From assembly GCF_001180025.1 (NCBI RefSeq), contig NZ_CVSK01000030.1, forward strand, positions 124,001 to 188,000: DNA of 64,000 bases, read 5' to 3'. The notes below the pieces were generated by a model. That model was not told the DNA's origin. It was given only the letters and a program-made list of their open reading frames with translations, and made no database searches. Both the position numbers and the translations under genes were made by a program. Positions 1 through 64,000 of this stretch are shown in pieces. Within the stretch, counting starts at the first letter, position 1, and the number at the start of each line of letters is the position of its first letter. This DNA is from Candidatus Pelagibacter communis (GTDB lineage: Bacteria; Pseudomonadota; Alphaproteobacteria; Pelagibacterales; Pelagibacteraceae).

Positions 1-59
1 AACTCCGCGTTTAAGTCTTTTGTCTTTTCAGGTAATTTTTTATATCTTTTTGATGCCAT
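1..59 (-). CDS. rplA: 50S ribosomal protein L1 (partial, N-terminus only)
   Basis: Only the first 19 or so codons are in the window ([16 protein letters not shown]...), and the rest lies beyond the left edge. The start matches the usual N-terminus of ribosomal protein L1, which forms the L1 stalk of the large subunit and can repress its own operon by binding mRNA. The ATG overlaps the stop codon of rplK as TAATG, so the two are translationally coupled. The identity rests on the short sequence plus the universal rplK-rplA order. Confidence 0.85.
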   Translation of the reverse strand, partial: MASKRYKKLPEKTKDLNAE

Positions 60-484
60 TATTCTTTTACCTCAATACCCATTGATCTAGCTGATCCTGC
101 AATAATTTTTATAGCTTCCTCAATATCGTGAGCATTTAAATCATTCATTTTTTCTTTTGCTATACTCTCTAATTGTTTTTTAGAAATTGAAGCTACAATA
201 TTTCTTCCAGGTTCTTTTGATCCGCCTTTAAGCTTTACAGCTTCTTTAATATAAAAAGATGCTGGAGGTGTTTTAATTTTAAAATCAAATTTTTTGTCTT
301 TATATACTGTAATTTCGACTGGCACAGGTTTGCCTGCCATTGATTTTGTTTTGTCATTAAACGCTTTACAAAATTCCATTATATTTACACCACGTTGACC
401 TAATGCAGGACCAACTGGTGGAGCCGGATTGGCTTGACCACCTTTAATTTGTAATTTTATAAATCCACTTATTTCTTTTGCCAT
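59..484 (-). CDS. rplK: 50S ribosomal protein L11
   Basis: A 141-residue protein of normal L11 length. The N-terminal domain carries the proline-rich [20 protein letters not shown] segment, and the C-terminal domain, which binds 23S rRNA at the GTPase centre, ends in [11 protein letters not shown]11 forms the base of the stalk where elongation factors act and is needed for RelA activation in other bacteria. It lies between nusG and rplA, sharing a one-base TAATG junction on each side, so the group is read as one transcript. Nothing is unusual. Confidence 0.97.
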
Positions 485-1014
485 TAACTTACCTTCTCAA
501 CCTGATTATATTCTAAATCTACCGGTGTAGGACGACCAAATATAGAAACTGACACCTTAAGTCTAGCTTTTTCTTCATCAATTTCTTCAATCATTCCAGA
601 AAATGATGCAAATGGTCCATCTACAACCTGAACTTTCTCGCCTACACTGTAATCTACGCCAGATTTTGGCTGAGCGACACCATCTTTAATCTGACCTAAA
701 ATCTTTTCTACTTCTTTATCTGAAACTGGAACAGGAATACCTTTTGTTCCCAGGAAACCACTAACCCTCTTTATATTCTTAATCATATGATAAATATTAT
801 TATCCATTTCACTTTTGATTAGTACATATCCAGGAAAGTATTTCTTTTTTCTTTGAATTCTTTTACCTCTCTTAACCTCTGTAACATCGTGAGTAGGTAC
901 AATGATTTCATCAAACTTATCAGCAATTTTAGCTTTATCTGCCTCCTCTTTAATTAAAGAGGCAACTTTATTCTCAAAACTAGAATGAGACTGAACAATG
1001 TACCAATTTTTCAT
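484..1014 (-). CDS. nusG: transcription termination/antitermination protein NusG
   Basis: A 176-residue protein with an N-terminal NGN domain (about residues 1-110, starting [17 protein letters not shown], with the [10 protein letters not shown] strand) and a C-terminal KOW domain (about 122-170, [17 protein letters not shown]). NusG binds RNA polymerase at the clamp and upstream DNA and links it to Rho or to ribosomal protein S10. The length and domain order are those of ordinary bacterial NusG. It overlaps secE and rplK by single bases, in the classical secE-nusG-rplK order. Confidence 0.97.
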
Positions 1015-1205
1015 TAAATACTCACTTTAAGTAAAAGTTCTAAGAAAAATTTCAAAACCTGATCTAAAAGAAGAAAAAATAAAGACATAACAACTGCCAT
1101 AACAAAAACCATTAAAGCACCTTGCAAAGTTTCTTTCCAAGTAGGCCAAGTAACTTTGAAAGCCTCTTGTTTAACTTCCTGAATAAATTTAATTGGGTTT
1201 CTCAT
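1014..1205 (-). CDS. secE: preprotein translocase subunit SecE
   Basis: A 63-residue SecE starting at MRNPIKFIQEVKQEAFKVTW. It has the conserved amphipathic helix with KVTWPTWKE, followed by one transmembrane helix (about residues 31-58). It is the essential clamp subunit of the SecYEG inner-membrane channel. The open frame continues upstream for 26 codons, but those codons read through the tRNA-Trp gene, so the internal ATG is the true start. It sits directly downstream of tRNA-Trp and is coupled to nusG. Confidence 0.95.
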   Translation of the reverse strand: MRNPIKFIQEVKQEAFKVTWPTWKETLQGALMVFVMAVVMSLFFLLLDQVLKFFLELLLKVSI

Positions 1206-1222
1206 AATTTCTAAGCTCAAAT

Positions 1223-1298
1223 TGGCAGGAGCGGAGGGACTCGAACCCTCAGCCTCCGGTTTTGGAGACCGGCGCTCTACCAATTGAGCTACACTCCT
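1223..1298 (-). tRNA. trnW: tRNA-Trp (anticodon CCA)
   Basis: A 76-base cloverleaf with genomically encoded CCA. The acceptor strands AGGAGTG and CGCTCCT pair with one G-U pair. The anticodon stem CCGGT/ACCGG encloses the loop CTCCAAA with anticodon CCA. The T arm contains GGTTCGAGTCC. It lies between tuf and secE, the usual alphaproteobacterial arrangement. Confidence 0.97.
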
Positions 1299-1308
1299 AT
1301 TTATAGAG

Positions 1309-2499
1309 TTACTCTATAATTTTAGTTACTACTCCTGCTCCAACAGTTCTTCCACCTTCTCTGATTGCAAAGTTTAATTTTTCTGCCATAGCAATTGGTG
1401 TAATTAGTTTAACAGTGAATTTAGCATCATCACCTGGCATTACCATTTCAGTACCAGCTGGTAACTCTACTTCACCTGTAACGTCTGTTGTTCTAAAATA
1501 AAACTGTGGTCTGTACTTAGTAAAGAATGGAGTGTGTCTTCCACCTTCATCTTTTTTAAGTACATACGCCTGAGCCTCAAATTTAGTGTGTGGAGTAATT
1601 GAACCAGGTTTACAAAGAACTTGACCTCTTTCGATATCAGTTCTTTCAATACCTCTCAATAGAATTCCAACGTTATCACCAGCTTCTCCAGAATCTAAAA
1701 GTTTTCTAAACATTTCAACTCCTGTACAAACTGATTTTTTAGTTTCTCTAATTCCAACTATTTCAACTTCCTCACCAGTTTTAATTACACCAGACTCAAC
1801 TCTTCCAGTTGCAACTGTTCCTCTTCCAGAAATTGAGAATACGTCCTCAACTGGCATCAAGAATGGTTTATCAACTTCTCTAGCTGGTTGTGGAATATGT
1901 TCATCAACAGCTTTCATTAATTCTAAAATTGAATTTTTTCCAATTTCATCATCTCTACCTTCAACTGCTGCTAAAGCTGAACCTTTAACGATTGGTGTTT
2001 TATCACCTGGGTATTTGTATGAAGTTAAAAGTTCTCTAATTTCTTCTTCAACAAGTTCAATCATTTCTTTATCATCAACTTGATCTACTTTATTTAAGTA
2101 AACAACAATAGCTGGAATACCAACTTGTCTTCCTAAAAGAATGTGCTCTCTTGTTTGTGGCATTGGACCATCAGCTGCATTAACAACTAAAATTGCTCCA
2201 TCCATTTGTGCAGCACCAGTGATCATGTTTTTGACATAGTCAGCGTGACCAGGACAATCTACGTGAGCATAGTGTCTTTTTTCTGTCTCATACTCAACGT
2301 GTGCTGTTGAAATTGTTATACCTCTCTCTTTTTCTTCAGGTGCTTTATCAATTTGATCATAAGCAACTGCAGTTCCGCCGCCCGCTTGTGCTAATACATT
2401 TGTAATCGCGGCAGTAAGAGTTGTTTTACCATGGTCGACATGACCAATAGTCCCAATGTTACAGTGGGGTTTATTTCTTACAAATTTTTCTTTTGACAT
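1309..2499 (-). CDS. tuf: translation elongation factor Tu
   Basis: A 396-residue EF-Tu of standard length. The GTPase motifs are all present: G1 GHVDHGKT near residue 19, the DCPGHADY G3 motif and NKVD (G4). The two beta-barrel domains follow and the protein ends in [10 protein letters not shown]. It delivers aminoacyl-tRNA to the ribosome. It is preceded by tRNA-Gly and tRNA-Tyr and followed by tRNA-Trp, so the tRNAs are probably cut from a shared transcript. It is the only tuf copy visible here. Confidence 0.98.
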
Positions 2500-2547
2500 T
2501 ACGTTTTTACCTCAGTTTATTTGTTTTCATTTTCAATTTTATTTTCT

Positions 2548-2621
2548 TGGAGCGGGTAAAGGGAATCGAACCCTTACATCCAGCTTGGAAGGCTAGCGTT
2601 CTACCATTGAACTACACCCGC
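2548..2621 (-). tRNA. trnG: tRNA-Gly (anticodon TCC)
   Basis: A 74-base cloverleaf with encoded CCA. The acceptor GCGGGTG pairs with the 3' strand TACCCGC, and the anticodon loop CTTCCAA gives TCC. The T loop GGTTCGATTCC is present. It lies just upstream of tuf, in a tRNA-Tyr / tRNA-Gly / tuf order like the tufB operons of many proteobacteria. Confidence 0.97.
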
Positions 2622-2665
2622 ACAACCCCAAGAGTAACACTCCATGTTATCTAAAATTTATTAAA

Positions 2666-2751
2666 TGGTGGAGGGGGAAAGATTCGAACTTTCGAAGACC
2701 GAAGTCAACGGGTTTACAGCCCGCCCCATTTGACCGCTCTGGAACCCCTCC
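2666..2751 (-). tRNA. trnY: tRNA-Tyr (anticodon GTA)
   Basis: An 86-base class II tRNA with a long variable arm and encoded CCA. It has acceptor GGAGGGG/CCCCTCC, anticodon stem GGGCT...AACCC and the anticodon GTA. It is the first gene of the minus-strand tRNA-tuf-secE-nusG transcript. Confidence 0.97.
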
Positions 2752-2798
2752 TTTGGGGAAGTGTCCCCTTGTTCAATAAAGCTTCAAATAACAAGCGT

Positions 2799-2826
2799 TT
2801 TATATATTTTATTTATGCAAATGCAA
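2799..2826 (-). promoter_or_regulatory. putative sigma-70 promoter of the tRNA-Tyr/tRNA-Gly/tuf unit
   Basis: On the minus strand a TTGCAT hexamer is followed after 16 bases by TATAAA, about 50 bases upstream of the tRNA-Tyr 5' end. The spacing and sequence fit a housekeeping promoter, but the region is very AT-rich, so this is an inference from position. Confidence 0.4.
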
Positions 2827-2880
2827 CACGTGATTTAATAGGAAAATATTAAAAAAACCGTATAAAACAGATACAAATTT

Positions 2881-3624
2881 ATGAATAAATCATCATTTTT
2901 CATTGTTGGTCAACACGCAGTTATTGAGGCTCTTAGAAACCCTAAAAGAAAGGTTTTAAGAGTATTTTTAACGGAGGAGTCTAAAAAAAATATTCATAGA
3001 AAAAACCCAAATAAAAATATTTTGGAGGATGTTAAAGTTTACTTTAAATCTAAAAAAGAATTAGACAAATATACTTCTAAAGAACAATTAATGCATAATG
3101 GTTATGTTGCTGAGATTGAACATTTGGATCAACCAGATCTAAAACAATTTATAAAAGATAAAAATAATTTAACATTTGTCTGTCTTGATGAGGTTACTGA
3201 TCCAAGAAATATTGGTTCATTGATAAGAAGTGCTGCATCATTTGATATAGACGGATTAATAATTAAAGAAAGACATTTTCCTCGAGATAGTAAGTTAATG
3301 TATAAATCAGCTAGTGGTTGCATGGAACACGTAAATATATTCCAAGTATCAAATATTAATTCCACTTTAAAAAATTTAAGAGAAAAAAATTTCTGGGTAT
3401 ATGGTTTTGATGCAAAAGGTCAAAAAGATTTTACGGACATCAAATGGGAAGGAAATAATATTCTTCTATTTGGATCAGAAGGATTTGGTATGAGACAACA
3501 TACAGGTAAATATGCAGATTTTTTTGTTAAAATTAATATTAATGAAGAGATTGAAAGTTTAAATATCTCAAATAGTGCTGCAATTGTGTTTCATCACCTC
3601 AGTTATATAAAAAAAAAGAGTTGA
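2881..3624 (+). CDS. rlmB: 23S rRNA 2'-O-ribose methyltransferase, TrmH/SpoU family (RlmB-like)
   Basis: A 247-residue SPOUT methyltransferase. The N-terminal substrate-binding domain starts FFIVGQHAVIEALRNPKRKV. The three SPOUT motifs follow: DEVTDPRNIGSLIRSAASF, LLFGSEGFGMR and SLNISNSAAIVFHH. RlmB methylates G2251 of 23S rRNA, and this paralogue is the best fit by its length and by the GQHAV start. It is divergent from the tRNA-tuf operon and lies just before tRNA-Thr. Another TrmH-family specificity cannot be excluded. Confidence 0.85.
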   Translation: MNKSSFFIVGQHAVIEALRNPKRKVLRVFLTEESKKNIHRKNPNKNILEDVKVYFKSKKELDKYTSKEQLMHNGYVAEIEHLDQPDLKQFIKDKNNLTFVCLDEVTDPRNIGSLIRSAASFDIDGLIIKERHFPRDSKLMYKSASGCMEHVNIFQVSNINSTLKNLREKNFWVYGFDAKGQKDFTDIKWEGNNILLFGSEGFGMRQHTGKYADFFVKININEEIESLNISNSAAIVFHHLSYIKKKS

Positions 3625-3657
3625 TTATTTAACAAATAGTTAATAATTATTGCGCAT

Positions 3658-3733
3658 GCCCTTGTAGCTCAGCTGGTAGAGCAATTGATTTGTAATCAAT
3701 AGGTCCGCGGTTCGAATCCGTGCGGGGGCACCA
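3658..3733 (+). tRNA. trnT: tRNA-Thr (anticodon TGT), integration site of the first island
   Basis: A 76-base cloverleaf with encoded CCA. The acceptor GCCCTTG pairs with CGGGGGC (two G-U pairs). The anticodon stem TTGAT/ATCAA encloses the loop TTGTAAT region with TGT. The anticodon arm plus variable loop (3686-3705) is repeated exactly at 13023-13042 in the same orientation, the signature of site-specific integration into a tRNA gene. Confidence 0.97.
3686..3705 (+). repeat. attL-like direct repeat inside tRNA-Thr
   Basis: Twenty bases (TGATTTGTAATCAATAGGTC) covering the anticodon loop, 3' anticodon stem and variable loop of tRNA-Thr. They recur identically at 13023-13042. The intact copy keeps the tRNA functional, while the other copy is a decayed fragment. 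Confidence 0.8.
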
Positions 3734-3831
3734 CTAAAATCTCATTTATTTTCAATAAAATTAAAATTTTTAAAAACATTTTTAAAAATCAAAATCATTT
3801 AATAAGAACATATAGGGGAAGGAAGTAGAAC

Positions 3832-3857
3832 TAAGTGTAGTCTTTTTGTAGTCTTTA
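3832..3857 (+). repeat. end motif of island 1, left copy (tandem 11-mer)
   Basis: A 26-base sequence built on two adjacent 11-base units, TGTAGTCTTTT and TGTAGTCTTTA. It is identical to 12921-12946 and in the same orientation. It is flanked by the inverted repeat GGAAGTA (3821-3827) / TACTTCC (3865-3871). The position about 100 bases from the tRNA end fits a recombinase arm-type binding site, though that function is inferred. Confidence 0.7.
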
Positions 3858-3894
3858 ATAATTTTACTTCCAGAAATACAATCTCAAAAAGTTT

Positions 3895-4083
3895 TTATTT
3901 AAATGAATCAATAATATAAAACATTACTAATCTAATTATTATTGGAACAATAATTCCAGCAATGATCCCAAACCACAATAAGCCGCTGCCATTAAAACCA
4001 CCAATTGTTATTAAGATACCAATTGCAATCCAAATCCAAAAAAATACATTAACAATTGCTTTTATACCTTTTCCAATATTCAT
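3895..4083 (-). CDS. small two-helix membrane protein, unknown function
   Basis: A 62-residue hydrophobic protein with two predicted transmembrane segments (about residues 8-28 and 33-57) and a short charged N-terminus (MNIGKGIK). I do not recognise a family. It is the last gene of a minus-strand row in the island and lies just inside the left end motif. The gap to the next gene upstream is about 30 bases, so it may be co-transcribed with the DUF2130 pair. Confidence 0.6.
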   Translation of the reverse strand: MNIGKGIKAIVNVFFWIWIAIGILITIGGFNGSGLLWFGIIAGIIVPIIIRLVMFYIIDSFK

Positions 4084-4112
4084 AATAATTATTTAAAGTT
4101 ATTATATATGTT

Positions 4113-4667
4113 TTAAACATCGAGTTCACCAGGTTTAGTAACTACAGGATAACCATCAAAAATTTTTCTTAGTTTTGATTTATATTCTTCCATATCTATA
4201 CCTTTATAGTGCTTCATAAATAAGCTTGCTTCTAACTCGCTATAAACTTGTAATCTTCTAATAAAATATTCAAAAAAATTTATCTCACGCTCCCAATACA
4301 TTTCTTTAGCTCTATTCAAATCATCATATAAATTAGAATTCATTTTTAATGCTGGTGGAAACCATTCATTTGCAAAATAGTCATCCTCATTAAATAATTC
4401 GGTAAACTTCCAAATAATTTTTCTATTACCAAATCCAAAAAACTTAACAACATCTTGCATTATACCGCCCCTGTCCTCATGTGCAAAAGGTACTGTTGGA
4501 TGTGCTCCAGTACGATCTGTAAGATCTAAAAATATACCCTCAAAATAAAATAGCTTTCTTCTAAGTATTTCTGGATCTTCTTTTGTAATATTTTTTTCAA
4601 GCGCATTAATCAGTTCATTTGCAAATTCGTAATCTTGATTAACTGCAAATTTATTAACATCAAACAT
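4113..4667 (-). CDS. hypothetical protein paired with the DUF2130 protein
   Basis: A soluble, acidic 184-residue protein with no signal peptide or membrane segment. It is rich in aromatic residues (ALEKNITKEDPEILRRKLFYFEGIFLDL at the start, WEREINFFEYFIRRLQVYSELE near the C-terminus). I recognise no family. The frame is open 13 codons further upstream, but ATG at 4665-4667 is preferred because it gives the usual short overlap with the end of the DUF2130 gene (shared ATGTTTGA). The tight coupling suggests that the two proteins act together. Confidence 0.65.
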   Translation of the reverse strand: MFDVNKFAVNQDYEFANELINALEKNITKEDPEILRRKLFYFEGIFLDLTDRTGAHPTVPFAHEDRGGIMQDVVKFFGFGNRKIIWKFTELFNEDDYFANEWFPPALKMNSNLYDDLNRAKEMYWEREINFFEYFIRRLQVYSELEASLFMKHYKGIDMEEYKSKLRKIFDGYPVVTKPGELDV

Positions 4668-6051
4668 TTTTATTCTCTTCGATTTGAATAATACAATCTG
4701 GCCCAACTTTAAGTGTGAAAGATCTTATCATATCTCTAAAGTCTTCTTCCATATCAAGCATAGCTCTTTCCTTGTTAGCAATACTGTTTTCAAAAAACTT
4801 TTTTTCTTTTCCCATAAGATCATTCATTTTAATCATTGATTGATACAAATTTCTTACAGGTAATTGAAATGATGGACCCATTATATGATCCCAAAGTCTT
4901 TTCATCATTTTTGGTGCATCAAAATCCTTCTTAGATTTATGTTCATTTATCAAGTTAGTTTTAATAAAACTTACTAACATGTGAATTATTGGATAATTCA
5001 TTGGAATGATAATAATTCTTTTACCATGTCTTTCAACATAGCCATCATGCTGTTTATTATAGTCTTTTGGCATAGCTGTAGTAATTAAAACACCATAATT
5101 GATATTTTTATCTTTCATATCACTTAATAGTTTGCTTACCCATTCTTCTTTAAAAGTTTTGTGATCTTTGCTTTCAAAGTAAATCTGTGCAAGTTTTTCT
5201 TGATCTTTATTATTAATTGTAAGTATACAATCTGCACCTTTTGCTCCCTTTTTAACTTCTTCTACAGTATCATGTGGAAATTTACTTCTAAGGTAATCCT
5301 CAATCAGTTCTTCTTGAACTTCACCTTGAACTTCCATCGATTTTTGTTTTAGCTGTTTAGACATTTCATCAATTTTTACTTGAGTACGTCTTTTTTCTAT
5401 TTCTCTTTCTTTATCTTTTTTAGCCATTATATCTTTAAGTTTTTGAACATCGTTTTCAGATTTTTCTTTTATTTTTTGCTCAATAACTTTTTCTTTTTGT
5501 TTAAGATCTGCAATTAACTTAGCTTCAATTTGTTTTTTACTCTTCTCAGCTTGTGCAACTTTAGTTTGAAGATCCATAAGCTCTTTTTTTTGCTTATTTT
5601 CTCTAATTAAAGCTTTCTCTTTTAACTGTTTTTCGATTTCTTTTTCCTTAAGCTTAAAACTGGCAATTAACTTAAACTCTGCTTCTTTAGAGCTTTTCTC
5701 CATTGCTTTTTCTTTAGCCTTAAGTTTGTCTTCAATTGCTTTTTCTTTTTGTTTTAAGGTTGCTGTCATCTTTAATTCAGTATCCTTTCTACTCTTTTCG
5801 GCCTCTAAAATTTTAGACTGCAATGCCTGAACTTTAGCTTTACTTTCATTTTGTACTTTTAATGAAAGTTCTTTCTCTAAATTTTTTTCTTTTAGTTTGA
5901 AATCAAGATTAAATTTTTCTTTTAAAAGTTTTTCCTTAACCTTAATTTCTTCTTGGTACTCTTTTTCTTTGCTCTTTAAGTGATTTTGTAATGCCTGATC
6001 TGCAGAAAAAGTTTCGTTACAGCTAGGACATGTTATTATTAATTGACTCAT
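4660..6051 (-). CDS. DUF2130 family protein: zinc-finger-like N-terminus, long coiled coil, PD-(D/E)XK-like C-terminal domain
   Basis: A 463-residue protein. Residues 1-25 hold a half zinc ribbon (C8-x2-C11 and H24). About 25-245 is a continuous charged coiled coil with three copies of a roughly 31-residue unit (near 83-113, 118-147 and 168-198, each around KLIADLKQKEK). About 245-370 is the DUF2130 domain with D274 and E293-x-K295 (YFESKDH), the arrangement of a PD-(D/E)XK nuclease. A good ribosome-binding site (AAAGGAG) precedes the ATG. DUF2130 proteins are poorly characterised, and a DNA-targeting or defence role is inferred from the fold and the island setting only. Confidence 0.78.
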   Translation of the reverse strand: MSQLIITCPSCNETFSADQALQNHLKSKEKEYQEEIKVKEKLLKEKFNLDFKLKEKNLEKELSLKVQNESKAKVQALQSKILEAEKSRKDTELKMTATLKQKEKAIEDKLKAKEKAMEKSSKEAEFKLIASFKLKEKEIEKQLKEKALIRENKQKKELMDLQTKVAQAEKSKKQIEAKLIADLKQKEKVIEQKIKEKSENDVQKLKDIMAKKDKEREIEKRRTQVKIDEMSKQLKQKSMEVQGEVQEELIEDYLRSKFPHDTVEEVKKGAKGADCILTINNKDQEKLAQIYFESKDHKTFKEEWVSKLLSDMKDKNINYGVLITTAMPKDYNKQHDGYVERHGKRIIIIPMNYPIIHMLVSFIKTNLINEHKSKKDFDAPKMMKRLWDHIMGPSFQLPVRNLYQSMIKMNDLMGKEKKFFENSIANKERAMLDMEEDFRDMIRSFTLKVGPDCIIQIEENKNV

Positions 6052-6078
6052 ATTTATTTTACTCCTTTATTTAATTTA

Positions 6079-6279
6079 TTAGTTAATTGTTAGATCTTCT
6101 TCGGCACTCCACTCATTTGACTTATGCTGAATTTCTTTGATTTTACTTTTAGCTAAATATTCAATAACCTTACTAAATGTTAATTCTGCATTAATAATGT
6201 TACCTTTTCTTAGCCATTCTAAAGTTTCATAAGTATCCCTAGGTATGCTTACTGATTTATATTTATTTGGATCTGCCAT
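6079..6279 (-). CDS. small ribbon-helix-helix-like DNA-binding protein
   Basis: A 66-residue protein whose core YKSVSIPRDTYETLEWL, followed by LTFSKVIEYLAKSKI, fits the beta-alpha-alpha pattern of ribbon-helix-helix (CopG/Arc) proteins: an amphipathic strand, a helix starting at the D-T-Y-E region and a second helix starting at T-F-S. It probably acts as a dimeric repressor. A strong GAGGAG ribosome-binding site precedes the ATG. It lies 27 bases upstream of the DUF2130 gene and may regulate that group. No toxin partner is obvious. The fold call is by pattern only. Confidence 0.6.
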   Translation of the reverse strand: MADPNKYKSVSIPRDTYETLEWLRKGNIINAELTFSKVIEYLAKSKIKEIQHKSNEWSAEEDLTIN

Positions 6280-6299
6280 TTTATCTCCTCTGTTTAATT

Positions 6300-6326
6300 A
6301 AAATCCCCTGTTCTTTTACAGGGGAT
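6300..6326 (-). terminator. intrinsic terminator after the 78-residue membrane protein gene
   Basis: A perfect 9-base-pair stem ATCCCCTGT / ACAGGGGAT with a 6-base loop lies 12 bases downstream of the preceding minus-strand stop and runs into TTTTAATT. The G+C-rich stem stands out in this AT-rich sequence. It separates this gene from the downstream RHH/DUF2130 genes. Confidence 0.7.
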
Positions 6327-6338
6327 GTTGTTGACGAT

Positions 6339-6575
6339 TTATTCACTTTTATCGCCTATTGTTAAAAATATTCCTCCAATTAAACCTGCTGCAATTGGAG
6401 TGAACTGTGACATTGGTCCCAAGAATGCGGTTAAATTTGTCCCCATTCTAGACGCAGCATAATCTACAACTGCAAATCCTATTAAGAGTATTCCTAAATA
6501 GCCAAATACTCCGCTAGGCAAATCAATCATCATTTCATCATTGCTATTTTTTTTCTCTATTTTTGTTTTTTTCAT
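6339..6575 (-). CDS. small two-helix membrane protein, unknown function
   Basis: A 78-residue protein with a highly charged N-terminus (MKKTKIEKKNSNDE) and two hydrophobic segments (about residues 24-42 and 52-74, GLIGGIFLTIG). An in-frame ATG 10 codons upstream exists, but the ATG used here is preceded at the right distance by an AGAGGAG ribosome-binding site. No family is recognised. It has its own downstream terminator and an unusually structured upstream region, so it seems to be an independent single-gene unit. Confidence 0.6.
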   Translation of the reverse strand: MKKTKIEKKNSNDEMMIDLPSGVFGYLGILLIGFAVVDYAASRMGTNLTAFLGPMSQFTPIAAGLIGGIFLTIGDKSE

Positions 6576-6605
6576 TTTCTCCTCTTTGTTAGTGTTTATG
6601 ATCAA

Positions 6606-6796
6606 GAGGAATTCACAAATTGCAGAAAGGAGGTTAAGAACTATAATTTAACCAAAGATCAATTTGCTTACTTCCTCTTAATCTTTTGTGTGTTCAATAA
6701 AATCAAACACACCCTATTTATAGTGATTTAAAAATGGTTTACCCGTAGGTTAACTTTTGACTTTGCCTACGGATGAATTTCTAATAATCTAAATTT
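6606..6796. promoter_or_regulatory. divergent intergenic region with three inverted repeats
   Basis: Between a minus-strand and a plus-strand gene lie three inverted repeats: GGTTAA/TTAACC around 6633-6654, GTGTGTT/AACACAC around 6689-6713 (7 pairs, 11-base spacer) and CCGTAGG/CCTACGG around 6741-6770 (7 pairs, 16-base spacer). No good open frame is present. They could be operators for the neighbouring regulator genes or hairpins in leader RNAs. The function is not decided by sequence. Confidence 0.45.
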
Positions 6797-7303
6797 ATGA
6801 GTAAAAAAAAAGGCTATCCAAGAAAACCATATTCATTTGAAAGAGTTTTAAAAGATTTAGCAGACGATATTGGTTACGATAATATTGAAACTGTTATAGA
6901 AAAAAAAAGAAAAGCTATTGAACATATTTCAAACCCTAATTTCAAAGATAGGCAGCTTCATATACAAGATGGGTTGGAATTAGATATTCATTGCAAAAGA
7001 ATTGGTAAAGGAACTCCATTTCTTACTGCATATGAAACTTTACTTAGAAAAGAAATTGCCAATAGAAAAGATCACGACCCTAGTGATGAAATAATCAATA
7101 ATTTACTTAGATTAGGTGAGTCTATAGGTGATGTAATGGAAGAGACTAGAAAGGCTCTTGATGATGATAAAGTTGATGAAAATGAAAAGGAACAAATTTC
7201 AATAGAAGTAATTGAATTAGAAAAAAAAATTGCTGAACTTAAGCTAAAATTAAATTTAGGTGAAAAAACAAACTACAAAATTCAAAATAAAAGAGAACCT
7301 TAA
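6797..7303 (+). CDS. hypothetical soluble protein, possibly phage CII-like regulator
   Basis: A 168-residue charged protein without signal or membrane segments. A stretch near residue 58 (DGLELDIHCKRIGKGTPFLTAYETLLRKE) is followed by a C-terminal helix pair (GDVMEETRKALDDDKVDENEKEQISIEVIELEKKIAELKLKL). The order resembles the phage regulatory protein CII family, where an ALxDGxIxxxE segment precedes a terminal coiled coil. The resemblance is weak and I give it as a possibility. It heads a plus-strand trio with two membrane proteins, with only 3 bases to the next start. Confidence 0.45.
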   Translation: MSKKKGYPRKPYSFERVLKDLADDIGYDNIETVIEKKRKAIEHISNPNFKDRQLHIQDGLELDIHCKRIGKGTPFLTAYETLLRKEIANRKDHDPSDEIINNLLRLGESIGDVMEETRKALDDDKVDENEKEQISIEVIELEKKIAELKLKLNLGEKTNYKIQNKREP

Positions 7304-7306
7304 TCA

Positions 7307-8155
7307 ATGCGTTATAGGTTTTTATTAAATTTTCTAAAAATTTCACTAGTTACAAAAGGAATAAATAAAATAAATATTTTTTTAAATCTCGCAATTTTTT
7401 TAAGCATCTTCGCTATCTCAAGTACTCTCATATCTATTTATTATGAATCAAAAATTACTGATATCGAAAAAAAAATCGCAAAAAATGGTACGCTATTAGA
7501 CGTTCTGTCAGCAAGCACAATTTCAATTCCAACTAAAGTTTTAGGATTAGAGAATATATCAAATGATATTAAAAAAAATAATGACATCATAAATTATTTT
7601 CTTTATTCAAAAGTAGGACAATTATTTGATGAATATGAATTGTATTATCGTCCAGTAATTCATCTTAGTAATTATTTATCTAATGGTTTTACGACTATTA
7701 AAAATTTTGAGGATTTTATTAATATTAAAGATGATGCAATGCTTAAAAATGTTGATAAGAAAGTATTTGAAGATTTAAAGCAAAACTCAATAAACCAAGA
7801 AGAATTTTTAAAAATTAGAAATAAAATTGATAATGATCATAAAGAATTAAAACTAGACAGAGGTATTAAGGTAATTAAACCTGAAAGTTTAAAAAGTTAT
7901 CAAAATTATTATGACACATTTATTATATATATAAATGATCAGCTTCATCATTATTCATTAATATCTGGAACGTTACAAAAAATTTATAATAATATAAAAA
8001 ACGATAATCTTAAAAATTTTGAAGAAATATCGAAGAATTCAAAAGAGTCTAAAAAATTCATTATATTTGCTTTTTTCTTTCAATTAATAATTTTTATTAT
8101 TGTACAGGCAATGGAAATAATAACTACCAGAAGGGAAATACAAAATATCAAATGA
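7307..8155 (+). CDS. hypothetical membrane protein with N- and C-terminal helices and a large extracytoplasmic helical domain
   Basis: A 282-residue protein with transmembrane segments at about residues 22-46 (INIFLNLAIFLSIFAISST) and 248-268 (FIIFAFFFQLIIFIIVQAM). The roughly 200 residues between them are mostly helical, lysine/asparagine-rich and probably periplasmic. The architecture recalls sensory-domain proteins that lack an output domain. It overlaps the next gene by 4 bases (ATGA), and that protein has the same plan. No family is recognised. Confidence 0.6.
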   Translation: MRYRFLLNFLKISLVTKGINKINIFLNLAIFLSIFAISSTLISIYYESKITDIEKKIAKNGTLLDVLSASTISIPTKVLGLENISNDIKKNNDIINYFLYSKVGQLFDEYELYYRPVIHLSNYLSNGFTTIKNFEDFINIKDDAMLKNVDKKVFEDLKQNSINQEEFLKIRNKIDNDHKELKLDRGIKVIKPESLKSYQNYYDTFIIYINDQLHHYSLISGTLQKIYNNIKNDNLKNFEEISKNSKESKKFIIFAFFFQLIIFIIVQAMEIITTRREIQNIK

Positions 8156-9015
8156 CATTAAATGTGAGAATTTTAGGTTTAATTATTCTAGTAGGTTTAT
8201 TTACTGTATCTTCTTTTCTTTTCGATCAGATGGTTATTTATTCTGAAGATAAAATCAGAGAAAAAAACTTCTTATATAAAAGATCATTTAATAATTATTT
8301 AGCTAGCAAAAATGTAATGTTTAACACAAGAGATTTAATGACAAGGATTCAGGTTAAAAAAAATTTTTTTGAAGATAGACAATCCTTTTTGCAGGATGCT
8401 GTATCAGTATTATTTAATGATAATCTGATTAAATCAACATTTGATGAAAATGTTGGAAAAAATTATTTTAAAAATCTTAAAACAATTTTTACATCAAGAT
8501 ATCAAACACTAGGATATGATATTTTAAAAGAATGCGATCTAGCATACAGTTTTTTTAAAGGAATACAGGTAAGAAAATTTGATCTTAATATCCATGAGGA
8601 TGAAAAGACAATAAAAGCAATTAAAGGATTAAATAAAATAAATTTAGAAAACTCATTAAAAACACATGATCATTTTACCAAAAAACTGGATATAGAAAGA
8701 AAAAAAATTCTATCTGTAGACTATGGTATTTCTAATATTGATGAATTCTATCTCATTAGAAAAATGTACACTGATTTATTAGATTATTATTTTTTACACT
8801 ATGGTTATTTAGAAAAAATAAATGATGCTCATAGGGTAACTTTTGATTTTTATTTTAGAGAATCTACACGTTTTTTAGATGAAAAAAGTAAGCACGAAAG
8901 ACAAAAAAATTATTTTATTTTATTTGGTGTTTTATCTCAAATTTTAAGTCTTTTTTTCTTAATCTTTCTTTTTAAAACTTTGATGTTTTTGGCAAACAAG
9001 AAACCTAATCCTTAG
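8152..9015 (+). CDS. hypothetical membrane protein, partner and probable paralogue of the preceding gene
   Basis: A 287-residue protein with an N-terminal transmembrane helix (about residues 7-25, ILGLIILVGLFTVSSFLF), a long helical periplasmic part and a C-terminal helix (about 256-280, NYFILFGVLSQILSLFFLIF). The C-terminal helix closely matches that of the 75-residue protein encoded at 11933-12160 (QILSLF followed by L/F repeats). Translational overlap with the preceding gene suggests a two-component membrane complex. The function is unknown. Confidence 0.6.
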   Translation: MTLNVRILGLIILVGLFTVSSFLFDQMVIYSEDKIREKNFLYKRSFNNYLASKNVMFNTRDLMTRIQVKKNFFEDRQSFLQDAVSVLFNDNLIKSTFDENVGKNYFKNLKTIFTSRYQTLGYDILKECDLAYSFFKGIQVRKFDLNIHEDEKTIKAIKGLNKINLENSLKTHDHFTKKLDIERKKILSVDYGISNIDEFYLIRKMYTDLLDYYFLHYGYLEKINDAHRVTFDFYFRESTRFLDEKSKHERQKNYFILFGVLSQILSLFFLIFLFKTLMFLANKKPNP

Positions 9016-9019
9016 AAAA

Positions 9020-10234
9020 TTATCCAATAAACTTACTACCTAAAAATAAACCTTTAGCAGCTTCTAAATTATAAAAATAAGTTAATAAAATTATTAATAT
9101 AAAAAAATAACTTATTGGGCCAACAAACTGAGCATACCTATCAACTACACTAAGATCCTTACCTGATTTAAGTTTTCTAAGGAATGAATAAACACAAAGA
9201 AGAGTTGCAGCCCCGGTATAAAAATACGACAAGAGTATAAAACAATCCATAAATGTTAAATATGGAAGTTTAGGCAAATCCTCATCAATAATGAAGTTGT
9301 AAGCAATCAAAGATAATAAACAAACAATAGTAACATTAACCTTAGCTTCAAGCTGGGATCCTCTTACCCAAAATACTGACCACGAGATAGCCAATATGAA
9401 AATTATAGGTAATATAATCTTATAAATATAATATGAAGTTAATCTCTCAATATTAAAATCTAAATAAAAACCGGTATAAGGGCTTCCATCATTATCTACA
9501 TATGAGTATGTTTCATAAGAAGGGTTATTTATTTTCCAACCATCTACTGTAATTGGACTACCGTCTTTTTCCCATACACCGGTAGCAGCATATTCTGACA
9601 TGTAAGGTTCATTTGGGATCAATTCCACCAAGAAAGATGGATATTCAGACCATAGTTCTATACTTAATTCCTGATGATCAAATGGAAATTTTTTAAAATC
9701 AAAATTATTTGAATGAAATATTGCTGTATCTTTTAATCGCTTATCAACTGTTCCATCAGAAAAAATATCTATCCAATCTGCCATAAAATTTTCAACTGGT
9801 GGCTTATCGACTCTATTATAAAATTCTATAGCTGGATCGAATAATTTAAAATTAGAAAATTCTTCTGAAGGATTAAAAGTACATAAATAAAATGGTTTTT
9901 TACCAACTTCTGTAGCTACACCTAAATTTTTTAAAAGTTCTTTTAACCTAGGATCATTCCAAGTTAACCACAAATTTACTTGCGCCTCAAATGTATTTTG
10001 GTCAGCCGATATTTGAAATATCCTATCTACATAAATATCAACTTTAACATTTATTGGATCTTCTGACACATAATTGGCATGAGGAAATTTTAAATTGTCA
10101 TATAAATTTTTACAAAAGTCAGGTTTTAAATCTTTTGCTGGATATTTATAAAAATTAATACCAAAAGATTTAGTAATAAAAATTAAAATCAATACCAATG
10201 AATAAAGAAAAGTTTTAAAGATATAATTTTTCAT
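9020..10234 (-). CDS. pentameric ligand-gated ion channel subunit (prokaryotic Cys-loop-type receptor)
   Basis: A 404-residue protein. A signal peptide (about 1-25) is followed by a beta-rich ligand-binding domain (about 26-264) with the WxDP motif (W92-N-D-P) and the F-P-F-D motif of the Cys-loop (183-186; the bracketing cysteines are absent, as in other bacterial members). Four transmembrane helices follow: M1 about 268-290 with the conserved proline, M2 about 297-316, M3 about 326-350, M4 about 368-389. The M2-M3 link LPKLPYLTF matches the bacterial GLIC pattern, and E296 at the inner mouth of M2 suggests cation selectivity. It sits 2 bases behind a Tat-exported amine oxidase gene. The ligand is unknown. 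Confidence 0.88.
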   Translation of the reverse strand: MKNYIFKTFLYSLVLILIFITKSFGINFYKYPAKDLKPDFCKNLYDNLKFPHANYVSEDPINVKVDIYVDRIFQISADQNTFEAQVNLWLTWNDPRLKELLKNLGVATEVGKKPFYLCTFNPSEEFSNFKLFDPAIEFYNRVDKPPVENFMADWIDIFSDGTVDKRLKDTAIFHSNNFDFKKFPFDHQELSIELWSEYPSFLVELIPNEPYMSEYAATGVWEKDGSPITVDGWKINNPSYETYSYVDNDGSPYTGFYLDFNIERLTSYYIYKIILPIIFILAISWSVFWVRGSQLEAKVNVTIVCLLSLIAYNFIIDEDLPKLPYLTFMDCFILLSYFYTGAATLLCVYSFLRKLKSGKDLSVVDRYAQFVGPISYFFILIILLTYFYNLEAAKGLFLGSKFIG

Positions 10235-10236
10235 AT

Positions 10237-11562
10237 TTATATAAGATTTTTTGTGACAATTTTTCCACTATCGTAAGCTCCTGCAACAGTACCCCACTCT
10301 TTTGCTGTTGCCTCACCTGCGAAATATATTCTGTCTCCCACTGAGCTTCTTAGGATTTCTCTATACTTAAATGCACCTGGCTCAGCAGATGCCCATGCTC
10401 CCATAAATAGTGGGTTTGATGACCAATCAACAGCATGAGATTTAATTATATCTTTATCAATCTTATTACCAAAAATTTTCTTTAATTCACTTATTCCAAA
10501 ATCAATAGATGCTTGCTCACCTGATTTTAACAACTCTTTTCCAAAGTCTCCTCCTGGATCGCACAAACATAATTTAGAATCAGATGGATTTATTGTGACA
10601 CCAAAACCCTCAGGTGATTTAGCATTTTGACTAACAACTCTATAATATAAATATGAATCTTTAGTCTTTTTCTTAAATAATTTCTTAAATTTAAAAGTAA
10701 GTCGATTGTAATGACCCATAGAAATTTTAGAAAATGACTCTTGTTTTTCAGTAGGTAAATTAGGGGTAAATTTAATTTGATCAGAAGCTAGTACTCCAGT
10801 TGAAACGGTTAGAATACATTTGTTAGATTTAATTTCTCCTTTATCGGTTAAAACCTTTACTCCACTACCACTCCAATCAATTTTATTAACTTTTGTATTT
10901 AATTGAACTGGAATGTTTTTAAACATATCAGCTACCAACGAACCAAAACCTTCTTTGCAATGCCATGGTGCAGACTCAGGAATTTCATAATCATAATTAA
11001 AATCTTTACATGAGTAGTTTGTAAAATCTTTACCCATCTCCCATGCTCCAATTATCATGTGCATAGTATCAAACCACCTATGATCTTGATAAGGAACTAC
11101 TTCTGAAGGGGAAATATCTTTCCTAGTTTTTGCAATTCCGGCCTCTATACCATCAAAGACTTTCCATATTTCATCATCATTTGAAATTTTTTTTTTGCCA
11201 CTATAGAGATCATACATTTCCTCAGATCTTTCTTTATATAAATTGAAATTAGAATTTTTTACACCATATAACTTAAAGGGATTTGTATCTCCATTATCTA
11301 ACCATAATGCACCAAGATCATATGGTTCACCAAAAATTTGATTATCAGTAAAAGCCCTACCTCCAATTCTGTTCGATGCCTCTAAACAAATAACTTTTTT
11401 TCCTGAATTGATTAATTCTTCCGTAGCTGCAAGTCCTGCTGCCCCTGCTCCGATTACTACAACATCATAGTCTTGATCAGCATTGACTTTAATTATACTG
11501 GGAAAAGTTATAGCAGTTAATCCCAACAAAGATGATTTAATAAATTTTCTTCTTGATTTCAT
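10237..11562 (-). CDS. Tat-exported FAD-dependent amine oxidase
   Basis: A 441-residue flavoprotein. The N-terminus has a twin-arginine signal (SRRKFIKSS followed by a hydrophobic stretch), so it should be exported folded with its FAD. The dinucleotide-binding motif is G38-x-G40-x2-G43, followed by LEASNRIGGRA. The C-terminal DRIYFAGEAT...GTVAGAYDSG segment is diagnostic of the flavin monoamine/polyamine oxidase family. It oxidises an amine to aldehyde or imine with O2, giving H2O2, and the exact substrate cannot be read. It overlaps the DUF805 gene by 4 bases and directly precedes the ion-channel gene. Confidence 0.85.
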   Translation of the reverse strand: MKSRRKFIKSSLLGLTAITFPSIIKVNADQDYDVVVIGAGAAGLAATEELINSGKKVICLEASNRIGGRAFTDNQIFGEPYDLGALWLDNGDTNPFKLYGVKNSNFNLYKERSEEMYDLYSGKKKISNDDEIWKVFDGIEAGIAKTRKDISPSEVVPYQDHRWFDTMHMIIGAWEMGKDFTNYSCKDFNYDYEIPESAPWHCKEGFGSLVADMFKNIPVQLNTKVNKIDWSGSGVKVLTDKGEIKSNKCILTVSTGVLASDQIKFTPNLPTEKQESFSKISMGHYNRLTFKFKKLFKKKTKDSYLYYRVVSQNAKSPEGFGVTINPSDSKLCLCDPGGDFGKELLKSGEQASIDFGISELKKIFGNKIDKDIIKSHAVDWSSNPLFMGAWASAEPGAFKYREILRSSVGDRIYFAGEATAKEWGTVAGAYDSGKIVTKNLI

Positions 11563-11933
11563 TTTTTCTTAATTCTTTTTTTTGTAATTTTTTTCAATGG
11601 GTCAGGACCAAATCTATTTTTTCCTTTAGTTCCTACGGGGATTAAAAGAAACAATAGTACAAGCCCACCTATAAAGGGAATAAAACTTATTAATAAAAAG
11701 AAACCAGATTTATTAGTATCATGTAATCTTCTAACACCAGCAGAAAGTGCTGGTATCAGTGTAAACAAAGTTATTCCTAGGAAAAAAAAGGAAATTTCAT
11801 TATCTAATACTTCTGAAATAAAATATGAAGGTGAAACAATTAATTGAAACCACCAATATTCAGATCTACTAGCCCTACCTTCAAAAACAAAATATTTTTT
11901 TAAACAAGTTGATAAAGATTCTCCAAATGTCAT
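11559..11933 (-). CDS. DUF805 family membrane protein
   Basis: A 124-residue protein with the family pattern: an N-terminal amphipathic segment with FEGRASRSEYWWFQL, hydrophobic helices, the PALSAGVRRLHDTNKSGFFLL motif between helices and the ending LLFLLIPVGTKGKNRFGPDP. The role of DUF805 proteins is not established. It is translationally coupled on both sides (TAATG with the upstream gene, ATGA with the amine oxidase), so it belongs to the channel operon. Confidence 0.88.
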   Translation of the reverse strand: MTFGESLSTCLKKYFVFEGRASRSEYWWFQLIVSPSYFISEVLDNEISFFFLGITLFTLIPALSAGVRRLHDTNKSGFFLLISFIPFIGGLVLLFLLIPVGTKGKNRFGPDPLKKITKKRIKKK

Positions 11934-12160
11934 TATTTTTTCATATTAATGATAAGATATCTAAAAAGAATTAAAAGAGAAAATAAAGATAATATTTGAG
12001 CTATAATACTTAATAATATTAATTGATTTTTAAGGCTTGAAATCGATTTAATAATCCCAAGTTTTTCAATTGATACTTCTTCTTTAGAACTTACCAATTT
12101 AGTTATGTCAGATTTAATTTCATCAAGAGTTATAAAATTTGAATGTAAATTTTCTAACAT
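11933..12160 (-). CDS. short single-pass membrane protein, C-terminal relative of the 8152-9015 product
   Basis: A 75-residue protein with an acidic soluble N-terminus (about 1-45) and one C-terminal transmembrane helix (about 47-70, ILLSIIAQILSLFSLLILF). This helix and its preceding NQLI resemble the C-terminal end NYFILFGVLSQILSLFFLIF of the 287-residue island protein. It could be a truncated paralogue or a small functional subunit. It is coupled to DUF805 and follows the PrsW-like gene by 17 bases. Confidence 0.55.
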   Translation of the reverse strand: MLENLHSNFITLDEIKSDITKLVSSKEEVSIEKLGIIKSISSLKNQLILLSIIAQILSLFSLLILFRYLIINMKK

Positions 12161-12177
12161 TAATATTTTAAATCTGT

Positions 12178-12882
12178 TTAAATCTTTTTTATTTCTTTTT
12201 CATTTCTTTTTAATTTTTGCTTTTGCTTAAGTTCATTATGCAAATAAAAAGAAAAAAGAACCAAAATACCAATGATAGTCATTGGATATGGCCATACTAG
12301 AAAATTATAAAAACCATGGAATAAATATGGTAATACTAATGATAAAATTAAAAACTTTTTATTACCTGAAAAGGCATACATTCCAAAATAATAACCCATT
12401 ACAGCACCATTAAGACCGTGCATTGGAATAGCAGAATAAGATCTTCCTAATGCTACTAAATATGATAATTCAGCAAAATCATAACCTTCATCTTTTGCTA
12501 TTTGCTCTGCCCATTCATATACGTATGTATAATTTTCATAAGTTGCAAAACCTAAAGAAACAACTACTCCATAAACTAAACCATCCATAGGTTCATTAAA
12601 TTCGTTTCTTTTTAAAACTATTAGATAAAGAATTGAAAATTTTAATAATTCCTCAGCCCAAGCGGGACCTAAAAAACTACTTGTTAAGTTATCAGAGTAT
12701 TTTGATCCATCATAAAAGAAATCATGACTTAAACCATTTAAAATTCCTGCAGGTAAACAAATTAAAAAACCAAGAAAAAAAATTAAAATTACTGTTCCTT
12801 TAGGTTCTCTAAATTTATCTGCAAGCACAAAATATAATAAAATTATTATTGGAGGAACTAATGTAATTAACAGAGTTAACAT
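12178..12882 (-). CDS. PrsW-family intramembrane metalloprotease
   Basis: A 234-residue polytopic membrane protein (about 7 hydrophobic segments). The PrsW family motifs are present in order: the AEELLK motif (E-E-x2-K), GFATYEN, a conserved histidine in RSYSAIPMHGLNGAVMG and LFHGFYNF near the end. PrsW cleaves the membrane anti-sigma factor RsiW in Bacillus, and most relatives have unknown targets. It heads the five-gene minus-strand operon that ends with the ion channel and is the first gene inside the right end of the island. Confidence 0.82.
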   Translation of the reverse strand: MLTLLITLVPPIIILLYFVLADKFREPKGTVILIFFLGFLICLPAGILNGLSHDFFYDGSKYSDNLTSSFLGPAWAEELLKFSILYLIVLKRNEFNEPMDGLVYGVVVSLGFATYENYTYVYEWAEQIAKDEGYDFAELSYLVALGRSYSAIPMHGLNGAVMGYYFGMYAFSGNKKFLILSLVLPYLFHGFYNFLVWPYPMTIIGILVLFSFYLHNELKQKQKLKRNEKEIKKI

Positions 12883-12920
12883 TTTAAAAGGCTATCAAAA
12901 GATTAAAATAATGTCTAACG

Positions 12921-12946
12921 TAAGTGTAGTCTTTTTGTAGTCTTTA
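12921..12946 (+). repeat. end motif of island 1, right copy (tandem 11-mer)
   Basis: A 26-base perfect copy of 3832-3857, in the same orientation, 77 bases before the tRNA-Thr fragment. Again two tandem 11-base units (TGTAGTCTTTT, TGTAGTCTTTA). The flanking bases differ, so the motif itself has been conserved or recently shared. It is read as a recombinase-binding site by analogy with arm-type sites. Confidence 0.7.
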
Positions 12947-13022
12947 TAGATTATGCATGTAGACGGGAGTCTAAAAGTTAAGTAGTATCAACCTTAATGA
13001 AAAGAAAATTATTTACGCTTAC

Positions 13023-13047
13023 TGATTTGTAATCAATAGGTCTGTGG
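13023..13047 (+). repeat. tRNA-Thr fragment, attR-like end of island 1
   Basis: The first 20 bases are identical to tRNA-Thr 3686-3705. The next five (TGTGG) match CGCGG with two transitions, after which similarity fades. This is the place where the original tRNA 3' half would remain after integration, now free to decay. Confidence 0.78.
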
Positions 13048-13056
13048 ATATAGATT

Positions 13057-13194
13057 TTACCAGGCTGTTAATTTCCAGCACTCATTAGCGTCTTCAATAC
13101 GAACATAACAACCAAGAAAAGACATCATTTTGAATGCACAAAAACCTCCAACTAAAATAATGACTATGAGCATTATTGGATTAATTTTTTTCAT
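13057..13194 (-). CDS. 45-residue small membrane protein
   Basis: A short frame MKKINPIMLIVIILVGGFCAF followed by KMMSFLGCYVRIEDANECWKLTAW. It has one N-terminal hydrophobic helix (about residues 6-22) and a cysteine-containing tail (C19, C29, C39), which looks like a genuine small exported or inner-membrane protein. It fills the gap between the tRNA-Thr fragment and nadK, ending 10 bases from the fragment. The function is unknown, and being short it could be fortuitous. Confidence 0.45.
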   Translation of the reverse strand: MKKINPIMLIVIILVGGFCAFKMMSFLGCYVRIEDANECWKLTAW

Positions 13195-13197
13195 TCA

Positions 13198-13968
13198 CTA
13201 ACTAGTCTCTCTTCTTATTTGTTCTATTTTAATTTTTTTTTGAAGGCTTCTATTCTTATCATAAAGAAGATTAAACTTTATTTTATTATTAGTTTTCACT
13301 GTAATTGATTTAGCATTTCTTACTTCTAAATTATCTGCAACAGCACTGATAGGTCTCTTCGTTGGGTTTAAGTTAGTTATGACTATTTTAGTTTTGTCAT
13401 TAACTATTTTGCCCTTCCATCTTCTTGGTCTAAATGCACTTATTGGAGATATTGATAATTTTTTTGAATGAAGACTTAAAATAGGTCCATGCACAGAAAG
13501 ATTGTAAGCCGTACTACCAGCTGGTGTTGACACTAATACCCCGTCAGAAACTAATTTTTTAATTATTTGTTTTGAACCTTGCTTAATTGATAATGAGGCG
13601 GCCTGCCTACTTTGCCTAAGCACAGATACTTCATTTATTGCTATAGATCTCTTAGTTTGATTATTTTTATTTTTAACAATCATTTCTAGTGGACAAATTG
13701 AAACTAAATTTGCTTTTGATAGATTTTTTATAATATCTTTTGAAGAAAATTTATTCATAAGAAAACCATAATTTCCAGAGTTAATCCCATAAAAATGTTT
13801 ATTAGAGTTTTTATTTTTTTTTAATGTTTGAAGCATAAAACCATCACCACCAATAACTATGATAAGATTTTCTTTTTTAAACTGATTAGTTTTTATTTTG
13901 TTTAATAATAGATTTTTAAGGCTTAATGATTTCTTATTTTTATCTGAAATAATTTGAAGTTTACTCAT
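13198..13968 (-). CDS. nadK: NAD kinase
   Basis: A 256-residue ATP-NAD kinase. The GGDG motif (VIGGDGFML, about residue 40) and GINSGNYGFL form the nucleotide-binding loop. The NEVSVLR motif and the glycine-rich DGVLVSTPAGSTAYNLSVHGPIL strand-loop of the C-terminal domain are present. The enzyme makes NADP from NAD in the cytoplasm. It is slightly shorter than enterobacterial NadK but similar to alphaproteobacterial ones. It is the first core gene to the right of the island and lies just before tRNA-Leu. Confidence 0.95.
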   Translation of the reverse strand: MSKLQIISDKNKKSLSLKNLLLNKIKTNQFKKENLIIVIGGDGFMLQTLKKNKNSNKHFYGINSGNYGFLMNKFSSKDIIKNLSKANLVSICPLEMIVKNKNNQTKRSIAINEVSVLRQSRQAASLSIKQGSKQIIKKLVSDGVLVSTPAGSTAYNLSVHGPILSLHSKKLSISPISAFRPRRWKGKIVNDKTKIVITNLNPTKRPISAVADNLEVRNAKSITVKTNNKIKFNLLYDKNRSLQKKIKIEQIRRETS

Positions 13969-13972
13969 TTAG

Positions 13973-14058
13973 TGGTGCCCTCGGCCAGACTCGAACTGGC
14001 ACTCCGCAAGCGGCAAGGATTTTAAGTCCTTTGTGTCTACCAATTTCACCACGAGGGC
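13973..14058 (-). tRNA. trnL: tRNA-Leu (anticodon TAA), integration site of the second cassette
   Basis: An 86-base class II tRNA with encoded CCA. It has acceptor GCCCTCG/CGAGGGC, anticodon stem AAGGA/TCCTT, loop CTTAAAA (TAA) and a long variable arm. Its 5' half and 5' flank are duplicated 1370 bases away. This copy is complete and should be the functional one. Confidence 0.97.
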
Positions 14059-14126
14059 ATTAATGAATTTCATGAGTGTTTATGCTAATATTTATAATTG
14101 AACAAGTCTAATAAGTAAAATTTTTT
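14020..14126. repeat. direct repeat A: tRNA-Leu 5' half plus upstream flank
   Basis: About 107 bases running from the anticodon loop of tRNA-Leu through its 5' end and about 68 bases of upstream flank. It aligns without gaps to 15390-15496 with three substitutions. The flank should contain the tRNA promoter, so the intact tRNA next to the cassette keeps its own promoter. Confidence 0.85.
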
Positions 14127-14140
14127 TATTTTATCTCTCT

Positions 14141-14162
14141 AGGTACTAGTTTAGTACTAGTT
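14141..14162 (+). repeat. end motif of the tRNA-Leu cassette, left copy
   Basis: Twenty-two bases containing two 11-base-spaced units, GTACTAGTTTA and GTACTAGTT. They recur identically and in the same orientation at 15244-15265. The immediate flanks differ. The 11-base period equals about one helical turn, as in island 1, but the unit sequence is different. Confidence 0.7.
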
Positions 14163-14175
14163 GTCCTATAAAATC

Positions 14176-15186
14176 CTATTCTTTTTTTGAAAATATAAAA
14201 ACAGTTGAGCTCTCTAAATTTTCAATTTTTAATTTTCCTGATTTTACTTTTATTTCAATATTATTTGCCTCTAAAAAATCTCTTACTTGACTAGATTTAA
14301 TACCATAATTAGTATTTTCACTTTCTTGACCAAAAGCTTGTTTAGTAAAATCTTTGCTCAATTTCATAGTAGCAACACCAACCAAATTACCACTTAATTT
14401 ATCAACTATTGGTCCTCCGCTATTTCCTGGATTGATCGTAGCATCAATTTGCAACATGGAAGTATTATTTTGTATTCCTTTTAAAGAATTGATTATTCCT
14501 GATGTAATTTTAAGATCATCACTTACAAATTTACCATAGGGAAACCCAGCTACTAATACACTTTGTGCTTTTTGAGGAGATTTATTTGAGAATTTTATAA
14601 AATCTTTATTTTTAACTTTTGCTTTAAGTAGTGCCAAATCTAATAACTCATCATAAGCAATTAGATTTGTATCAACCTCCTCATGATTAAATAGAATTTT
14701 TGCTTTATTATTTGAAGATTTAACTACATGATAATTAGTTACTAAATGACCCTTACTATCTACAAAAAATGCTGTACCGACAGAGTCTTCTGTAGGTCCT
14801 CCCTCATTTCCAATGGTCTTTATATTTTTTCCCATATGTTTAATTTCAACTGATTTAAGTTCTTGATCCGTTAAATATCTTAAACAAATATTGATAGCTT
14901 CTTTCATTTCATTGACAGATTTAAGAATCTTTTTGTCTTTAGAATTTATTTTTAATAAATCGTCTATCATTTCACTTTGTTGTTCCGCATGAGCTATAAG
15001 TATAGGTTTTACAACCTTATCAACATAAGCCCTTCTTGGAGATTCTCGATTATTTCTTTCTTGTTCTCTAATTTTACCAACAATAAAATTCAAAGTTACA
15101 AACTCAACATTATCACTTGAATTATCTGAATGCTTTGATTTCATTGACTCTCGATAGTCCTGATAAATTTTTTTAAAGATGAGCAT
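14176..15186 (-). CDS. cytosolic trypsin-like serine protease (HtrA-type catalytic domain, no PDZ, no signal)
   Basis: A 336-residue protein. Residues 1-125 are soluble and mostly helical, with no signal peptide or transmembrane segment. Residues about 130-310 form an S1C trypsin-like domain with the catalytic triad H153 (TNYHVV), D183 (LLDLAL) and S256 (NPGNSGGPI). No PDZ domain follows, and a short tail of about 30 residues ends the protein. Typical DegP/DegS proteases have export signals and PDZ domains, so this one acts differently, in the cytoplasm. It is the only gene of the tRNA-Leu cassette. Stress or defence roles are possible but not shown by sequence. Confidence 0.85.
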   Translation of the reverse strand: MLIFKKIYQDYRESMKSKHSDNSSDNVEFVTLNFIVGKIREQERNNRESPRRAYVDKVVKPILIAHAEQQSEMIDDLLKINSKDKKILKSVNEMKEAINICLRYLTDQELKSVEIKHMGKNIKTIGNEGGPTEDSVGTAFFVDSKGHLVTNYHVVKSSNNKAKILFNHEEVDTNLIAYDELLDLALLKAKVKNKDFIKFSNKSPQKAQSVLVAGFPYGKFVSDDLKITSGIINSLKGIQNNTSMLQIDATINPGNSGGPIVDKLSGNLVGVATMKLSKDFTKQAFGQESENTNYGIKSSQVRDFLEANNIEIKVKSGKLKIENLESSTVFIFSKKE

Positions 15187-15243
15187 TATAAAATTCTATT
15201 TTTTTGTTTTTTAAGTTTAAAAGCCATAAATTTTTATCCCTCA

Positions 15244-15265
15244 AGGTACTAGTTTAGTACTAGTT
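15244..15265 (+). repeat. end motif of the tRNA-Leu cassette, right copy
   Basis: An identical 22-base copy of 14141-14162 in the same orientation, about 125 bases from the tRNA-Leu remnant and about 58 bases upstream of the protease start codon. It could also lie within or next to the protease promoter. Confidence 0.7.
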
Positions 15266-15381
15266 TGACAAAATTAATTATTAAGAATTTTAAATAAAAT
15301 ATTATTTATTTTTAAAAAACTTATAGGATTTAATAGGATTTAGACTGCTCTGGACTACCATGGACTGACTCACTTGTGAAT

Positions 15382-15428
15382 CCCTCGGCTTTTAAGTCCT
15401 TTGTGTCTACCAATTTCACCACGAGGGC
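15382..15428 (-). pseudogene. tRNA-Leu remnant (5' half, possibly internally deleted)
   Basis: The 5' half of tRNA-Leu, from the first acceptor base to the anticodon loop, is intact here but then jumps to GCCGAGGG, which equals the 3' acceptor strand of the real tRNA. The 3' anticodon stem, variable arm and T arm are missing. It is either a truncated attachment site or an internally deleted tRNA gene. It cannot encode a working tRNA. Confidence 0.7.
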
Positions 15429-15496
15429 ATTAATGAATTTCATGAGTATTTATGCTAATATTTATAATTGAACAAGAGTAATAAGTAAAATTTTTT
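15390..15496. repeat. direct repeat B: tRNA-Leu 5' half plus upstream flank
   Basis: The second copy of the 107-base repeat starting at 14020 (offset 1370 bases), with three substitutions. Beyond it the sequence diverges and the core methyltransferase gene follows. Confidence 0.85.
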
Positions 15497-15521
15497 AATT
15501 TATCTTTCCTTGACAAGTCTA

Positions 15522-16325
15522 TTATTTAAACTTTTTAATAACAATAATTTGATGGACACCAAATAATTTAATAAAAGGGTACAAAATAAACTCAAGACAT
15601 CTTACAAAAAGTAATAAAAAATCTGGTAATAATTTTTTAAAATTTAAACCTCCCGAAAAAAAATATCTTAGATAATTATTAAATATAGATGTATGAACAA
15701 TTTTTAATTTAGGAAATATTTTATTAATTTTTTCCTTCTCTCTAACAAAATAAATATAACTTAATGCTTGATTTGCTTTATACATAGAGTTTTTATTTTT
15801 AGGTTTATGACCAAATTCCTCTAATTTATTAAAATACTCACTAGAATGTGCATTTTTGTAAACTATGGATGCCAAAGGTCCATAATAAGGTTCAATCAAT
15901 ATACACAAGCCTCCTACTTTTAGTTTTCTTTCAATATCTTTCAAAAAATCTAATTGGTTTTTAAAATGGTGGAAACAAAAAATTCCAAATACACTATCAA
16001 TACTGTTGTTTTTATAAGGGATTTTGTTTGCATCAATGATTTTGTCTGTAAATTTATTATACACAACATCTGATGTTATAATATTTCTATCAATTTTTTT
16101 TATAAAACCAATTCCAGACCCTAATTCTATTCGAATTTGATCATTTGTGTTTGTTTTAAATTTTTTTTCATAAAAAAGAATCTTTTCATAAAATTCAGAG
16201 TAACAACTTTTTAACATTTTTTTATTTTCTAAAATTTTTTTGTGAAAAACAAATCTTTCTTGATCATCTAAATTAATATTTTTAGTTACGTTAAATTTAT
16301 TAAAAAGATTTTTTATGAACTTCAT
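15522..16325 (-). CDS. class I SAM-dependent methyltransferase
   Basis: A 267-residue protein with SAM-binding motif I IRIELGSGIGF (about residue 65), the acidic strand DVVY, a post-I region DANKIPYKNNSIDSVFGIFCFHHF typical of Methyltransf_11, and motif LKVGGLCILIEP. The C-terminal part is hydrophobic and may touch the membrane. The substrate is unknown; quinone, lipid or small molecules are all possible. It lies 8 bases from the GGCT-like gene upstream in the same minus-strand group. Confidence 0.8.
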   Translation of the reverse strand: MKFIKNLFNKFNVTKNINLDDQERFVFHKKILENKKMLKSCYSEFYEKILFYEKKFKTNTNDQIRIELGSGIGFIKKIDRNIITSDVVYNKFTDKIIDANKIPYKNNSIDSVFGIFCFHHFKNQLDFLKDIERKLKVGGLCILIEPYYGPLASIVYKNAHSSEYFNKLEEFGHKPKNKNSMYKANQALSYIYFVREKEKINKIFPKLKIVHTSIFNNYLRYFFSGGLNFKKLLPDFLLLFVRCLEFILYPFIKLFGVHQIIVIKKFK

Positions 16326-16333
16326 TTAAATTC

Positions 16334-16735
16334 TTAAACTCTTAAACTCTTATTTAAAAAATCAATATCTAAATTACAATCTCTATATCCTTTTTTTACT
16401 ATATTGAGGTATCTTTCTGTTGGAAACTTAAATGGTGATTTTTTTACCATTGTGTAGGTCATCACCTTTTTTCCATAATAATAAAAATAATGTTTTTTAT
16501 AAAGAATTGGAAAATCCTCATACAGGTCTAGCTTTTTTTCATCACTTTTAGAAATTTCAAATAAACCGCCTGGAACAATAGACTTTTTTTTAGGTTCAAT
16601 ATCAGCAGCTCTATACTTGCTTCTAAAAGTTAATCTGAAATCTTTTAAATTTATTTTTTTTAAAAAAATACTGTCTTTGCATCTACGCTTCATTTGAAAA
16701 TGATGAAGATTACTACCATAAGCAAAATAAAGCAT
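16334..16735 (-). CDS. gamma-glutamylcyclotransferase-like (AIG2/GGCT fold) protein
   Basis: A 133-residue protein starting MLYFAYGSNLHHFQMKRRC, the YGSN signature loop of the GGCT fold. VPGGLFEISKSDEKKLDLYE follows, containing the conserved catalytic-type glutamate region. Members open gamma-glutamyl amines or act on related substrates, and the specific reaction cannot be deduced. It shares one base with the CinA-domain gene upstream and probably the same transcript. Confidence 0.85.
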   Translation of the reverse strand: MLYFAYGSNLHHFQMKRRCKDSIFLKKINLKDFRLTFRSKYRAADIEPKKKSIVPGGLFEISKSDEKKLDLYEDFPILYKKHYFYYYGKKVMTYTMVKKSPFKFPTERYLNIVKKGYRDCNLDIDFLNKSLRV

Positions 16736-17484
16736 TATCTATTTACTACCTCAATTTTTTTCTTATTAACAAATTTTAAAATTTGAGAATTACAATTATC
16801 TATTTTATTTTGATCTTCTGATCTTATTACTATTGAGACTCCTAATTTACCCGCATGAAAAAATGGATAACTTCCAATTTCAACATCTTTATTATCATTT
16901 TGAACTTTTGTTAAAGAATTAGCTATTTCACTTTCAACAGTTCTTAAACTGATTGTTATACTTTTAATAGGTTCGCCCCCTACTATTCTGTTAGTTAAAC
17001 CACCTAACATTGATTTTAAGATAGATGGAACACCTGGCAAAGAAAAAACATTTTCAACATTAAAACCTGGTGCGCCACTTGTTGGATTCAAAATTAATTT
17101 TGCATTCTCAGGCATCCATGCCATTTTTTGCCTACCTTCATTAAATTCTCCAGGTTGATAATAAGTTTCCAAAATTTTAAAAGCTTCTTTATGAACTTCG
17201 TATTTTATTCCAAATGCTTTTGAAACTGATTGAGCAGTAATATCATCATGAGTAGGTCCGATACCACCGGTTGTAAAAACATAGTCATATGTGGATCTAA
17301 GTAAATTTAAAGTATCAACAATAGTCTCCTCAACATCAGGTATTACTCTAACCTCTGCTACATTCACTCCAATTGAATTAAGCCAAATTGCTAAGGTTGA
17401 GGTATTTGTGTCTTGAGTTCTGCCTGATAAAATTTCATTACCAATGATTAAAATCGATGCATTAACTTTTACTTTTTTATCCAT
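16735..17484 (-). CDS. CinA-like molybdopterin-binding domain protein
   Basis: A 249-residue protein consisting of the MoaB/Mog-type domain of CinA (ILIIGNEILSGRTQDTNTSTLAIWLNSIG at the N-terminus and FTTGGIGPTHDDITAQSVSKAFG in the middle) with a C-terminal extension but no nicotinamide-nucleotide deamidase domain. Such stand-alone proteins are called competence/damage-inducible protein A homologues. In related proteins the domain hydrolyses ADP-ribose or similar dinucleotides. It is divergent from sfsA with a 20-base gap. Confidence 0.85.
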   Translation of the reverse strand: MDKKVKVNASILIIGNEILSGRTQDTNTSTLAIWLNSIGVNVAEVRVIPDVEETIVDTLNLLRSTYDYVFTTGGIGPTHDDITAQSVSKAFGIKYEVHKEAFKILETYYQPGEFNEGRQKMAWMPENAKLILNPTSGAPGFNVENVFSLPGVPSILKSMLGGLTNRIVGGEPIKSITISLRTVESEIANSLTKVQNDNKDVEIGSYPFFHAGKLGVSIVIRSEDQNKIDNCNSQILKFVNKKKIEVVNR

Positions 17485-17504
17485 ATGAAATATATAATTT
17501 AGTA

Positions 17505-18203
17505 ATGGAATTTACCAAGTCTTTAATAAAAGGCAAACTAATCAAACGTTATAAAAGGTTTTTTACTGACGTTAAAATAGGTAAAGAAATTGTCACAGCT
17601 CACTGTCCCAATACTGGATCTATGAAAGGTTTGCTAGATGAAGATAATGAGGTTTACTTGCTTCCAAATAATGATCCAAAAAGAAAGCTTAAATATGGAT
17701 TGGAAATTATTAAATCTAGAAAAAATTTAGTTGGTGTGAACACTCACATGGCAAATAGAATAGTTGAGCATGGGCTCAAAAAAAATCTTATAAACGAACT
17801 TAAAAATAATAACTCCATAAAACCAGAGGTTTTTTTCAATAAAGAAACTAGATTTGATTTTTTATTAGAAAATAGAAAACAAAAAACCTTTGTTGAGGTA
17901 AAAAATGTAACATTATTTAGAAATAAAGACACAGCAGAATTTCCAGATGCACCAACATCAAGAGGAATTAAGCATTTATTAACCCTTATTGATGCCATAA
18001 AAAAAAGTTATAAAACATACTTAATATTTTTAGTTCAAATCCAAAATATGAAATATTTTAAAATAGCTAAAGATATAGACGAAGAATATTATAAGACTTA
18101 TTTATTAGCTAAAAAAGCTGGTGTAAATTTTTTGGCGTATAGATGTGATATAAGTTCTAAAAAAATTTTTATAGATAAAAAATTAAAAATTATAGATGAC
18201 TGA
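17505..18203 (+). CDS. sfsA: SfsA family protein (sugar fermentation stimulation protein homologue)
   Basis: A 232-residue protein of normal family length. It contains the CPNTGSMKGLL motif, an N-terminal OB-like part (KGKLIKRYKRFFTDVKI) and a nuclease-like core with FDFLLE...FVEVKNVTL and FPDAPTSRGIKHL. SfsA binds DNA, and the core resembles a PD-(D/E)XK nuclease. Its cellular task is not settled. It overlaps map by 8 bases and starts the plus-strand map/purine cluster. Confidence 0.92.
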   Translation: MEFTKSLIKGKLIKRYKRFFTDVKIGKEIVTAHCPNTGSMKGLLDEDNEVYLLPNNDPKRKLKYGLEIIKSRKNLVGVNTHMANRIVEHGLKKNLINELKNNNSIKPEVFFNKETRFDFLLENRKQKTFVEVKNVTLFRNKDTAEFPDAPTSRGIKHLLTLIDAIKKSYKTYLIFLVQIQNMKYFKIAKDIDEEYYKTYLLAKKAGVNFLAYRCDISSKKIFIDKKLKIIDD

Positions 18204-18966
18204 TTATAAAGAAAAATTTGAAAAAATGAGAGTTGCAGGAAATTTAGCTGCAAGAACTTTAGATATGTTAACTGAAAATATTAAAGAAGGCGTCTCAACT
18301 GATTATATTGATAAGTTAGGGTATGAATTTATAAGAGATAATGGTGGCTACTCTGCCCCACTATACTATAGAGGGTTTACAAAATCTTTATGCACATCTT
18401 TAAACCATGTTGTGTGTCATGGAATACCTTCAGATAGAATTTTACAAGAAGGTGACGCTGTAAATGTTGATGTTACAGCAATCGTTAATGAACACTATGG
18501 TGATACGAGCAGAATGTTTTGCATTGGAAAAACTCCAGTAAAATTAAATAATCTTATTGAAACAACTTACGAATCTATGATGAGAGCAATTAGAATTTTA
18601 AAACCTGGGATTAAATTAGGAGATATTGGTTATGAAATACAATCTTTTGTAGAAGAAAAAGGTTTTTCAGTTGTTAGAGATTTTTGTGGTCATGGAATAA
18701 GCACTACATTTCATGAGCCACCAAATATTCTTCATTATGGTAAAAAAAATATAGGGATGGAACTAAGACCTGGTATGACATTTACTATAGAGCCTATGAT
18801 AAATGCTGGCAAATATGATGTTAAAATGTTGAATGATGGTTGGACGGCTGTTACAAAAGATAAATCTTTATCAGCACAATTTGAACATACGTTAGGAATT
18901 ACTGAAAATGGTTATGAAATCTTTACAGAATCTGCTAAAGGTTATTCAAAGCCTCCATACTTATAA
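18196..18966 (+). CDS. map: methionine aminopeptidase, type I
   Basis: A 256-residue enzyme with the five metal ligands of the pita-bread fold: D in VNVDVTA, D in YGDTSRMF, H in CGHGISTTFHEP, E in FTIEPM and E in QFEHT. It removes the initiator methionine from new proteins. It has type I length without the insert of type II. It overlaps the end of sfsA and lies 3 bases before purB. Confidence 0.96.
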   Translation: MTDYKEKFEKMRVAGNLAARTLDMLTENIKEGVSTDYIDKLGYEFIRDNGGYSAPLYYRGFTKSLCTSLNHVVCHGIPSDRILQEGDAVNVDVTAIVNEHYGDTSRMFCIGKTPVKLNNLIETTYESMMRAIRILKPGIKLGDIGYEIQSFVEEKGFSVVRDFCGHGISTTFHEPPNILHYGKKNIGMELRPGMTFTIEPMINAGKYDVKMLNDGWTAVTKDKSLSAQFEHTLGITENGYEIFTESAKGYSKPPYL

Positions 18967-18969
18967 TTA

Positions 18970-20262
18970 ATGATTAAAAGATACTCTCGAAAAGAATTAA
19001 CTGATATTTGGTCAGAAGAAAATAAATATAAAATCTGGTTAAATGTGGAAGTTGCGGCTGCACAGGCTATGGAAAAACTTGGACAAATTCCACGAGGTGT
19101 TGCTTCTATTGTAAGAAAAAAAGCTAAAATTAATGTAAGTAGAATACACAAAATAGAAGCTGAAGTTAAACACGATGTAATAGCTTTTCTGACCTCTATT
19201 ACTGAAAAAGCTGGAATTAAAGCACGGTACCTGCATCAGGGAATGACTTCCTCAGATGTTTTAGATACTAGTTTTAATATTCAATTAGTACAATCAGGTA
19301 AAATAATCTTAAAAGATATAGATCAAATTTTAAAAGTTTTAAAAAGACAAGCCAAAAAATATAAATTCACACCGTGTATGGGAAGAAGCCACGGTATCCA
19401 TGCTGAACCAATTACATTTGGATTAAAATTAGCTTCGTTTTATGAGGAATTTAAAAGAAATAGAAATAGATTAAAAGATGCAATCGATGAAGTATCAACT
19501 TGTGCAATATCTGGTGCTGTTGGAACATTTGCTAACATTAATCCAAATGTTGAAAAATATGTTGCAAAAAAATTAGGTCTGAAAGTTGAACCAATTTCCA
19601 CACAAGTAATTCCAAGAGATAGACATGCATTTTATTTTTCTGTTTTAGGTATTATTGCAGGATCCATTGAAAGAGTAGCAGTTGAAATAAGACATCTACA
19701 AAGGACTGAAGTTTATGAATTACAGGAATATTTTTCTAAGAATCAAAAAGGTTCGTCTGCAATGCCTCATAAAAAAAATCCAATCTTGAGCGAAAATTTA
19801 ACAGGCTTAGCTAGGATGGTTAGAAGTGCAGTTGTACCAGCTCTTGAAAACATTGCTCTTTGGCATGAAAGAGATATTTCTCACTCAAGTGTTGAGAGAA
19901 ATATTGGGCCAGATGCTAATATAACTACTGATTTTGCATTGGTTAGGCTTACAAATATTTTAGATAACATGATTGTTTATCCTAAAAAAATGATTGAAAA
20001 CTTAAATTTAACTAAAGGTTTAATTTTTTCTCAGGAAGTTATGCTGGAACTGACTAAGGCAGGATTAAGCAGAGAAAAATCATACAAAATGGTACAATCT
20101 TATGCAAAAAAATGTTTTGCAGAAAATTTAAATTTAATTGATGTCATTTCATCTGATAAACTTATAAAAAGTAAAATTTCGCCAAAAAAACTAAAGTCTA
20201 TATTTAATTATTCTAAACACTTTAAAAATGTAAATTTTATCTTTAGAAGAGTTTTTAAATAA
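18970..20262 (+). CDS. purB: adenylosuccinate lyase
   Basis: A 430-residue member of the fumarase/aspartase superfamily. The signature loop is [17 protein letters not shown], with the catalytic serine. The TSSDVLDTS and [11 protein letters not shown] substrate-binding segments are also present. It catalyses two fumarate-releasing steps of purine synthesis (SAICAR to AICAR, adenylosuccinate to AMP). It is coupled to purC by a one-base overlap. Confidence 0.96.
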
Positions 20263-21047
20263 TGAAAAAAGGTAAAAAATTATACGAAGGAAAAGCTAAA
20301 ATCATTTATGCAACAAATGATAAAAACTTAGTAATTCAGTATTTTAAAGATGATGCAACTGCATTTAATAATCAAAAAAAAACTACAATTGAGGGCAAAG
20401 GTGTTCTAAACAACAGAATATCAGAACATATACTCTCTAACCTCTCCCAAATAGGAATCAAAAATCATTTAGTTAAAAGATTAAATATGCGTGAGCAAAT
20501 TATAAAGCTTGTAGAAATAATTCCGATTGAATTCATTGTGAGAAATGTTGCAACAGGTTCAATTACTAAAAGATTGGGTATTGAAGACGGTACCGTTTTA
20601 AAAGAACCCCTAATTGAATACTGCTTAAAGGATGACGAGCTTGGGGATCCACTGATATCTGAAGAGCATATTTTTGCATTTGATTGGGCGTCAAAAACTG
20701 AAATAGATAAAGTTAAAAAAATGATTTTAAGAATTAATGATTTTATGATTGGGCTGTTTAGAGGTGTTGGAATTAAACTTATTGATTTTAAATTAGAATT
20801 TGGAAGAATTAAAATTGATGGAAAAAATGAAGTTATTTTAGCAGATGAAATTAGTCCAGATACATGCAGGTTGTGGGATAGTATTACAGAAAAAAAATTA
20901 GATAAAGATCGGTTTAGAAAAGATCTGGGTGACTTAATTCCAGCCTATACTGAAGTTGCAAAAAGATTAGGTATACTTCATGAACAATCTAATGTTTCAG
21001 CAGTAAATATAACTAAATTATCTTCAGTTAAAAGAAAGAAAAAATGA
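20262..21047 (+). CDS. purC: SAICAR synthetase
   Basis: A 261-residue enzyme starting [18 protein letters not shown], the usual PurC start. It has the [20 protein letters not shown] and [14 protein letters not shown] motifs. It joins CAIR and aspartate with ATP. The downstream purS overlaps by 4 bases (ATGA). Gene order purB-purC-purS-purQ-purL is a complete middle segment of the pathway. Confidence 0.96.
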
Positions 21048-21286
21048 AAATTTCTGTAATCATCACTCTAAAAAAGGATGTACTTGATCCACAAGGAAAA
21101 GTTATTCATCAAACTCTGGATGGAATGGGTTTTCAGGATATTAATGAAGTTAGACAAGGTAAATATTTTGAAATAGACACTAAAGAAACTGATAACGAAA
21201 AAGCAAAAGCAAAAGTTGAAGAAATGTGTAAAAAACTTTTGGCAAATCTTGTAATTGAAAATTATAAAATTATTGATCCAAAGTAA
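21044..21286 (+). CDS. purS: phosphoribosylformylglycinamidine synthase subunit PurS
   Basis: An 80-residue PurS with the [21 protein letters not shown] segment. PurS is needed where PurL is the small form. It bridges PurL and the glutaminase PurQ so that ammonia can be channelled. Three bases separate its stop from purQ. Confidence 0.95.
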
Positions 21287-21289
21287 TTA

Positions 21290-21973
21290 ATGAAATCATC
21301 AGTTATTACTTTTCCAGGTTCAAATTGTGACAGAGACATGGATGTTGCTCTAAAAAAATTTGGATTTAAAAATAAAATGGTTTGGCATGCTGATGCTGAA
21401 TTGCCAAAAAGTGATTTGGTTGTATTGCCAGGTGGTTTTTCATATGGGGACTACTTAAGATGTGGAAGTATGGCATCTAAATCAAAAATAATGCAGTCAG
21501 TAATTAATTTTGCAAATTCAGGAGGTATGGTTATGGGTATCTGTAATGGATTTCAAATATTGGTAGAAACTGGTTTAGTTCCAGGTGTTTTGCTTAGAAA
21601 CAAATATTTAGAATTTATTTGTAAAAATGTTTTTGTAAAAATTAATGATAAAAAAAATAAATATTTTAAAAATGTTGATAACGAGGTATTAGAATTTCAT
21701 ATAGCTCATAATGAAGGAAATTATTTTTGTACCAATGATCAATTAAAAGAAATTGAAGATCATAATCAAATAGCTATTAACTATTGTGATGAAAACGGAA
21801 AAATAGAAGATCAATTTAATCCTAATGGATCCTTAAAAAATATTGCAGGTATATTTAATAAAGAAAAAAATGTTCTAGGAATGATGCCCCACCCTGAAAG
21901 AATGATTGATACATCTTTATCAGGTGAGGATGGGTCATTATTTTTTAAAAACTTAATAAACAACTTAAAATGA
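21290..21973 (+). CDS. purQ: FGAM synthase, glutaminase subunit PurQ
   Basis: A 227-residue class I glutamine amidotransferase. The catalytic cysteine lies in GICNGFQILVETGLVPG, and the catalytic histidine and glutamate in MMPHPER. FSYGDYLRCG forms the oxyanion region. It supplies ammonia to PurL. It overlaps purL by 4 bases. Confidence 0.96.
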   Translation: MKSSVITFPGSNCDRDMDVALKKFGFKNKMVWHADAELPKSDLVVLPGGFSYGDYLRCGSMASKSKIMQSVINFANSGGMVMGICNGFQILVETGLVPGVLLRNKYLEFICKNVFVKINDKKNKYFKNVDNEVLEFHIAHNEGNYFCTNDQLKEIEDHNQIAINYCDENGKIEDQFNPNGSLKNIAGIFNKEKNVLGMMPHPERMIDTSLSGEDGSLFFKNLINNLK

Positions 21974-24162
21974 TTGTAAACGAACAAGTAGCAGTTGATC
22001 ACGGTTTAAAGAAAGATGAATACGCTAAAATTTGTGAGCTATTGAAGAGAACTCCTAATATCACAGAGCTAGGTATTTTTTCTGCAATGTGGAATGAACA
22101 TTGTTCTTACAAATCATCAAGATTACACCTAAAAAAACTACCTACTAAAGGAAAGAAAGTTATTCAAGGTCCTGGAGAAAACGCTGGTGTTATCGATATT
22201 GAGGATAATGATGCGATAGTTTTTAAAATAGAAAGTCACAATCACCCTTCATTTATTGAACCATATCAGGGTGCTGCTACCGGTGTTGGAGGAATAATGA
22301 GAGATGTATTTACAATGGGTGCAAGACCAATAGCTAACTTGAACTCCATTCATTTTGGGTCACCACAAAATAAAAAAACAAAAAATTTATTAAGAGGTGT
22401 TGTTCATGGCATAGGCGGTTATGGAAACTGCATGGGTGTTCCAACAATCGCTGGCCAAACAAGCTTTGATAGCTCGTATAACGGAAATATTTTGGTTAAC
22501 GCTATGACATTGGGATTAGTAAAAAAAGATAAGATTTTTTATTCTAAAGCTGCTGGTTTAAATAAACCTGTCATTTATGTTGGGTCTAAAACAGGAAGAG
22601 ATGGAATTCATGGAGCAAGTATGGCTTCAGCTAGTTTTGATGAAAAAATTGAGGAAAAAAAGCCAACAGTTCAAGTTGGAGATCCATTTACTGAAAAACT
22701 TTTACTAGAAGCTTGTCTAGAGTTAATGGCAGGAGACTCAATTATAGCTATTCAAGATATGGGTGCTGCAGGATTAACTTCTTCAAGTATTGAAATGGCT
22801 TCAAAAGGAAACCTCGGAATTGAAATCAATTTAAATAAAGTACCATGCAGAGAAATGAAAATGACACCATACGAAATTATGCTCTCTGAGAGCCAAGAAA
22901 GAATGTTGATTGTTTTAGAAAACGGCAAAGAGGAACATGCAAAAAAAATATTTGATAAATGGAATTTAGATTTTGCGGTAATTGGAAAAACAACTAAGTC
23001 AAAAAAAATAGAACTTTATTTTGATGAAGAAAAAGTTGCAGACATACCTGTTAATACATTGGTTGAAAACTCTCCTATGTATGATCGAAAATGGAAAAAT
23101 GCTAAGTTACCTAAAAAAAATAAAATTAAAAAAGAAGATATTAAGCATTTAAAAATTATTGATGTTTTAAAAAAAATTTTAGCGAATCCAAATGTATGCA
23201 GCAAAGAATGGATTTGGCAACAGTATGATCATACAGTCATGGGAGACACTATACAGAAGCCAGGCGGAGACGCAGGGGTTGTGAGAGTTCATGGTACAGA
23301 TAAAGCTGTTGCTGCTTCGGTAGATTCTTCTGCAGTTTATTGTTGGGCTCATCCTTTAACTGGTGGAAAACAAGTAGTTTGTGAAAGTTTTAGAAATCTT
23401 ATATCTGTTGGTGCAAGACCAATTGCAATTACAAATTGTTTAAATTTTGGTAGTCCTGAAAATGAAGAAAACATGGGTGAGTTTGTTGAATGTGTTCAAG
23501 GTATTGGTGAAGCGAGCGAATATTTAAAATTCCCAGTAGTTTCTGGAAATGTATCTTTCTACAACCAAACAAAAGAGGAAGGTATAAAACCTACGCCTGC
23601 AATTGGTGGGGTTGGGTTAATTAAAGATTATAAGAATATGATCACTATGGAATTTAAAGAAGTTGATAATTTAGTTTTAGTGATTGGAAAAACCGAAGGA
23701 CATATTGATCAAAGTTTATTTGCAAGAAATATTTTAGATGCAAAAAATGGACCTCCACCCGAGGTAAATCTGTTTAATGAAAAAAATAATGGAGAAACTT
23801 TACTCAAATTGATTGATAATAATTTAATAAAGAGTGCTCATGACGTTTCTTTAGGAGGCATAATTACTGCGGTATCAAAAATGTGTATTAAAGGAAAAAA
23901 AGGAATAAATATTAAAAAACCTAAATATCTAATTAATGAAATAGAATACTTTTTTGCTGAAGATCAAGGTAGATATATTATAGAAATAAACAAAAAAGAT
24001 TTTAAAAAAGTAGCTGATATATTGCATAAAAATGCAGTTCATTTCGATGAACTTGGTACAATTAATGAAAATGAACTATATATTAATGATAAGACAAAAG
24101 TTACAATTGACGAATTAACAACTTCTAATAAAAGTTGGCTTACAAACTATATGAGTAAATAA
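21970..24162 (+). CDS. purL: FGAM synthase, synthetase subunit PurL (small form)
   Basis: A 730-residue small-type PurL without the fused glutaminase domain. Two AIRS-like halves carry KIESHNHPSFIEPYQGAATGVGGIMRDV and the second-half motif FRNLISVGARPIAITNCLNFG. It converts FGAR to FGAM using ATP and ammonia from PurQ. The presence of separate purS and purQ just upstream matches this form. It shares one base with bolA. Confidence 0.97.
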   Translation: MIVNEQVAVDHGLKKDEYAKICELLKRTPNITELGIFSAMWNEHCSYKSSRLHLKKLPTKGKKVIQGPGENAGVIDIEDNDAIVFKIESHNHPSFIEPYQGAATGVGGIMRDVFTMGARPIANLNSIHFGSPQNKKTKNLLRGVVHGIGGYGNCMGVPTIAGQTSFDSSYNGNILVNAMTLGLVKKDKIFYSKAAGLNKPVIYVGSKTGRDGIHGASMASASFDEKIEEKKPTVQVGDPFTEKLLLEACLELMAGDSIIAIQDMGAAGLTSSSIEMASKGNLGIEINLNKVPCREMKMTPYEIMLSESQERMLIVLENGKEEHAKKIFDKWNLDFAVIGKTTKSKKIELYFDEEKVADIPVNTLVENSPMYDRKWKNAKLPKKNKIKKEDIKHLKIIDVLKKILANPNVCSKEWIWQQYDHTVMGDTIQKPGGDAGVVRVHGTDKAVAASVDSSAVYCWAHPLTGGKQVVCESFRNLISVGARPIAITNCLNFGSPENEENMGEFVECVQGIGEASEYLKFPVVSGNVSFYNQTKEEGIKPTPAIGGVGLIKDYKNMITMEFKEVDNLVLVIGKTEGHIDQSLFARNILDAKNGPPPEVNLFNEKNNGETLLKLIDNNLIKSAHDVSLGGIITAVSKMCIKGKKGINIKKPKYLINEIEYFFAEDQGRYIIEINKKDFKKVADILHKNAVHFDELGTINENELYINDKTKVTIDELTTSNKSWLTNYMSK

Positions 24163-24392
24163 TGGCTATGGATTTAAAAGAAATTGAGAATTTTATAAAA
24201 GAGGCAATGCCAGATGCAATTGTTGAAATACAAGATTTAGCAGGTGATGGAAATCATTATTCAGCTACCGTTACCTCGTCTCAATTTTCTGGAAAAAGTA
24301 AAATTGAGCAACATAAAATGGTTTACAACTCATTAAAAGGTAGAATGGGCAATGAACTGCATGCATTAGCAATTAAAACAAAGGAGAGTTAA
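24162..24392 (+). CDS. bolA: BolA family protein
   Basis: A 76-residue BolA-fold protein with the GDGNHYSATVTSSQFSGKSKIEQHKMVYNSL core. BolA proteins pair with monothiol CGFS glutaredoxins to carry or sense iron-sulphur clusters. The next gene encodes such a glutaredoxin one base after its stop, which supports this partnership. Confidence 0.93.
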   Translation: MAMDLKEIENFIKEAMPDAIVEIQDLAGDGNHYSATVTSSQFSGKSKIEQHKMVYNSLKGRMGNELHALAIKTKES

Positions 24393-24393
24393 A

Positions 24394-24732
24394 ATGGATC
24401 AACAAACAAATGATTTAATAAAAAATGAAATTGAAAACAACGAAGTATGTTTGTTTATGAAAGGTACCCCTGACGCTCCACAATGTGGATTTTCAATGGC
24501 AACTTCAAATATTTTAAAAATCTTAGAAGTAAATTTTAAAGGTATTAATGTTTTAGAAAATCAAAATTTAAGAGAAGGTATTAAAGTTTTTAGTGACTGG
24601 CCAACAATACCACAACTTTATGTTAAAAATGAATTTATTGGTGGATGCGATATTGTTAAAGAAATGTATGAAAGTGGTGAATTGGCAAAACTTTTTGAAA
24701 GCAAAAATATAAATTTTAAGTCTAAAAGTTAA
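24394..24732 (+). CDS. grxD: monothiol glutaredoxin (Grx4 type)
   Basis: A 112-residue glutaredoxin with the single-cysteine CGFS active site (PDAPQCGFSMATS), the cis-proline region WPTIPQLYV and the GGCDIVKEM glutathione-binding motif. It handles 2Fe-2S clusters with BolA. It ends the purine cluster and is convergent with rpsD, their stop codons being adjacent. Confidence 0.95.
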   Translation: MDQQTNDLIKNEIENNEVCLFMKGTPDAPQCGFSMATSNILKILEVNFKGINVLENQNLREGIKVFSDWPTIPQLYVKNEFIGGCDIVKEMYESGELAKLFESKNINFKSKS

Positions 24733-25350
24733 TTATCTAGAATAATATTCAATCACCAGATTAGGCTCCATAACAATTGGGTATGGTACTTCTTCAAACT
24801 TTGGAACTCTAACAAACTTTAATTTTTTGTTTTTTTCATCCATCTGAATATATTCTGGAGTTTCTCTTTCTTTATTAGCAAGAGCAATATCGATTATTGC
24901 AAGTTGTTTTGATTTATCTCTTATTTCAATTGTATCTTCTTCTCTAATTAAATAACTTCCAATATTCACTTTTTTACCATTTACTTTTACATGGCCATGA
25001 TTGATTAATTGTCTAGCTGAAAAAATTGTTGTTGCAAATTTTGCTCTGTAAATTACAGCATCTAATCTTCTTTCAAGAAGACCAATTAAATTTTCTCCAG
25101 TATCACCTTTAAGCATTACTGCTTTTTTGTAGATATTTCTAAATTGTCTCTCGTTAATGTTGCCATAATATGCTTTTAATTTTTGTTTAGCTTGAAGCTG
25201 TATTCCATAATCAGATGGCTTTGATGTTTTTGTTTGTCCATGTTGTCCTGGTCCATAGGCTCTAGTATTAAAAGGACTTTTAGGTCTTCCCCAAAGGTTA
25301 ACTTTTAATCTTCTGTCTACTTTATGTTTAGAGTTTAATCTTTTTGTCAT
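24733..25350 (-). CDS. rpsD: 30S ribosomal protein S4
   Basis: A 205-residue S4. The N-terminal arm has [18 protein letters not shown] and the S4 RNA-binding domain [40 protein letters not shown] is typical. It is a primary 16S rRNA binder in 30S assembly. It stands apart from the usual ribosomal operons, as in other alphaproteobacteria, and is transcribed alone or from the trmJ group. Confidence 0.97.
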
Positions 25351-25390
25351 TTGATAGTGGGCTTTATAAACTTACTCATCATTTTGTCAA

Positions 25391-26104
25391 TCAACGTTTT
25401 TTACCTAAACTTGCAAATACCCCAGATAAAATACGTATTTCTTTGGTTGATAATTCCATCCTATAAAAAATATTCCTCAAGTTTTCAAGCATTATCGGTT
25501 TCTTCTCTTTTGATTTAAAAAAATTAATCTCTTCAAGATTCTGTATACAAAGTCTAGCCATAGCAACTATCTCTTTTTTAGATGCTGATTTGACTTTATT
25601 TGATTTCTTAAACGAAGATGCTTTTGAATTAATTATGCTTGATAGATATTGAGCAATTATTATTAAGCTATGAGATAGATTTAATGATTTAAAATCAGGA
25701 TTAGTCGGAATTTGAAGAGTATAATTTGCATAGCTTATTTCATTATTTGATAGACCAGATGCTTCTGAGCCAAATAAAAAAGCTATTTTCTTTTTATAAT
25801 TTATTTTTTTTAAATCTTCTAATTGAATATGTTTAATATTTTTATTTCTAAATCGTGCTGATGTTGCAATTACAATATCAATATTTTTTAAAGATTTTTC
25901 TAAATTTTCAAAATTTTTTGCCTTGTTAATTATATTTTTTGCTCCTACTGAGGTTGCTAAAATTTTATCATTTGGAAATATTGGTTTAGGATCAATAACA
26001 ATAAGTTTATTAAAATTAAAATTTTTCATTCCTCTTGCACATGCTCCTATATTTTCTGAGAGTTGAGGTTTGTGTAAGATGAAAGAAATATTATTAACAG
26101 ACAT
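25391..26104 (-). CDS. trmJ: tRNA/rRNA 2'-O-methyltransferase, TrmJ-like (SPOUT)
   Basis: A 237-residue SPOUT enzyme with the TrmH-family motifs LHKPQLSENIGACARGMKNFNF at the N-terminus, LFGSEASGLSNNE and LQIPTNPDFKSLNLSHSLIIIAQYL. TrmJ methylates position 32 of tRNAs. The C-terminal roughly 70 residues are the helical extension of this subgroup. It is coupled to the DUF1989 gene by one base. Confidence 0.88.
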   Translation of the reverse strand: MSVNNISFILHKPQLSENIGACARGMKNFNFNKLIVIDPKPIFPNDKILATSVGAKNIINKAKNFENLEKSLKNIDIVIATSARFRNKNIKHIQLEDLKKINYKKKIAFLFGSEASGLSNNEISYANYTLQIPTNPDFKSLNLSHSLIIIAQYLSSIINSKASSFKKSNKVKSASKKEIVAMARLCIQNLEEINFFKSKEKKPIMLENLRNIFYRMELSTKEIRILSGVFASLGKKR

Positions 26105-26967
26105 TAATCTATGCCATGATTTCTGTTATAATTGGAAATAGCTGATGGTTTAATATCATTTAAATATTTTGAATCTACTGACCAAATAGAAACTTTTAAT
26201 GGATAACATTTTGCAACATCAGATGAGTGTTCAGATCCACAATCACCTCCTGGGCAAGCAGAAAGAGCACCCAATAAATCTGTTTCAGCAAAAAATTCTA
26301 AATAATCACCAGGTCTAACTGGACTTGCTTTCATAAAGTATTGTTTAGTATCATTGGTAAATCCAGTTAACATAAAAACATTTAATACATCATGAACTAT
26401 TTTTTCTGCGTGGTCTAATTGAACATTTTTTTCTTTGACCAAAGCTCTTGTTAAATTTGAATGACAACAATAATGATAATCGTTATCGGTCAAAAGTTTT
26501 GATGTATACGGATCACATCTAGTACCAATTACATCATGAACAGATCCTCCATCTTTATCATAATCATACCAATCCAAAGTATCCCAAGTTATTGTTGCTA
26601 AAGATCTTAGATAGGGAAAACTACTAAACATTTTATCTCCAACAGAAAGATGGGTTCCATAGAGTGCTCTTGTTTTTCCTGAATAAAATTTTTCATCTAA
26701 ATTATTTAAATTAAATAAATTTAAATCACCTACTTGAGGTCCCTCTACGCTTTCAATTCTAAAAAACTCACCAAATTTAACTTCAAACGTTTTTGCATCT
26801 CTTGGGGGTATTATAACTTCCTCCTTTTTAACCAAGTGTTCTCGAGCAGAATGTAAAATACTTAAATTTTTTTCTTCAATATTGGTATTTGGATAACAAA
26901 CTATTGGTTTTGCTCCTATTCTATCTTTTAGATCAGATGGTTTTTCTGAAAATTTTTTAATTTTCAT
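26104..26967 (-). CDS. DUF1989 (urea carboxylase-associated) family protein
   Basis: A 287-residue protein with the family core: PPRDAKTFEVKFGEFFRIESVEGPQVGDLNLFN, HDVIGTRCDPYTSKLL, HSNLTRALVKE and CPGGDCGSEHSSDVAKC. Conserved His/Cys residues suggest a metal-binding cupin-like site. Members often neighbour urea-carboxylase or aminomethyl genes. Here it stands between cimA and trmJ, so its job is unclear. Confidence 0.82.
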   Translation of the reverse strand: MKIKKFSEKPSDLKDRIGAKPIVCYPNTNIEEKNLSILHSAREHLVKKEEVIIPPRDAKTFEVKFGEFFRIESVEGPQVGDLNLFNLNNLDEKFYSGKTRALYGTHLSVGDKMFSSFPYLRSLATITWDTLDWYDYDKDGGSVHDVIGTRCDPYTSKLLTDNDYHYCCHSNLTRALVKEKNVQLDHAEKIVHDVLNVFMLTGFTNDTKQYFMKASPVRPGDYLEFFAETDLLGALSACPGGDCGSEHSSDVAKCYPLKVSIWSVDSKYLNDIKPSAISNYNRNHGID

Positions 26968-26969
26968 TC

Positions 26970-28571
26970 TTACGAACTTCCAGGAGCTTTATCCTTAAAT
27001 AACTTGTAATCTAAACTATCAACAAGAGCTTTGAAAGATGCATCAATGATATTTGGAGATACTCCAATAGTAAACCAATTAACACCTTTAGAATCTGTAC
27101 TTTCAATACTAACTCTTGTTACAGCTTCTGTACCAGTGTTTAAAATCCTAACTTTGTAATCAACTAATCTTAAATCTTTTAAATATTCTGAATATTTAGC
27201 AAGCTTGTTAACATTCTTTCTAATTGCATTATCTAGAGCATTAACGGGTCCGTTTCCTTGTCCTTCACACAAAATTTTATCTCCATCTACTTCTAATTGA
27301 GCTTTTGCATATGAAACTATTTCCCCTGCATTATCTTTCTTTACCGAAACATCATATTCATTAATTGAAATATATCTTGGTATCTCCCCCATTAATCTTC
27401 GAGCTAGCAGCTCAAAGGATGCATCAGCACCATCATAACTATAACCAATAAATTCTCGATCTTTCACTTCATCTAAAAGTTTTTTAATTTTTGGATCACT
27501 TTTTTCAACTTTAATTCCTATTGAATTCAATCTCGACATTATGTTTGATTGTCCCGATTGATCTGAAACAACTATATTTCTAGAGTTTCCAACTTCTTCT
27601 GGATTTATATGTTCATAAGTTTTTGGGTCTTTTTGAACTGCAGAAACATGCATACCACCCTTGTGGGAAAAAGCAGAAGCTCCAACATAAGGTAAATGTT
27701 TATTAGGTTTTCTATTTAATATCTCATCTAATAATCTTGAGCATTGAGTTAAGTTTTTTAAATTTTCTCTTTTAATATTTAATTCAAACTTATCTGAAAA
27801 ATCTTTCTTTAAAAAAAATGAAGGAATTAATGACATCAAATTAGCATTTCCACATCTTTCACCCAAACCATTGATTGTACCCTGCACTTGTCTAGCACCT
27901 GCTTGAACTGCAGCAAGACTATTAGCTACTGCATTTTCGGTATCATTATGAGCATGTATTCCTAAATTTTTTCCTGGAATTTGCTTGGTTACTTTAGATA
28001 CAATTTCTGTTATTTCGTGTGGAAGTGTACCGCCGTTAGTATCACATAATATAATCCATCTAGCACCATTATCAAAAGCTGCTTTTAAACATGACATTGC
28101 ATATTCTGGATTAGCTTTATATCCATCAAAAAAATGTTCAGCATCAAACATGAACTCTTTGCCAGATTTAACAATGTGTTTTGTACTTTCACTTATATTC
28201 ATTAAATTCTGTTCATTGCTTATTCCTAATGCGACATCCACTTGAAAATCCCATGATTTTCCAAACAAGCAAACAGAAGTACTTTTTGAATTAATTAATG
28301 ATGATAGCATAGGGTCATTTTCTGCACTGTGTTCAGATTTTTTAGTCATTCCAAACGCAGTTAATTTCGTTGTTTTAAAATTATGATCCTTATTGAAAAA
28401 CTCAGTATCGGTTGGATTTGCTCCTGGCCATCCTCCCTCAACATAATCCACACCTAATTTATCTAATGCTGATGAGATTTTTTCCTTATCATCAATTGAA
28501 AAATCTACACCTTGGGTTTGTGCGCCATCACGTAGTGTTGTGTCAAATATATAAAGTTGTTCTTTGCTCAT
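26970..28571 (-). CDS. cimA: (R)-citramalate synthase
   Basis: A 533-residue member of the isopropylmalate synthase family: DTTLRDGAQTQGVDFS at the start, the metal-binding HAHNDTENAVANSL, and a C-terminal LeuA regulatory domain (about 390-530). The GAQTQG start and length match CimA, which makes citramalate from pyruvate and acetyl-CoA for threonine-independent isoleucine synthesis. It overlaps the end of cysS by 4 bases. Confidence 0.93.
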   Translation of the reverse strand: MSKEQLYIFDTTLRDGAQTQGVDFSIDDKEKISSALDKLGVDYVEGGWPGANPTDTEFFNKDHNFKTTKLTAFGMTKKSEHSAENDPMLSSLINSKSTSVCLFGKSWDFQVDVALGISNEQNLMNISESTKHIVKSGKEFMFDAEHFFDGYKANPEYAMSCLKAAFDNGARWIILCDTNGGTLPHEITEIVSKVTKQIPGKNLGIHAHNDTENAVANSLAAVQAGARQVQGTINGLGERCGNANLMSLIPSFFLKKDFSDKFELNIKRENLKNLTQCSRLLDEILNRKPNKHLPYVGASAFSHKGGMHVSAVQKDPKTYEHINPEEVGNSRNIVVSDQSGQSNIMSRLNSIGIKVEKSDPKIKKLLDEVKDREFIGYSYDGADASFELLARRLMGEIPRYISINEYDVSVKKDNAGEIVSYAKAQLEVDGDKILCEGQGNGPVNALDNAIRKNVNKLAKYSEYLKDLRLVDYKVRILNTGTEAVTRVSIESTDSKGVNWFTIGVSPNIIDASFKALVDSLDYKLFKDKAPGSS

Positions 28572-29923
28572 TTAAATTTCCATGTCGTTTTACCATCTTT
28601 ATCTTCTATTAAAACACCTTTGTCTAAAAGGTCATTTCTAATTTTATCAGCTTCTTCGTAATTTTTGTTCTCTCTGGCCTTATTTCTTTCCTGAATTTTT
28701 TGTAAAATTTCTTTTTCAGAAATTAAAGCTTTGCTAATTTTAAATTTAAGCCAATTTTCTTTACTTTCCTTTAATAGTCCTACAAATTGACAAGCAGAAA
28801 CAAATAAAGATTTATCTTCATTGTTACCTTTTTGAGCTTTGTCATATAGTTGATGTAAATTAGCAATGTATCCAGGTGTGTTTAAATCATCGTAAAGTGG
28901 CTGAAGGATTTCATCAGAAACTTTAGAATTGTTTTCAATATCTAAATATGAATTGTACCATTTATTTATCGTGTTTTGACAATCGTCCAGAAGTTTATCA
29001 TTCCAATCTAATGGTTGTTTATAATGTGCGCTTAGTAAAGCTAATCTTAAAACTTGGCCGCTAATCTTATTTCTAAAATCTTTTATTTTTAAAATATTTC
29101 CCTGAGACTTGGCCATCTTTTCATTAGACATAGTGATGAATGCATTATGCATCCAAAATTTTGCAAATATTTTTGTATCATTAGCACATCTTGATTGAGC
29201 TATTTCATTTTCATGATGAGGAAATAACAAATCTATACCACCTCCATGAACATCAAACTCATCTCCTAAAAATTTCTTTGACATTGCTGAACACTCAAGA
29301 TGCCATCCTGGCCTTCCTTTTCCCCATGGAGACTCCCATGATGGTTCATCATCTTCTGAAGGTTTCCATAAAACAAAATCTTCTGAATTTTTTTTATTTT
29401 CACTGACTTCTACTCTTGATCCAGCAATAAGCTCATCTAATTTTTTATTTGAGAGTTGACCATAATCCTTGAATTTTTTAACCTCAAAATAAACATGCTT
29501 ATTATTCTCATAAGCAAATTCTTTTTTTATTAATTCAGAAATCATTTCAATCATCAAATCTATATTTTCTGTTGCTTTAGGTTGATGGGTTGGCTCCTCA
29601 CAATTTAAGTAATGACAATCTTTACTAAAACTTTCAGTTACTTTGCTTGTTAATTCTGAAATTGAAATGTTATTTTCTTTTGAAGATTTAATAATTTTAT
29701 CATCCACATCTGTAATATTTCGCACATAAGTAACTTTAGGATAATTTTTTTTAAAAATTTTAAATAGAATATCGAATACAACTATTGGTCTCGCGTTCCC
29801 AATATGGGGATCATCATAAACTGTTGGACCACACACATACATTCTAATGTTATTTTTATCTAGTGGAACAAACTTCTCTTTTTTATTTGTTAGATTGTTT
29901 GTTAAAAAAATATCTTTACTCAT
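28568..29923 (-). CDS. cysS: cysteinyl-tRNA synthetase
   Basis: A 451-residue class I synthetase. It has the HIGH-type motif PHIGNARPIV, the KMSKS-type motif KMAKSQGNILK, zinc ligands (C in MYVCGPTVYDDPHIG, later C/H in HLECSAMSKKFLG and HHENEIAQS) and the DALR anticodon-binding region. It is the first gene of a cysS-cimA-DUF1989-trmJ unit, directly downstream of the nadE terminator. Confidence 0.97.
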   Translation of the reverse strand: MSKDIFLTNNLTNKKEKFVPLDKNNIRMYVCGPTVYDDPHIGNARPIVVFDILFKIFKKNYPKVTYVRNITDVDDKIIKSSKENNISISELTSKVTESFSKDCHYLNCEEPTHQPKATENIDLMIEMISELIKKEFAYENNKHVYFEVKKFKDYGQLSNKKLDELIAGSRVEVSENKKNSEDFVLWKPSEDDEPSWESPWGKGRPGWHLECSAMSKKFLGDEFDVHGGGIDLLFPHHENEIAQSRCANDTKIFAKFWMHNAFITMSNEKMAKSQGNILKIKDFRNKISGQVLRLALLSAHYKQPLDWNDKLLDDCQNTINKWYNSYLDIENNSKVSDEILQPLYDDLNTPGYIANLHQLYDKAQKGNNEDKSLFVSACQFVGLLKESKENWLKFKISKALISEKEILQKIQERNKARENKNYEEADKIRNDLLDKGVLIEDKDGKTTWKFK

Positions 29924-29941
29924 TATTTTAGGAATATACTT

Positions 29942-29966
29942 AAAAAATAGATTTGTGAATCTATTT
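29942..29966 (-). terminator. intrinsic terminator after nadE
   Basis: On the minus strand, just behind the nadE stop codon, a perfect 9-base-pair stem AAATAGATT/AATCTATTT with a 4-base loop is followed by six U. It ends the glmU-domain/glmS/DAHP-synthase/nadE transcript before cysS. Its stem is AT-rich, so efficiency is uncertain. Confidence 0.7.
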
Positions 29967-29968
29967 GA

Positions 29969-30706
29969 TTAATTTGGAATTTTGCATACAGGAATTGGCT
30001 CCATTTTATGCAAATTTTGTTTTCTTATAGTTTCGTATTTAGCTCGATTAGCTGAATTAGGATTATCCATAGCTTCTTCTAATTCTTGATATTTTAGTCC
30101 TAGTTGCCCTTCATCAGTTCTTCCGTCGTCCCATAATCCATCCGTAGGGGCCGCATCTATAATTTCTTTTAAAATTCCAAGCTCTTTGCCAAGCTCCCAA
30201 ACTTCAGTTTTATTACAATCAGCTATAGGAGATATGTCTACTCCACCATCTCCGTATTTTGTGTAAAACCCTACACCAAAATCCTCAACTTTATTTCCAG
30301 TACCTACAACTATTCCTTTATTCGCTGCAGCAACTTGATAAAGCGTTGTCATTCTCAATCTAGCTCTAGAGTTCGCCATCCCATGTTCGTTATCAAAATT
30401 TGATAAACTGGAACTAAAAGCCAAAAATAACTCATCTAAATTAATAGTATGTGCCTCAACATTTTTAAAATTTTTAACTAGCCACTCTTGATGCTTTAAG
30501 CTTAAATCATGTTGATGTGATTTCTGTTTGATTGGCATTGACAAAACAATAGTTTTTAAACCTGTCATTGCACTTAAAGTGCTAGATACTGAAGAATCTA
30601 TTCCTCCAGAAATTCCTATAACCAATGACTCTGCCCTAATTGGCATATTATTTACATAATTTTTAATCCAACTAGAAATAAAATTTACTTTTTCTGAGAC
30701 ATTCAT
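29969..30706 (-). CDS. nadE: NH3-dependent NAD+ synthetase
   Basis: A 245-residue enzyme with the SGGIDSS P-loop (about residue 30) and GTGNKVEDFGVGFYTKYGDGGVDISPIADC. It lacks the N-terminal glutaminase domain, so it uses free ammonia to amidate deamido-NAD. It is last in its transcript. Together with nadK in this window it gives the last two steps of NADP synthesis. Confidence 0.95.
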   Translation of the reverse strand: MNVSEKVNFISSWIKNYVNNMPIRAESLVIGISGGIDSSVSSTLSAMTGLKTIVLSMPIKQKSHQHDLSLKHQEWLVKNFKNVEAHTINLDELFLAFSSSLSNFDNEHGMANSRARLRMTTLYQVAAANKGIVVGTGNKVEDFGVGFYTKYGDGGVDISPIADCNKTEVWELGKELGILKEIIDAAPTDGLWDDGRTDEGQLGLKYQELEEAMDNPNSANRAKYETIRKQNLHKMEPIPVCKIPN

Positions 30707-30744
30707 GATTTAACAGTATTAGATATTTATAATTTTACAATGTC

Positions 30745-32130
30745 TTAAGATGCCGCTCTATCTGCGTTTTTAGAATAAGAGCTATTCTTTTTAATCTCAT
30801 CTGAAATTAAGAAAGCTAATTCTAGAGCTTGGTTTGCATTTAGTCTTGGGTCACAATGTGTGTGATATCTTGATGATAAGTCTTTTTCAGATATCTTCTG
30901 TGCTCCACCAATACATTCTGTTACATCTTGACCAGTTAATTCTATATGTAAACCACCAGCGTAACTTCCTTCGCTTTGATGACATGCAAATACATTTTTA
31001 ACTTCTTTTAAAACACTGTTAAATGGTCTTGTTTTAAATCCTGTCGCAGCTTTTACTGTATTTCCATGACAAGGATCACACGACCAAATTACATTTAAAC
31101 CTTCTTTTTTTATTGCCCTAATTAATTTCGGTAAAAATTTTGAAACATTATCTGCACCAAATCTTGATATTAGTGTGATTTTACCTTTTTCATTCTTTGG
31201 GTTTATTCTATTACAAAGATCAATTAAATCATCAGCCTTTAAGGTTGGTCCACATTTAATTCCTATTGGATTTTCTATACCTCTACAAAACTCAACATGA
31301 CCACCATCCAATTGTCTTGTTCTATCTCCAATCCAAACAAAATGAGCAGATGTATCATGATTTTCTCCAGTTGTAGAGTCTGTTCTTGTCATTGTTTCTT
31401 CGAAAGGAAGTAGTAATGCTTCGTGTGATGTCCAGAAGTTAACAGTTTTTAATCTTCTGTTAAAATCTGAATTAATTCCACATGCATCCATGAAAGCTAG
31501 CGCATTTGCAATATTATCTTCTAATTCTTTAAATCTTTTTAATTCAGGTGAATTTTTGATGAAACCTAAATTCCAATTGTGAACGTTCTTAAGATCTGCA
31601 AAACCTCCATGACAGAATGCTCTTATTAAGTTTAAGGTTGCAGCTGATTGTGAGTATGCCTTAAATAATCTTTTAGGATCTGGAACTCTAGCCTTTTCTG
31701 TAAATTCCATAGCATTTATATTGTCACCTAAATAACTCGGAAGCTCTACTCCATCTTTTATTTCTGTCGGTGCACTTCTAGGTTTTGAAAATTGTCCAGC
31801 TATTCTTCCAACTTTTACTACTGGTAATGAAGCTGAGTAAGTTAAAACTAGTGACATTTGCAACATTAGTTTAAATGTATCTCTAATATTATCTGGATTA
31901 AATTCTGCAAAACTCTCAGCACAATCTCCACCCTGAAGTAAAAACGCTTTTCCGTCTACAACATCAGCCAACTGACTTTTCAGATGTCTAGTTTCTCCAG
32001 CAAATACTAACGGAGGAAATGTTCCTATCTTATCCAAAACTTTATCCAATTCTTTTTTATCTGGATAATCTGGAATGTGTTTTACAGGATATTTTCTCCA
32101 ACTATTTTTTTTCCAACTTTTCATATTCAA
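30745..32130 (-). CDS. 3-deoxy-7-phosphoheptulonate (DAHP) synthase, class II
   Basis: A 461-residue type II (plant-like) DAHP synthase: LLQGGDCAESFAEF, VGRIAGQFSKPRS, TSHEALLLPFEE, HFVWIGDRTRQLDGGHVEFCRGIENPIGIKCGP and HSEG-type metal-binding residues near the end. It makes DAHP from PEP and erythrose-4-phosphate, the first shikimate step. It lies between glmS and nadE in the same direction with about 30-base gaps. Confidence 0.95.
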   Translation of the reverse strand: MNMKSWKKNSWRKYPVKHIPDYPDKKELDKVLDKIGTFPPLVFAGETRHLKSQLADVVDGKAFLLQGGDCAESFAEFNPDNIRDTFKLMLQMSLVLTYSASLPVVKVGRIAGQFSKPRSAPTEIKDGVELPSYLGDNINAMEFTEKARVPDPKRLFKAYSQSAATLNLIRAFCHGGFADLKNVHNWNLGFIKNSPELKRFKELEDNIANALAFMDACGINSDFNRRLKTVNFWTSHEALLLPFEETMTRTDSTTGENHDTSAHFVWIGDRTRQLDGGHVEFCRGIENPIGIKCGPTLKADDLIDLCNRINPKNEKGKITLISRFGADNVSKFLPKLIRAIKKEGLNVIWSCDPCHGNTVKAATGFKTRPFNSVLKEVKNVFACHQSEGSYAGGLHIELTGQDVTECIGGAQKISEKDLSSRYHTHCDPRLNANQALELAFLISDEIKKNSSYSKNADRAAS

Positions 32131-32159
32131 CCTAAAGGTGTTTTAACAGAGTTTAAAGT

Positions 32160-33980
32160 TTATTCAACAGTGACAGATTTAGCCAAATTTCTAGGCTTAT
32201 CAATATCATAACCTTTTTTAAGAGCAGAGTAATATGCAAGCTTTTGAAGTGGAATAGTCAAAAGGAACGGAAGTAAGTCATCATTTGTGTTCTCAACTTC
32301 AATAGTTTCCCAAATATTTTCTGAAACAATTTCATCTTTACTTTTATTAGTTATTAATAATACCTTTGCTCCTCTGGCAATTACTTCCTGCATATTCGAA
32401 ATTGTTTTTTTATAATAATTATCTCTAGGAGCCAAAACTACTACAGGCATTCCCTCTTCAATTAAAGCTAATGGCCCATGTTTCATTTCTCCTGCTGGAT
32501 ATCCTTCAGCATGAATATATGAAAGTTCTTTAAGTTTTAGTGCACCTTCTAAAGCTATCGGATATGAATAACCTCTTCCTAAAAACATTGAACCCTTTGC
32601 CTCGTTAAATGTTGAGGATATTGCCTGGATGTCATTATCATGAAGTAATGTTTTTTCTATTAAGCCAGGCAAAGCTTTTAAGTCTTTAAGTTTTTCTTGG
32701 TATTGTTTTTTTTCTATTTCATTTCTCATTGATCCAAGTTTTAAAGCTAAAATATATAAAACAAGTATTTGACCTAGAAATGCTTTTGTTGATGCAACTC
32801 CAATTTCAGGTCCACAATGAATTGGTAAAACAAAATTAGAATCTCTTGCTATTGAGCTCTCGATTACATTAACTACAGCGCATGTTTTCATGCTGTTTTT
32901 GTTACATATATCTAAAGCTGCATAAGTATCTGCAGTCTCACCTGATTGAGAAACAAAGATATATAAAGTGTCTTTTTTAAATCTATTTTTTCTATATCTA
33001 AATTCTGACGCTATATCTATGTTTACATCTAAAGTTGTAAGTTCCTCAAACCAATATTTAGCCATTAAACAAGAATGGTATGCAGTTCCACATCCAATTA
33101 AAGTTATTGAATTAATCTCTTCTATTTTCCATGGAAAATTAAAAATATTTATCTCTTTATTTACATTATCTACGTATTCTTTTATTCCTGTTTTAATTGT
33201 TGTTGGTTGTTCTTCAATTTCTTTTGCCATAAAATGTTTGAAATCACCTTTGTCATAACTTGCTTCATCTGATGATAATTCTAATATTTTTTTATTAATT
33301 TTTTTTCCTTCTTCATTAAAAAAAAGAACTTGATCCTTTTTTACAAAACAGAATTCACCATCATCAAGATACGTAATCTTATTCGTCATAGATTTCAAAG
33401 CATAAGAGTCTGATCCTAGATAGTTTTCATTTGGACCATAGCCAACAGCTAGCGGTGATCCTCTTCTAGCACCAACTATTAAGTCTGGCATCTCTTTAAA
33501 AACAATTCCAAGAGCAAAGCTACCATGGAGTTGTTTTAATGTTTTTGTTATAGCTTCCTCGAGTTCTGAAGTTTTTAAATTTTCTGTTATTAAATGAACG
33601 ATTACTTCGGTATCTGTCTGTGATTTAAATTTATGACCTTTGTTAACTAAATGTTTTTTTAATATTGTAGAGTTTTCAATAATTCCATTGTGAACTACTG
33701 ATACATTATGAGAGGAATGAGGATGTGCATTTAAACTGTTAGGAATTCCATGAGTAGCCCATCTTACATGCCCTATACCAATGTTTCCTCTTAAGTTTTT
33801 TAAATCAAAATTATTTTCTAATTTATCTACTCTTCCTTCAGATTTTATTTCATTAATTTCACCATCTGAAAGTGTAGCTATACCTGCTGAATCATAGCCT
33901 CTGTATTCTAATTTTTTTAATGAATTAATTATATTTGCAGAAACAGGTTTGTTGCTAGATATTCCAATAATTCCACACAT
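32160..33980 (-). CDS. glmS: glutamine--fructose-6-phosphate aminotransferase
   Basis: A 606-residue GlmS. The N-terminal glutaminase starts MCGIIGI (catalytic Cys after Met removal) with GIGHVRWATHG and HNGIIEN. Two SIS domains follow (SQSGETADTYAAL; LGRGYSYPIALEGALKLKE), ending in the canonical PRNLAKSVTVE. It commits fructose-6-P to amino sugars. It is coupled (3-base gap) to the GlmU-like acetyltransferase gene. The short leader leaves no room for a glmS ribozyme. Confidence 0.97.
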   Translation of the reverse strand: MCGIIGISSNKPVSANIINSLKKLEYRGYDSAGIATLSDGEINEIKSEGRVDKLENNFDLKNLRGNIGIGHVRWATHGIPNSLNAHPHSSHNVSVVHNGIIENSTILKKHLVNKGHKFKSQTDTEVIVHLITENLKTSELEEAITKTLKQLHGSFALGIVFKEMPDLIVGARRGSPLAVGYGPNENYLGSDSYALKSMTNKITYLDDGEFCFVKKDQVLFFNEEGKKINKKILELSSDEASYDKGDFKHFMAKEIEEQPTTIKTGIKEYVDNVNKEINIFNFPWKIEEINSITLIGCGTAYHSCLMAKYWFEELTTLDVNIDIASEFRYRKNRFKKDTLYIFVSQSGETADTYAALDICNKNSMKTCAVVNVIESSIARDSNFVLPIHCGPEIGVASTKAFLGQILVLYILALKLGSMRNEIEKKQYQEKLKDLKALPGLIEKTLLHDNDIQAISSTFNEAKGSMFLGRGYSYPIALEGALKLKELSYIHAEGYPAGEMKHGPLALIEEGMPVVVLAPRDNYYKKTISNMQEVIARGAKVLLITNKSKDEIVSENIWETIEVENTNDDLLPFLLTIPLQKLAYYSALKKGYDIDKPRNLAKSVTVE

Positions 33981-33983
33981 AAA

Positions 33984-34595
33984 TTATTTTTTTTTTCTTT
34001 TATAATTCTTAACCTCTAATTGTGGTGACCTTGTCAGTGCCAAAGATTTTTTTCTAACATTCTTTGTTATTACTGATCCAGCTCCAACAATACTATCTTT
34101 ATTTATAGTAACTGGGGCAACTAAGGAAGAGTTTGAACCTATAAATACTTTATCTTTAATATTTGTTTTATTCTTGTTTGCTCCGTCATAATTACAAGTA
34201 ATTGTACCTGCTCCAATATTTACTGATTTTCCTATTTGCGCATCTCCCACATAAGATAAATGATTAACTTTAGATTTATTTCCTAAAGTACTTTTTTTAA
34301 TCTCTACAAAATTACCTACTTTGGATCCTTCTTTTAAAATTGTATTGGGTCTTATTCTGGCATATGGACCTATCTCAACTTTATTCTCAATTTTACATGA
34401 CTCTAAATGTGAAAAAGATTTTATAATTACATTGTTTCCGATTTTAACCTTAGAACCGATAACGACATAAGGTTCTATAGTTACTTTCTTTCCGATCTTT
34501 GTATCTTTTGAAAAAAAAATAGTTTCAGGACCAATCATCTTAACTCCTGATTTTATAAATTTGTTTCTAAGTTTTTTTTGACTTGAGTCTTTCAT
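33984..34595 (-). CDS. glmU: GlmU C-terminal (left-handed beta-helix acetyltransferase) domain as a stand-alone protein
   Basis: A 203-residue protein matching only the acetyltransferase half of Glm[20 protein letters not shown], hexapeptide repeats, [33 protein letters not shown] and [17 protein letters not shown]. The uridylyltransferase half (about 230 residues, LAAGxGTRM motif) is absent, and only 69 non-coding bases separate the start from divergent gph. It would make GlcNAc-1-P from GlcN-1-P. Its place before glmS supports an amino-sugar role. A separate uridylyltransferase must exist elsewhere. Confidence 0.87.
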
Positions 34596-34664
34596 TTTGA
34601 CCTTATTTATATTAAGTATATTGTTTGATTAATTCACAATTTATTTCTTTAAAATACTTTAATT

Positions 34665-35330
34665 ATGAAACAAAAATTTACAATTTTATTTGATTTAGAC
34701 GGCACATTAGTGGATACCGCTCCAGATTTAATACGTGCACATAACTATGTAATGAAAAAATTTGGTTATCCTACAAAAACTTTAGGAGAATTAAAAAATG
34801 CTGTTGGCAAAGGAGCAAAAGCCATGATGGCAAAAGCTAATGGTCAATGGAAATGGTTTGATGAAAAAATTCAAAACGAAATGACTGATGAATTTTTATC
34901 CTATTATGGAAAAAATATTTTACATGAAAGTAAATTAATTAATGGTGTTAAGGAATTTTTAAATTGGTGTAAAAATGAAAATATTTCTATGGCAGTATGT
35001 ACAAATAAAACTGAACACTTAGCAGTTGATCTTTTAAAAAAAATTGGGATTTATGATTATTTTGAATATGTTGCAGGTTATAATACTTTTGAATATTGCA
35101 AACCAGACCCTCGACATTTAACAACTACAATTGAGATTTTAGATGGAGATAAAAATAAATCGATTATGATCGGTGACAGCGAGACAGATGCTAATGCTGC
35201 TAAGGCTGCTGAAATTCCAATAATATTACTAAAATATGGATATACAGAAAAAAGATCTGAGGAAATTTATCATAATCACATTATAAAAGACTTTGTAGGC
35301 ATTGAGAAAATAGTATCAGAATATCTTTAA
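34665..35330 (+). CDS. gph: HAD-family phosphoglycolate phosphatase
   Basis: A 221-residue HAD hydrolase: motif I FDLDGTLVDTAPD (nucleophile Asp), motif II VCTNKT, lysine in YCKPDPRHL and motif IV MIGDSETDANAA. The TAPDL context and length fit Gph, which removes 2-phosphoglycolate formed in DNA repair and metabolism. Other HAD substrates are possible. It is divergent from the glmU-domain gene. Confidence 0.87.
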   Translation: MKQKFTILFDLDGTLVDTAPDLIRAHNYVMKKFGYPTKTLGELKNAVGKGAKAMMAKANGQWKWFDEKIQNEMTDEFLSYYGKNILHESKLINGVKEFLNWCKNENISMAVCTNKTEHLAVDLLKKIGIYDYFEYVAGYNTFEYCKPDPRHLTTTIEILDGDKNKSIMIGDSETDANAAKAAEIPIILLKYGYTEKRSEEIYHNHIIKDFVGIEKIVSEYL

Positions 35331-35383
35331 TATTGATTAATTTATTTTAACTATTAAAACAAAATCACAAATAAGGAGTAATT

Positions 35384-36886
35384 TTGTTATTACACACAGT
35401 TAAAGTATATCCATCAAAAATTAATCTTCCAAAGAAGAAACAGCTTGCGTGGAAAATTGCAGAGATAGCAAGCGATAATGCTAAATTAAATAAAGATGCT
35501 ATTGAAATGGTTATCAATAGAATTATTGATAATGCTTCTGTTGCAATTGCTTCATTAAACAGAAATCCAGTAATCTCATCTAGAGAAATGGCTTTAAGAC
35601 ACCCTAGAAAAAATGGTGCAACTTTATTTGGTGTAAACTCAAAATTAAAATTTGATTGTGAATGGGCAGCATGGTCAAATGGTACAGCTGTTAGAGAATT
35701 AGATTTTCATGATACTTTCTTAGCTGCAGATTATAGTCATCCGGGTGACAACATTCCTCCTCTTATTAGTGTAGCACAACAAAACAAAAAAAGTGGATTG
35801 GATTTATTAAGAGGAATAATTACTGCATATGAAGTTCAGGTAAATTTAGTCAAAGGTATTTGTTTGCATAAGCATAAGGTGGACCACATTGCTCATTTAG
35901 GCCCTAGTGTTGCTGCTGGATTAGGAACAATGCTAAAATTAAATACTGAAACTATATATCAAGCTGTTCAACAGGCATTACATACATCAATATCTACAAG
36001 ACAATCTAGAAAAGGAGAAATTTCAAGTTGGAAAGCTTATGCTCCTGCTCATGCTGGTAAGCTTGCTATAGAAGCTGTAGATAGAACTATGAGAGGTGAA
36101 GGTGCTCCAAGTCCAATATATGAAGGCGAAGATAGTGTAATAGCAAGAATATTGGATGGAAAAAAAGCAAACTACAAAGTCCCTTTACCAAAAAAAGGTG
36201 AGAGTAAAAAAGCTATCTTAGAGACATATACAAAAGAATATTCTGCAGAATATCAATCGCAAGCATTAATAGATCTAGCTAAAAAGCTAAAAACAAAAAT
36301 TAACAATTTAAATTATATTAAAAAAATTGATATTTTTACAAGTCATCACACTCATTATGTGATTGGAACAGGTGCTAATGATCCACAAAAAATGGATCCC
36401 AAGGCTAGTAGAGAAACATTAGATCATTCTATAATGTATATATTTGCTGTAGCTTTAGAAGACGGAGATTGGCATCATGTTAAATCTTATACTAAAGCAA
36501 GAGCAAATAGAAAAAGTACAATTAAAATATGGAGATCAATTAAAACATATGAAGATAAAAAATGGACTAAGAAATATCATGATCCAAATCCAAAAAATAA
36601 AGCTTTTGGAGCTAAAGTAGTTGTAACACTTAACAATGGAAAAAAAATAACAGAGGAACTTGATAGAGCAGACGCACATCCATATGGAGCAAGACCGTTT
36701 AAGAGAGAAAATTATATAAATAAATTTTTAACTTTAACCGAAGGTATTTTGGATAAAAAAGAAAGCAACCGTTTTTTAAAAACAGTACAAAATTTAAGAA
36801 ATTTAAAATCTGGTCAACTTCATAAATTAAATATTGAAGTAAGAAAAAGCAAATTAAAACAAAATAATAAAAAAGGAATCTTTTAA
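35384..36886 (+). CDS. prpD: 2-methylcitrate dehydratase (MmgE/PrpD family)
   Basis: A 500-residue Prp[30 protein letters not shown] and [19 protein letters not shown] are family motifs. The start is TTG at 35384, supported by the ribosome-binding site AAGGAG (35373-35378) five bases upstream; no nearby ATG fits. It dehydrates 2-methylcitrate in propionyl-CoA breakdown. It is coupled to prpB by a one-base overlap and is first in the prpDBC operon. Confidence 0.93.
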
Positions 36887-37782
36887 TGCACTTTGTAGAA
36901 AAAGAACCAAGTCAAAAAAGATTAGATTTTGATCAAAAATTAAAATCAAATAAAATATTAAGAGTTCCAGGCGCATACAATCCTTTAACAGCAAAATTAA
37001 TTGAAGAAATTGGATATGATGCGGTTTATGTATCCGGTGGAGTAATGGCTAATGACCTTGGTTTTCCAGATATTGGTTTAACAACACTACAAGATGTTAG
37101 TACAAGATCTTATCTGATTTCGAGAGTAACTAATCTTCCAACAATTGTTGATATAGATACAGGATTTAAATCATGTAAAGAAACGATAGAAACATTTGAA
37201 GAATTTGGAATAACAGGAGTTCATTTAGAAGATCAAATTGAGAGAAAAAGATGTGGGCATCTTGATAATAAAGAACTTATTTCAACTGACTCTATGGTTA
37301 AAAAAATTAAAGAATGTGTTGCGGCAAAAAAAGATCAAAATTTTAAAATTATTGCACGTTCAGATGCTAAAAGCGTTGAAGGTCTCGATAAAATGATTGA
37401 AAGATGCAAAGCTTATATTGATGCTGGTGCTGAAATTATATTCCCAGAAGCTCTTCAAGATGAGAAAGATTTTGAAAAAGTTCGTAAAAAATTATCTGGT
37501 TACTTGTTAGCTAATATGACTGAGTTTGGTAAGTCTAAATTGTTCAACTACAAAGAATTAGAAAATTTTGGATACAATATTGTGATTTATCCAGTGACCA
37601 CACAAAGATTGGCAATGAAAAATGTAGAAGATGGATTGAGAGACATTTATGCAAATGGACACCAGAACAATATTATAGATAAAATGCAAACTAGAAAAAG
37701 ACTTTATGAATTAGTTGACTACGAAAAATATAATTCATTAGATGAAAAAATTTATAATTTTAGTACGGAAGGACATGAATAA
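36886..37782 (+). CDS. prpB: 2-methylisocitrate lyase (isocitrate lyase/PEP mutase family)
   Basis: A 298-residue protein: RVPGAYNPLTAKLIEEIGYDAVYVSGG, IVDIDTGF (metal site), HLEDQIERKRCGHLDNKEL with the catalytic cysteine in the KRCGH motif, and IIARSDA. It splits methylisocitrate into pyruvate and succinate. Gene neighbours on both sides (prpD, prpC) with single-base overlaps fix its specificity. Confidence 0.94.
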   Translation: MHFVEKEPSQKRLDFDQKLKSNKILRVPGAYNPLTAKLIEEIGYDAVYVSGGVMANDLGFPDIGLTTLQDVSTRSYLISRVTNLPTIVDIDTGFKSCKETIETFEEFGITGVHLEDQIERKRCGHLDNKELISTDSMVKKIKECVAAKKDQNFKIIARSDAKSVEGLDKMIERCKAYIDAGAEIIFPEALQDEKDFEKVRKKLSGYLLANMTEFGKSKLFNYKELENFGYNIVIYPVTTQRLAMKNVEDGLRDIYANGHQNNIIDKMQTRKRLYELVDYEKYNSLDEKIYNFSTEGHE

Positions 37783-38906
37783 TGAGTGATGATATCAAAA
37801 AAGGTTTACTAGGTATTGTGGTAGATGAAACTGAAGTTTCAAAAGTTATGCCTGAAATTAATTCTCTTACTTACAGAGGATATGCTGCTCAAGATTTATG
37901 TGAATATTGCAGGTTTGAAGAAGTTGCATATTTAATATTGAATAAAGACCTTCCTAACTCAATTGAACTTAAAAATTTTGAAAAAGAGGAGAGAAACAAT
38001 AGAGAGCTTACAAAAAATTTATATGAAATAATAAAACATATGCCAAAAAGATCCCATCCTATGGATGTGGCTAGAACTGCTGTAAGCGTTATGGGGCTTG
38101 AAGATAAGGAAACAACTGACTCTTCTCCTGAAGCAAACATGAGAAAAGCATTAAGAATTTTTGCTAAAACGCCTACTGCATTGGCTGCTTTTTATAGAAT
38201 TAGAAAAGGAAAAAAAATAATCAAACCTAAAAAAAATTTAACATTTGCTGAAAACTTTTTCTATATGTGCTTTGGAAAAGTACCACAAAAAGAAATTGTT
38301 AAAGCTTTTGATGTATCTTTAATTTTATATGCAGAACATAGTTTTAATGTTTCAACTTTTACAGCACGAACAATTACCAGTAGCTTATCTGATATACACG
38401 GAGCAATTACAGGTGCTATTGCTAGTTTAAAAGGGCCGCTTCATGGTGGAGCCAATGAAGAAGTAATGCATATGATGAGCAAAATTAAAAAACCTGAAAA
38501 TGCACTCAAGTGGATAAATAATGCGCTTAAGAACAAAGAAGTAGTGATGGGATTTGGACATAGAGTTTATAAATCAGGTGATTCCAGAGTTCCAACAATG
38601 AGAAAGTATTTTGGTAAAGTCGCTAAACTAAAGAAAGATAAAAAATTTGAAAAAATCTATGACATCGTTGAAAGAGTAATGATTAAAAAGAAAAATATTC
38701 ATCCTAACGTCGATTATCCAACAGGACCTACTTATCATTTAATGGGCTTTGACACAGACTTTTTCACTCCAATATTTGTAATTTCAAGAATTACTGGTTG
38801 GTCTGCGCATATAATGGAGCAACATGCTGCTAATAAACTTATTAGACCATTAGCTAGTTACAAAGGTAGTAAACACAGAAAAGTTATGCAATTAAATCAG
38901 AGGTAA
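37782..38906 (+). CDS. prpC: 2-methylcitrate synthase
   Basis: A 374-residue citrate-synthase-fold enzyme. Active-site residues appear in YAEHSFNVSTFTAR, GPLHGGANEEVMHMM and MGFGHRVYKSGDSRVP. The short length and operon position mark it as PrpC rather than the TCA citrate synthase. It condenses propionyl-CoA with oxaloacetate. Last gene of prpDBC. It is convergent with a methyltransferase gene one base away. Confidence 0.93.
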   Translation: MSDDIKKGLLGIVVDETEVSKVMPEINSLTYRGYAAQDLCEYCRFEEVAYLILNKDLPNSIELKNFEKEERNNRELTKNLYEIIKHMPKRSHPMDVARTAVSVMGLEDKETTDSSPEANMRKALRIFAKTPTALAAFYRIRKGKKIIKPKKNLTFAENFFYMCFGKVPQKEIVKAFDVSLILYAEHSFNVSTFTARTITSSLSDIHGAITGAIASLKGPLHGGANEEVMHMMSKIKKPENALKWINNALKNKEVVMGFGHRVYKSGDSRVPTMRKYFGKVAKLKKDKKFEKIYDIVERVMIKKKNIHPNVDYPTGPTYHLMGFDTDFFTPIFVISRITGWSAHIMEQHAANKLIRPLASYKGSKHRKVMQLNQR

Positions 38907-38907
38907 T

Positions 38908-39537
38908 TCAGTTTTTCTCTATCATTGCAAATCTATCATTAGATAATAGTGAAGACTTAAAATTATTATTTTCTACAAACTCATCTATAGCTTTTTTAAC
39001 ACCAGGTGCATAACTCAAATCGTAGTCATCACACAAAACCACTCCATTATTTAAAATAACATCTTTGCAACATTCTAAATCATTTTTAACTGTACTGTAT
39101 TCATGACCACCATCTAAAAATACATAATCTATTTTTTTCATTTCAATTTTACTTAAAACTTTATTTGAATTTCCTTTTATTAAATGAATATTATCTTTAA
39201 ATTTATTTAACAAATCTTTTACTGCTTCTAAACTATAAGGATTCTGTCTTTTTATATATTTAAAAAAAATTGTTTTTAAAGGATTTGAGAATTTTGTGTT
39301 TGGTATTATTTCATCTTTATTTTCATCATTCTCTTCAAATAAGTCTAAGCCGATGTATTTAAATTCTTTTCCATGAATTTTATACAGCAATTCACATACA
39401 TTTCTTGCCGTAACACCATGAAACACACCAACTTCAAGAAATGTTTTTGGTTTTTTCTTAGTTATTTCTTTTAAAAAAAGGTCCCCAACTCCTTTTTGCT
39501 TTAGACTTGTCTTTCGGAAATACTTTTTGTACTTCAA
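38908..39537 (-). CDS. class I SAM-dependent methyltransferase (Methyltransf_24-like)
   Basis: A 209-residue protein with motif I TFLEVGVFHGVTARNVCELL, YIGLDLFEEN, KIDYVFLDGGHEYSTVKNDLECC and VVLCDDYDLSYAPGVKKAIDEF. This pattern belongs to Methyltransf_24 enzymes, often acting on sugars or antibiotics-like substrates. The target is unknown. It follows nrdB without a gap but is probably unrelated to it. Confidence 0.8.
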   Translation of the reverse strand: MKYKKYFRKTSLKQKGVGDLFLKEITKKKPKTFLEVGVFHGVTARNVCELLYKIHGKEFKYIGLDLFEENDENKDEIIPNTKFSNPLKTIFFKYIKRQNPYSLEAVKDLLNKFKDNIHLIKGNSNKVLSKIEMKKIDYVFLDGGHEYSTVKNDLECCKDVILNNGVVLCDDYDLSYAPGVKKAIDEFVENNNFKSSLLSNDRFAMIEKN

Positions 39538-40545
39538 TTAACTAAATGCTTCTGCCCATGTACCTTGAGTAGATGCTTTAGAATATTCTGTAGCTCTACC
39601 TTCGAAGAAATTCATATGCTCAACTGCATTAAGCATTGTATCTAACCAAGTTAGTGGATTTTTTTGGACATCATAAATTGGTTCTAATCCCAATTGAATA
39701 AGTCGTCTATTCGCAATGAACCTAATGTAATCTTTAACTTCTTGAGCAGTTAAACCTTCCATTGGACCCATTTCAAAAGCTAAATCAATAAAAGCATCTT
39801 CGTGCTCAACAATTATTCTACAAGCTTCATAAAGTTCTTTTTTAAGTTTAGGTGTCCAGATTTCAGGATTTTCTTTTATAAACTCCTTAAAAATTCTGAT
39901 CATAGAATTGCAGTGAAGTGTTTCATCTCTTACAGACCAAGTAACTATCTGTCCCATTCCTTTCATTTTATTGTGTCTTGGAAAATTCAACAAAATAGCA
40001 AAACTTGCAAACAATTGTAGACCTTCCGTAAACGCACTAAACACTGCAACTGTTTTTGCAATATCCTCTTTAGAATTTACATTGAAACCCTGCATGTAAT
40101 CGTACTTGTCTTTCATTTCTTTGTATTTCATAAAAGCTGAGTACTCAGACTCTGGCATACCAATCGTATCAAGAAGATGAGAGTATGCTGCTACATGAAC
40201 TGTTTCCATTGCAGCAAATGCTGTCATCATCATTAATACTTCTGTTGGTTTAAATACAGTTGTGTAATGTCTTAAATAACAATTATTAACCTCTACATCT
40301 GCTTGAGTGAAAAATCTAAAGATTTGAGTTAATAAATTTTTTTCTGGTTGAGACAAATTTTTTTGCCAATCTCTAACATCATCTCCTAAAGGGACTTCTT
40401 CTGGCAACCAATGAATTCTTTGCTGAGTTAACCATGCATCATAACACCAAGGATATCTAAAAGGTTTATAAACTGGGTTCTCTACTAATAAACCCATTTT
40501 TTTTGGTTGAATAATCTCTTTATTAATTTTTTCTGCTACTGACAT
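39538..40545 (-). CDS. nrdB: ribonucleoside-diphosphate reductase, beta subunit
   Basis: A 335-residue R2 protein. The metal/radical site is seen in AMETVHVAAYSHLLDTIG (E-x2-H and the radical tyrosine four residues later) and later in RDETLHCNSM (E-x2-H). It houses the diiron-tyrosyl radical for class Ia reductase. The chosen ATG has a GAGGAG site about 9 bases upstream; the GTG three codons earlier would sit directly on that site. It overlaps nrdA by 10 bases. Confidence 0.95.
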   Translation of the reverse strand: MSVAEKINKEIIQPKKMGLLVENPVYKPFRYPWCYDAWLTQQRIHWLPEEVPLGDDVRDWQKNLSQPEKNLLTQIFRFFTQADVEVNNCYLRHYTTVFKPTEVLMMMTAFAAMETVHVAAYSHLLDTIGMPESEYSAFMKYKEMKDKYDYMQGFNVNSKEDIAKTVAVFSAFTEGLQLFASFAILLNFPRHNKMKGMGQIVTWSVRDETLHCNSMIRIFKEFIKENPEIWTPKLKKELYEACRIIVEHEDAFIDLAFEMGPMEGLTAQEVKDYIRFIANRRLIQLGLEPIYDVQKNPLTWLDTMLNAVEHMNFFEGRATEYSKASTQGTWAEAFS

Positions 40546-42476
40546 GATAAACACTCCTCGTACTCTGGCTGCTCGTTAGATTGTTGATTTTTAGATTTAT
40601 AAACATTTGCTGTAATATCAGTTGATTTAGCATCATTGACATTTTCAGCTCTTTGAATTGATTTTGATCTACAGTAATAAAGGCTTTTTAAGCCTTTCTT
40701 CCAAGCATCAAAATGAATTTTGTGTAATTCTTTCTTGTGAACATCTGCTGGTAAAAATAGATTTACTGACTGTGCCTGCGAAATAAATGGTGTTCTGTCA
40801 CCACTTAATTCGATTATCCAATTTTGGTTCAGCTCAAATGCAGTTTTAAATACATCCTTTTCTAAATCAGTTAGGAAATCTAGATGATTAACAGATCCTT
40901 GATTTGTAGTAATACTAGACCATGTCTCTTCATCATTTTTTCCATGAGATTGAAGGATTTCTTCTAAGTATCTATTTCTTACATTGAAAGATCCTGAAAG
41001 GGTTTTGTGTGTGTAACTGTTTGCAGCAATTGGTTCTACTCCTGGTGATGCTCCTCCACAAATAATTGAGATTGAAGCAGTTGGAGCAATCGCTGTCTTG
41101 TTAGAAAATCTTTCTTTATAACCATACTCAGCTGCATCTGGACATGCGCCTCTCTCTTCAGCTAAATCTTTAGAAGCTTGATTAACTTTTTCATGAATAT
41201 TTTTAAATATTTTTTTATTCCATGATTTTGCCATTACAGACTCAAGTGGAATTCTATTTTTTTGTAAAAAAGAATGAAAGCCCATTACACCTAATCCAAC
41301 ACTTCTTTCTCTTTCCGCAGAATATTTTGCATCTTTAAATTGATCTGGTGCTTTGTTAATGAAATCAGATAATACATTGTCTAAAAATCTCATCACATCA
41401 CCAATCATGTCTGGATCATCTTTCCACTCATCATATTTTTCTAAATTTAACGAAGACAAACAACATACTGCTGTTCTATCTCTTCCATCTTTATCAATTC
41501 CTGTTGGTAAAGTTATTTCGCTACATAAATTAGAAGTTTTAACTGTTAGGTTTGCTAACTTATGATGTTGAGGAATTTGTCTGTTAACAGTATCAATATA
41601 AATTATATACGGTTCACCAGTTTCAATTCTTGCAGTTAATAATCTTATCCATAAATTTCTTGCAGAAATAGTTTGTTGAACACTGCCATCTGCTGGACTT
41701 TTCAATGCCCACTGCTCATCAGTTTCTACAGCTCTCATAAAGGCATCAGAAACTAAAACACCATGATGTAAATTTAATGCTTTTCTATTTGGATCACCAC
41801 CAGTAGGTCTTCTCATTTCAATAAACTCTTCTATTTCAGGATGATCAATTGGAAGATAACATGCTGCAGAACCTCTTCTTAATGATCCTTGACTGATAGC
41901 CATAGTTAAAGAGTCCATAACTTTTATAAAAGGAATTATTCCAGAAGTTTTTCCAACTCTTCCTATTTTTTCACCAATAGATCTTAAGTTACCCCAGTAA
42001 CTTCCAATTCCTCCACCCTTCGCTGCCAACCAAACATTCTCACTCCATAAATCAAGAATGCCTCCTAAGCTATCAGATGCTTCATTTAAAAAACATGAAA
42101 TAGGCAATCCTCTTTTTGTACCACCATTTGATAACACTGGTGTTGCTGGCATGAACCAAAGATTGCTTATGTAATTATATATTCTTTGAGCGTGCAAATT
42201 ATCATCTGCATATGTGCTTGCTACTCTTGCAAATAAATCTTGATAAGACTCGTTCAAACCTAAGTATCTGTCTTTTAAAGTTGCTTTACCAAAGTCTGTA
42301 AGATTTGCATCTTTTGAACGGTCAATTTTAATTATGATACCTTTGTCATTTTGAAATAATTCTGTTTCATTATTTAAAGAGAAAAGATCAGGCTTATTTA
42401 TCTTAGAAACTTCCTTAACTTCTGGGCTATATTCAGAGACAGCTTTTTTGAGGGCTTGAGAAAGAATCTTATTCAT
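40536..42476 (-). CDS. nrdA: ribonucleoside-diphosphate reductase, alpha subunit
   Basis: A 646-residue R1 protein. Active-site cysteines appear in GLPISCFLNEAS, TSNLCSEITLP (Cys-x-Glu) and DRTAVCCLSSLN, and the redox-active C-terminal pair in EECLSCQ. No N-terminal ATP-cone of about 90 residues is apparent, since the catalytic N-terminal region begins soon after a short leader, so overall activity control by dATP may be missing. It makes dNDPs with NrdB. Two NrdR-box-like sites lie 35-81 bases upstream. Confidence 0.95.
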   Translation of the reverse strand: MNKILSQALKKAVSEYSPEVKEVSKINKPDLFSLNNETELFQNDKGIIIKIDRSKDANLTDFGKATLKDRYLGLNESYQDLFARVASTYADDNLHAQRIYNYISNLWFMPATPVLSNGGTKRGLPISCFLNEASDSLGGILDLWSENVWLAAKGGGIGSYWGNLRSIGEKIGRVGKTSGIIPFIKVMDSLTMAISQGSLRRGSAACYLPIDHPEIEEFIEMRRPTGGDPNRKALNLHHGVLVSDAFMRAVETDEQWALKSPADGSVQQTISARNLWIRLLTARIETGEPYIIYIDTVNRQIPQHHKLANLTVKTSNLCSEITLPTGIDKDGRDRTAVCCLSSLNLEKYDEWKDDPDMIGDVMRFLDNVLSDFINKAPDQFKDAKYSAERERSVGLGVMGFHSFLQKNRIPLESVMAKSWNKKIFKNIHEKVNQASKDLAEERGACPDAAEYGYKERFSNKTAIAPTASISIICGGASPGVEPIAANSYTHKTLSGSFNVRNRYLEEILQSHGKNDEETWSSITTNQGSVNHLDFLTDLEKDVFKTAFELNQNWIIELSGDRTPFISQAQSVNLFLPADVHKKELHKIHFDAWKKGLKSLYYCRSKSIQRAENVNDAKSTDITANVYKSKNQQSNEQPEYEECLSCQ

Positions 42477-42510
42477 AAATTTTAATTATATTTTGTTATT
42501 AGTACGAAAA

Positions 42511-42557
42511 CAACTATATGTTGTAGGCGTCTATAGTAAGTATACTATATAAACTTT
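42511..42557 (-). promoter_or_regulatory. two NrdR-box-like operators upstream of nrdAB
   Basis: Two 16-base sites share the core CTATAT: 42511-42526 (CAACTATATGTTGTAG) and 42542-42557 (ATACTATATAAACTTT). They start 31 bases apart, about three helical turns, as in known paired NrdR boxes (consensus around ACACWATATATWGTGT). The first is the better palindrome. NrdR represses ribonucleotide-reductase genes when dATP is high. nrdR itself is not in this window. Confidence 0.6.
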
Positions 42558-42656
42558 TGTACAATAGAACATTTATAGAACGCGACAAAATGATAATCAA
42601 TAAAAAAATAAATTTTTTTACAAGAAATTAACAAAAAAAGAGTAAGAAAATAGGTA

Positions 42657-44111
42657 ATGAATCAAAACATAAAAATAGACCCATTTGGTTTTAGGGAATA
42701 TGACGCCCGATGGTTGTATGAGAAAGATATAAACCAATCTGGAATAGAGAATCTAGGAAAAGGGCTTGGAACACAGATAAAAATACATACTAAAAAAGAT
42801 AATCCCAGAATCGTAGTTGGGCATGATTATCGTTCTTATAGTGAAGAAATAAAAACAGCTCTTAAAAAGGGATTATTATCTACAGGATGCAATATAGAAG
42901 ATATTGGCCTGTCGTTATCACCAATGGTTTATTTTGCACAATTTAATTTAGATGCAGATGCAGTCGCTATGGTTACAGCTAGTCATAATGAAAATGGTTG
43001 GACTGGTGTGAAAATGGGAATCAAAAAAGGATTAACTCATGCACCTGAAGAAATGAAAGAATTAAAAAAAATTACTTTAAATAAAAAGTTCACAAAAGGC
43101 GTAGGTAGTGAAAAACAAATAAAAGATTTTGATAAAATTTATAAAGAAAACCTAATTAGTAAAAACAAAATTAAGAAAAAAATTAAAGCTGTGGTTGCTT
43201 GTGGAAATGGAACAACAGGTGTTTTTGCCCCAGACATTCTAAGAGGTATTGGATGTGAGGTAATAGAGTTAGACTGTAACCTGGATTGGAATTTTCCTAA
43301 ATACAATCCAAATCCTGAAGATTTAAAAATGCTTCATGAGATAGCAAAAGTAGTTAAAGAAAATAATGCTGATATAGGTTTTGGATTTGATGGTGATGGA
43401 GATAGGGTTGGTGTTATTGATGATAATGGTAATGAAATATTTTCAGATAAAATAGGACTTCTAATAGCTAGAAATTTATCAAGCAAACATAAAAATTCAA
43501 AATTTGTGGTTGATGTAAAATCAACGGGTTTATTTACAAAAGATAAAATCTTATTAGAAAACAATTGTGAAACAATTTATTGGAAAACAGGTCATTCTCA
43601 TATTAAAAGAAAAGTGAACACTGAAAAAGCATTAGCAGGTTTTGAAAAAAGTGGTCATTTCTTTTTTAATCAACCTTTAGGATATGGCTATGATGATGGA
43701 ATTCACTCTGCAATTCAAGTGTGCAACTTATTATATAATCAAAATAAAAAAATGAGTGAAATTATTAGCGAATTACCTAATACATTTCAAACACCAACAA
43801 TGGCACCTTTTTGCAAAGATGAGGAGAAGTATATTGTTGTTGAAGAGCTTGTTAAACAAATTAAAAATTTAAAAGAAATCAAAACTGAAATAGATGGCCA
43901 AGTTATTAATGATATTTTAACTGTTAATGGAGTTAGGTTTTCATTCGAAGATGGTTCTTGGGGGCTTATAAGAGCTTCTTCAAACAAACCATCTTTAGTT
44001 ATTGTTACTGAAAGCCCAACATCAGATGAAAGAAAGAAAAAAATCTTTGATTTTATTGACGATTTGTTACAAAAAACAGGTAAAGTCGGTGAATATGATC
44101 AGAAAATTTAA
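42657..44111 (+). CDS. phosphomannomutase/phosphoglucomutase
   Basis: A 484-residue alpha-D-phosphohexomutase: phosphoserine loop TASHNENGWTGVKMG, metal loop GFGFDGDGDRVG, sugar-binding GFEKSGHFFF and phosphate-binding NGVRFSFEDGSWGLIRASSNKPSL. It converts mannose- or glucose-6-P to the 1-phosphate for envelope sugars. The length fits the PMM/PGM group, not GlmM. It is convergent with the coiled-coil gene, overlapping by 4 bases. Confidence 0.9.
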   Translation: MNQNIKIDPFGFREYDARWLYEKDINQSGIENLGKGLGTQIKIHTKKDNPRIVVGHDYRSYSEEIKTALKKGLLSTGCNIEDIGLSLSPMVYFAQFNLDADAVAMVTASHNENGWTGVKMGIKKGLTHAPEEMKELKKITLNKKFTKGVGSEKQIKDFDKIYKENLISKNKIKKKIKAVVACGNGTTGVFAPDILRGIGCEVIELDCNLDWNFPKYNPNPEDLKMLHEIAKVVKENNADIGFGFDGDGDRVGVIDDNGNEIFSDKIGLLIARNLSSKHKNSKFVVDVKSTGLFTKDKILLENNCETIYWKTGHSHIKRKVNTEKALAGFEKSGHFFFNQPLGYGYDDGIHSAIQVCNLLYNQNKKMSEIISELPNTFQTPTMAPFCKDEEKYIVVEELVKQIKNLKEIKTEIDGQVINDILTVNGVRFSFEDGSWGLIRASSNKPSLVIVTESPTSDERKKKIFDFIDDLLQKTGKVGEYDQKI

Positions 44112-45211
44112 TTCTTTAAATTATCTTCATCGTTTTTATTTTCTAAGTTTTCGTTATCAGTTTTAGTTTCTAAATTATTGCCATCCTGATTATTTTCTTG
44201 TTCAGGAGTTTCGTCGCTATAAAACTTTCTAACCAATTCCTCCTCTTTAAGTCGCTGTTCTTCATCAAATTTTTTCTCCCATTCTTTCATTCGCCTATTT
44301 TCCTCATCTTCTCTCTCTTTTTGGGCAATTTCAGCTAATCTAATTCTCTCGTTTTCTTCATCAATTCTTTTTTGTCTTTCCTCCTCTATTTTCAATTCTC
44401 TTTCTCTTTGACGTCTTTCATTTTCTTTATTTATTCTCTCACGTTCAGCTTCTTTAAGTTCTTTTTCTTTATTTCTTAATTCCTCTTCTTTCGCTCTTTG
44501 CTCAGCCTCTTCTTTTAAAATTTGTCTTTGAATTTCTTGTTGTCTTTCAGTTTCTAAATCTCTTAATCTTTCTTCCATTTCTTTAAGTTTTTCTTGCTCA
44601 TATTTCAGCTTCCTAGCTGCCTCTCTTAATCTTTGTTCTTCCTCAAGTCTATTTTTCCTTTCAATTTCTTTTAATCTTATTTTTTCTTGTCTTTCTTTTT
44701 CTTTTTCATCTCTTCTCTTTTGAGCTTCAATTTCTTTATTTTTTAATTGTTCCTCTTTAATTTTTATATTTTCTTCTCTAATTCTTTGTCTCTCTAACAT
44801 TTTTAGCCTTAAATCTTCTTCTTTAAGCTTTCTTGCTTCTTCTCTAAGTTTTCTTGTTTCTTCGTCTTTTATTTTTTTCTGCTCTATTTTAATTCTCTGA
44901 GCTTCTATTTTTTGTCTTTTCTCTTCATTCTTTTTTTCTTGCTTTTCATTTTCAATGATTAATTTTTTTTGAAATAGAAGTTTTTTTCTTTCTTCTTTTA
45001 ATTCGTCTTGTTTAGCTTTTTTCGCTAATTTTTTTTCTAAAATTAATTCTCTTTTTTTTTCTTTTTCTAATTGTTTTTGTAATGCTAAATCTTTTTTAAC
45101 TTTATTTTTTTTAAAATCTTTTAAAATTGAGGAAAACTTATTTTTTGATTTATCTAATGGATCAAATAAATTTTTTTTTATTTTTTTATTAATATCTTTT
45201 ATTGAAACCAT
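44108..45211 (-). CDS. long charged coiled-coil protein, unknown function
   Basis: A 367-residue protein. After a short N-terminus (MVSIKDINKKIKKNLFDPLDKSKN) about residues 40-325 are almost only E, K, R, Q and L, with recurring EEERLR-, KEAER- and KLKEEE-type words, predicted to form a single long alpha-helix or coiled coil. The last 30 residues are acidic and asparagine-rich. No membrane segment is seen. Start chosen at ATG; an upstream TTG would add five hydrophobic residues. Possibly a scaffold or TolA-like spacer, but nothing confirms this. Confidence 0.7.
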   Translation of the reverse strand: MVSIKDINKKIKKNLFDPLDKSKNKFSSILKDFKKNKVKKDLALQKQLEKEKKRELILEKKLAKKAKQDELKEERKKLLFQKKLIIENEKQEKKNEEKRQKIEAQRIKIEQKKIKDEETRKLREEARKLKEEDLRLKMLERQRIREENIKIKEEQLKNKEIEAQKRRDEKEKERQEKIRLKEIERKNRLEEEQRLREAARKLKYEQEKLKEMEERLRDLETERQQEIQRQILKEEAEQRAKEEELRNKEKELKEAERERINKENERRQRERELKIEEERQKRIDEENERIRLAEIAQKEREDEENRRMKEWEKKFDEEQRLKEEELVRKFYSDETPEQENNQDGNNLETKTDNENLENKNDEDNLKN

Positions 45212-45338
45212 AATTAAAAGTATCAATTAGAATAATAACACTAAATATTATGTGTGGCTAATTTGAGTTTTTATTTAAGACTTATACAACTTAAGATTGT
45301 AATTTAAAATTAGTTAATAAAAGCCATTTTCAACTAAT

Positions 45339-45420
45339 AAGTGTTCTTAAATATTTAAAGAATCACTTAATTTAGATTCGTGAGGTGATGGAGGGAGACT
45401 GAAGTCACCTCTTTTTTTTT
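45339..45420 (+). ncRNA. candidate small RNA ending in an intrinsic terminator
   Basis: In the 200-base gap between two minus-strand genes, the plus strand has two stem-loops. The first (45339-45368, AAGTG-TTCTT paired with AAGAA-CACTT, one bulge) is AT-rich. The second (45382-45411, GAGGTGA/TCACCTC, 16-base loop with GGAGGGAG) is followed by nine T. A plus-strand terminator has no plus-strand gene to serve here, so a small RNA beginning around 45250-45300 is the simplest reading. The 5' end is unknown. Confidence 0.5.
45382..45420 (+). terminator. plus-strand intrinsic terminator
   Basis: A 7-base-pair GAGGTGA/TCACCTC stem is followed directly by nine T. It is the clearest rho-independent terminator in the window. 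On the minus strand there is no T run after the stem, so the TauE gene is not the one terminated. Confidence 0.75.
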
Positions 45421-45425
45421 GCTTG

Positions 45426-46211
45426 TTATAATTTTAAGTATTCGTAAAAAAATTTAATCGAAACCACTAAAAGAAAAATTCCAAAAAACTTACTAATTTT
45501 ATTCTTATCAATACTGTGTACTGTTTTAGCTCCTATCCGAGCCATGAAAGTTGTAATGGGTATAAATATTAAAAAGGCTGGTATATTTATAAAACCAATA
45601 CTTAGTGGAAGACTAGAATTTAAATAATTTCCTGAAATTAAAAAACCTATTGCTCCAAATAAAGCAATTAAAAAACCTATAGCTGCTGCACTTCCAATGG
45701 CTTTATTTATTGAATAACCAAAAAACTTAAGTATAGGAACATTCATTACGGCACCTCCTATACCCATAGGAGCAGATATAAACCCAACAAAAAAACCAAG
45801 AACTACTTTTAGATGTAATTTCATTTTAACAATTATGTTTTGTTCCTTTTCTTTTATTAAAAGTAAGTAAATTCCTAAAAATAAGATCATTATAGAAAAA
45901 AATAAAACTAAAGATTTAGTTTTTAAAGAAGCTGCAAAAGCAGTACCAACAATAACTCCTATTACGACAAAAAGACCGTAATTCTTAACAATATCGAAAT
46001 CAACAGCTTTAAATTTGTGATGTGTTAAAACTGAAACTGTAGAAGTTGGTATTATAATTGCAAAAGAAGTTCCAACAGCAAGGTGCATAACATATTGAGG
46101 ATCAATTTCTAAAGAACCAAAAATAAAATATAAAAAAGGAACAGTAATTAAACCTCCACCAATACCAAATAATCCTGCAACAAAACCAACTGGTATTGCT
46201 GTTAAGGCCAT
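45426..46211 (-). CDS. TauE/SafE family membrane transporter (sulfite exporter family)
   Basis: A 261-residue protein with about eight transmembrane helices and the two family repeats VGFVAGLFGIGGGLITVPFL near the N-terminus and VGFISAPMGIGGAVMNVPIL in the middle. Members move sulfite, sulfoacetate or other organic anions. The substrate is unknown. It follows dusA in the same direction with a 40-base gap. Confidence 0.88.
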   Translation of the reverse strand: MALTAIPVGFVAGLFGIGGGLITVPFLYFIFGSLEIDPQYVMHLAVGTSFAIIIPTSTVSVLTHHKFKAVDFDIVKNYGLFVVIGVIVGTAFAASLKTKSLVLFFSIMILFLGIYLLLIKEKEQNIIVKMKLHLKVVLGFFVGFISAPMGIGGAVMNVPILKFFGYSINKAIGSAAAIGFLIALFGAIGFLISGNYLNSSLPLSIGFINIPAFLIFIPITTFMARIGAKTVHSIDKNKISKFFGIFLLVVSIKFFYEYLKL

Positions 46212-46251
46212 TAATAAAATAATATAACTATATTCGTTTGTTAATATTGAA

Positions 46252-47244
46252 TTAAGCAGACTGCCCTACTCTAGTATCTACATTATTGTATTTAATTTTA
46301 TCCATAATGTGATCAATTTTTTTCACATCAGCATCTCTTACACACATGTTTTCACTTAAATATCTTTTCCAATAACTTGCACCTGTCTGGCCATGAAATA
46401 AACCAAGAGTATGTCTCATGATTTGATTTAATCTTGTTCCCTTTTTTAATTCTTCTTTAACATAAGGAATGAGTTGTTCAATTACATCTTGTCTACTTGG
46501 AACATCGTCATTATTAAATATTTCTCTTTCAATATCTGCTAATAAATAAGGGGTGTGATACGCAGCTCTTCCTATCATTACACCATCTGTTTTTTCTAAA
46601 TGAGGTTTTATTTCATCTACTGAAGTTATTCCCCCATTGATAATAATCTCTTCATTTGGAAAATCTTTTTTTAATTTATAAACATATTCGTATTTTAAAG
46701 GAGGAATATTTAAATTTTGCTTAGGTGTAAATTTACCTAACATTGCTTTTCTTGCATGAATGATGAAAGTTTTAACTCCAGTTGCTTTTAGAGTAGAAAT
46801 AAAATTATGTAAATTTTCATAATCTTCTACATCATCGTAACCAATTCTTGTTTTTATAGTTACTGGTAGTTTTGTAAATGATTGCATTTTACTTAAACAA
46901 TCTGCCACTAAGTTTGGCTCTTTCATTAAACAAGCACCAAATCTATTTTTTTCAACTTTTTTACTAGGACAACCTAAGTTTAGATTAATTTCATCATAAC
47001 CAAAATCTTCGCCTACTTTAGTGGCTTCAGCTAAAAGTTTTGGAGAAGAACCTCCTAATTGAAGTGCTACAGGTTTCTCATTAATATTAAACTCTAATAA
47101 TTTTTTTTTATCTCCTCTATTTATAGCTTCATCCACTACCATCTCAGTATAAAGAAGAGTATTTTTGGATATTAATCTTAGAAAAAATCGTTCATGACGA
47201 TCTGTACAATCCATCATAGGAGCAACTGATACTTTCCTATTCAT
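46252..47244 (-). CDS. dusA: tRNA-dihydrouridine synthase A
   Basis: A 330-residue FMN enzyme: VAPMMDCTDRHERFFLR at the start, the catalytic cysteine in NLGCPSKKVEKNRFGACLM, IIHARKAMLGKFTPKQN, IINGGI and MIGRAAYHTPYLL. This exact pattern is the DusA branch, which reduces U20/U20a of tRNA. It lies downstream of rpoZ. Confidence 0.95.
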   Translation of the reverse strand: MNRKVSVAPMMDCTDRHERFFLRLISKNTLLYTEMVVDEAINRGDKKKLLEFNINEKPVALQLGGSSPKLLAEATKVGEDFGYDEINLNLGCPSKKVEKNRFGACLMKEPNLVADCLSKMQSFTKLPVTIKTRIGYDDVEDYENLHNFISTLKATGVKTFIIHARKAMLGKFTPKQNLNIPPLKYEYVYKLKKDFPNEEIIINGGITSVDEIKPHLEKTDGVMIGRAAYHTPYLLADIEREIFNNDDVPSRQDVIEQLIPYVKEELKKGTRLNQIMRHTLGLFHGQTGASYWKRYLSENMCVRDADVKKIDHIMDKIKYNNVDTRVGQSA

Positions 47245-47266
47245 GGTATAACTTTATATTATTTTT

Positions 47267-47803
47267 TTATGAGTTTGAAGCTTCAGTGTCGTCTGAAGAT
47301 ACGTCTGCTTCTTGATTTTCTGATTCTGATACTTCATCTAAAGAAACTTCTCCTTGCTCATTCATAGTTTCTTCTCCTACTGAATTATCAACGTCTGCTG
47401 TAGCTGTTTCAGATAGCTCAGCTAAATCTTCTTTTGTTACTTGAATTTTTTCTGGAGTTTTTCTTGCTCTTTTAGATGGTAAAATTGGAGTACCACTTTT
47501 TGAAATTTCACCTTTATATAGATTTTCAAAATCATCACCTATTTCTTCATCATCCTCTGCACTATCATCAACTTGTTCAACGTGTTTTCTAAGTTTGTAA
47601 ACAGCACTATCAGTTAAATCTGAAACTTTAATTTTTTCTTCTGCAATTTCTCTTAATGAAATAACTGTATTTTTATCGTTATCTCTATCAATTGTTGGTT
47701 CTATTCCTGCATTTAATTGAGTGGCTCTTTCTTTAGCAACTAGTACTAATTCATAAGGGCTCTCTACTTTATCTATACAGTCTTCTACAGTTACTCTTGC
47801 CAT
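47267..47803 (-). CDS. rpoZ: RNA polymerase omega subunit with acidic C-terminal extension
   Basis: A 178-residue protein. Residues 1-70 are a standard omega core (MARVTVEDCIDKVESPYELVLVAKERATQL, then NTVISLREIAEEKI). The remaining roughly 100 residues are acidic and low-complexity (DDSAEDDEEIGDDFENL, later SEDEVSESENQEADVSSDDTE-like), apart from a basic patch SKRARKTPEKIQVTKEDL. Omega supports assembly of beta' in RNA polymerase. Other alphaproteobacterial omegas have shorter tails. No spoT gene follows. Confidence 0.9.
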   Translation of the reverse strand: MARVTVEDCIDKVESPYELVLVAKERATQLNAGIEPTIDRDNDKNTVISLREIAEEKIKVSDLTDSAVYKLRKHVEQVDDSAEDDEEIGDDFENLYKGEISKSGTPILPSKRARKTPEKIQVTKEDLAELSETATADVDNSVGEETMNEQGEVSLDEVSESENQEADVSSDDTEASNS

Positions 47804-47846
47804 GCGGAGTATCTACACAGTGAGTCTTTAAAAATCAAGGGCTATT

Positions 47847-49052
47847 TTATAAATAATTAGGATTTAGCTTATTTTTAACCAAATAAAGAAGAATAATTGA
47901 ACCAAAGATATAAGTTCCTGAAACAACGGCTATCTGTTCAATTGAAAAGCCAATATCAATCAGAAAGCCAAATAGAGCCGTACCAAATGCTGTTGAAAAT
48001 ACCATCAATGCAGTTGTTAAGGCTTTTATAGACCCAATATATTTAACACCATAAATCTCAGCCCAAGTTGAGGAACCAAGTACGTTTGCCAAACCATTGG
48101 TGACGCCTACCAAACCAAAAAATACAAAAGATGAAAGTGGTGCATTAAAGTAATAAAGAACTACAGTACCAAAAAGAAGCGGGATATTCATATAGATTAA
48201 TAATTTTCTACTAGAAAATTTATCAATTAAAAAACCAGATATAAAAAGAGTAATCACCGATAAAATTGAGTATACCATAAATGATTGGGCAATCACATAA
48301 GGTCCCCACTCTTTTGAAGAAGATATAAAAGATTGATAAACAAAAGATCCTGTTGCAATCCATGGCATTGCTAACATCGTCATACAAATAATGTAAAATC
48401 TATAATCTTTTAAAACTTCTATTCTTTTCCATTGTTTGATTTCTTTATTGTTCTCTTCTATTTTAGATTCTTCTCTCGTATCAAGCTTAACATCTTTAAC
48501 TAAAAGAAAAGTTGCAACAGGTAGAACAAGTATAACTAAAATAGAAATTGAAACCCAAATATCTCTCCATTCTATAAAAGTTAATAAAAAAACAATTAAA
48601 ACTGGCATTATAAATTCAGCCAATGACAATCCTAACCAACCTATACTTAAAGCCCTACCTCTATTTTTTTCAAAAAAACGAGATATGGTTGTTGTAGCTG
48701 TGTGACTTGATAATCCTTGTCCAGCTAAACGCATTAAAAAAATTCCTACAAATAAAAAAATAACTGATGAAATTTTTGAAAATATAAAACAGGATACTGA
48801 TAAAAAAATTATTACATAAGATGCAAATTTTAATATGTTTACGTCATCGATTTTTTTTCCAATCCAAACTAAAACAATACTACTTAATAAAGTGGCTGAT
48901 GCATAAATTGAGCCAAATTGTCCATGTGTAATTGATAAAGCATCTCTAATACTAGAATTAAATAGACCAAGAAAAAAACTCTGTCCAAAACTTGAAAAAA
49001 ATGTAAAAATAAAACCAAATACAATTACTTTTAAACTTAAACTTTTAAACAT
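47847..49052 (-). CDS. major facilitator superfamily transporter
   Basis: A 401-residue protein with 12 predicted membrane helices in two six-helix halves. The central cytoplasmic loop is charged (DVKLDTREESKIEENNKEIKQWKR). The first half contains GQFGSIYASATLLSSIVLVWIGKK and RGRALSIGWLGLSLAEF as in MFS carriers of the oxalate/formate or monocarboxylate type. The substrate cannot be assigned. It is divergent from the dehydrogenase gene with 11 bases between starts. Confidence 0.83.
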   Translation of the reverse strand: MFKSLSLKVIVFGFIFTFFSSFGQSFFLGLFNSSIRDALSITHGQFGSIYASATLLSSIVLVWIGKKIDDVNILKFASYVIIFLSVSCFIFSKISSVIFLFVGIFLMRLAGQGLSSHTATTTISRFFEKNRGRALSIGWLGLSLAEFIMPVLIVFLLTFIEWRDIWVSISILVILVLPVATFLLVKDVKLDTREESKIEENNKEIKQWKRIEVLKDYRFYIICMTMLAMPWIATGSFVYQSFISSSKEWGPYVIAQSFMVYSILSVITLFISGFLIDKFSSRKLLIYMNIPLLFGTVVLYYFNAPLSSFVFFGLVGVTNGLANVLGSSTWAEIYGVKYIGSIKALTTALMVFSTAFGTALFGFLIDIGFSIEQIAVVSGTYIFGSIILLYLVKNKLNPNYL

Positions 49053-49063
49053 AGAAAAAAATT

Positions 49064-49939
49064 ATGACTTGTAATGTTGCTTTCATAGGTCTTGGGGTTA
49101 TGGGCTACCCAATGGCTGGATATATATCAAAAGCCGGACACAATGTAACTGTTTTTAATAGAACTAAATCTAAAGCTGAAAAATGGATTGGTGAATATAA
49201 AGGTAAAATGGCGAATACACCTGCGGAGGCTGCAGATGGTGCTGATTTTATTTTCACCTGTGTGGGTAATGATAACGATCTTAGAGAAGTAGCAACAGGA
49301 GAAAATGGTCTATTTAATACTGCAAAAACAGGATCTATTTTTATTGATAACTCAACTGTATCTGCAGAAGTATCAAGAGAATTAAATAAAAAAGCAAATG
49401 ATAAAGGCTTTAGTTTTTTAGATGCCCCTATTTCTGGTGGACAAGCTGGTGCTGAGGGCGGAATACTAACAGTAATGGTTGGTGGTGATGAAGAAGTGTT
49501 TAAAAAAGCTGAGCCTGTAATTGATTGTTACAGTAAAAAAGTAAAATTAATTGGTCCTTGTGGAAGTGGTCAGTTAACAAAGATGATGAACCAAATGTGT
49601 ATTGCTGGAACAGTTCAAGGTTTATCAGAAGCTATAAATTTTGGAATTAACGCCGGTTTAGATATGGATAAAGTTATGGAAACAATATCTAAAGGTGCAG
49701 CACAATCTTGGCAGATGGAGAATAGATACCGAACTATGACTGATGATAAGTTTGATTATGGTTTTGCTATTGATTGGATGAGAAAAGATTTAAAAATTGC
49801 AATCGAGGAAGCAAAAAAAAATGGTTCACCTGTGCCTATAACAGAAATTATTGATGGCTATTATGCTGAAGTTCAAGAAATGGGTGGAAATCGTTGGGAT
49901 AGCTCAGGTTTGATTGCTCGATTAAAAAAGAAAAAATAA
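49064..49939 (+). CDS. 3-hydroxyisobutyrate dehydrogenase family oxidoreductase
   Basis: A 291-residue beta-hydroxyacid dehydrogenase: Rossmann motif IGLGVMGYPMAGYISKAGH, NRTKSK (suggests NADP preference), substrate-binding DAPISGGQAGAEGGILTVMVGG and the catalytic lysine in GSGQLTKMMNQ. It could act on 3-hydroxyisobutyrate, tartronate semialdehyde or glyoxylate. Neighbouring genes do not decide. It starts a three-gene plus-strand group. Confidence 0.87.
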   Translation: MTCNVAFIGLGVMGYPMAGYISKAGHNVTVFNRTKSKAEKWIGEYKGKMANTPAEAADGADFIFTCVGNDNDLREVATGENGLFNTAKTGSIFIDNSTVSAEVSRELNKKANDKGFSFLDAPISGGQAGAEGGILTVMVGGDEEVFKKAEPVIDCYSKKVKLIGPCGSGQLTKMMNQMCIAGTVQGLSEAINFGINAGLDMDKVMETISKGAAQSWQMENRYRTMTDDKFDYGFAIDWMRKDLKIAIEEAKKNGSPVPITEIIDGYYAEVQEMGGNRWDSSGLIARLKKKK

Positions 49940-49944
49940 TATTT

Positions 49945-50550
49945 GTGACGGATACAGTTCCTTATTACGAGGACTTTGCAGAGATCAAAAAGAAAATTTG
50001 GTCGATGTTAGATAATGCTGTTAAAGACAGAGGTTCTCCTTTTCGAATACCAGTATTTATTTGTGGTAATCAATTAGACTTTGATGGAAGAATTGTAGTC
50101 TTAAGGAAATCTGATCAATCAAATAATTTAGTACAATTTCATAGCGATATTAGGTCAGATAAAATTGAAAAATTGAAAGCGAATAAAAACGCTGCAATGT
50201 TGTTTTATGATAAAGATGAAAAAATACAGGTAAGATTAAAAGTTGAATGCACGATTAATCACAATAATGATGTAACAAAAGAATCTTGGTCTAAAACCCA
50301 ACATATTAGTAGAAAATGTTATTTAGTAGATAATGGTCCTGGAACTGTGTCAGATTTACCAACCTCTGGACTAAAACCAGAATTAGATAATTTTGATTAC
50401 ACTAAAGAACAAAGTGAGGAAGGTTACAAAAACTTTACTGTTATTCAGTGCAAGATTAAATCAATAGAATGGCTTTATTTAGCAGCTAAAGGACATCGAA
50501 GAGCTAAGTTTAATTTGGAAAATAATAAAGATACCTGGTTAGTTCCATAA
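49945..50550 (+). CDS. pyridoxamine 5'-phosphate oxidase-like flavin protein
   Basis: A 201-residue protein starting at GTG (MTDTVPYYEDFAEIKKKIWSMLDNAVKDRGSPFRIPVF). It has the split-barrel FMN-binding pattern (GRIVVLRKSDQSNNLVQFHSDIRSDKIEKLKANKNAAMLFYD) and the C-terminal EWLYLAAKGHRRAKFN, similar to PNPOx dimerisation segments. It may be a real PdxH or a general flavin-dependent oxidoreductase. It lies 5 bases downstream of the dehydrogenase. Confidence 0.8.
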   Translation: MTDTVPYYEDFAEIKKKIWSMLDNAVKDRGSPFRIPVFICGNQLDFDGRIVVLRKSDQSNNLVQFHSDIRSDKIEKLKANKNAAMLFYDKDEKIQVRLKVECTINHNNDVTKESWSKTQHISRKCYLVDNGPGTVSDLPTSGLKPELDNFDYTKEQSEEGYKNFTVIQCKIKSIEWLYLAAKGHRRAKFNLENNKDTWLVP

Positions 50551-50754
50551 ATGGTTACTGGATATATATTTACAGCATTTCTTATAATTTTAGGATTAAC
50601 TATAATGAGATTTGGGAGTATTCATTTTAAAAAATTTAAAGAGGGTAAAACCAAAATTAAGTCTAAGTTAAGTGGGCAATTATCTTTCTTAATTTTATTT
50701 ATAGCAATAATTGGATTGATCATTTATTCGGTGAACGATCTATTATTTAAGTAA
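50551..50754 (+). CDS. small membrane protein, unknown function
   Basis: A 67-residue protein with two transmembrane helices (about residues 4-22 and 42-62) joined by a basic loop (HFKKFKEGKTKIKSKLSG). The ATG immediately follows the stop codon of the PNPOx-like gene, suggesting co-translation. No family is recognised. Confidence 0.6.
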   Translation: MVTGYIFTAFLIILGLTIMRFGSIHFKKFKEGKTKIKSKLSGQLSFLILFIAIIGLIIYSVNDLLFK

Positions 50755-50767
50755 ATAAATTATTATT

Positions 50768-51058
50768 TCAAATACCTTTGATAATTATATTTGTACCTTC
50801 GGAATTATCTAATCTTATTTGTTTTATTGGTTCGTATTCTTCAGAATTGTACCATTCTAATGCTTTTTCATATGTAGGGAATTTAAGAATAATAATTCTA
50901 GGAAAATTTGTTTCGCCATCAAAAATTTGAAATTCACCAGCTCTTACTAAAAATTCTCCACCAAATTTTTTTACGAGTGGCGTAACCTTTTCAACATATT
51001 CTTTATAATTTTCAGGATTAGTTACTTTTAATTGAGCTATTACGTAGCCTGCTGGCAT
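50768..51058 (-). CDS. DUF1330 family protein
   Basis: A 96-residue ferredoxin-like-fold (dimeric alpha/beta barrel) protein: AGYVIAQLKVTNPENYKEYVEKVTPLVKKFGGEFLVRAG and FPTYEKALEWYNSEEYEPIKQIR. These are the conserved DUF1330 segments. The function is unknown. It follows the gamma-carbonic anhydrase gene by 9 bases. Confidence 0.9.
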   Translation of the reverse strand: MPAGYVIAQLKVTNPENYKEYVEKVTPLVKKFGGEFLVRAGEFQIFDGETNFPRIIILKFPTYEKALEWYNSEEYEPIKQIRLDNSEGTNIIIKGI

Positions 51059-51067
51059 TTATCTCCT

Positions 51068-51580
51068 TTAAAAAATTGATTTCGAATATTTTTTCCAATT
51101 ATCTTGATAATGTTTTGTGTTTTCAAATACTGCTTTTTTTTCTTCCTCTGAAACTTCTCTAATAACTTTACCTGGAGAACCAACAACTAATGAATTATCT
51201 GGTATGACTTTATTTTCAGTTATTAAAGCTTTTGCACCTATGATACAATTTTTACCAATATTAGCTTTATTTAAGATAACAGCTCCAATTCCAATTAAAC
51301 TGTTGTCTCCAATAGTGCATCCATGAAGCATAACTAAATGGCCAACAGTAACATTTTTTCCTACCTTTAAAGGACATCCAGGATCTGTGTGCAATACGCT
51401 TCCATCTTGTACATTAGATCCTTCACCAATATGAATATTTTCAATATCTCCTCTAAGCACTGCATTAAACCAAATACTTGTATTTTTTTCTAAAGTAACA
51501 TCCCCTATTATTGTAGCATTTGGAGCTACCCAATTTTCGCCAGAGTTTTTTGGTTTTTTATCTTTTAAATCATAAAACAT
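51068..51580 (-). CDS. gamma-class carbonic anhydrase-like hexapeptide protein
   Basis: A 170-residue left-handed beta-helix protein. The zinc-ligand histidines are in VLHTDPG and VTVGHLVMLHGC. Other features are FNAVLRGDIENIHIGEGSNVQDGSVLH and GIGAVILNKANIG. The family includes carbonic anhydrases and PaaY-type thioesterases. The enzyme activity is not decidable here. Confidence 0.87.
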   Translation of the reverse strand: MFYDLKDKKPKNSGENWVAPNATIIGDVTLEKNTSIWFNAVLRGDIENIHIGEGSNVQDGSVLHTDPGCPLKVGKNVTVGHLVMLHGCTIGDNSLIGIGAVILNKANIGKNCIIGAKALITENKVIPDNSLVVGSPGKVIREVSEEEKKAVFENTKHYQDNWKKYSKSIF

Positions 51581-51599
51581 AATCTATATATTTTACATT

Positions 51600-52154
51600 A
51601 TGCCCATTCAAACTCCAATATGTGATTTTGGTCAAAAAGCTATTCCATTTGAATTAAAATCTACTGATAATAAAATTCTATCCTTAAATGACATCAAAGG
51701 TGAAAATGGAACTTTGATAATGTTCATTTGTAATCACTGCCCATATGTAAAAGCTATTACAAAAGAATTAGTTGAAGATTGTAGTGAATTAAACAAAATT
51801 GGTATCAACTCTGTTGCTATCTGCTCCAACGACTTTGTTAATTATCCAGACGACTCATTTGATAACATGATTAAGTTTTCAAATGAAAATCACTTCAATT
51901 TTCCTTACTTACATGATGAAACTCAACAAATTGCTAAAGCATATGATGCTGTATGTACTCCAGATTTCTTTGGCTACAATAAAAATCTAGAACTTCAATA
52001 CAGAGGAAGATTAAGAGAACTTAGAAAGTTTATTCCAGTTAAAGATGGAGAAAGTGATCTGCTAACAGCTATGAGACAAATAGCTGAAACTGGAAAAGGT
52101 CCTGAACATCAAATACCCAGTGCGGGCTGTGGTATTAAATGGAAGTATGATTGA
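51600..52154 (+). CDS. thioredoxin-fold (redoxin/AhpC-TSA-like) protein
   Basis: A 184-residue protein with a thioredoxin fold: PFELKSTDNKILSLNDIKGENGTLIMFICNHCPYVKAI, where C-N-H-C is a CxxC-type redox site. YDAVCTPDFFGYNKNLELQYRGR holds the cis-proline region (CTPDFF). It resembles PRX-like1 peroxiredoxin relatives. It is probably a cytosolic thiol reductase or peroxidase. It overlaps the GT4 start. Confidence 0.83.
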   Translation: MPIQTPICDFGQKAIPFELKSTDNKILSLNDIKGENGTLIMFICNHCPYVKAITKELVEDCSELNKIGINSVAICSNDFVNYPDDSFDNMIKFSNENHFNFPYLHDETQQIAKAYDAVCTPDFFGYNKNLELQYRGRLRELRKFIPVKDGESDLLTAMRQIAETGKGPEHQIPSAGCGIKWKYD

Positions 52155-53236
52155 TGTATCTAATTGTAACTAGATCATTCCCACCTGAGCTTGGTGGCAT
52201 GCAAAATCTAATGTGGGGCCTCTCGAGAGAACTATCTAAAAATTTTATGATAAAAGTTTTTGCAGATCATATTGAAGGTCATAAAGAATTTGATGAGCAA
52301 GCCTCTTTTTCTATCGAAAGAGTTGGTGGAATTAAACTACTTAGAAAGTACAGAAAGGCACAATTAATTAATGAATATATCAAAGAAAATAAAATTGATG
52401 GCGTTATTGCTGATCATTGGAAAAGTTTAGAGCTTATTAAAACTTCTAAGAAAAAATACTGTTTAATTCATAGTAAAGAAATCAACCATCCTAAAGGTTC
52501 TAGTCAAAATAAAAGAGTAGTTAGTGTTTTAAATAATGTTGAAAAAGTTATAGCAAATTCTCAGTTTACAAAAAATCTAGCAATAGAACTTGGTGTTAAT
52601 GAAAATAAAGTAATTGTCATAAATCCAGGTGTGGATCCTGCTGAAGAATTAAATAAAAAAACTTTAGATAAAGTTGAAAGTATACTTAAAGTTAAAAATC
52701 CAAGACTTATTACAGTTTCAAGATTTGATAAACGTAAAAACCATGAAAAAATAGTGATGGCTTTAAGAAATTTAAAACAAATTTATCCTGATATTGTTTA
52801 CATTTGTGTTGGATATGGAGAGGAAGAAGAAAATATTAAAAAACTAGTAAAAGAGCTAGATCTTGAGGCTCAAGTTATGTTTTTTAAAGATATTAGTAAT
52901 GATTTAAAAAATGCTTTAGTTTCAAAATCAAATATCTTTGTAATGCCATCCATAATTCATAAAAAATCAGTTGAAGGTTTTGGTATTGCATATGTTGAAG
53001 CTGCACAATACGGTATTCCATCCATTGGTGGAAAAGATGGTGGTGCATCTGATGCAATTGATCATGAAAAAACTGGTTTAATATGTAATGGTAACAATCT
53101 AGATGATATTTATTCTTCTATTAATACAATATTAGAAAACAAAAAATATATAGATTATGGAAAAAACGCTAAAGAATTTGTTCATAAATTTCAATGGTCA
53201 AAAATTGTTGAAGAATATAAAAAAATCCTAAGCTAA
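52154..53236 (+). CDS. glycosyltransferase family 4
   Basis: A 360-residue GT-B enzyme. N-terminal PPELGGMQNLMWGLSRELSK is the acceptor-side glycine motif. In the C-terminal domain are VSRFDKRKNHEKIVMAL and the nucleotide-sugar E-x7-E region HKKSVEGFGIAYVEAAQYGIPSIGGKDGGASDAI. ATG at 52154 (TGATG with the preceding stop) is preferred to the TTG one codon earlier. It probably builds surface polysaccharide or glycolipid. Confidence 0.87.
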   Translation: MYLIVTRSFPPELGGMQNLMWGLSRELSKNFMIKVFADHIEGHKEFDEQASFSIERVGGIKLLRKYRKAQLINEYIKENKIDGVIADHWKSLELIKTSKKKYCLIHSKEINHPKGSSQNKRVVSVLNNVEKVIANSQFTKNLAIELGVNENKVIVINPGVDPAEELNKKTLDKVESILKVKNPRLITVSRFDKRKNHEKIVMALRNLKQIYPDIVYICVGYGEEEENIKKLVKELDLEAQVMFFKDISNDLKNALVSKSNIFVMPSIIHKKSVEGFGIAYVEAAQYGIPSIGGKDGGASDAIDHEKTGLICNGNNLDDIYSSINTILENKKYIDYGKNAKEFVHKFQWSKIVEEYKKILS

Positions 53237-53239
53237 TTT

Positions 53240-54103
53240 ATGTTTATTTTAAAATCCAAAGAGTCTATTGGAATACTTTTTGGTATTTTTGCTTATTTAT
53301 CTTTTTCTATTTTAGACACAATACAAAAAACTCTAATTATTAATCATACAGTTTTTCAATTACTTTTCGTGAAGTATTTTTTTGTTTTTTTTTTAGCTTT
53401 TTTTGAGGCTAAGAGAAAAAAAAATAATTTATTTTATAAATCTAAAGATATTAAATTACAGATATTTAGAAGCTTATTATCCGTGTTAGAATCTGGGTGT
53501 TTTGTTTTATCATTTAAATATTTATCTTTAGCAAATGCTCATAGTATTGGTTCCTTGGCGCCAGTAATAGTAGTTGCTTTATCTGCAATAATCTTGAAAG
53601 AAAAAGTATCTGTTAAAACGTGGATAGCAATTTTTATTGGATTTCTCGGAGTTTTGATAATTCTAAGACCAACCTCATCAATTTTTGATCCCAAAGCTTT
53701 AATACCTCTATTTGCAGCATTTGTACTAGGACTTTATCAGGTGATCACTAAAAAAGTTTCAAAATATGACTCAAACGAAACATCTTTGTTTTTTACCTCA
53801 ATAATTGGTTTATTAGTTATGTCGTTATTAGCTTTTAATTTTTGGAGACCAATAGATAACTCTTTATACCCAATGTTTTTAGGCATAGGTATATTTTTTT
53901 CATTAGGTCTTTACCTTCAAATCATTGCTTTAAGTAAAGCTAGAGCAAGTATAATCCAACCATTTCATTACACTTTAATTTTTTGGGCAATAATTTTTGG
54001 ATATATATTTTATAATGATATTCCAGATATGTTCACAATTATTGGAGCAATAATAATTACTTGTTCTGGAATCTTTGTTTTAAACCAATCATCAAAAAAT
54101 TAA
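53240..54103 (+). CDS. EamA/DMT-family transporter
   Basis: A 287-residue protein with ten predicted helices in two EamA halves, each ending near GFLGVLIILRP and GAIIITCSGIFVL. It is typically an exporter of amino acids or metabolites. It follows the GT4 gene by 3 bases and precedes a second, similar transporter. Confidence 0.87.
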   Translation: MFILKSKESIGILFGIFAYLSFSILDTIQKTLIINHTVFQLLFVKYFFVFFLAFFEAKRKKNNLFYKSKDIKLQIFRSLLSVLESGCFVLSFKYLSLANAHSIGSLAPVIVVALSAIILKEKVSVKTWIAIFIGFLGVLIILRPTSSIFDPKALIPLFAAFVLGLYQVITKKVSKYDSNETSLFFTSIIGLLVMSLLAFNFWRPIDNSLYPMFLGIGIFFSLGLYLQIIALSKARASIIQPFHYTLIFWAIIFGYIFYNDIPDMFTIIGAIIITCSGIFVLNQSSKN

Positions 54104-54152
54104 CTTAAACTATGATTGTTTATAGTTTAGTTTTACATATAGTCATTTATTG

Positions 54153-55040
54153 ATGTCTAAGAATAAATTAGCAATTTTTTTAATTATAATCTCAGTTTTT
54201 TGTGGGACATTAATGTTAACCTTTTTAAAATTAGCACAAGAGGAAATTAATGTTTATGTTGCAGGTTTTTTTAGATTTTTATTTGGTTTCCTAATTATTT
54301 TTCCCTATATGCTAAAATCTAATTTTACAGTTTTTAAAACCAATCATCACAAGAAACATTTTCTTAGAGCGGTTTTAAATTTACCTTCAATGTTATTATA
54401 TTTCTCAGCGTTAGTAATGATGCCAATTGAAAAAGCTACAGCAATATCTTTTGTTGTTCCTTTCATAGTAACTATTTTGGCAGTTTTATTTCTAGGAGAA
54501 AAAATTTACATTTACAGGAGTTTTGCACTGGTTTTAGGATTTATAGGAATGCTAATAATTTTAAGACCAGGAATAATTGAAATCTCTCTTGGAGTTTATA
54601 TGGCACTGGCATCGTCTTTTATGTGGTCAATAGTGATTATAATTACAAAAACTATCGCAAAAGATGATAGTTCGATTACGATTTTATCTTATGGATACAC
54701 GTATATGGCAATTTTTAGTTTCATTATTGCGTTGTTTTATTGGCAAACACCTAGTTTTCAAACTTTGATTTATTTATTTTTTGCAGGTTTATTTGGTACA
54801 TTGTTACATCTTTGCATAAATCACGCATACAAATTAGTAGATGTTAGTATGACACAACCATACTCATTTCTAAGTTTAGTGTTTGCTTCTTTAATTGGAT
54901 ATTATGTTTTTAGTGAAACACCCGACCTCTTCACCTGGATTGGTGCAAGTGTGATATTTATAGGGGTTATCATTATGTCATATCGTGAAATGAAGCTTGA
55001 TAAAGAAATTATTAGAAAGCGTCTAGATATAAAATCTTAA
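54153..55040 (+). CDS. EamA/DMT-family transporter
   Basis: A 295-residue ten-helix protein, a relative of the preceding one: EKATAISFVVPFIVTILAVLFLGEK and GFIGMLIILRPG in the first half, GASVIFIGVIIMSYRE near the end. The two are distant duplicates (roughly the same helix plan and motif positions). ATG is preferred over an adjacent TTG. It is convergent with tctA, overlapping by 4 bases. Confidence 0.87.
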   Translation: MSKNKLAIFLIIISVFCGTLMLTFLKLAQEEINVYVAGFFRFLFGFLIIFPYMLKSNFTVFKTNHHKKHFLRAVLNLPSMLLYFSALVMMPIEKATAISFVVPFIVTILAVLFLGEKIYIYRSFALVLGFIGMLIILRPGIIEISLGVYMALASSFMWSIVIIITKTIAKDDSSITILSYGYTYMAIFSFIIALFYWQTPSFQTLIYLFFAGLFGTLLHLCINHAYKLVDVSMTQPYSFLSLVFASLIGYYVFSETPDLFTWIGASVIFIGVIIMSYREMKLDKEIIRKRLDIKS

Positions 55041-56536
55041 TTTTTCTTCTTAAAGGTTTTGTAGATATGCCAAATTACAATTAAAATTGTAGTAGCTAAG
55101 ATACATGCAGTTAAAGTTCTATCCCACAAAAATTCCCACGAACCATTACTTAATAATAAAGATCGTCTCAAGTTTTCCTCCATCAATCCACCTAGGACAA
55201 AGGCTAATATCAAAGGTGGCATCGGGAAATCATATAATCTTAAAAAAGTTGCTACTACGGCTATCCCAATCATTAAATAAATATCAAAGTTATTAAATGA
55301 CATTACATAAATACCAGTTACAGAGAAAAATAAAATTAAAGGAATTAAGTAATTTTTAGGAACAGCAAGAATTCTAGCTATGTAAGGAATAAGTGGTAAG
55401 TTTAATATAAGCAAAATTACCATTCCAATGTACATGGACATAATTATTGACCAAAAAATTTCGGGGTTAGTCATATAAAGTCTTGGACCAGGCTGAACAC
55501 CAAATCCTAAAAGTGCACCTAGCATTACCGCGGTTGTTCCACTTCCAGGAATTCCTAAAGTAAGCATAGGAACAAAAGATCCTGAGCAAGCTGCATTATT
55601 TGCAGTTTCTGGTGCAGATAAACCATTTACACTGCCTTTACCAAATTTTTCTTTCTCTTCGTCGCTAACAACATTTCGTTCCATTCCATAAGCTAAAAAG
55701 GATGCAATTGTTGCACCAGCACCCGGAAGAACACCAATCAAAAATCCAATTACTGACGATCTTGGAATTGTTTTATACATTTTAGTTCGTTCTTCTTTAT
55801 TAATTCTAATCGAGCCTAATTCAGTTAATGAAACTTGTTTAGCAGCACTAGTTGGATCATTTCTTTTTAAAATAATTGTTAACGCTTCACTCATTGCAAA
55901 TGTTGCCATCACAACAAGTACAAAACTAATACCATCAGTTAAGTTCATATTATTAAATGTAAACCTTGTAATATCAGACAAACTATCTTGACCAACTGAA
56001 GCTAACATCAAACCAAGGACCACCATCATCATTGCTTTTAAAAATTGTCCTTTAGATGAAAAAGCAGCAATCGCAGTTAAACCCAAAATCATTAAAGCAA
56101 AGTAATCTGGTGATCTAAAAGATAAACTTACTTTTGATAAACTTGGAGCCATAAATAATAAATAAATTGCAGATAATGTTCCACCTGCAAACGAACTCCA
56201 TGCTGCAATCGCTAAAGCCTTACCCGCCTTACCTTGTTGTGCCATAGGATAACCATCAAATGAAGTTGCAACTGTTCCAGGAACACCGGGTGCATTTAAT
56301 AATATAGAAGAAGTAGAACCACCAAATACTGCTCCATAATAAACACCAGCCATCAAAATTAATCCTGTTGCAGGATCAAAACCATAGGTAATTGGTATCA
56401 TCAATGCGATAGCTGTCATTGGCCCAAGACCAGGGAGCATTCCAATTATTGTTCCAAAAAAACAACCAACCATAACCATTAATATGTTCTGAAAAGTAAG
56501 TGCTGTTGTTAATCCAATTAAAATTCCTTCAATCAT
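55037..56536 (-). CDS. tctA: tripartite tricarboxylate transporter, large permease TctA
   Basis: A 499-residue protein with about 11-12 helices and the TctA signatures GMLPGLGPMTAIALMIPITYGFDPATGLILMAGVYYGAVFGGSTSSILLNAPG and NGLSAPETANNAACSGSFVPMLTLGIPGSGTTAVMLGALL. With TctB and the periplasmic TctC it imports citrate-like or other carboxylates using an ion gradient. It overlaps tctB by 4 bases. Confidence 0.95.
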   Translation of the reverse strand: MIEGILIGLTTALTFQNILMVMVGCFFGTIIGMLPGLGPMTAIALMIPITYGFDPATGLILMAGVYYGAVFGGSTSSILLNAPGVPGTVATSFDGYPMAQQGKAGKALAIAAWSSFAGGTLSAIYLLFMAPSLSKVSLSFRSPDYFALMILGLTAIAAFSSKGQFLKAMMMVVLGLMLASVGQDSLSDITRFTFNNMNLTDGISFVLVVMATFAMSEALTIILKRNDPTSAAKQVSLTELGSIRINKEERTKMYKTIPRSSVIGFLIGVLPGAGATIASFLAYGMERNVVSDEEKEKFGKGSVNGLSAPETANNAACSGSFVPMLTLGIPGSGTTAVMLGALLGFGVQPGPRLYMTNPEIFWSIIMSMYIGMVILLILNLPLIPYIARILAVPKNYLIPLILFFSVTGIYVMSFNNFDIYLMIGIAVVATFLRLYDFPMPPLILAFVLGGLMEENLRRSLLLSNGSWEFLWDRTLTACILATTILIVIWHIYKTFKKKN

Positions 56537-57003
56537 CCCATAACTCCTATTGATTGTAAGAATGGATCCCTCAAATATATATCAAGAATACCGTGTAGGA
56601 GATACATAAAGGCTGCAACAAATGGAAAGGATAATAAAAACATTAAAATCCATCTTCGTTCTCCTAAAAAGTAATATGACGCAAATAAAAATAAAGATGT
56701 AGTTAAAAAATATCCAACTTTTAAAATTGTAGCTCCATAAATAATAGCAATAAGTATAAGTATTCCTGTTTTCTTATATTCTAAATTTTTATGATCAACT
56801 TTAATTGTATTTGGATCTGGTAAAATAAGTTTTAATCCAGAAAAAAATAATCCTGCATAACCTAAATAAATTGGAAATGTTCGTGCATTAAATGGTGCAT
56901 TTTCATCAAATGCAAATACTTGAATTTGGTAAGCAGTATATAAATAAAATGCTGAAAAAATAAAAAAGAGCAGTGATATAATTTTTGTAGTATTTATATT
57001 CAC
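56533..57003 (-). CDS. tctB: tripartite tricarboxylate transporter, small permease TctB
   Basis: A 156-residue protein with four membrane helices, matching TctB in length and in the FNARTFPIYLGYAGLFFSGLKL segment. It is poorly conserved generally, and the identification rests on size, topology and position between tctC and tctA. Confidence 0.88.
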   Translation of the reverse strand: MNINTTKIISLLFFIFSAFYLYTAYQIQVFAFDENAPFNARTFPIYLGYAGLFFSGLKLILPDPNTIKVDHKNLEYKKTGILILIAIIYGATILKVGYFLTTSLFLFASYYFLGERRWILMFLLSFPFVAAFMYLLHGILDIYLRDPFLQSIGVMG

Positions 57004-57017
57004 TGCTCTAATTTCAA

Positions 57018-57034
57018 ATAATCCTAAGGATTAT
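57018..57034 (-). promoter_or_regulatory. stem-loop between tctC and tctB
   Basis: An 8-base perfect inverted repeat ATAATCCT/AGGATTAT lies across the tctC stop codon and is followed by TTT. Such hairpins after binding-protein genes often stabilise the upstream mRNA so that the binding protein is made in excess over the permeases. Here the stem is short and AT-rich. Confidence 0.45.
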
Positions 57035-58011
57035 ATTACTCCTAATTTTTTCATAAGAGCTGTCATTTCTTGAGTTTGTTTTTCTAAGAAAGAAACAAAC
57101 TTGCCTTCTGGATTATAAATATTAACCCAAGCATTTCTTGCTCTGACAGTTTCCCATTCAGGAGTTTTTTGTACATCGCCAAGCATTTTTGCAATAGCTG
57201 ATCTATCAGCATTGCTCATGCCTGGAGGGCCAAAGAAACCTCTCCAGTTAACGAATTGTACATCATATCCTTGTTCTTTAAGAGTTGGTGCATCTGGTGC
57301 ATCAGAAACTCTTGAAGGAGCAGTAATACCAATAATTCTCACTTGGTCTCTTGCACCCATCAATTCACCTAGACCAGTTGAAATGATTTGAGTTTCTCCA
57401 GATAAAAGTCCAGCTAAAGCTTTTCCACCAGCATCATAAGGAATGTATTGAACAGCATTCGGATCTGCACCTGCAGCTTGGAAAGCTAAAGCACCAATTA
57501 AATGGTCCATACTTCCTCTCACTGATCCACCAGCCATTTTAACTGAATTTGGATCTTTTTTATATGCATCAACTACATCTTTAAAATTTTTAAAAGATGA
57601 ACTTTTTGCAACTGCGATAGCACCGTAGTCACCAATTACACCAGCGATTGGCACAACATCTTTATAAGATAAAGTTCCACTTCCTTTTACATAACCTTTG
57701 TGTCTAGTAATTGATCTTAATACTAATGGTGTTGATTGAACTAAAACTGTGTTAGCAGGTTTAGTGTTAATCATATAAGCAAGTGCTTTACCACCACCAC
57801 CACCTGACATATTTTCAAATGATGCGCTATTTAACATTCCAGCTTTTGTTAAAGCTTCTCCAGTACCTCTAGCAGTTCCATCCCAACCACCTCCAGCACC
57901 ACCACCAATTACAAAGTGCAATTTATCAATTGCTAATGAACTAGTAGTTGTCGCTGAGAATAATAGGATTGCTGAGAATAGTACTGAAAATAATTTTTTA
58001 ATATTACTCAT
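57031..58011 (-). CDS. tctC: tripartite tricarboxylate transporter, periplasmic binding protein TctC
   Basis: A 326-residue protein with an N-terminal Sec signal (about residues 1-27, ending SLAIDKL). The Bug-family fold shows in HFVIGGGAGGGWDGTARGTGEALTKAG, MSGGGGGKALAYM and PYDAGGKALAGLLSGETQIISTG. It binds the carboxylate substrate in the periplasm. First gene of tctCBA, divergent from the AbrB-family gene. Confidence 0.94.
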   Translation of the reverse strand: MSNIKKLFSVLFSAILLFSATTTSSLAIDKLHFVIGGGAGGGWDGTARGTGEALTKAGMLNSASFENMSGGGGGKALAYMINTKPANTVLVQSTPLVLRSITRHKGYVKGSGTLSYKDVVPIAGVIGDYGAIAVAKSSSFKNFKDVVDAYKKDPNSVKMAGGSVRGSMDHLIGALAFQAAGADPNAVQYIPYDAGGKALAGLLSGETQIISTGLGELMGARDQVRIIGITAPSRVSDAPDAPTLKEQGYDVQFVNWRGFFGPPGMSNADRSAIAKMLGDVQKTPEWETVRARNAWVNIYNPEGKFVSFLEKQTQEMTALMKKLGVI

Positions 58012-58085
58012 AATACCTCTCTTATTGTTTATTATTTTATTTGTATTAAATAGTTAATATAAACTAGAGTCAATCAGATAGATAA

Positions 58086-59165
58086 ATGAAAATGAATTTA
58101 TTAATCAAAAATTTTAAAGAAAATTTATCTCAGATATTAACAATTAAATTTATTTCTGTCTTAATAATTTCTTTTCCTAGCGCAATTATTGCTGAATATT
58201 TTAATATCCCTCTGGCTTGGTTTTTGGGACCTATGATTATCACCTCAATTGCTGCTTTATCAGGTCTAAAAATCATTATGCCTAAAATTGTATTAAGTTT
58301 TATCTTGATAATTTTAGGTTTACATATTGGAAATTACATAGACCAAAATCTATTTAATCAAATGTTTGATTGGATTTGGACTTCGTTAATTATGTTCATC
58401 TACATAATAATTTGTATTTTAATTGTCGCTAAATACCTTCAAAAATTTGCAAGTTATAGTGAAAAAGCCTCAATTTTTTCAGCAGCTCCTGGTGCGTTAG
58501 GCCCTTTAATGATTTTAGCTGAAAATGAAAAAACAGATTTATCTCAAGTAGCAACCTCTCACTTAATCAGATTAATCATCATAATAACTGTAATTCCATT
58601 TATTATAGTAAATAATACTAGTAACGATGTTTTATTAAATGACAATTTTAATTATTTAACTCAAAATCATTTAAATCTAATTTTACTTATTGTTGCATCA
58701 TTATTTTTTATTTTTGTTTTTGATAAAATTAGAATTCCTGCAGCTTTATTATCTGGAACATTATTTGCCAGTGGTTTGTTGCAAATTACAGATATAGCCT
58801 CATATAAATTACCAGATGAAACAGTAAATTTTTGTCTGCTAATTCTTGGTTCTTCAGTTGGTTGTAGGTTTGCTGAAAAAACAGTTAAAGAGATAGCCAA
58901 TAATTCTCTTCATAGTATTGTAGCTACTACTATTTTAGTAGTATTAGGTTTAGGTGCAGCCTATGTTGCAACATTTTTTGTTGAGACAAATATTTTAACT
59001 CTAATTTTATCTTTTAGCCCTGGTGGAATTTATGAAGTTGCGGTTATAGCAATTGCTTTTGATTTAGACCCAGATTTTGTTGCTTTTCACCATATAATAA
59101 GATTACTTTTCATACTTTTCACAGTTCCTATATTTTTAAGAGTAATTGAAAAAATTAAGAAATAA
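58086..59165 (+). CDS. AbrB-family (PF05145-type) membrane protein
   Basis: A 359-residue protein with about ten helices in two repeats, each with the LAWFLGPMIITSIAALSGLKI or PAALLSGTLFASGLLQI pattern and SAAPGALGPLMILAE / SFSPGGIYEVAVIAIAFDLDPDFVAFHH. Although named after the transcription factor AbrB, this family is an integral membrane transporter-like group, often near tct genes. It is divergent from tctC with a 74-base gap, possibly co-regulated. Confidence 0.85.
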   Translation: MKMNLLIKNFKENLSQILTIKFISVLIISFPSAIIAEYFNIPLAWFLGPMIITSIAALSGLKIIMPKIVLSFILIILGLHIGNYIDQNLFNQMFDWIWTSLIMFIYIIICILIVAKYLQKFASYSEKASIFSAAPGALGPLMILAENEKTDLSQVATSHLIRLIIIITVIPFIIVNNTSNDVLLNDNFNYLTQNHLNLILLIVASLFFIFVFDKIRIPAALLSGTLFASGLLQITDIASYKLPDETVNFCLLILGSSVGCRFAEKTVKEIANNSLHSIVATTILVVLGLGAAYVATFFVETNILTLILSFSPGGIYEVAVIAIAFDLDPDFVAFHHIIRLLFILFTVPIFLRVIEKIKK

Positions 59166-60096
59166 TTTCAGAAAGTCTTTCAAAAACTTTTTCTACTGAA
59201 AGTTTAGACAATTCAGGGGCTTGGATTGCTTTAAAATTTTCCCTTTCGATACTTACTTTAAAAGGAGTTGTATGAGATCCAAATAAAGCGATTCCTTTTG
59301 AACCTAAATGTGCTGTCATATGTGCTGGTCCAGTATCATTTGCAATAACAAATGAACTATCTTTAATTAATGTTGCTAACTGAGAAATATCTAAAGCTTT
59401 ACCATTATCTAAAACACAGAGTGCATTAATATTTGATGCTTCTTTAATTTCACTCGGTCCAGGTGCAATTACTACTTTAAATTTATTATCTGACTTTTCG
59501 TTAATCATAGCAATTAAGTCATTATAATAAGGCCATTTCTTTGAAGTTAAATGAGGAGAACAAAAAGGAAAAAGGAGAATATATTTATCTAATTGATGGT
59601 AATTTTTTATTTGAGATATGTCTGTTGTGCTCCAAGAAAAATCAGGATTCAAAGTATGGTTTGTATTTATGCCTGAACTTTTTAATTGATAATCAAATCT
59701 AGATAGAACAGAGTCTTTATCAAAATCTTCTTTTGTAGTTCCTTCAGGTAAAGTAGTTTCTGTAGAAGACCAAGTATCTTTTGTTGCTTTTGGAAATAAA
59801 ATTTTTTTATAAAAAGCTGTTCTACTTGAGTTTTGAAGATCGTAAACTTTAGAGAAACTATATTTTTTTATGTTTTTCATTAAGGAATATAAATAAATCA
59901 GGTTTAGTCTTGATAATCGCTTATCTAAAATAACATCAGAAATATGTGGATTTTTTTTAAATAAATCAAAATATGGTTTAGTTGTTAGCAAATAAATTTC
60001 ATCTCCTTTATGATTCTCAGAAATATCTTGAATTGCGCCACAAGCTTGAGCTATATCACCCAAAGATCCGTGTTTAATGATTAAAATATTAGACAT
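59155..60096 (-). CDS. glycosyltransferase family 9 (heptosyltransferase-like)
   Basis: A 313-residue GT9 enzyme: ILIIKHGSLGDIAQACGAIQDI at the N-terminus and the C-terminal donor site ATLIKDSSFVIANDTGPAHMTAHLGSKGIALFGSHTTP. Family members add heptose or other sugars to lipopolysaccharide core. It is convergent with the AbrB-family gene (11-base overlap) and divergent from the DUF6165 gene. Confidence 0.9.
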   Translation of the reverse strand: MSNILIIKHGSLGDIAQACGAIQDISENHKGDEIYLLTTKPYFDLFKKNPHISDVILDKRLSRLNLIYLYSLMKNIKKYSFSKVYDLQNSSRTAFYKKILFPKATKDTWSSTETTLPEGTTKEDFDKDSVLSRFDYQLKSSGINTNHTLNPDFSWSTTDISQIKNYHQLDKYILLFPFCSPHLTSKKWPYYNDLIAMINEKSDNKFKVVIAPGPSEIKEASNINALCVLDNGKALDISQLATLIKDSSFVIANDTGPAHMTAHLGSKGIALFGSHTTPFKVSIERENFKAIQAPELSKLSVEKVFERLSEIIS

Positions 60097-60128
60097 ATTT
60101 TTAACAATTTAACATAGTATAAAATTTA

Positions 60129-60518
60129 ATGAATAAAATTATAGTAGAAGTATCAGTTGGTGAACTTTTAGACAAAATTTCAATCTTAGAAATTAAAAAA
60201 GAAAAAATAAAAGATCCTGAAAAACTAAAATTTATATCAAATGAACATTCGATTCTTAAAGATCAGTTAGAAAAAAATGTTAAATCTGATGATAAACTAA
60301 ATAAATTATTCCAAGATTTAAAGGAAATTAATGCTAAACTTTGGGTTATTGAGGATGACAAAAGAGATTGTGAAAAAAATAAGGACTTTGGTGATAAATT
60401 TATAAAATTATCTAGAGATGTTCATTTCTTAAATGATGATCGAGCAAAAATTAAATTGGAAATGAATAATCACACTGGATCAAGTATTAAAGAAATTAAA
60501 GAATATACTAGCTACTAA
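60129..60518 (+). CDS. DUF6165 family protein
   Basis: A 129-residue, highly charged helical protein starting MNKIIVEVSVGELLDKISILEIKKEKI, the typical start of DUF6165. Members often sit next to glycosyltransferases, as here beside the GT9 gene. The function is unknown. It is convergent with the PhyH gene, overlapping by 11 bases. Confidence 0.8.
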   Translation: MNKIIVEVSVGELLDKISILEIKKEKIKDPEKLKFISNEHSILKDQLEKNVKSDDKLNKLFQDLKEINAKLWVIEDDKRDCEKNKDFGDKFIKLSRDVHFLNDDRAKIKLEMNNHTGSSIKEIKEYTSY

Positions 60519-61296
60519 AAACTATAGGAAACCAATCATCTCTCATCAAATCTCCAGTTTTTAAATTAATTCCATCAAATGGAGGTGAAGTTGGTCCTCC
60601 TCTATCAATATATTTTACATCATCTCCTATAAATCGCATCGAAAATGCTCTACGTGATTTAGAAGAATTGTTTCCTGTTGAACCATGTACAGTTTTAAAA
60701 TTAAATAAAACAGCATCCCCTAAACTTAGTTCTGGAATTAAAATATTTTTTTCAAATTCTTTTGATGGTGGTAAATCCATAAAAGCATTATCATCATCAT
60801 ACCAAGATTGGTTATTGGACCATTTTGTGGGTCTAATTAACTTCGACCATTTGTGAGAACCTAAAATTAATTTAAGATTATTTTTATGATCAACTTCATC
60901 TAATGGTATCCAAAAACTTCCAGTATCATTTCCATCAACACAGTAATACGGCATATCTTGATGCCATGGTGTTTCCTTATCAGTGCCTGGATCCTTTATA
61001 AAAATATGTTCATGAAAAATTTGAGTAGATTTAGAATTGGTTGCTTCTGCAACTATTTGAGCTCCAGTTGAATTATATAAACAATCCTTAAATTCTTCTA
61101 TCCTCTCCCAGTTACAATAATCCTCAAAAAATCTTCCATTATTATCAGTTACATTTTCTCTTCCGTGCTTACTTGGACTATCTAAAACTTTTTGAAATCC
61201 TTTTCTAAGTGGCTCAATCCAATCTTTAAATACATCCTTAATTATTATTACACCATCACTTTGATAATCATTAATTTGTTTCTCTGATAAAAACAT
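60508..61296 (-). CDS. phytanoyl-CoA dioxygenase (PhyH) family Fe(II)/2-oxoglutarate oxygenase
   Basis: A 262-residue enzyme with the iron facial triad: H and D in ETPWHQDMPYYC and H in FKTVHGSTGNNSSKSRRAFSMRFIGDD, where an arginine binds 2-oxoglutarate. Substrates in the family range from fatty acyl-CoA to small amines and ectoine. The adjacent amino-acid ABC permeases (1-base gap) suggest that it hydroxylates an imported compound. Confidence 0.87.
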   Translation of the reverse strand: MFLSEKQINDYQSDGVIIIKDVFKDWIEPLRKGFQKVLDSPSKHGRENVTDNNGRFFEDYCNWERIEEFKDCLYNSTGAQIVAEATNSKSTQIFHEHIFIKDPGTDKETPWHQDMPYYCVDGNDTGSFWIPLDEVDHKNNLKLILGSHKWSKLIRPTKWSNNQSWYDDDNAFMDLPPSKEFEKNILIPELSLGDAVLFNFKTVHGSTGNNSSKSRRAFSMRFIGDDVKYIDRGGPTSPPFDGINLKTGDLMRDDWFPIVFSS

Positions 61297-61297
61297 T

Positions 61298-61975
61298 TTA
61301 TTGTTGAAAGCTGTACTTTTTCTCTAAATATTTAATCACATTATGGATGATAAAAGTCATGAACAAATAAATTCCACCAGCAACAATAAATACTTCGATT
61401 GGTTTAAAAGTTGTTGAAATTATATATTTAGCAACACCAGTTAAATCCATCAAAGTTACTGTACTTGCTAAAGAAGTCCCTTTCATCATTAGTATTATTT
61501 CATTTCCATATGCTGGGAGTGATTGTCGAATAGCAATTGGAATTTGAATTTTGTAAAAAATTATTTTGTTTGATATTCCTAAACTTTTTCCAGCTTCAAT
61601 AATACCTGGTTTTATTGTTTGAAAAGCTGATCTTAAAATTTCGGAAGTATATGCTCCAGTATTTAAAGTAAATGCTATAATTGCACACCAATAAGGTTCT
61701 TTTAAAATTACCCATAGAAAAGTTGTTCTTAAATATTCGATTTGTCCTAATCCAAAATAAATTATGAAAATCTGAACCAATAATGGTGTTCCTCTAAATA
61801 TATATGAATAACCATAAGCAAATTTATTCATAAATATATTTTTATTTAATCTTAAAATTGCAAAGAAAAGACCTAGGAATAATCCAAAAAATAATGATGC
61901 AGATAATAATTTTAAGGTGACTACTGTTGCTACTAAAAGTTTGGGGAAACTAGTGATCATTAAATCTAAATCCAT
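61298..61975 (-). CDS. polar amino acid ABC transporter permease (HisM-like)
   Basis: A 225-residue permease with five helices and the EAA loop EAGKSLGISNKIIFYKIQIPIAIRQSLPAYGNE. RGTPLLVQIFIIYFG is the HisMQ-family motif. It overlaps its partner permease by one base. It forms the heteromeric channel for a polar amino acid or opine-type substrate. Confidence 0.92.
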   Translation of the reverse strand: MDLDLMITSFPKLLVATVVTLKLLSASLFFGLFLGLFFAILRLNKNIFMNKFAYGYSYIFRGTPLLVQIFIIYFGLGQIEYLRTTFLWVILKEPYWCAIIAFTLNTGAYTSEILRSAFQTIKPGIIEAGKSLGISNKIIFYKIQIPIAIRQSLPAYGNEIILMMKGTSLASTVTLMDLTGVAKYIISTTFKPIEVFIVAGGIYLFMTFIIHNVIKYLEKKYSFQQ

Positions 61976-62667
61976 TAATACCCCCTGCTATACTTAACTT
62001 CTAGTTTGTTAATTAATTTCATACTCACGTAAGTAAGCAGCAGATATAAAACTGCTGCAAAAGAATAAAAGAACAGTGGATCTCGTGTTGAGCCAGCTGC
62101 AATATAAGATTGCCTCATTATTTCAACTAATCCTGTTACTGAAATAAGAGAAGTATCTTTCAAAGTTATTTGCCAAACATTGCTTAAATTTGGAATTGCT
62201 AGTCTTAACATCTGAGGAAGTATTATTTTATAAAATTGCCCAAACCTATTTATTCCAAGAACTTTTGCTGCTTCAAACTGCCCTTTGTCTATTGATTGAA
62301 TTGCTCCCCGAAATACTTCAGTAGAATAAGCTCCAGAAATAATACCAATAGCCATTGAACCAGTTATAAAAGCGTTAATTTCTATGTATTCATAATAACC
62401 AAAAATAGAAGCTACATACATGATAGCTCCACTACCACCAAAAAAGAAAAGGTATATTACTAGTAGTTCAGGAACTCCACGAATAACTGTAGTGTAAAAA
62501 TTACCAACTAAATTTAAAGTTTTATATTTTGAAAGCTTTAAAGGAGTGAAAATTAATGCAAAAAAGAAACCAACTAACATTGCTGTAATCGATACAGCAA
62601 TTGTCATCAGGGTTGCGTAAAATAACTCATCCCCCCAACCTGTTTTACCAAATGCGAGAAGTTCCAT
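61975..62667 (-). CDS. polar amino acid ABC transporter permease (HisQ-like)
   Basis: A 230-residue permease of the same family: RGVPELLVIYLFFFGG and the EAA loop EAAKVLGINRFGQFYKIILPQMLRLAIPNLSN. It lies between the binding-protein gene and the second permease. No ATP-binding subunit gene is visible next to it in the window. Confidence 0.92.
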   Translation of the reverse strand: MELLAFGKTGWGDELFYATLMTIAVSITAMLVGFFFALIFTPLKLSKYKTLNLVGNFYTTVIRGVPELLVIYLFFFGGSGAIMYVASIFGYYEYIEINAFITGSMAIGIISGAYSTEVFRGAIQSIDKGQFEAAKVLGINRFGQFYKIILPQMLRLAIPNLSNVWQITLKDTSLISVTGLVEIMRQSYIAAGSTRDPLFFYSFAAVLYLLLTYVSMKLINKLEVKYSRGY

Positions 62668-62673
62668 ATAGAT

Positions 62674-62698
62674 TGGCGACTATATATTATAGTCGCCA
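62674..62698 (-). promoter_or_regulatory. strong stem-loop between binding-protein and permease genes
   Basis: A perfect 11-base-pair inverted repeat TGGCGACTATA/TATAGTCGCCA with a 3-base loop lies between the stop of the substrate-binding protein gene and the permease start. It is not followed by a T run on the minus strand, so it is more likely an mRNA-stabilising or processing hairpin than a terminator. Confidence 0.6.
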
Positions 62699-62711
62699 GA
62701 TCTGAAATGAA

Positions 62712-63563
62712 TTACATAGAAGCGTCGAAACCAAAGTGCTTAATAGCAAGTTTACTAATAATTCCTTGTTTTCTAGCTTTATTAATTGCTTTGTTGAAGT
62801 CTTTTAAGATTTTGGCATCTCTTTTTCCAATAGCACTATCACTAGCTTGTCTAATACCAACACCTACACCATTACCAAATGCACCACCAGAAAAGGTTGG
62901 TCCAACTAATACAACTGGTTTACCTGATTTGTCTGCATAATCTGTAAATGCTACTGCTGCAGCTAAAGCAACATCACATCTTCCAGATGTTAAATCTAGG
63001 TTAACCTCATCTTGAGTTTTATAAGTTCTAACATTTACACTTCCAACATCACCAGACTCTAAAAAATTTTGGTGAATTGTACCTGTTTGAGTACAAACAG
63101 TTTTACCAGCAAGTGCTCCGGTTAAAGTTTTAAGAGCTTTCTTAACATCAGATCCACCTAATGATAAATTAATTCCTTCTGGTGTATCCATACCTTCTAA
63201 ACTTGAACCTTTCATTACTGCAAGAGAGGCTACTTCATCAGCATAACCTTGTGAAAATGTAATTGTTTTTTGTCTTTCAGCAGTAATTGACATTCCTGCC
63301 ATTATTGCATCAAACTTTCTCATTACTAGAGCTGGAATCATACCGTCCCAATCTTGTTCAACAATTGTACACTCATATTTCATGATTGTGCAAAGTTCTT
63401 TAGCAAGCTCGACCTCAAAACCAATAAGATTACCTGATGCATCTTTTGAATTCCATGGAGGGTAAGCGCCTTCAGTTCCAATTTTTATTTTTTCAGCAGA
63501 AACATTTCCTATGATAAATAAAGAAGCAAGAACTGTTAAAATAGTTTTTTTGAATATATTCAT
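62712..63563 (-). CDS. polar amino acid ABC transporter, periplasmic binding protein
   Basis: A 283-residue protein with a Sec signal (about residues 1-23, ending NVSAEK). The SBP_bac_3 pattern is KIGTEGAYPPWNSKDASGNLIGFEVELAKELC, VEQDWDGMIPALVMRKFDAIMAGMSITAERQKTITFS and DVALAAAVAF. It resembles lysine/arginine/ornithine or octopine-binding proteins. A CTCC-rich ribosome-binding region precedes the ATG. First gene of the transporter group. Confidence 0.92.
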   Translation of the reverse strand: MNIFKKTILTVLASLFIIGNVSAEKIKIGTEGAYPPWNSKDASGNLIGFEVELAKELCTIMKYECTIVEQDWDGMIPALVMRKFDAIMAGMSITAERQKTITFSQGYADEVASLAVMKGSSLEGMDTPEGINLSLGGSDVKKALKTLTGALAGKTVCTQTGTIHQNFLESGDVGSVNVRTYKTQDEVNLDLTSGRCDVALAAAVAFTDYADKSGKPVVLVGPTFSGGAFGNGVGVGIRQASDSAIGKRDAKILKDFNKAINKARKQGIISKLAIKHFGFDASM

Positions 63564-63622
63564 TATTTTCTCCTTTAATTAAGAAGAATTATTTCACAAA
63601 TTTAAATAAGAAAAAAGAAAAA

Positions 63623-64000
63623 TTAGTGGTTAATTGATGAAGAAAAATTCCAAGAACAATCAAAACTAGGTATGTAAACTCTTGATAATTTTGCATTCCC
63701 AAAATTTTGATTAAAAACATTTAACCAATTTTCAACCTGCTGTGGTTTTTTATCCTGACTACCTACTTGAGTAGTGATCACACCTTTTGGTTTTAATATT
63801 CTAACTAGTGAATCCATGTTTTTTGCAGCTAAGTCTATACAAAATTGATCATCATTAAGATCTACAAATATGTGGTCATAAGTATCATCACTTACTGATT
63901 TAATACTTTCGAAAGCATCACCCCAAACACATTTTACAGAATTTTTTTCAGTTGCTTTTTTTCCAATATCTCCAAGATGTTTGTTGCAAACATCGACTAC
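63623..64000 (-). CDS. spermidine synthase-like protein (partial, C-terminal 125 residues)
   Basis: The frame is open to the right edge. Its reading VVDVCNKHLG, then VKCVWGDAFESIKSVSDDTYDHIFVDLND and LVRILKPKGVITTQVGSQ follows the order of spermidine synthase-fold proteins (post-motif I helix, GDA, the I-x-VDLxD strand, the LxPxG motif). The aspartate of VDLND corresponds to the catalytic-type acidic site. It could be an aminopropyltransferase or a related methyltransferase-fold enzyme. The N-terminal half is outside the window. Confidence 0.75.
   Translation of the reverse strand, partial: VVDVCNKHLGDIGKKATEKNSVKCVWGDAFESIKSVSDDTYDHIFVDLNDDQFCIDLAAKNMDSLVRILKPKGVITTQVGSQDKKPQQVENWLNVFNQNFGNAKLSRVYIPSFDCSWNFSSSINH

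Follow-up and report, generated by a model that had tools for sequence, protein, structure and literature searches.

Integrase-free cassettes with predicted phage-type attachment sites at two neighbouring tRNA genes of Candidatus Pelagibacter communis

The window analysed here is a stretch of 64,000 nt from Candidatus Pelagibacter communis (assembly GCF_001180025.1, contig NZ_CVSK01000030.1, positions 124,001 to 188,000 of the forward strand). It contains an element of 9.3 kb at tRNA-Thr and another of 1.4 kb at tRNA-Leu. An earlier note on this DNA placed the two roughly 1 kb apart (about 0.98 kb as measured) and described in each a partial copy of the tRNA at the outer edge and, inside both ends, one and the same tandem motif with an 11-base period; our coordinates and exact repeats agree. 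The features, in window positions, are as follows.

3658..3733, + strand: tRNA-Thr(TGT), target gene (ARAGORN)
3686-3704, + strand: tRNA-Thr core TGATTTGTAATCAATAGGT in the target gene (anticodon arm), by sequence comparison
3836..3856, + strand: predicted Thr left arm-site pair TGTAGTCTTTT-TGTAGTCTTT, 11-bp period, core 131 nt away
3895..12882, no strand given: Thr-element cargo region (DUF2130 protein, phage CII/CP76-like regulator, two uncharacterised ORFs, pentameric ligand-gated channel-like protein, amine oxidase, DUF805, PrsW-like protein, small ORFs)
12925..12945, + strand: predicted Thr right arm-site pair, equal to the left pair letter for letter, displaced core 77 nt away
13023..13041, + strand: displaced tRNA-Thr core, an exact copy of TGATTTGTAATCAATAGGT, at the outer edge of the Thr element
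13973..14058, - strand: tRNA-Leu(TAA), target gene (ARAGORN), with its core at 14020-14039
14017..14131, - strand: inner copy of a 115-bp repeat that spans the 5' half of tRNA-Leu and the 73 bp upstream of it
14143..14162, + strand: predicted Leu left arm-site pair GTACTAGTTTA-GTACTAGTT, core 103 nt away
14176..15186, - strand: the only large gene carried by the Leu element, a trypsin-like peptidase (PF13365)
15246..15265, + strand: predicted Leu right arm-site pair, equal to the left pair letter for letter, displaced core 124 nt away
15387..15501, - strand: displaced tRNA-Leu 5' half and upstream region at the outer edge, 96% identical to the inner copy

The Thr motif TGTAGTCTTTTTGTAGTCTTT occurs as exact matches on one strand at 3836-3856 and 12925-12945, and the Leu motif GTACTAGTTTAGTACTAGTT matches exactly at 14143-14162 and 15246-15265. 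With up to three mismatches allowed, the window holds two sites for the Thr motif, both at element ends, and three for the Leu motif: the two ends and one site with three mismatches (shuffle expectation 0.01). The duplicated part differs between the elements, being the 5' half and upstream region of tRNA-Leu versus the anticodon arm and 3' side of tRNA-Thr. By eye, three AGTCY sequences with a spacing of about 10 bp lie directly inside the displaced tRNA-Leu piece. Pfam searches of the ten largest cargo ORFs identified no recombinase, as the earlier note had claimed, and no transfer genes. PF00589 has a single match in the window's genome (60% complete), a frame far from the elements that is presumably a Xer recombinase.

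Pattern searches of 297 Pelagibacterales genomes found TGTAGTC-N4-TGTAGTC in seven and GTACTAGT-N3-GTACTAGT in four, the window's own genome included in both counts. Apart from single matches in G240 and G289, these occurrences are same-strand pairs 1.1-9.1 kb apart, and reversed patterns gave no match in the 297 genomes. By pattern, 66 of the 244 genomes of the window's family contain a displaced tRNA-Thr core and up to 83 contain a displaced tRNA-Leu core, the latter a count that takes in at least one genome (G032) whose matches resemble intact tRNA variants. We analysed 63 of the 66 genomes with Thr copies (leaving out G113, G186, and G242). Sixty-two loci yielded elements, fifty-eight with Thr and twenty-three with Leu elements, and ninety-eight elements were cut out (seventy Thr and twenty-eight Leu); the Leu set is a subset, because the genomes covered were mainly those with a Thr copy. 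Also left out of the counts were L240 (a 246-bp tandem duplication), L160 (inside L266), and copy pairs over 15 kb apart, while L286 was added. One 10-kb element (L229) has an intact-looking second tRNA piece as its boundary. Element sizes are mostly 0.7-2.5 kb, and some cassettes carry restriction-modification genes. An integrase was present in two of the ninety-eight, using a profile built for this analysis instead of PF00589 alone, which fails to detect the divergent Leu-type enzyme in G110. The common end design of integrase-free cassettes, which the earlier note had staked on its reappearance elsewhere, thus recurs in other Pelagibacterales genomes.

Across the elements, the tandem motifs lie at constant distances to the core, and their letters vary between elements but agree within one. 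About fifteen different Leu left-arm 7-mers are found in a conserved scaffold, some of them one unit in another register. The two ends of an element match each other better than swapped ends do (0/10,000 permutations, for all seventy Thr and all twenty-eight Leu elements). Splitting by class gave 0/20,000 permutations each, with classes and windows chosen after the all-element test; the Thr class A test is not independent, since class A was picked from arms already seen, whereas the all-element test took every element. Scores in the arm test fall below 20 in 24/70 Thr and 6/28 Leu elements, swapped pairs reach 20 in 13% (Thr) and 22% (Leu) of cases, and in Thr B the own end is the best match in just 20/58.

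The attP of lambda is made up of a core and repeated arm sites for the integrase. Likewise, the elements have a core and, on either side of it, arm-like sites that are repeated at a constant spacing, as expected of a tyrosine-integrase attP; read from sequence, their ends have the anatomy of a lambda-like attP, and the tandem motifs are most probably arm-type sites for an integrase. The attP of ICEMlSymR7A is similar, with five arm sites in 283 bp in the available text (PMC11963761). Both lambda and ICEMlSymR7A share the core and repeated arms with the cassettes but carry their own integrase.

Integrase-bearing elements with the same layout exist at both tRNA genes. At tRNA-Thr, TGTAGTC-N4-TGTAGTC lies between the tRNA and int in all four elements found with a 451-aa-type integrase, though both arm pairs are visible in L291 only. 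The allele of L289 and L290, TGTAGTCGATTTGTAGTC, is that of an integrase-free cassette (L158). A third integrase family, of 326-328 aa, accompanies a second arm geometry at tRNA-Thr: in viral contig L468 (328-aa integrase), a tRNA-Thr attP is flanked on each side by tandem copies of TGCGGAC, which is also the unit of integrase-free cassette L284. In twenty-one motif-selected viral stretches with an integrase ORF, the Thr motif was within 1 kb of that ORF in eighteen (6.1 expected). At tRNA-Leu, five viral contigs (L316, L352, L357, L361, L368) combine an integrase with a tRNA-Leu attP. Their arm-core distances are 103-104 and 127-129 nt (103 and 124 nt in the window), and their scaffold is partly alignable; the outer arm pair has a spacing of 12 bp, not 11, in L316, L352, and L368. 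Twenty-one viral contigs contain both an integrase and a piece of tRNA-Leu; a perfect 11-bp tandem was found on a side in only six of them, and on both sides in two. The integrase-bearing element L301, at tRNA-Val, has tandems at its two ends that match each other. On its own, the presence of a tandem close to an integrase is worthless as a control: 6/14 other SAR11 integrase stretches have one, about the chance level (some 0.8 tandems per stretch would arise by chance), so of these stretches only the two-ended match of L301 counts.

The earlier note had suggested two recombinase specificities. The sequences support this: the integrases with matching layouts include an Arm-DNA-bind_3 family at tRNA-Thr and a different family of 515-549 aa at tRNA-Leu. 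PF13356 (Arm-DNA-bind_3) is present in both Thr A integrases scanned (L153 and L154), and no arm-domain match was found in the Leu-type integrases of L316, L361, and L286 or in the 328-aa integrase of L468. Satellite-type genes (integrase, replication or packaging-interference) are found in L153, L286, L316, and L468, with a terminase small subunit in one viral satellite and no capsid gene noticed among the proteins scanned (a subset). These integrase-bearing partners, with integrase, primase/helicase, and once a terminase small subunit, resemble PICI, PICMI, and VEIME; Pfam identified no genes of these satellite types in the window elements. A viral satellite contig other than the one with the terminase subunit carries an Mrr/ResIII restriction-helicase that two integrase-free cassettes also have.

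The earlier note had also called for integrases with matching motifs. Matching layouts were found, as above, but none with exactly the Leu arm letters of the window: no integrase-bearing element with exactly GTACTAGT arms was found, and the SAR11 spacers were absent from all eleven viral stretches obtained. A loose motif scan of viral contigs found no SAR11-like Leu arm pairs. In the Thr motif scan of viral contigs (at least 120 stretches), the TTTT spacer of the window was absent among the matches listed. A further scan of viral contigs gave twenty-two stretches; L481 aside, none was found to have the window's Thr arms beside a SAR11-like integrase. Fifteen of the sixteen new stretches in that scan have a GC content of 0.47-0.57, and L481 has 0.32. 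BLAST of the att regions against INPHARED matched the tRNA part only, over at most 45% of the query and never reaching the arms (this holds for the matches listed, 20 among 321 records in one search and 20 among 1604 in the other). By tblastn, the 451-, 531-, and 545-aa integrases had no match in INPHARED, and the 328-aa integrase matched 324 records, all below 60% identity. Scans of viral contigs with short peptide patterns identified no relative of either the 451-aa or the 531-aa integrase; with the 328-aa integrase as query, the sole match was itself. Within sixty-seven cassette-bearing genomes, the Leu-type integrase was full-length in one (G110), a fragmentary match in one (G036), and absent in sixty-five, so a resident helper is usually lacking. 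Serine recombinases were found in one of the sixty-seven, G072, on contig C3, with the Thr copy of this genome on C2.

The flank in G220 is 95% identical to that of the window, but in G220 an additional cassette of 816 bp separates tRNA-Thr from the element that both share; judged from this alignment, the cassette is a recent insertion. Interior cargo is shuffled between the window and G220, and cargo of the window recurs in a tRNA-Leu element of G245, so homologous exchange probably occurs. Past mobility of the cassettes is well supported.

We consider it likely that both elements are satellite-derived, non-autonomous integrative cassettes with a complete lambda-like attP and no recombinase, mobilised in trans. 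A tyrosine integrase would come from a satellite (or phage) that targets this tRNA too and either resides in the cell or enters it; the enzyme would bind the arms and core. Acting at the anticodon region of the tRNA gene, it would integrate the excised circle and could later release it again. The cassette would replace the 3' half of the gene at tRNA-Thr, and the 5' half and upstream region at tRNA-Leu. The two motif sequences would reflect the two families, Arm-DNA-bind_3 (PF13356) and 515-549 aa. Binding of the motifs by integrase, its action in trans on the cassettes, and transport between cells by helper phages are all putative steps.

The elements might instead be dead remnants, former satellites with a deleted integrase and matched arms that are mere leftovers. 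Several elements do lack recognisable arms, and the displaced tRNA-Thr piece of the window is degraded outside the core. Decay of old insertions would, however, blur a within-element match that spans some fifteen Leu 7-mers in a conserved scaffold. The small size of most elements (72/98 below 2.5 kb) and the variable presence of cassettes between genomes with 95% identical flank also speak against such remnants, and we regard this account as unlikely. Homologous recombination between tRNA pieces or flanking core genes could move cassettes without an integrase, and the cargo exchange seen with G220 and G245 fits such a process. As the explanation of the elements it is very improbable, because it accounts neither for the tandem 11-bp motifs, their constant distances and matched letters, nor for the equal layout beside satellite integrases.

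A role of the motifs as promoter or regulator sites of adjoining cargo genes, which the earlier note had named as a way for its proposal to fail, is hardly credible. Among cargo ORFs with 90 aa or more, 160/198 in Thr and 67/76 in Leu elements are oriented toward the tRNA, so the outer arm is often upstream of a gene. Yet the inner arm of the window sits at the 3' end of those genes, and equal motif pairs adjoin integrase genes with other cargo. The distance of the motifs to the tRNA core is constant at both ends while cargo varies, which itself makes a promoter role unlikely.

The reading of the elements as trans-mobilised cassettes has partial precedents. Integrase-free islands at RNA genes are already known in other bacteria: the available text on Dehalococcoides describes ssrA islands in tandem, with pieces of a single RNA gene as their boundaries, fifteen of them without an integration module, with the suggestion that such islands have functional att sites and are mobilised with their neighbours (PMC3146451). 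Like islands of this integrase-free, cis-mobilizable type (CIMEs), the window elements have an att-like repeat at either edge, here at a tRNA gene, and no integrase genes. For the ssrA islands, the integrase is a serine recombinase encoded by sister islands, and that text does not mention matched arm pairs (PMC3146451). The SAR11 cassettes, in contrast, have predicted tyrosine-integrase arm sites, are very small, and have viral-type satellites as candidate helpers. Tycheposons, described for Prochlorococcus and also Methylophilaceae, are tRNA-bordered and cargo-carrying, with a tyrosine recombinase and a size of 4-200 kb in the available text (PMC10872708), whereas the SAR11 cassettes are mostly 0.7-2.5 kb and the window elements encode no such recombinase. 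The available account of additive flexible genomic islands, whose tRNA ends are repeated, describes no arm motifs. Integron gene cassettes use attC hairpins and the integron integrase, while the SAR11 att sites are tRNA halves with tandem arms. The earlier note had put the system forward as a candidate for an undescribed one; this holds for paired-motif, integrase-free cassettes in the literature searched (titles and abstract openings), but not for integrase-free islands at RNA genes as such.

More tentatively, and leaning slightly against it, we consider a SAR11-wide system of miniature cassettes at two tRNA genes. Paired arms would be exchangeable address tags read by diversifying satellite or phage integrases, and cargo would switch address types. 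A large subset would encode secreted proteins with a constant leader and varying mature parts (the leader text had no match in the literature searched), and the whole would be an integron-like exchange powered by phage satellites.

SAR11, among the most abundant bacteria of the ocean, has streamlined genomes, yet their accessory genes differ. Short cassettes appear to dock at the two tRNA genes, and the genome that harbours them usually lacks an integrase to match. The letters of the arm pairs may be a tag that could link a cassette to its mobilising integrase, making the helper predictable, and the shared Mrr/ResIII helicase suggests a route for defence genes between satellites and chromosomes.

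The earlier note had described two integrase-free cassettes with a common end design at neighbouring tRNA genes, and our tRNA call and repeat and motif comparison placed both where it had put them:

Thr element, at tRNA-Thr(TGT): anticodon core of the tRNA at 3686, exact 19-bp core copy at 13023
Leu element, at tRNA-Leu(TAA): 14020 to 15390

The tandem motif inside the two ends of each element is exact, 20–21 bp long with an 11-bp period and on the same strand (chance expectation for such matches 0.01 in shuffled sequence), and none of the ten largest cargo ORFs, which were scanned, matched a recombinase family. The Thr element also encodes a CII/CP76-like phage regulator (6797–7303), with homologues of 29–30% identity in viral satellites L368 and L468. 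A pentameric ligand-gated ion channel-like gene (Neur_chan_LBD, 9020–10234) lies within this mobile cassette and has relatives in loci L156, L232, and L255.

The design recurs in other Pelagibacterales, both as motif pairs and as displaced cores (tRNA pieces repeated at a cassette's outer edge). The loose Thr motif was present in 7 of 297 genomes and the loose Leu motif in 4, as same-strand pairs 1.1–9.1 kb apart except for single matches in G240 and G289; a reversed pattern, used as a control, had no match in the 297 genomes. A motif-independent search allowing one mismatch found displaced Thr cores in 80/297 genomes (66/244 in the window's family) and Leu cores in 116/297 (83/244 in that family and 33 in the other). 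The last thirty-three all have the same 3' context and resemble intact tRNA variants. Stretches were taken from 63 of the 66 genomes with Thr copies and from a few more; cut between successive cores, they yielded 98 elements at 62 loci. The 70 Thr elements have a median length of 1.7 kb, with 53 under 2.5 kb; for the 28 Leu elements the median is 1.9 kb, with 19 under 2.5 kb. Sometimes two or three follow in tandem at one locus. An iterated integrase profile, run on every ORF of 100 aa or more from the loci covered, identified an integrase in L153 and in an element of G110 (within L235; whole version L286) and in no other of the 98.

Each element end was scanned for the 11-bp tandem, or arm. 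Thr arms fall into geometry A (~130 and ~80 nt from the core) and geometry B (~85–105 and ~60 nt), while Leu cassette arms lie ~102 and ~127 nt away. The surrounding scaffold is kept while the arm letters vary by element, with fifteen left-arm 7-mers at Leu, some of them one unit in shifted register. Agreement between an element's own ends far exceeds that between elements: none of 10,000 permutations reached the observed sum for all 70 Thr or all 28 Leu elements, nor did any of 20,000 for Thr A (n = 12), Thr B (n = 58), or Leu (n = 28) separately, class A having been chosen from arms seen in the unsplit test. Arm scores were below 20 in 24/70 Thr and 6/28 Leu elements, and 13% (Thr) and 22% (Leu) of swapped end pairs reached 20; clear arms are therefore absent from some elements. 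The simplest reason for the matched ends would be one protein reading both ends of an element.

Candidate sources of such a protein occur at tRNA-Thr. L153 and L154 each encode a protein of 451 aa in which Arm-DNA-bind_3 (PF13356) and Phage_integrase domains were identified, and a primase/helicase-like protein of L153 has a 67% identical homologue in L154. PF13356 is found in only 4/297 genomes, and two of these are the genomes in which TGTAGTC stands beside an integrase. The genome collection holds four integrases of the 451-aa type (L289–L292); L289 is the L154 element and L291 the L153 element, and those of L290 and L292 (78% and 73% identical) were assigned by identity, the Pfam scan covering L153 and L154 only. 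All four have TGTAGTC-N4-TGTAGTC between tRNA-Thr and integrase, with both arm pairs seen in L291 only, and the L289 and L290 arm allele is also that of the integrase-free cassette L158. The L292 contig, binned as Flavobacteriales, resembles SAR11 satellite DNA and has a second integrase-like ORF (8042–9499, named by eye) on the other side of tRNA-Thr. Viral contig L468 (geometry B) encodes a 328-aa integrase, an AAA/primase-like protein, and a terminase small subunit; TGCGGAC tandems, whose spacers differ at two of four letters, lie on both sides of its tRNA-Thr attP, and the same unit occurs in the integrase-free cassette L284. G036 (L500) has an integrase 76% identical to that of L468 with TGCGACCATAGTGCGACC adjoining, though a lone tandem near an integrase can be chance. 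At least 136 viral stretches carry the Thr-type tandem, twenty-one with an integrase ORF; it lies within 1 kb of that ORF in 18/21 versus 6.1 expected, several being near-duplicates.

At tRNA-Leu, the 10.2-kb G110 element encodes a 531-aa integrase (phrog_1) and a primase-like protein, and its arms fit more poorly (score 20.5; 88 and 131 nt from the core). This is the one full-length Leu-type integrase in 67 cassette-bearing genomes, with one fragmentary (G036) and none in the other 65. Exact cores occur in viral contigs (Leu in 60 stretches, Thr in 106), and among the AT-rich matches listed, twenty-one contigs combine a tRNA-Leu piece with an integrase. Six have a perfect 11-bp tandem on at least one side, two of them on both (L357, L361). 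The fifteen with none (e.g. L318, L322, L333; range L313–L372) may be phages with other integrases, possibly pelagiphages using that same tRNA-Leu. Direct repeats of 99–123 bp end L316, L352, and L362, as in circular or terminally redundant genomes. Arms lie 103–104 and 127–129 nt from the core in L316, L352, L357, L361, and L368 (103 and 124 in the window), with an outer pair spacing of 12 bp in L316, L352, and L368. By eye, the viral Leu-satellite scaffold partly aligns with the window's, including three AGTCY at ~10-bp spacing. This triplet adjoins the Leu core in cassettes and satellites alike (window 15340–15389 and L316, by eye) and possibly marks sites of an excision factor. The satellite arm letters are CTAGGG, CTAGGAT, GTTGCCC, and GTTACCC; GTACTAGT of the window's Leu cassette is not among them, so its exact partner was not found among these satellites. 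Integrases with matching arms, which the earlier note had proposed to look for, were recovered for Thr cassettes L158 and L284 and not for the window's exact Leu letters. At tRNA-Val, the integrase-bearing element L301 has a tandem matched at both ends (92% over 26 bp). In G072 (L502, 4111–6377), a Resolvase-family gene, the sole PF00239 match in 67 genomes, and a 425-aa ORF adjoin tRNA-Leu(caa).

Comparison of loci suggests movement. On the tRNA-Thr side the window and G220 are 95% identical, yet between the tRNA and the large element common to both G220 carries a further cassette of 816 bp with geometry-B arms. The G245 tRNA-Leu element (L255) holds much of the window's Thr cargo (main blocks 73–84% DNA identity) with Leu-type ends, so cargo has crossed from one site system to the other. 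Among 92 cargo proteins scanned, the matches listed (one to four members per family) include type IIG and type I restriction-modification, Mrr, SinI, and candidate defence families, with McrBC in L161 and other and uncharacterised proteins besides. The Mrr/ResIII helicase carried by L157 and L158, both integrase-free cassettes, has a homologue in viral satellite L368 (61–62% identity over 967–989 aa), and L368 also has a 75% identical homologue of an L158 neighbour gene. Twenty-eight cassette ORFs, in 26/98 elements (L226–L285), have a leader like MKKLLGIVVLGLLLSGNAYA and differ in their mature parts. A stricter pattern matched 26 ORFs in 25 elements versus two outside the elements in the remainder of 1.24 Mb, each just past a displaced core; a further leader ORF outside elements (L499, 3641–4087) is 0.3 kb from an integrase. 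Most cargo ORFs of 90 aa or more in the 98 elements are oriented toward the tRNA (160/198 at Thr and 67/76 at Leu).

Marine tycheposons and satellites are already known, as are integrase-free tandem islands at an RNA gene. Tycheposons are described with a recombinase (PMC10872708) and named as satellites (PMC11389934). In Dehalococcoides, fifteen tandem ssrA islands lack an integration module, and cis-mobilization has been suggested for them (PMC3146451). For SAR11, where the earlier note likewise knew of none, we found no description of matched-arm cassettes in searches of the open-access literature.

The cassette anatomy corresponds to that of a lambda-like attP, with the core in the tRNA anticodon arm and, on either side, paired candidate arm sites spaced about one helical turn apart. 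For ICEMlSymR7A, integration is reported to need no more than the integrase and an attP of 283 bp carrying five arm sites (PMC11963761). A cassette with a full attP and no integrase should therefore integrate in the presence of a suitable integrase. We consider it probable that the SAR11 cassettes are satellite-derived and mobilised in trans, with doubt mostly on whether they are still active.
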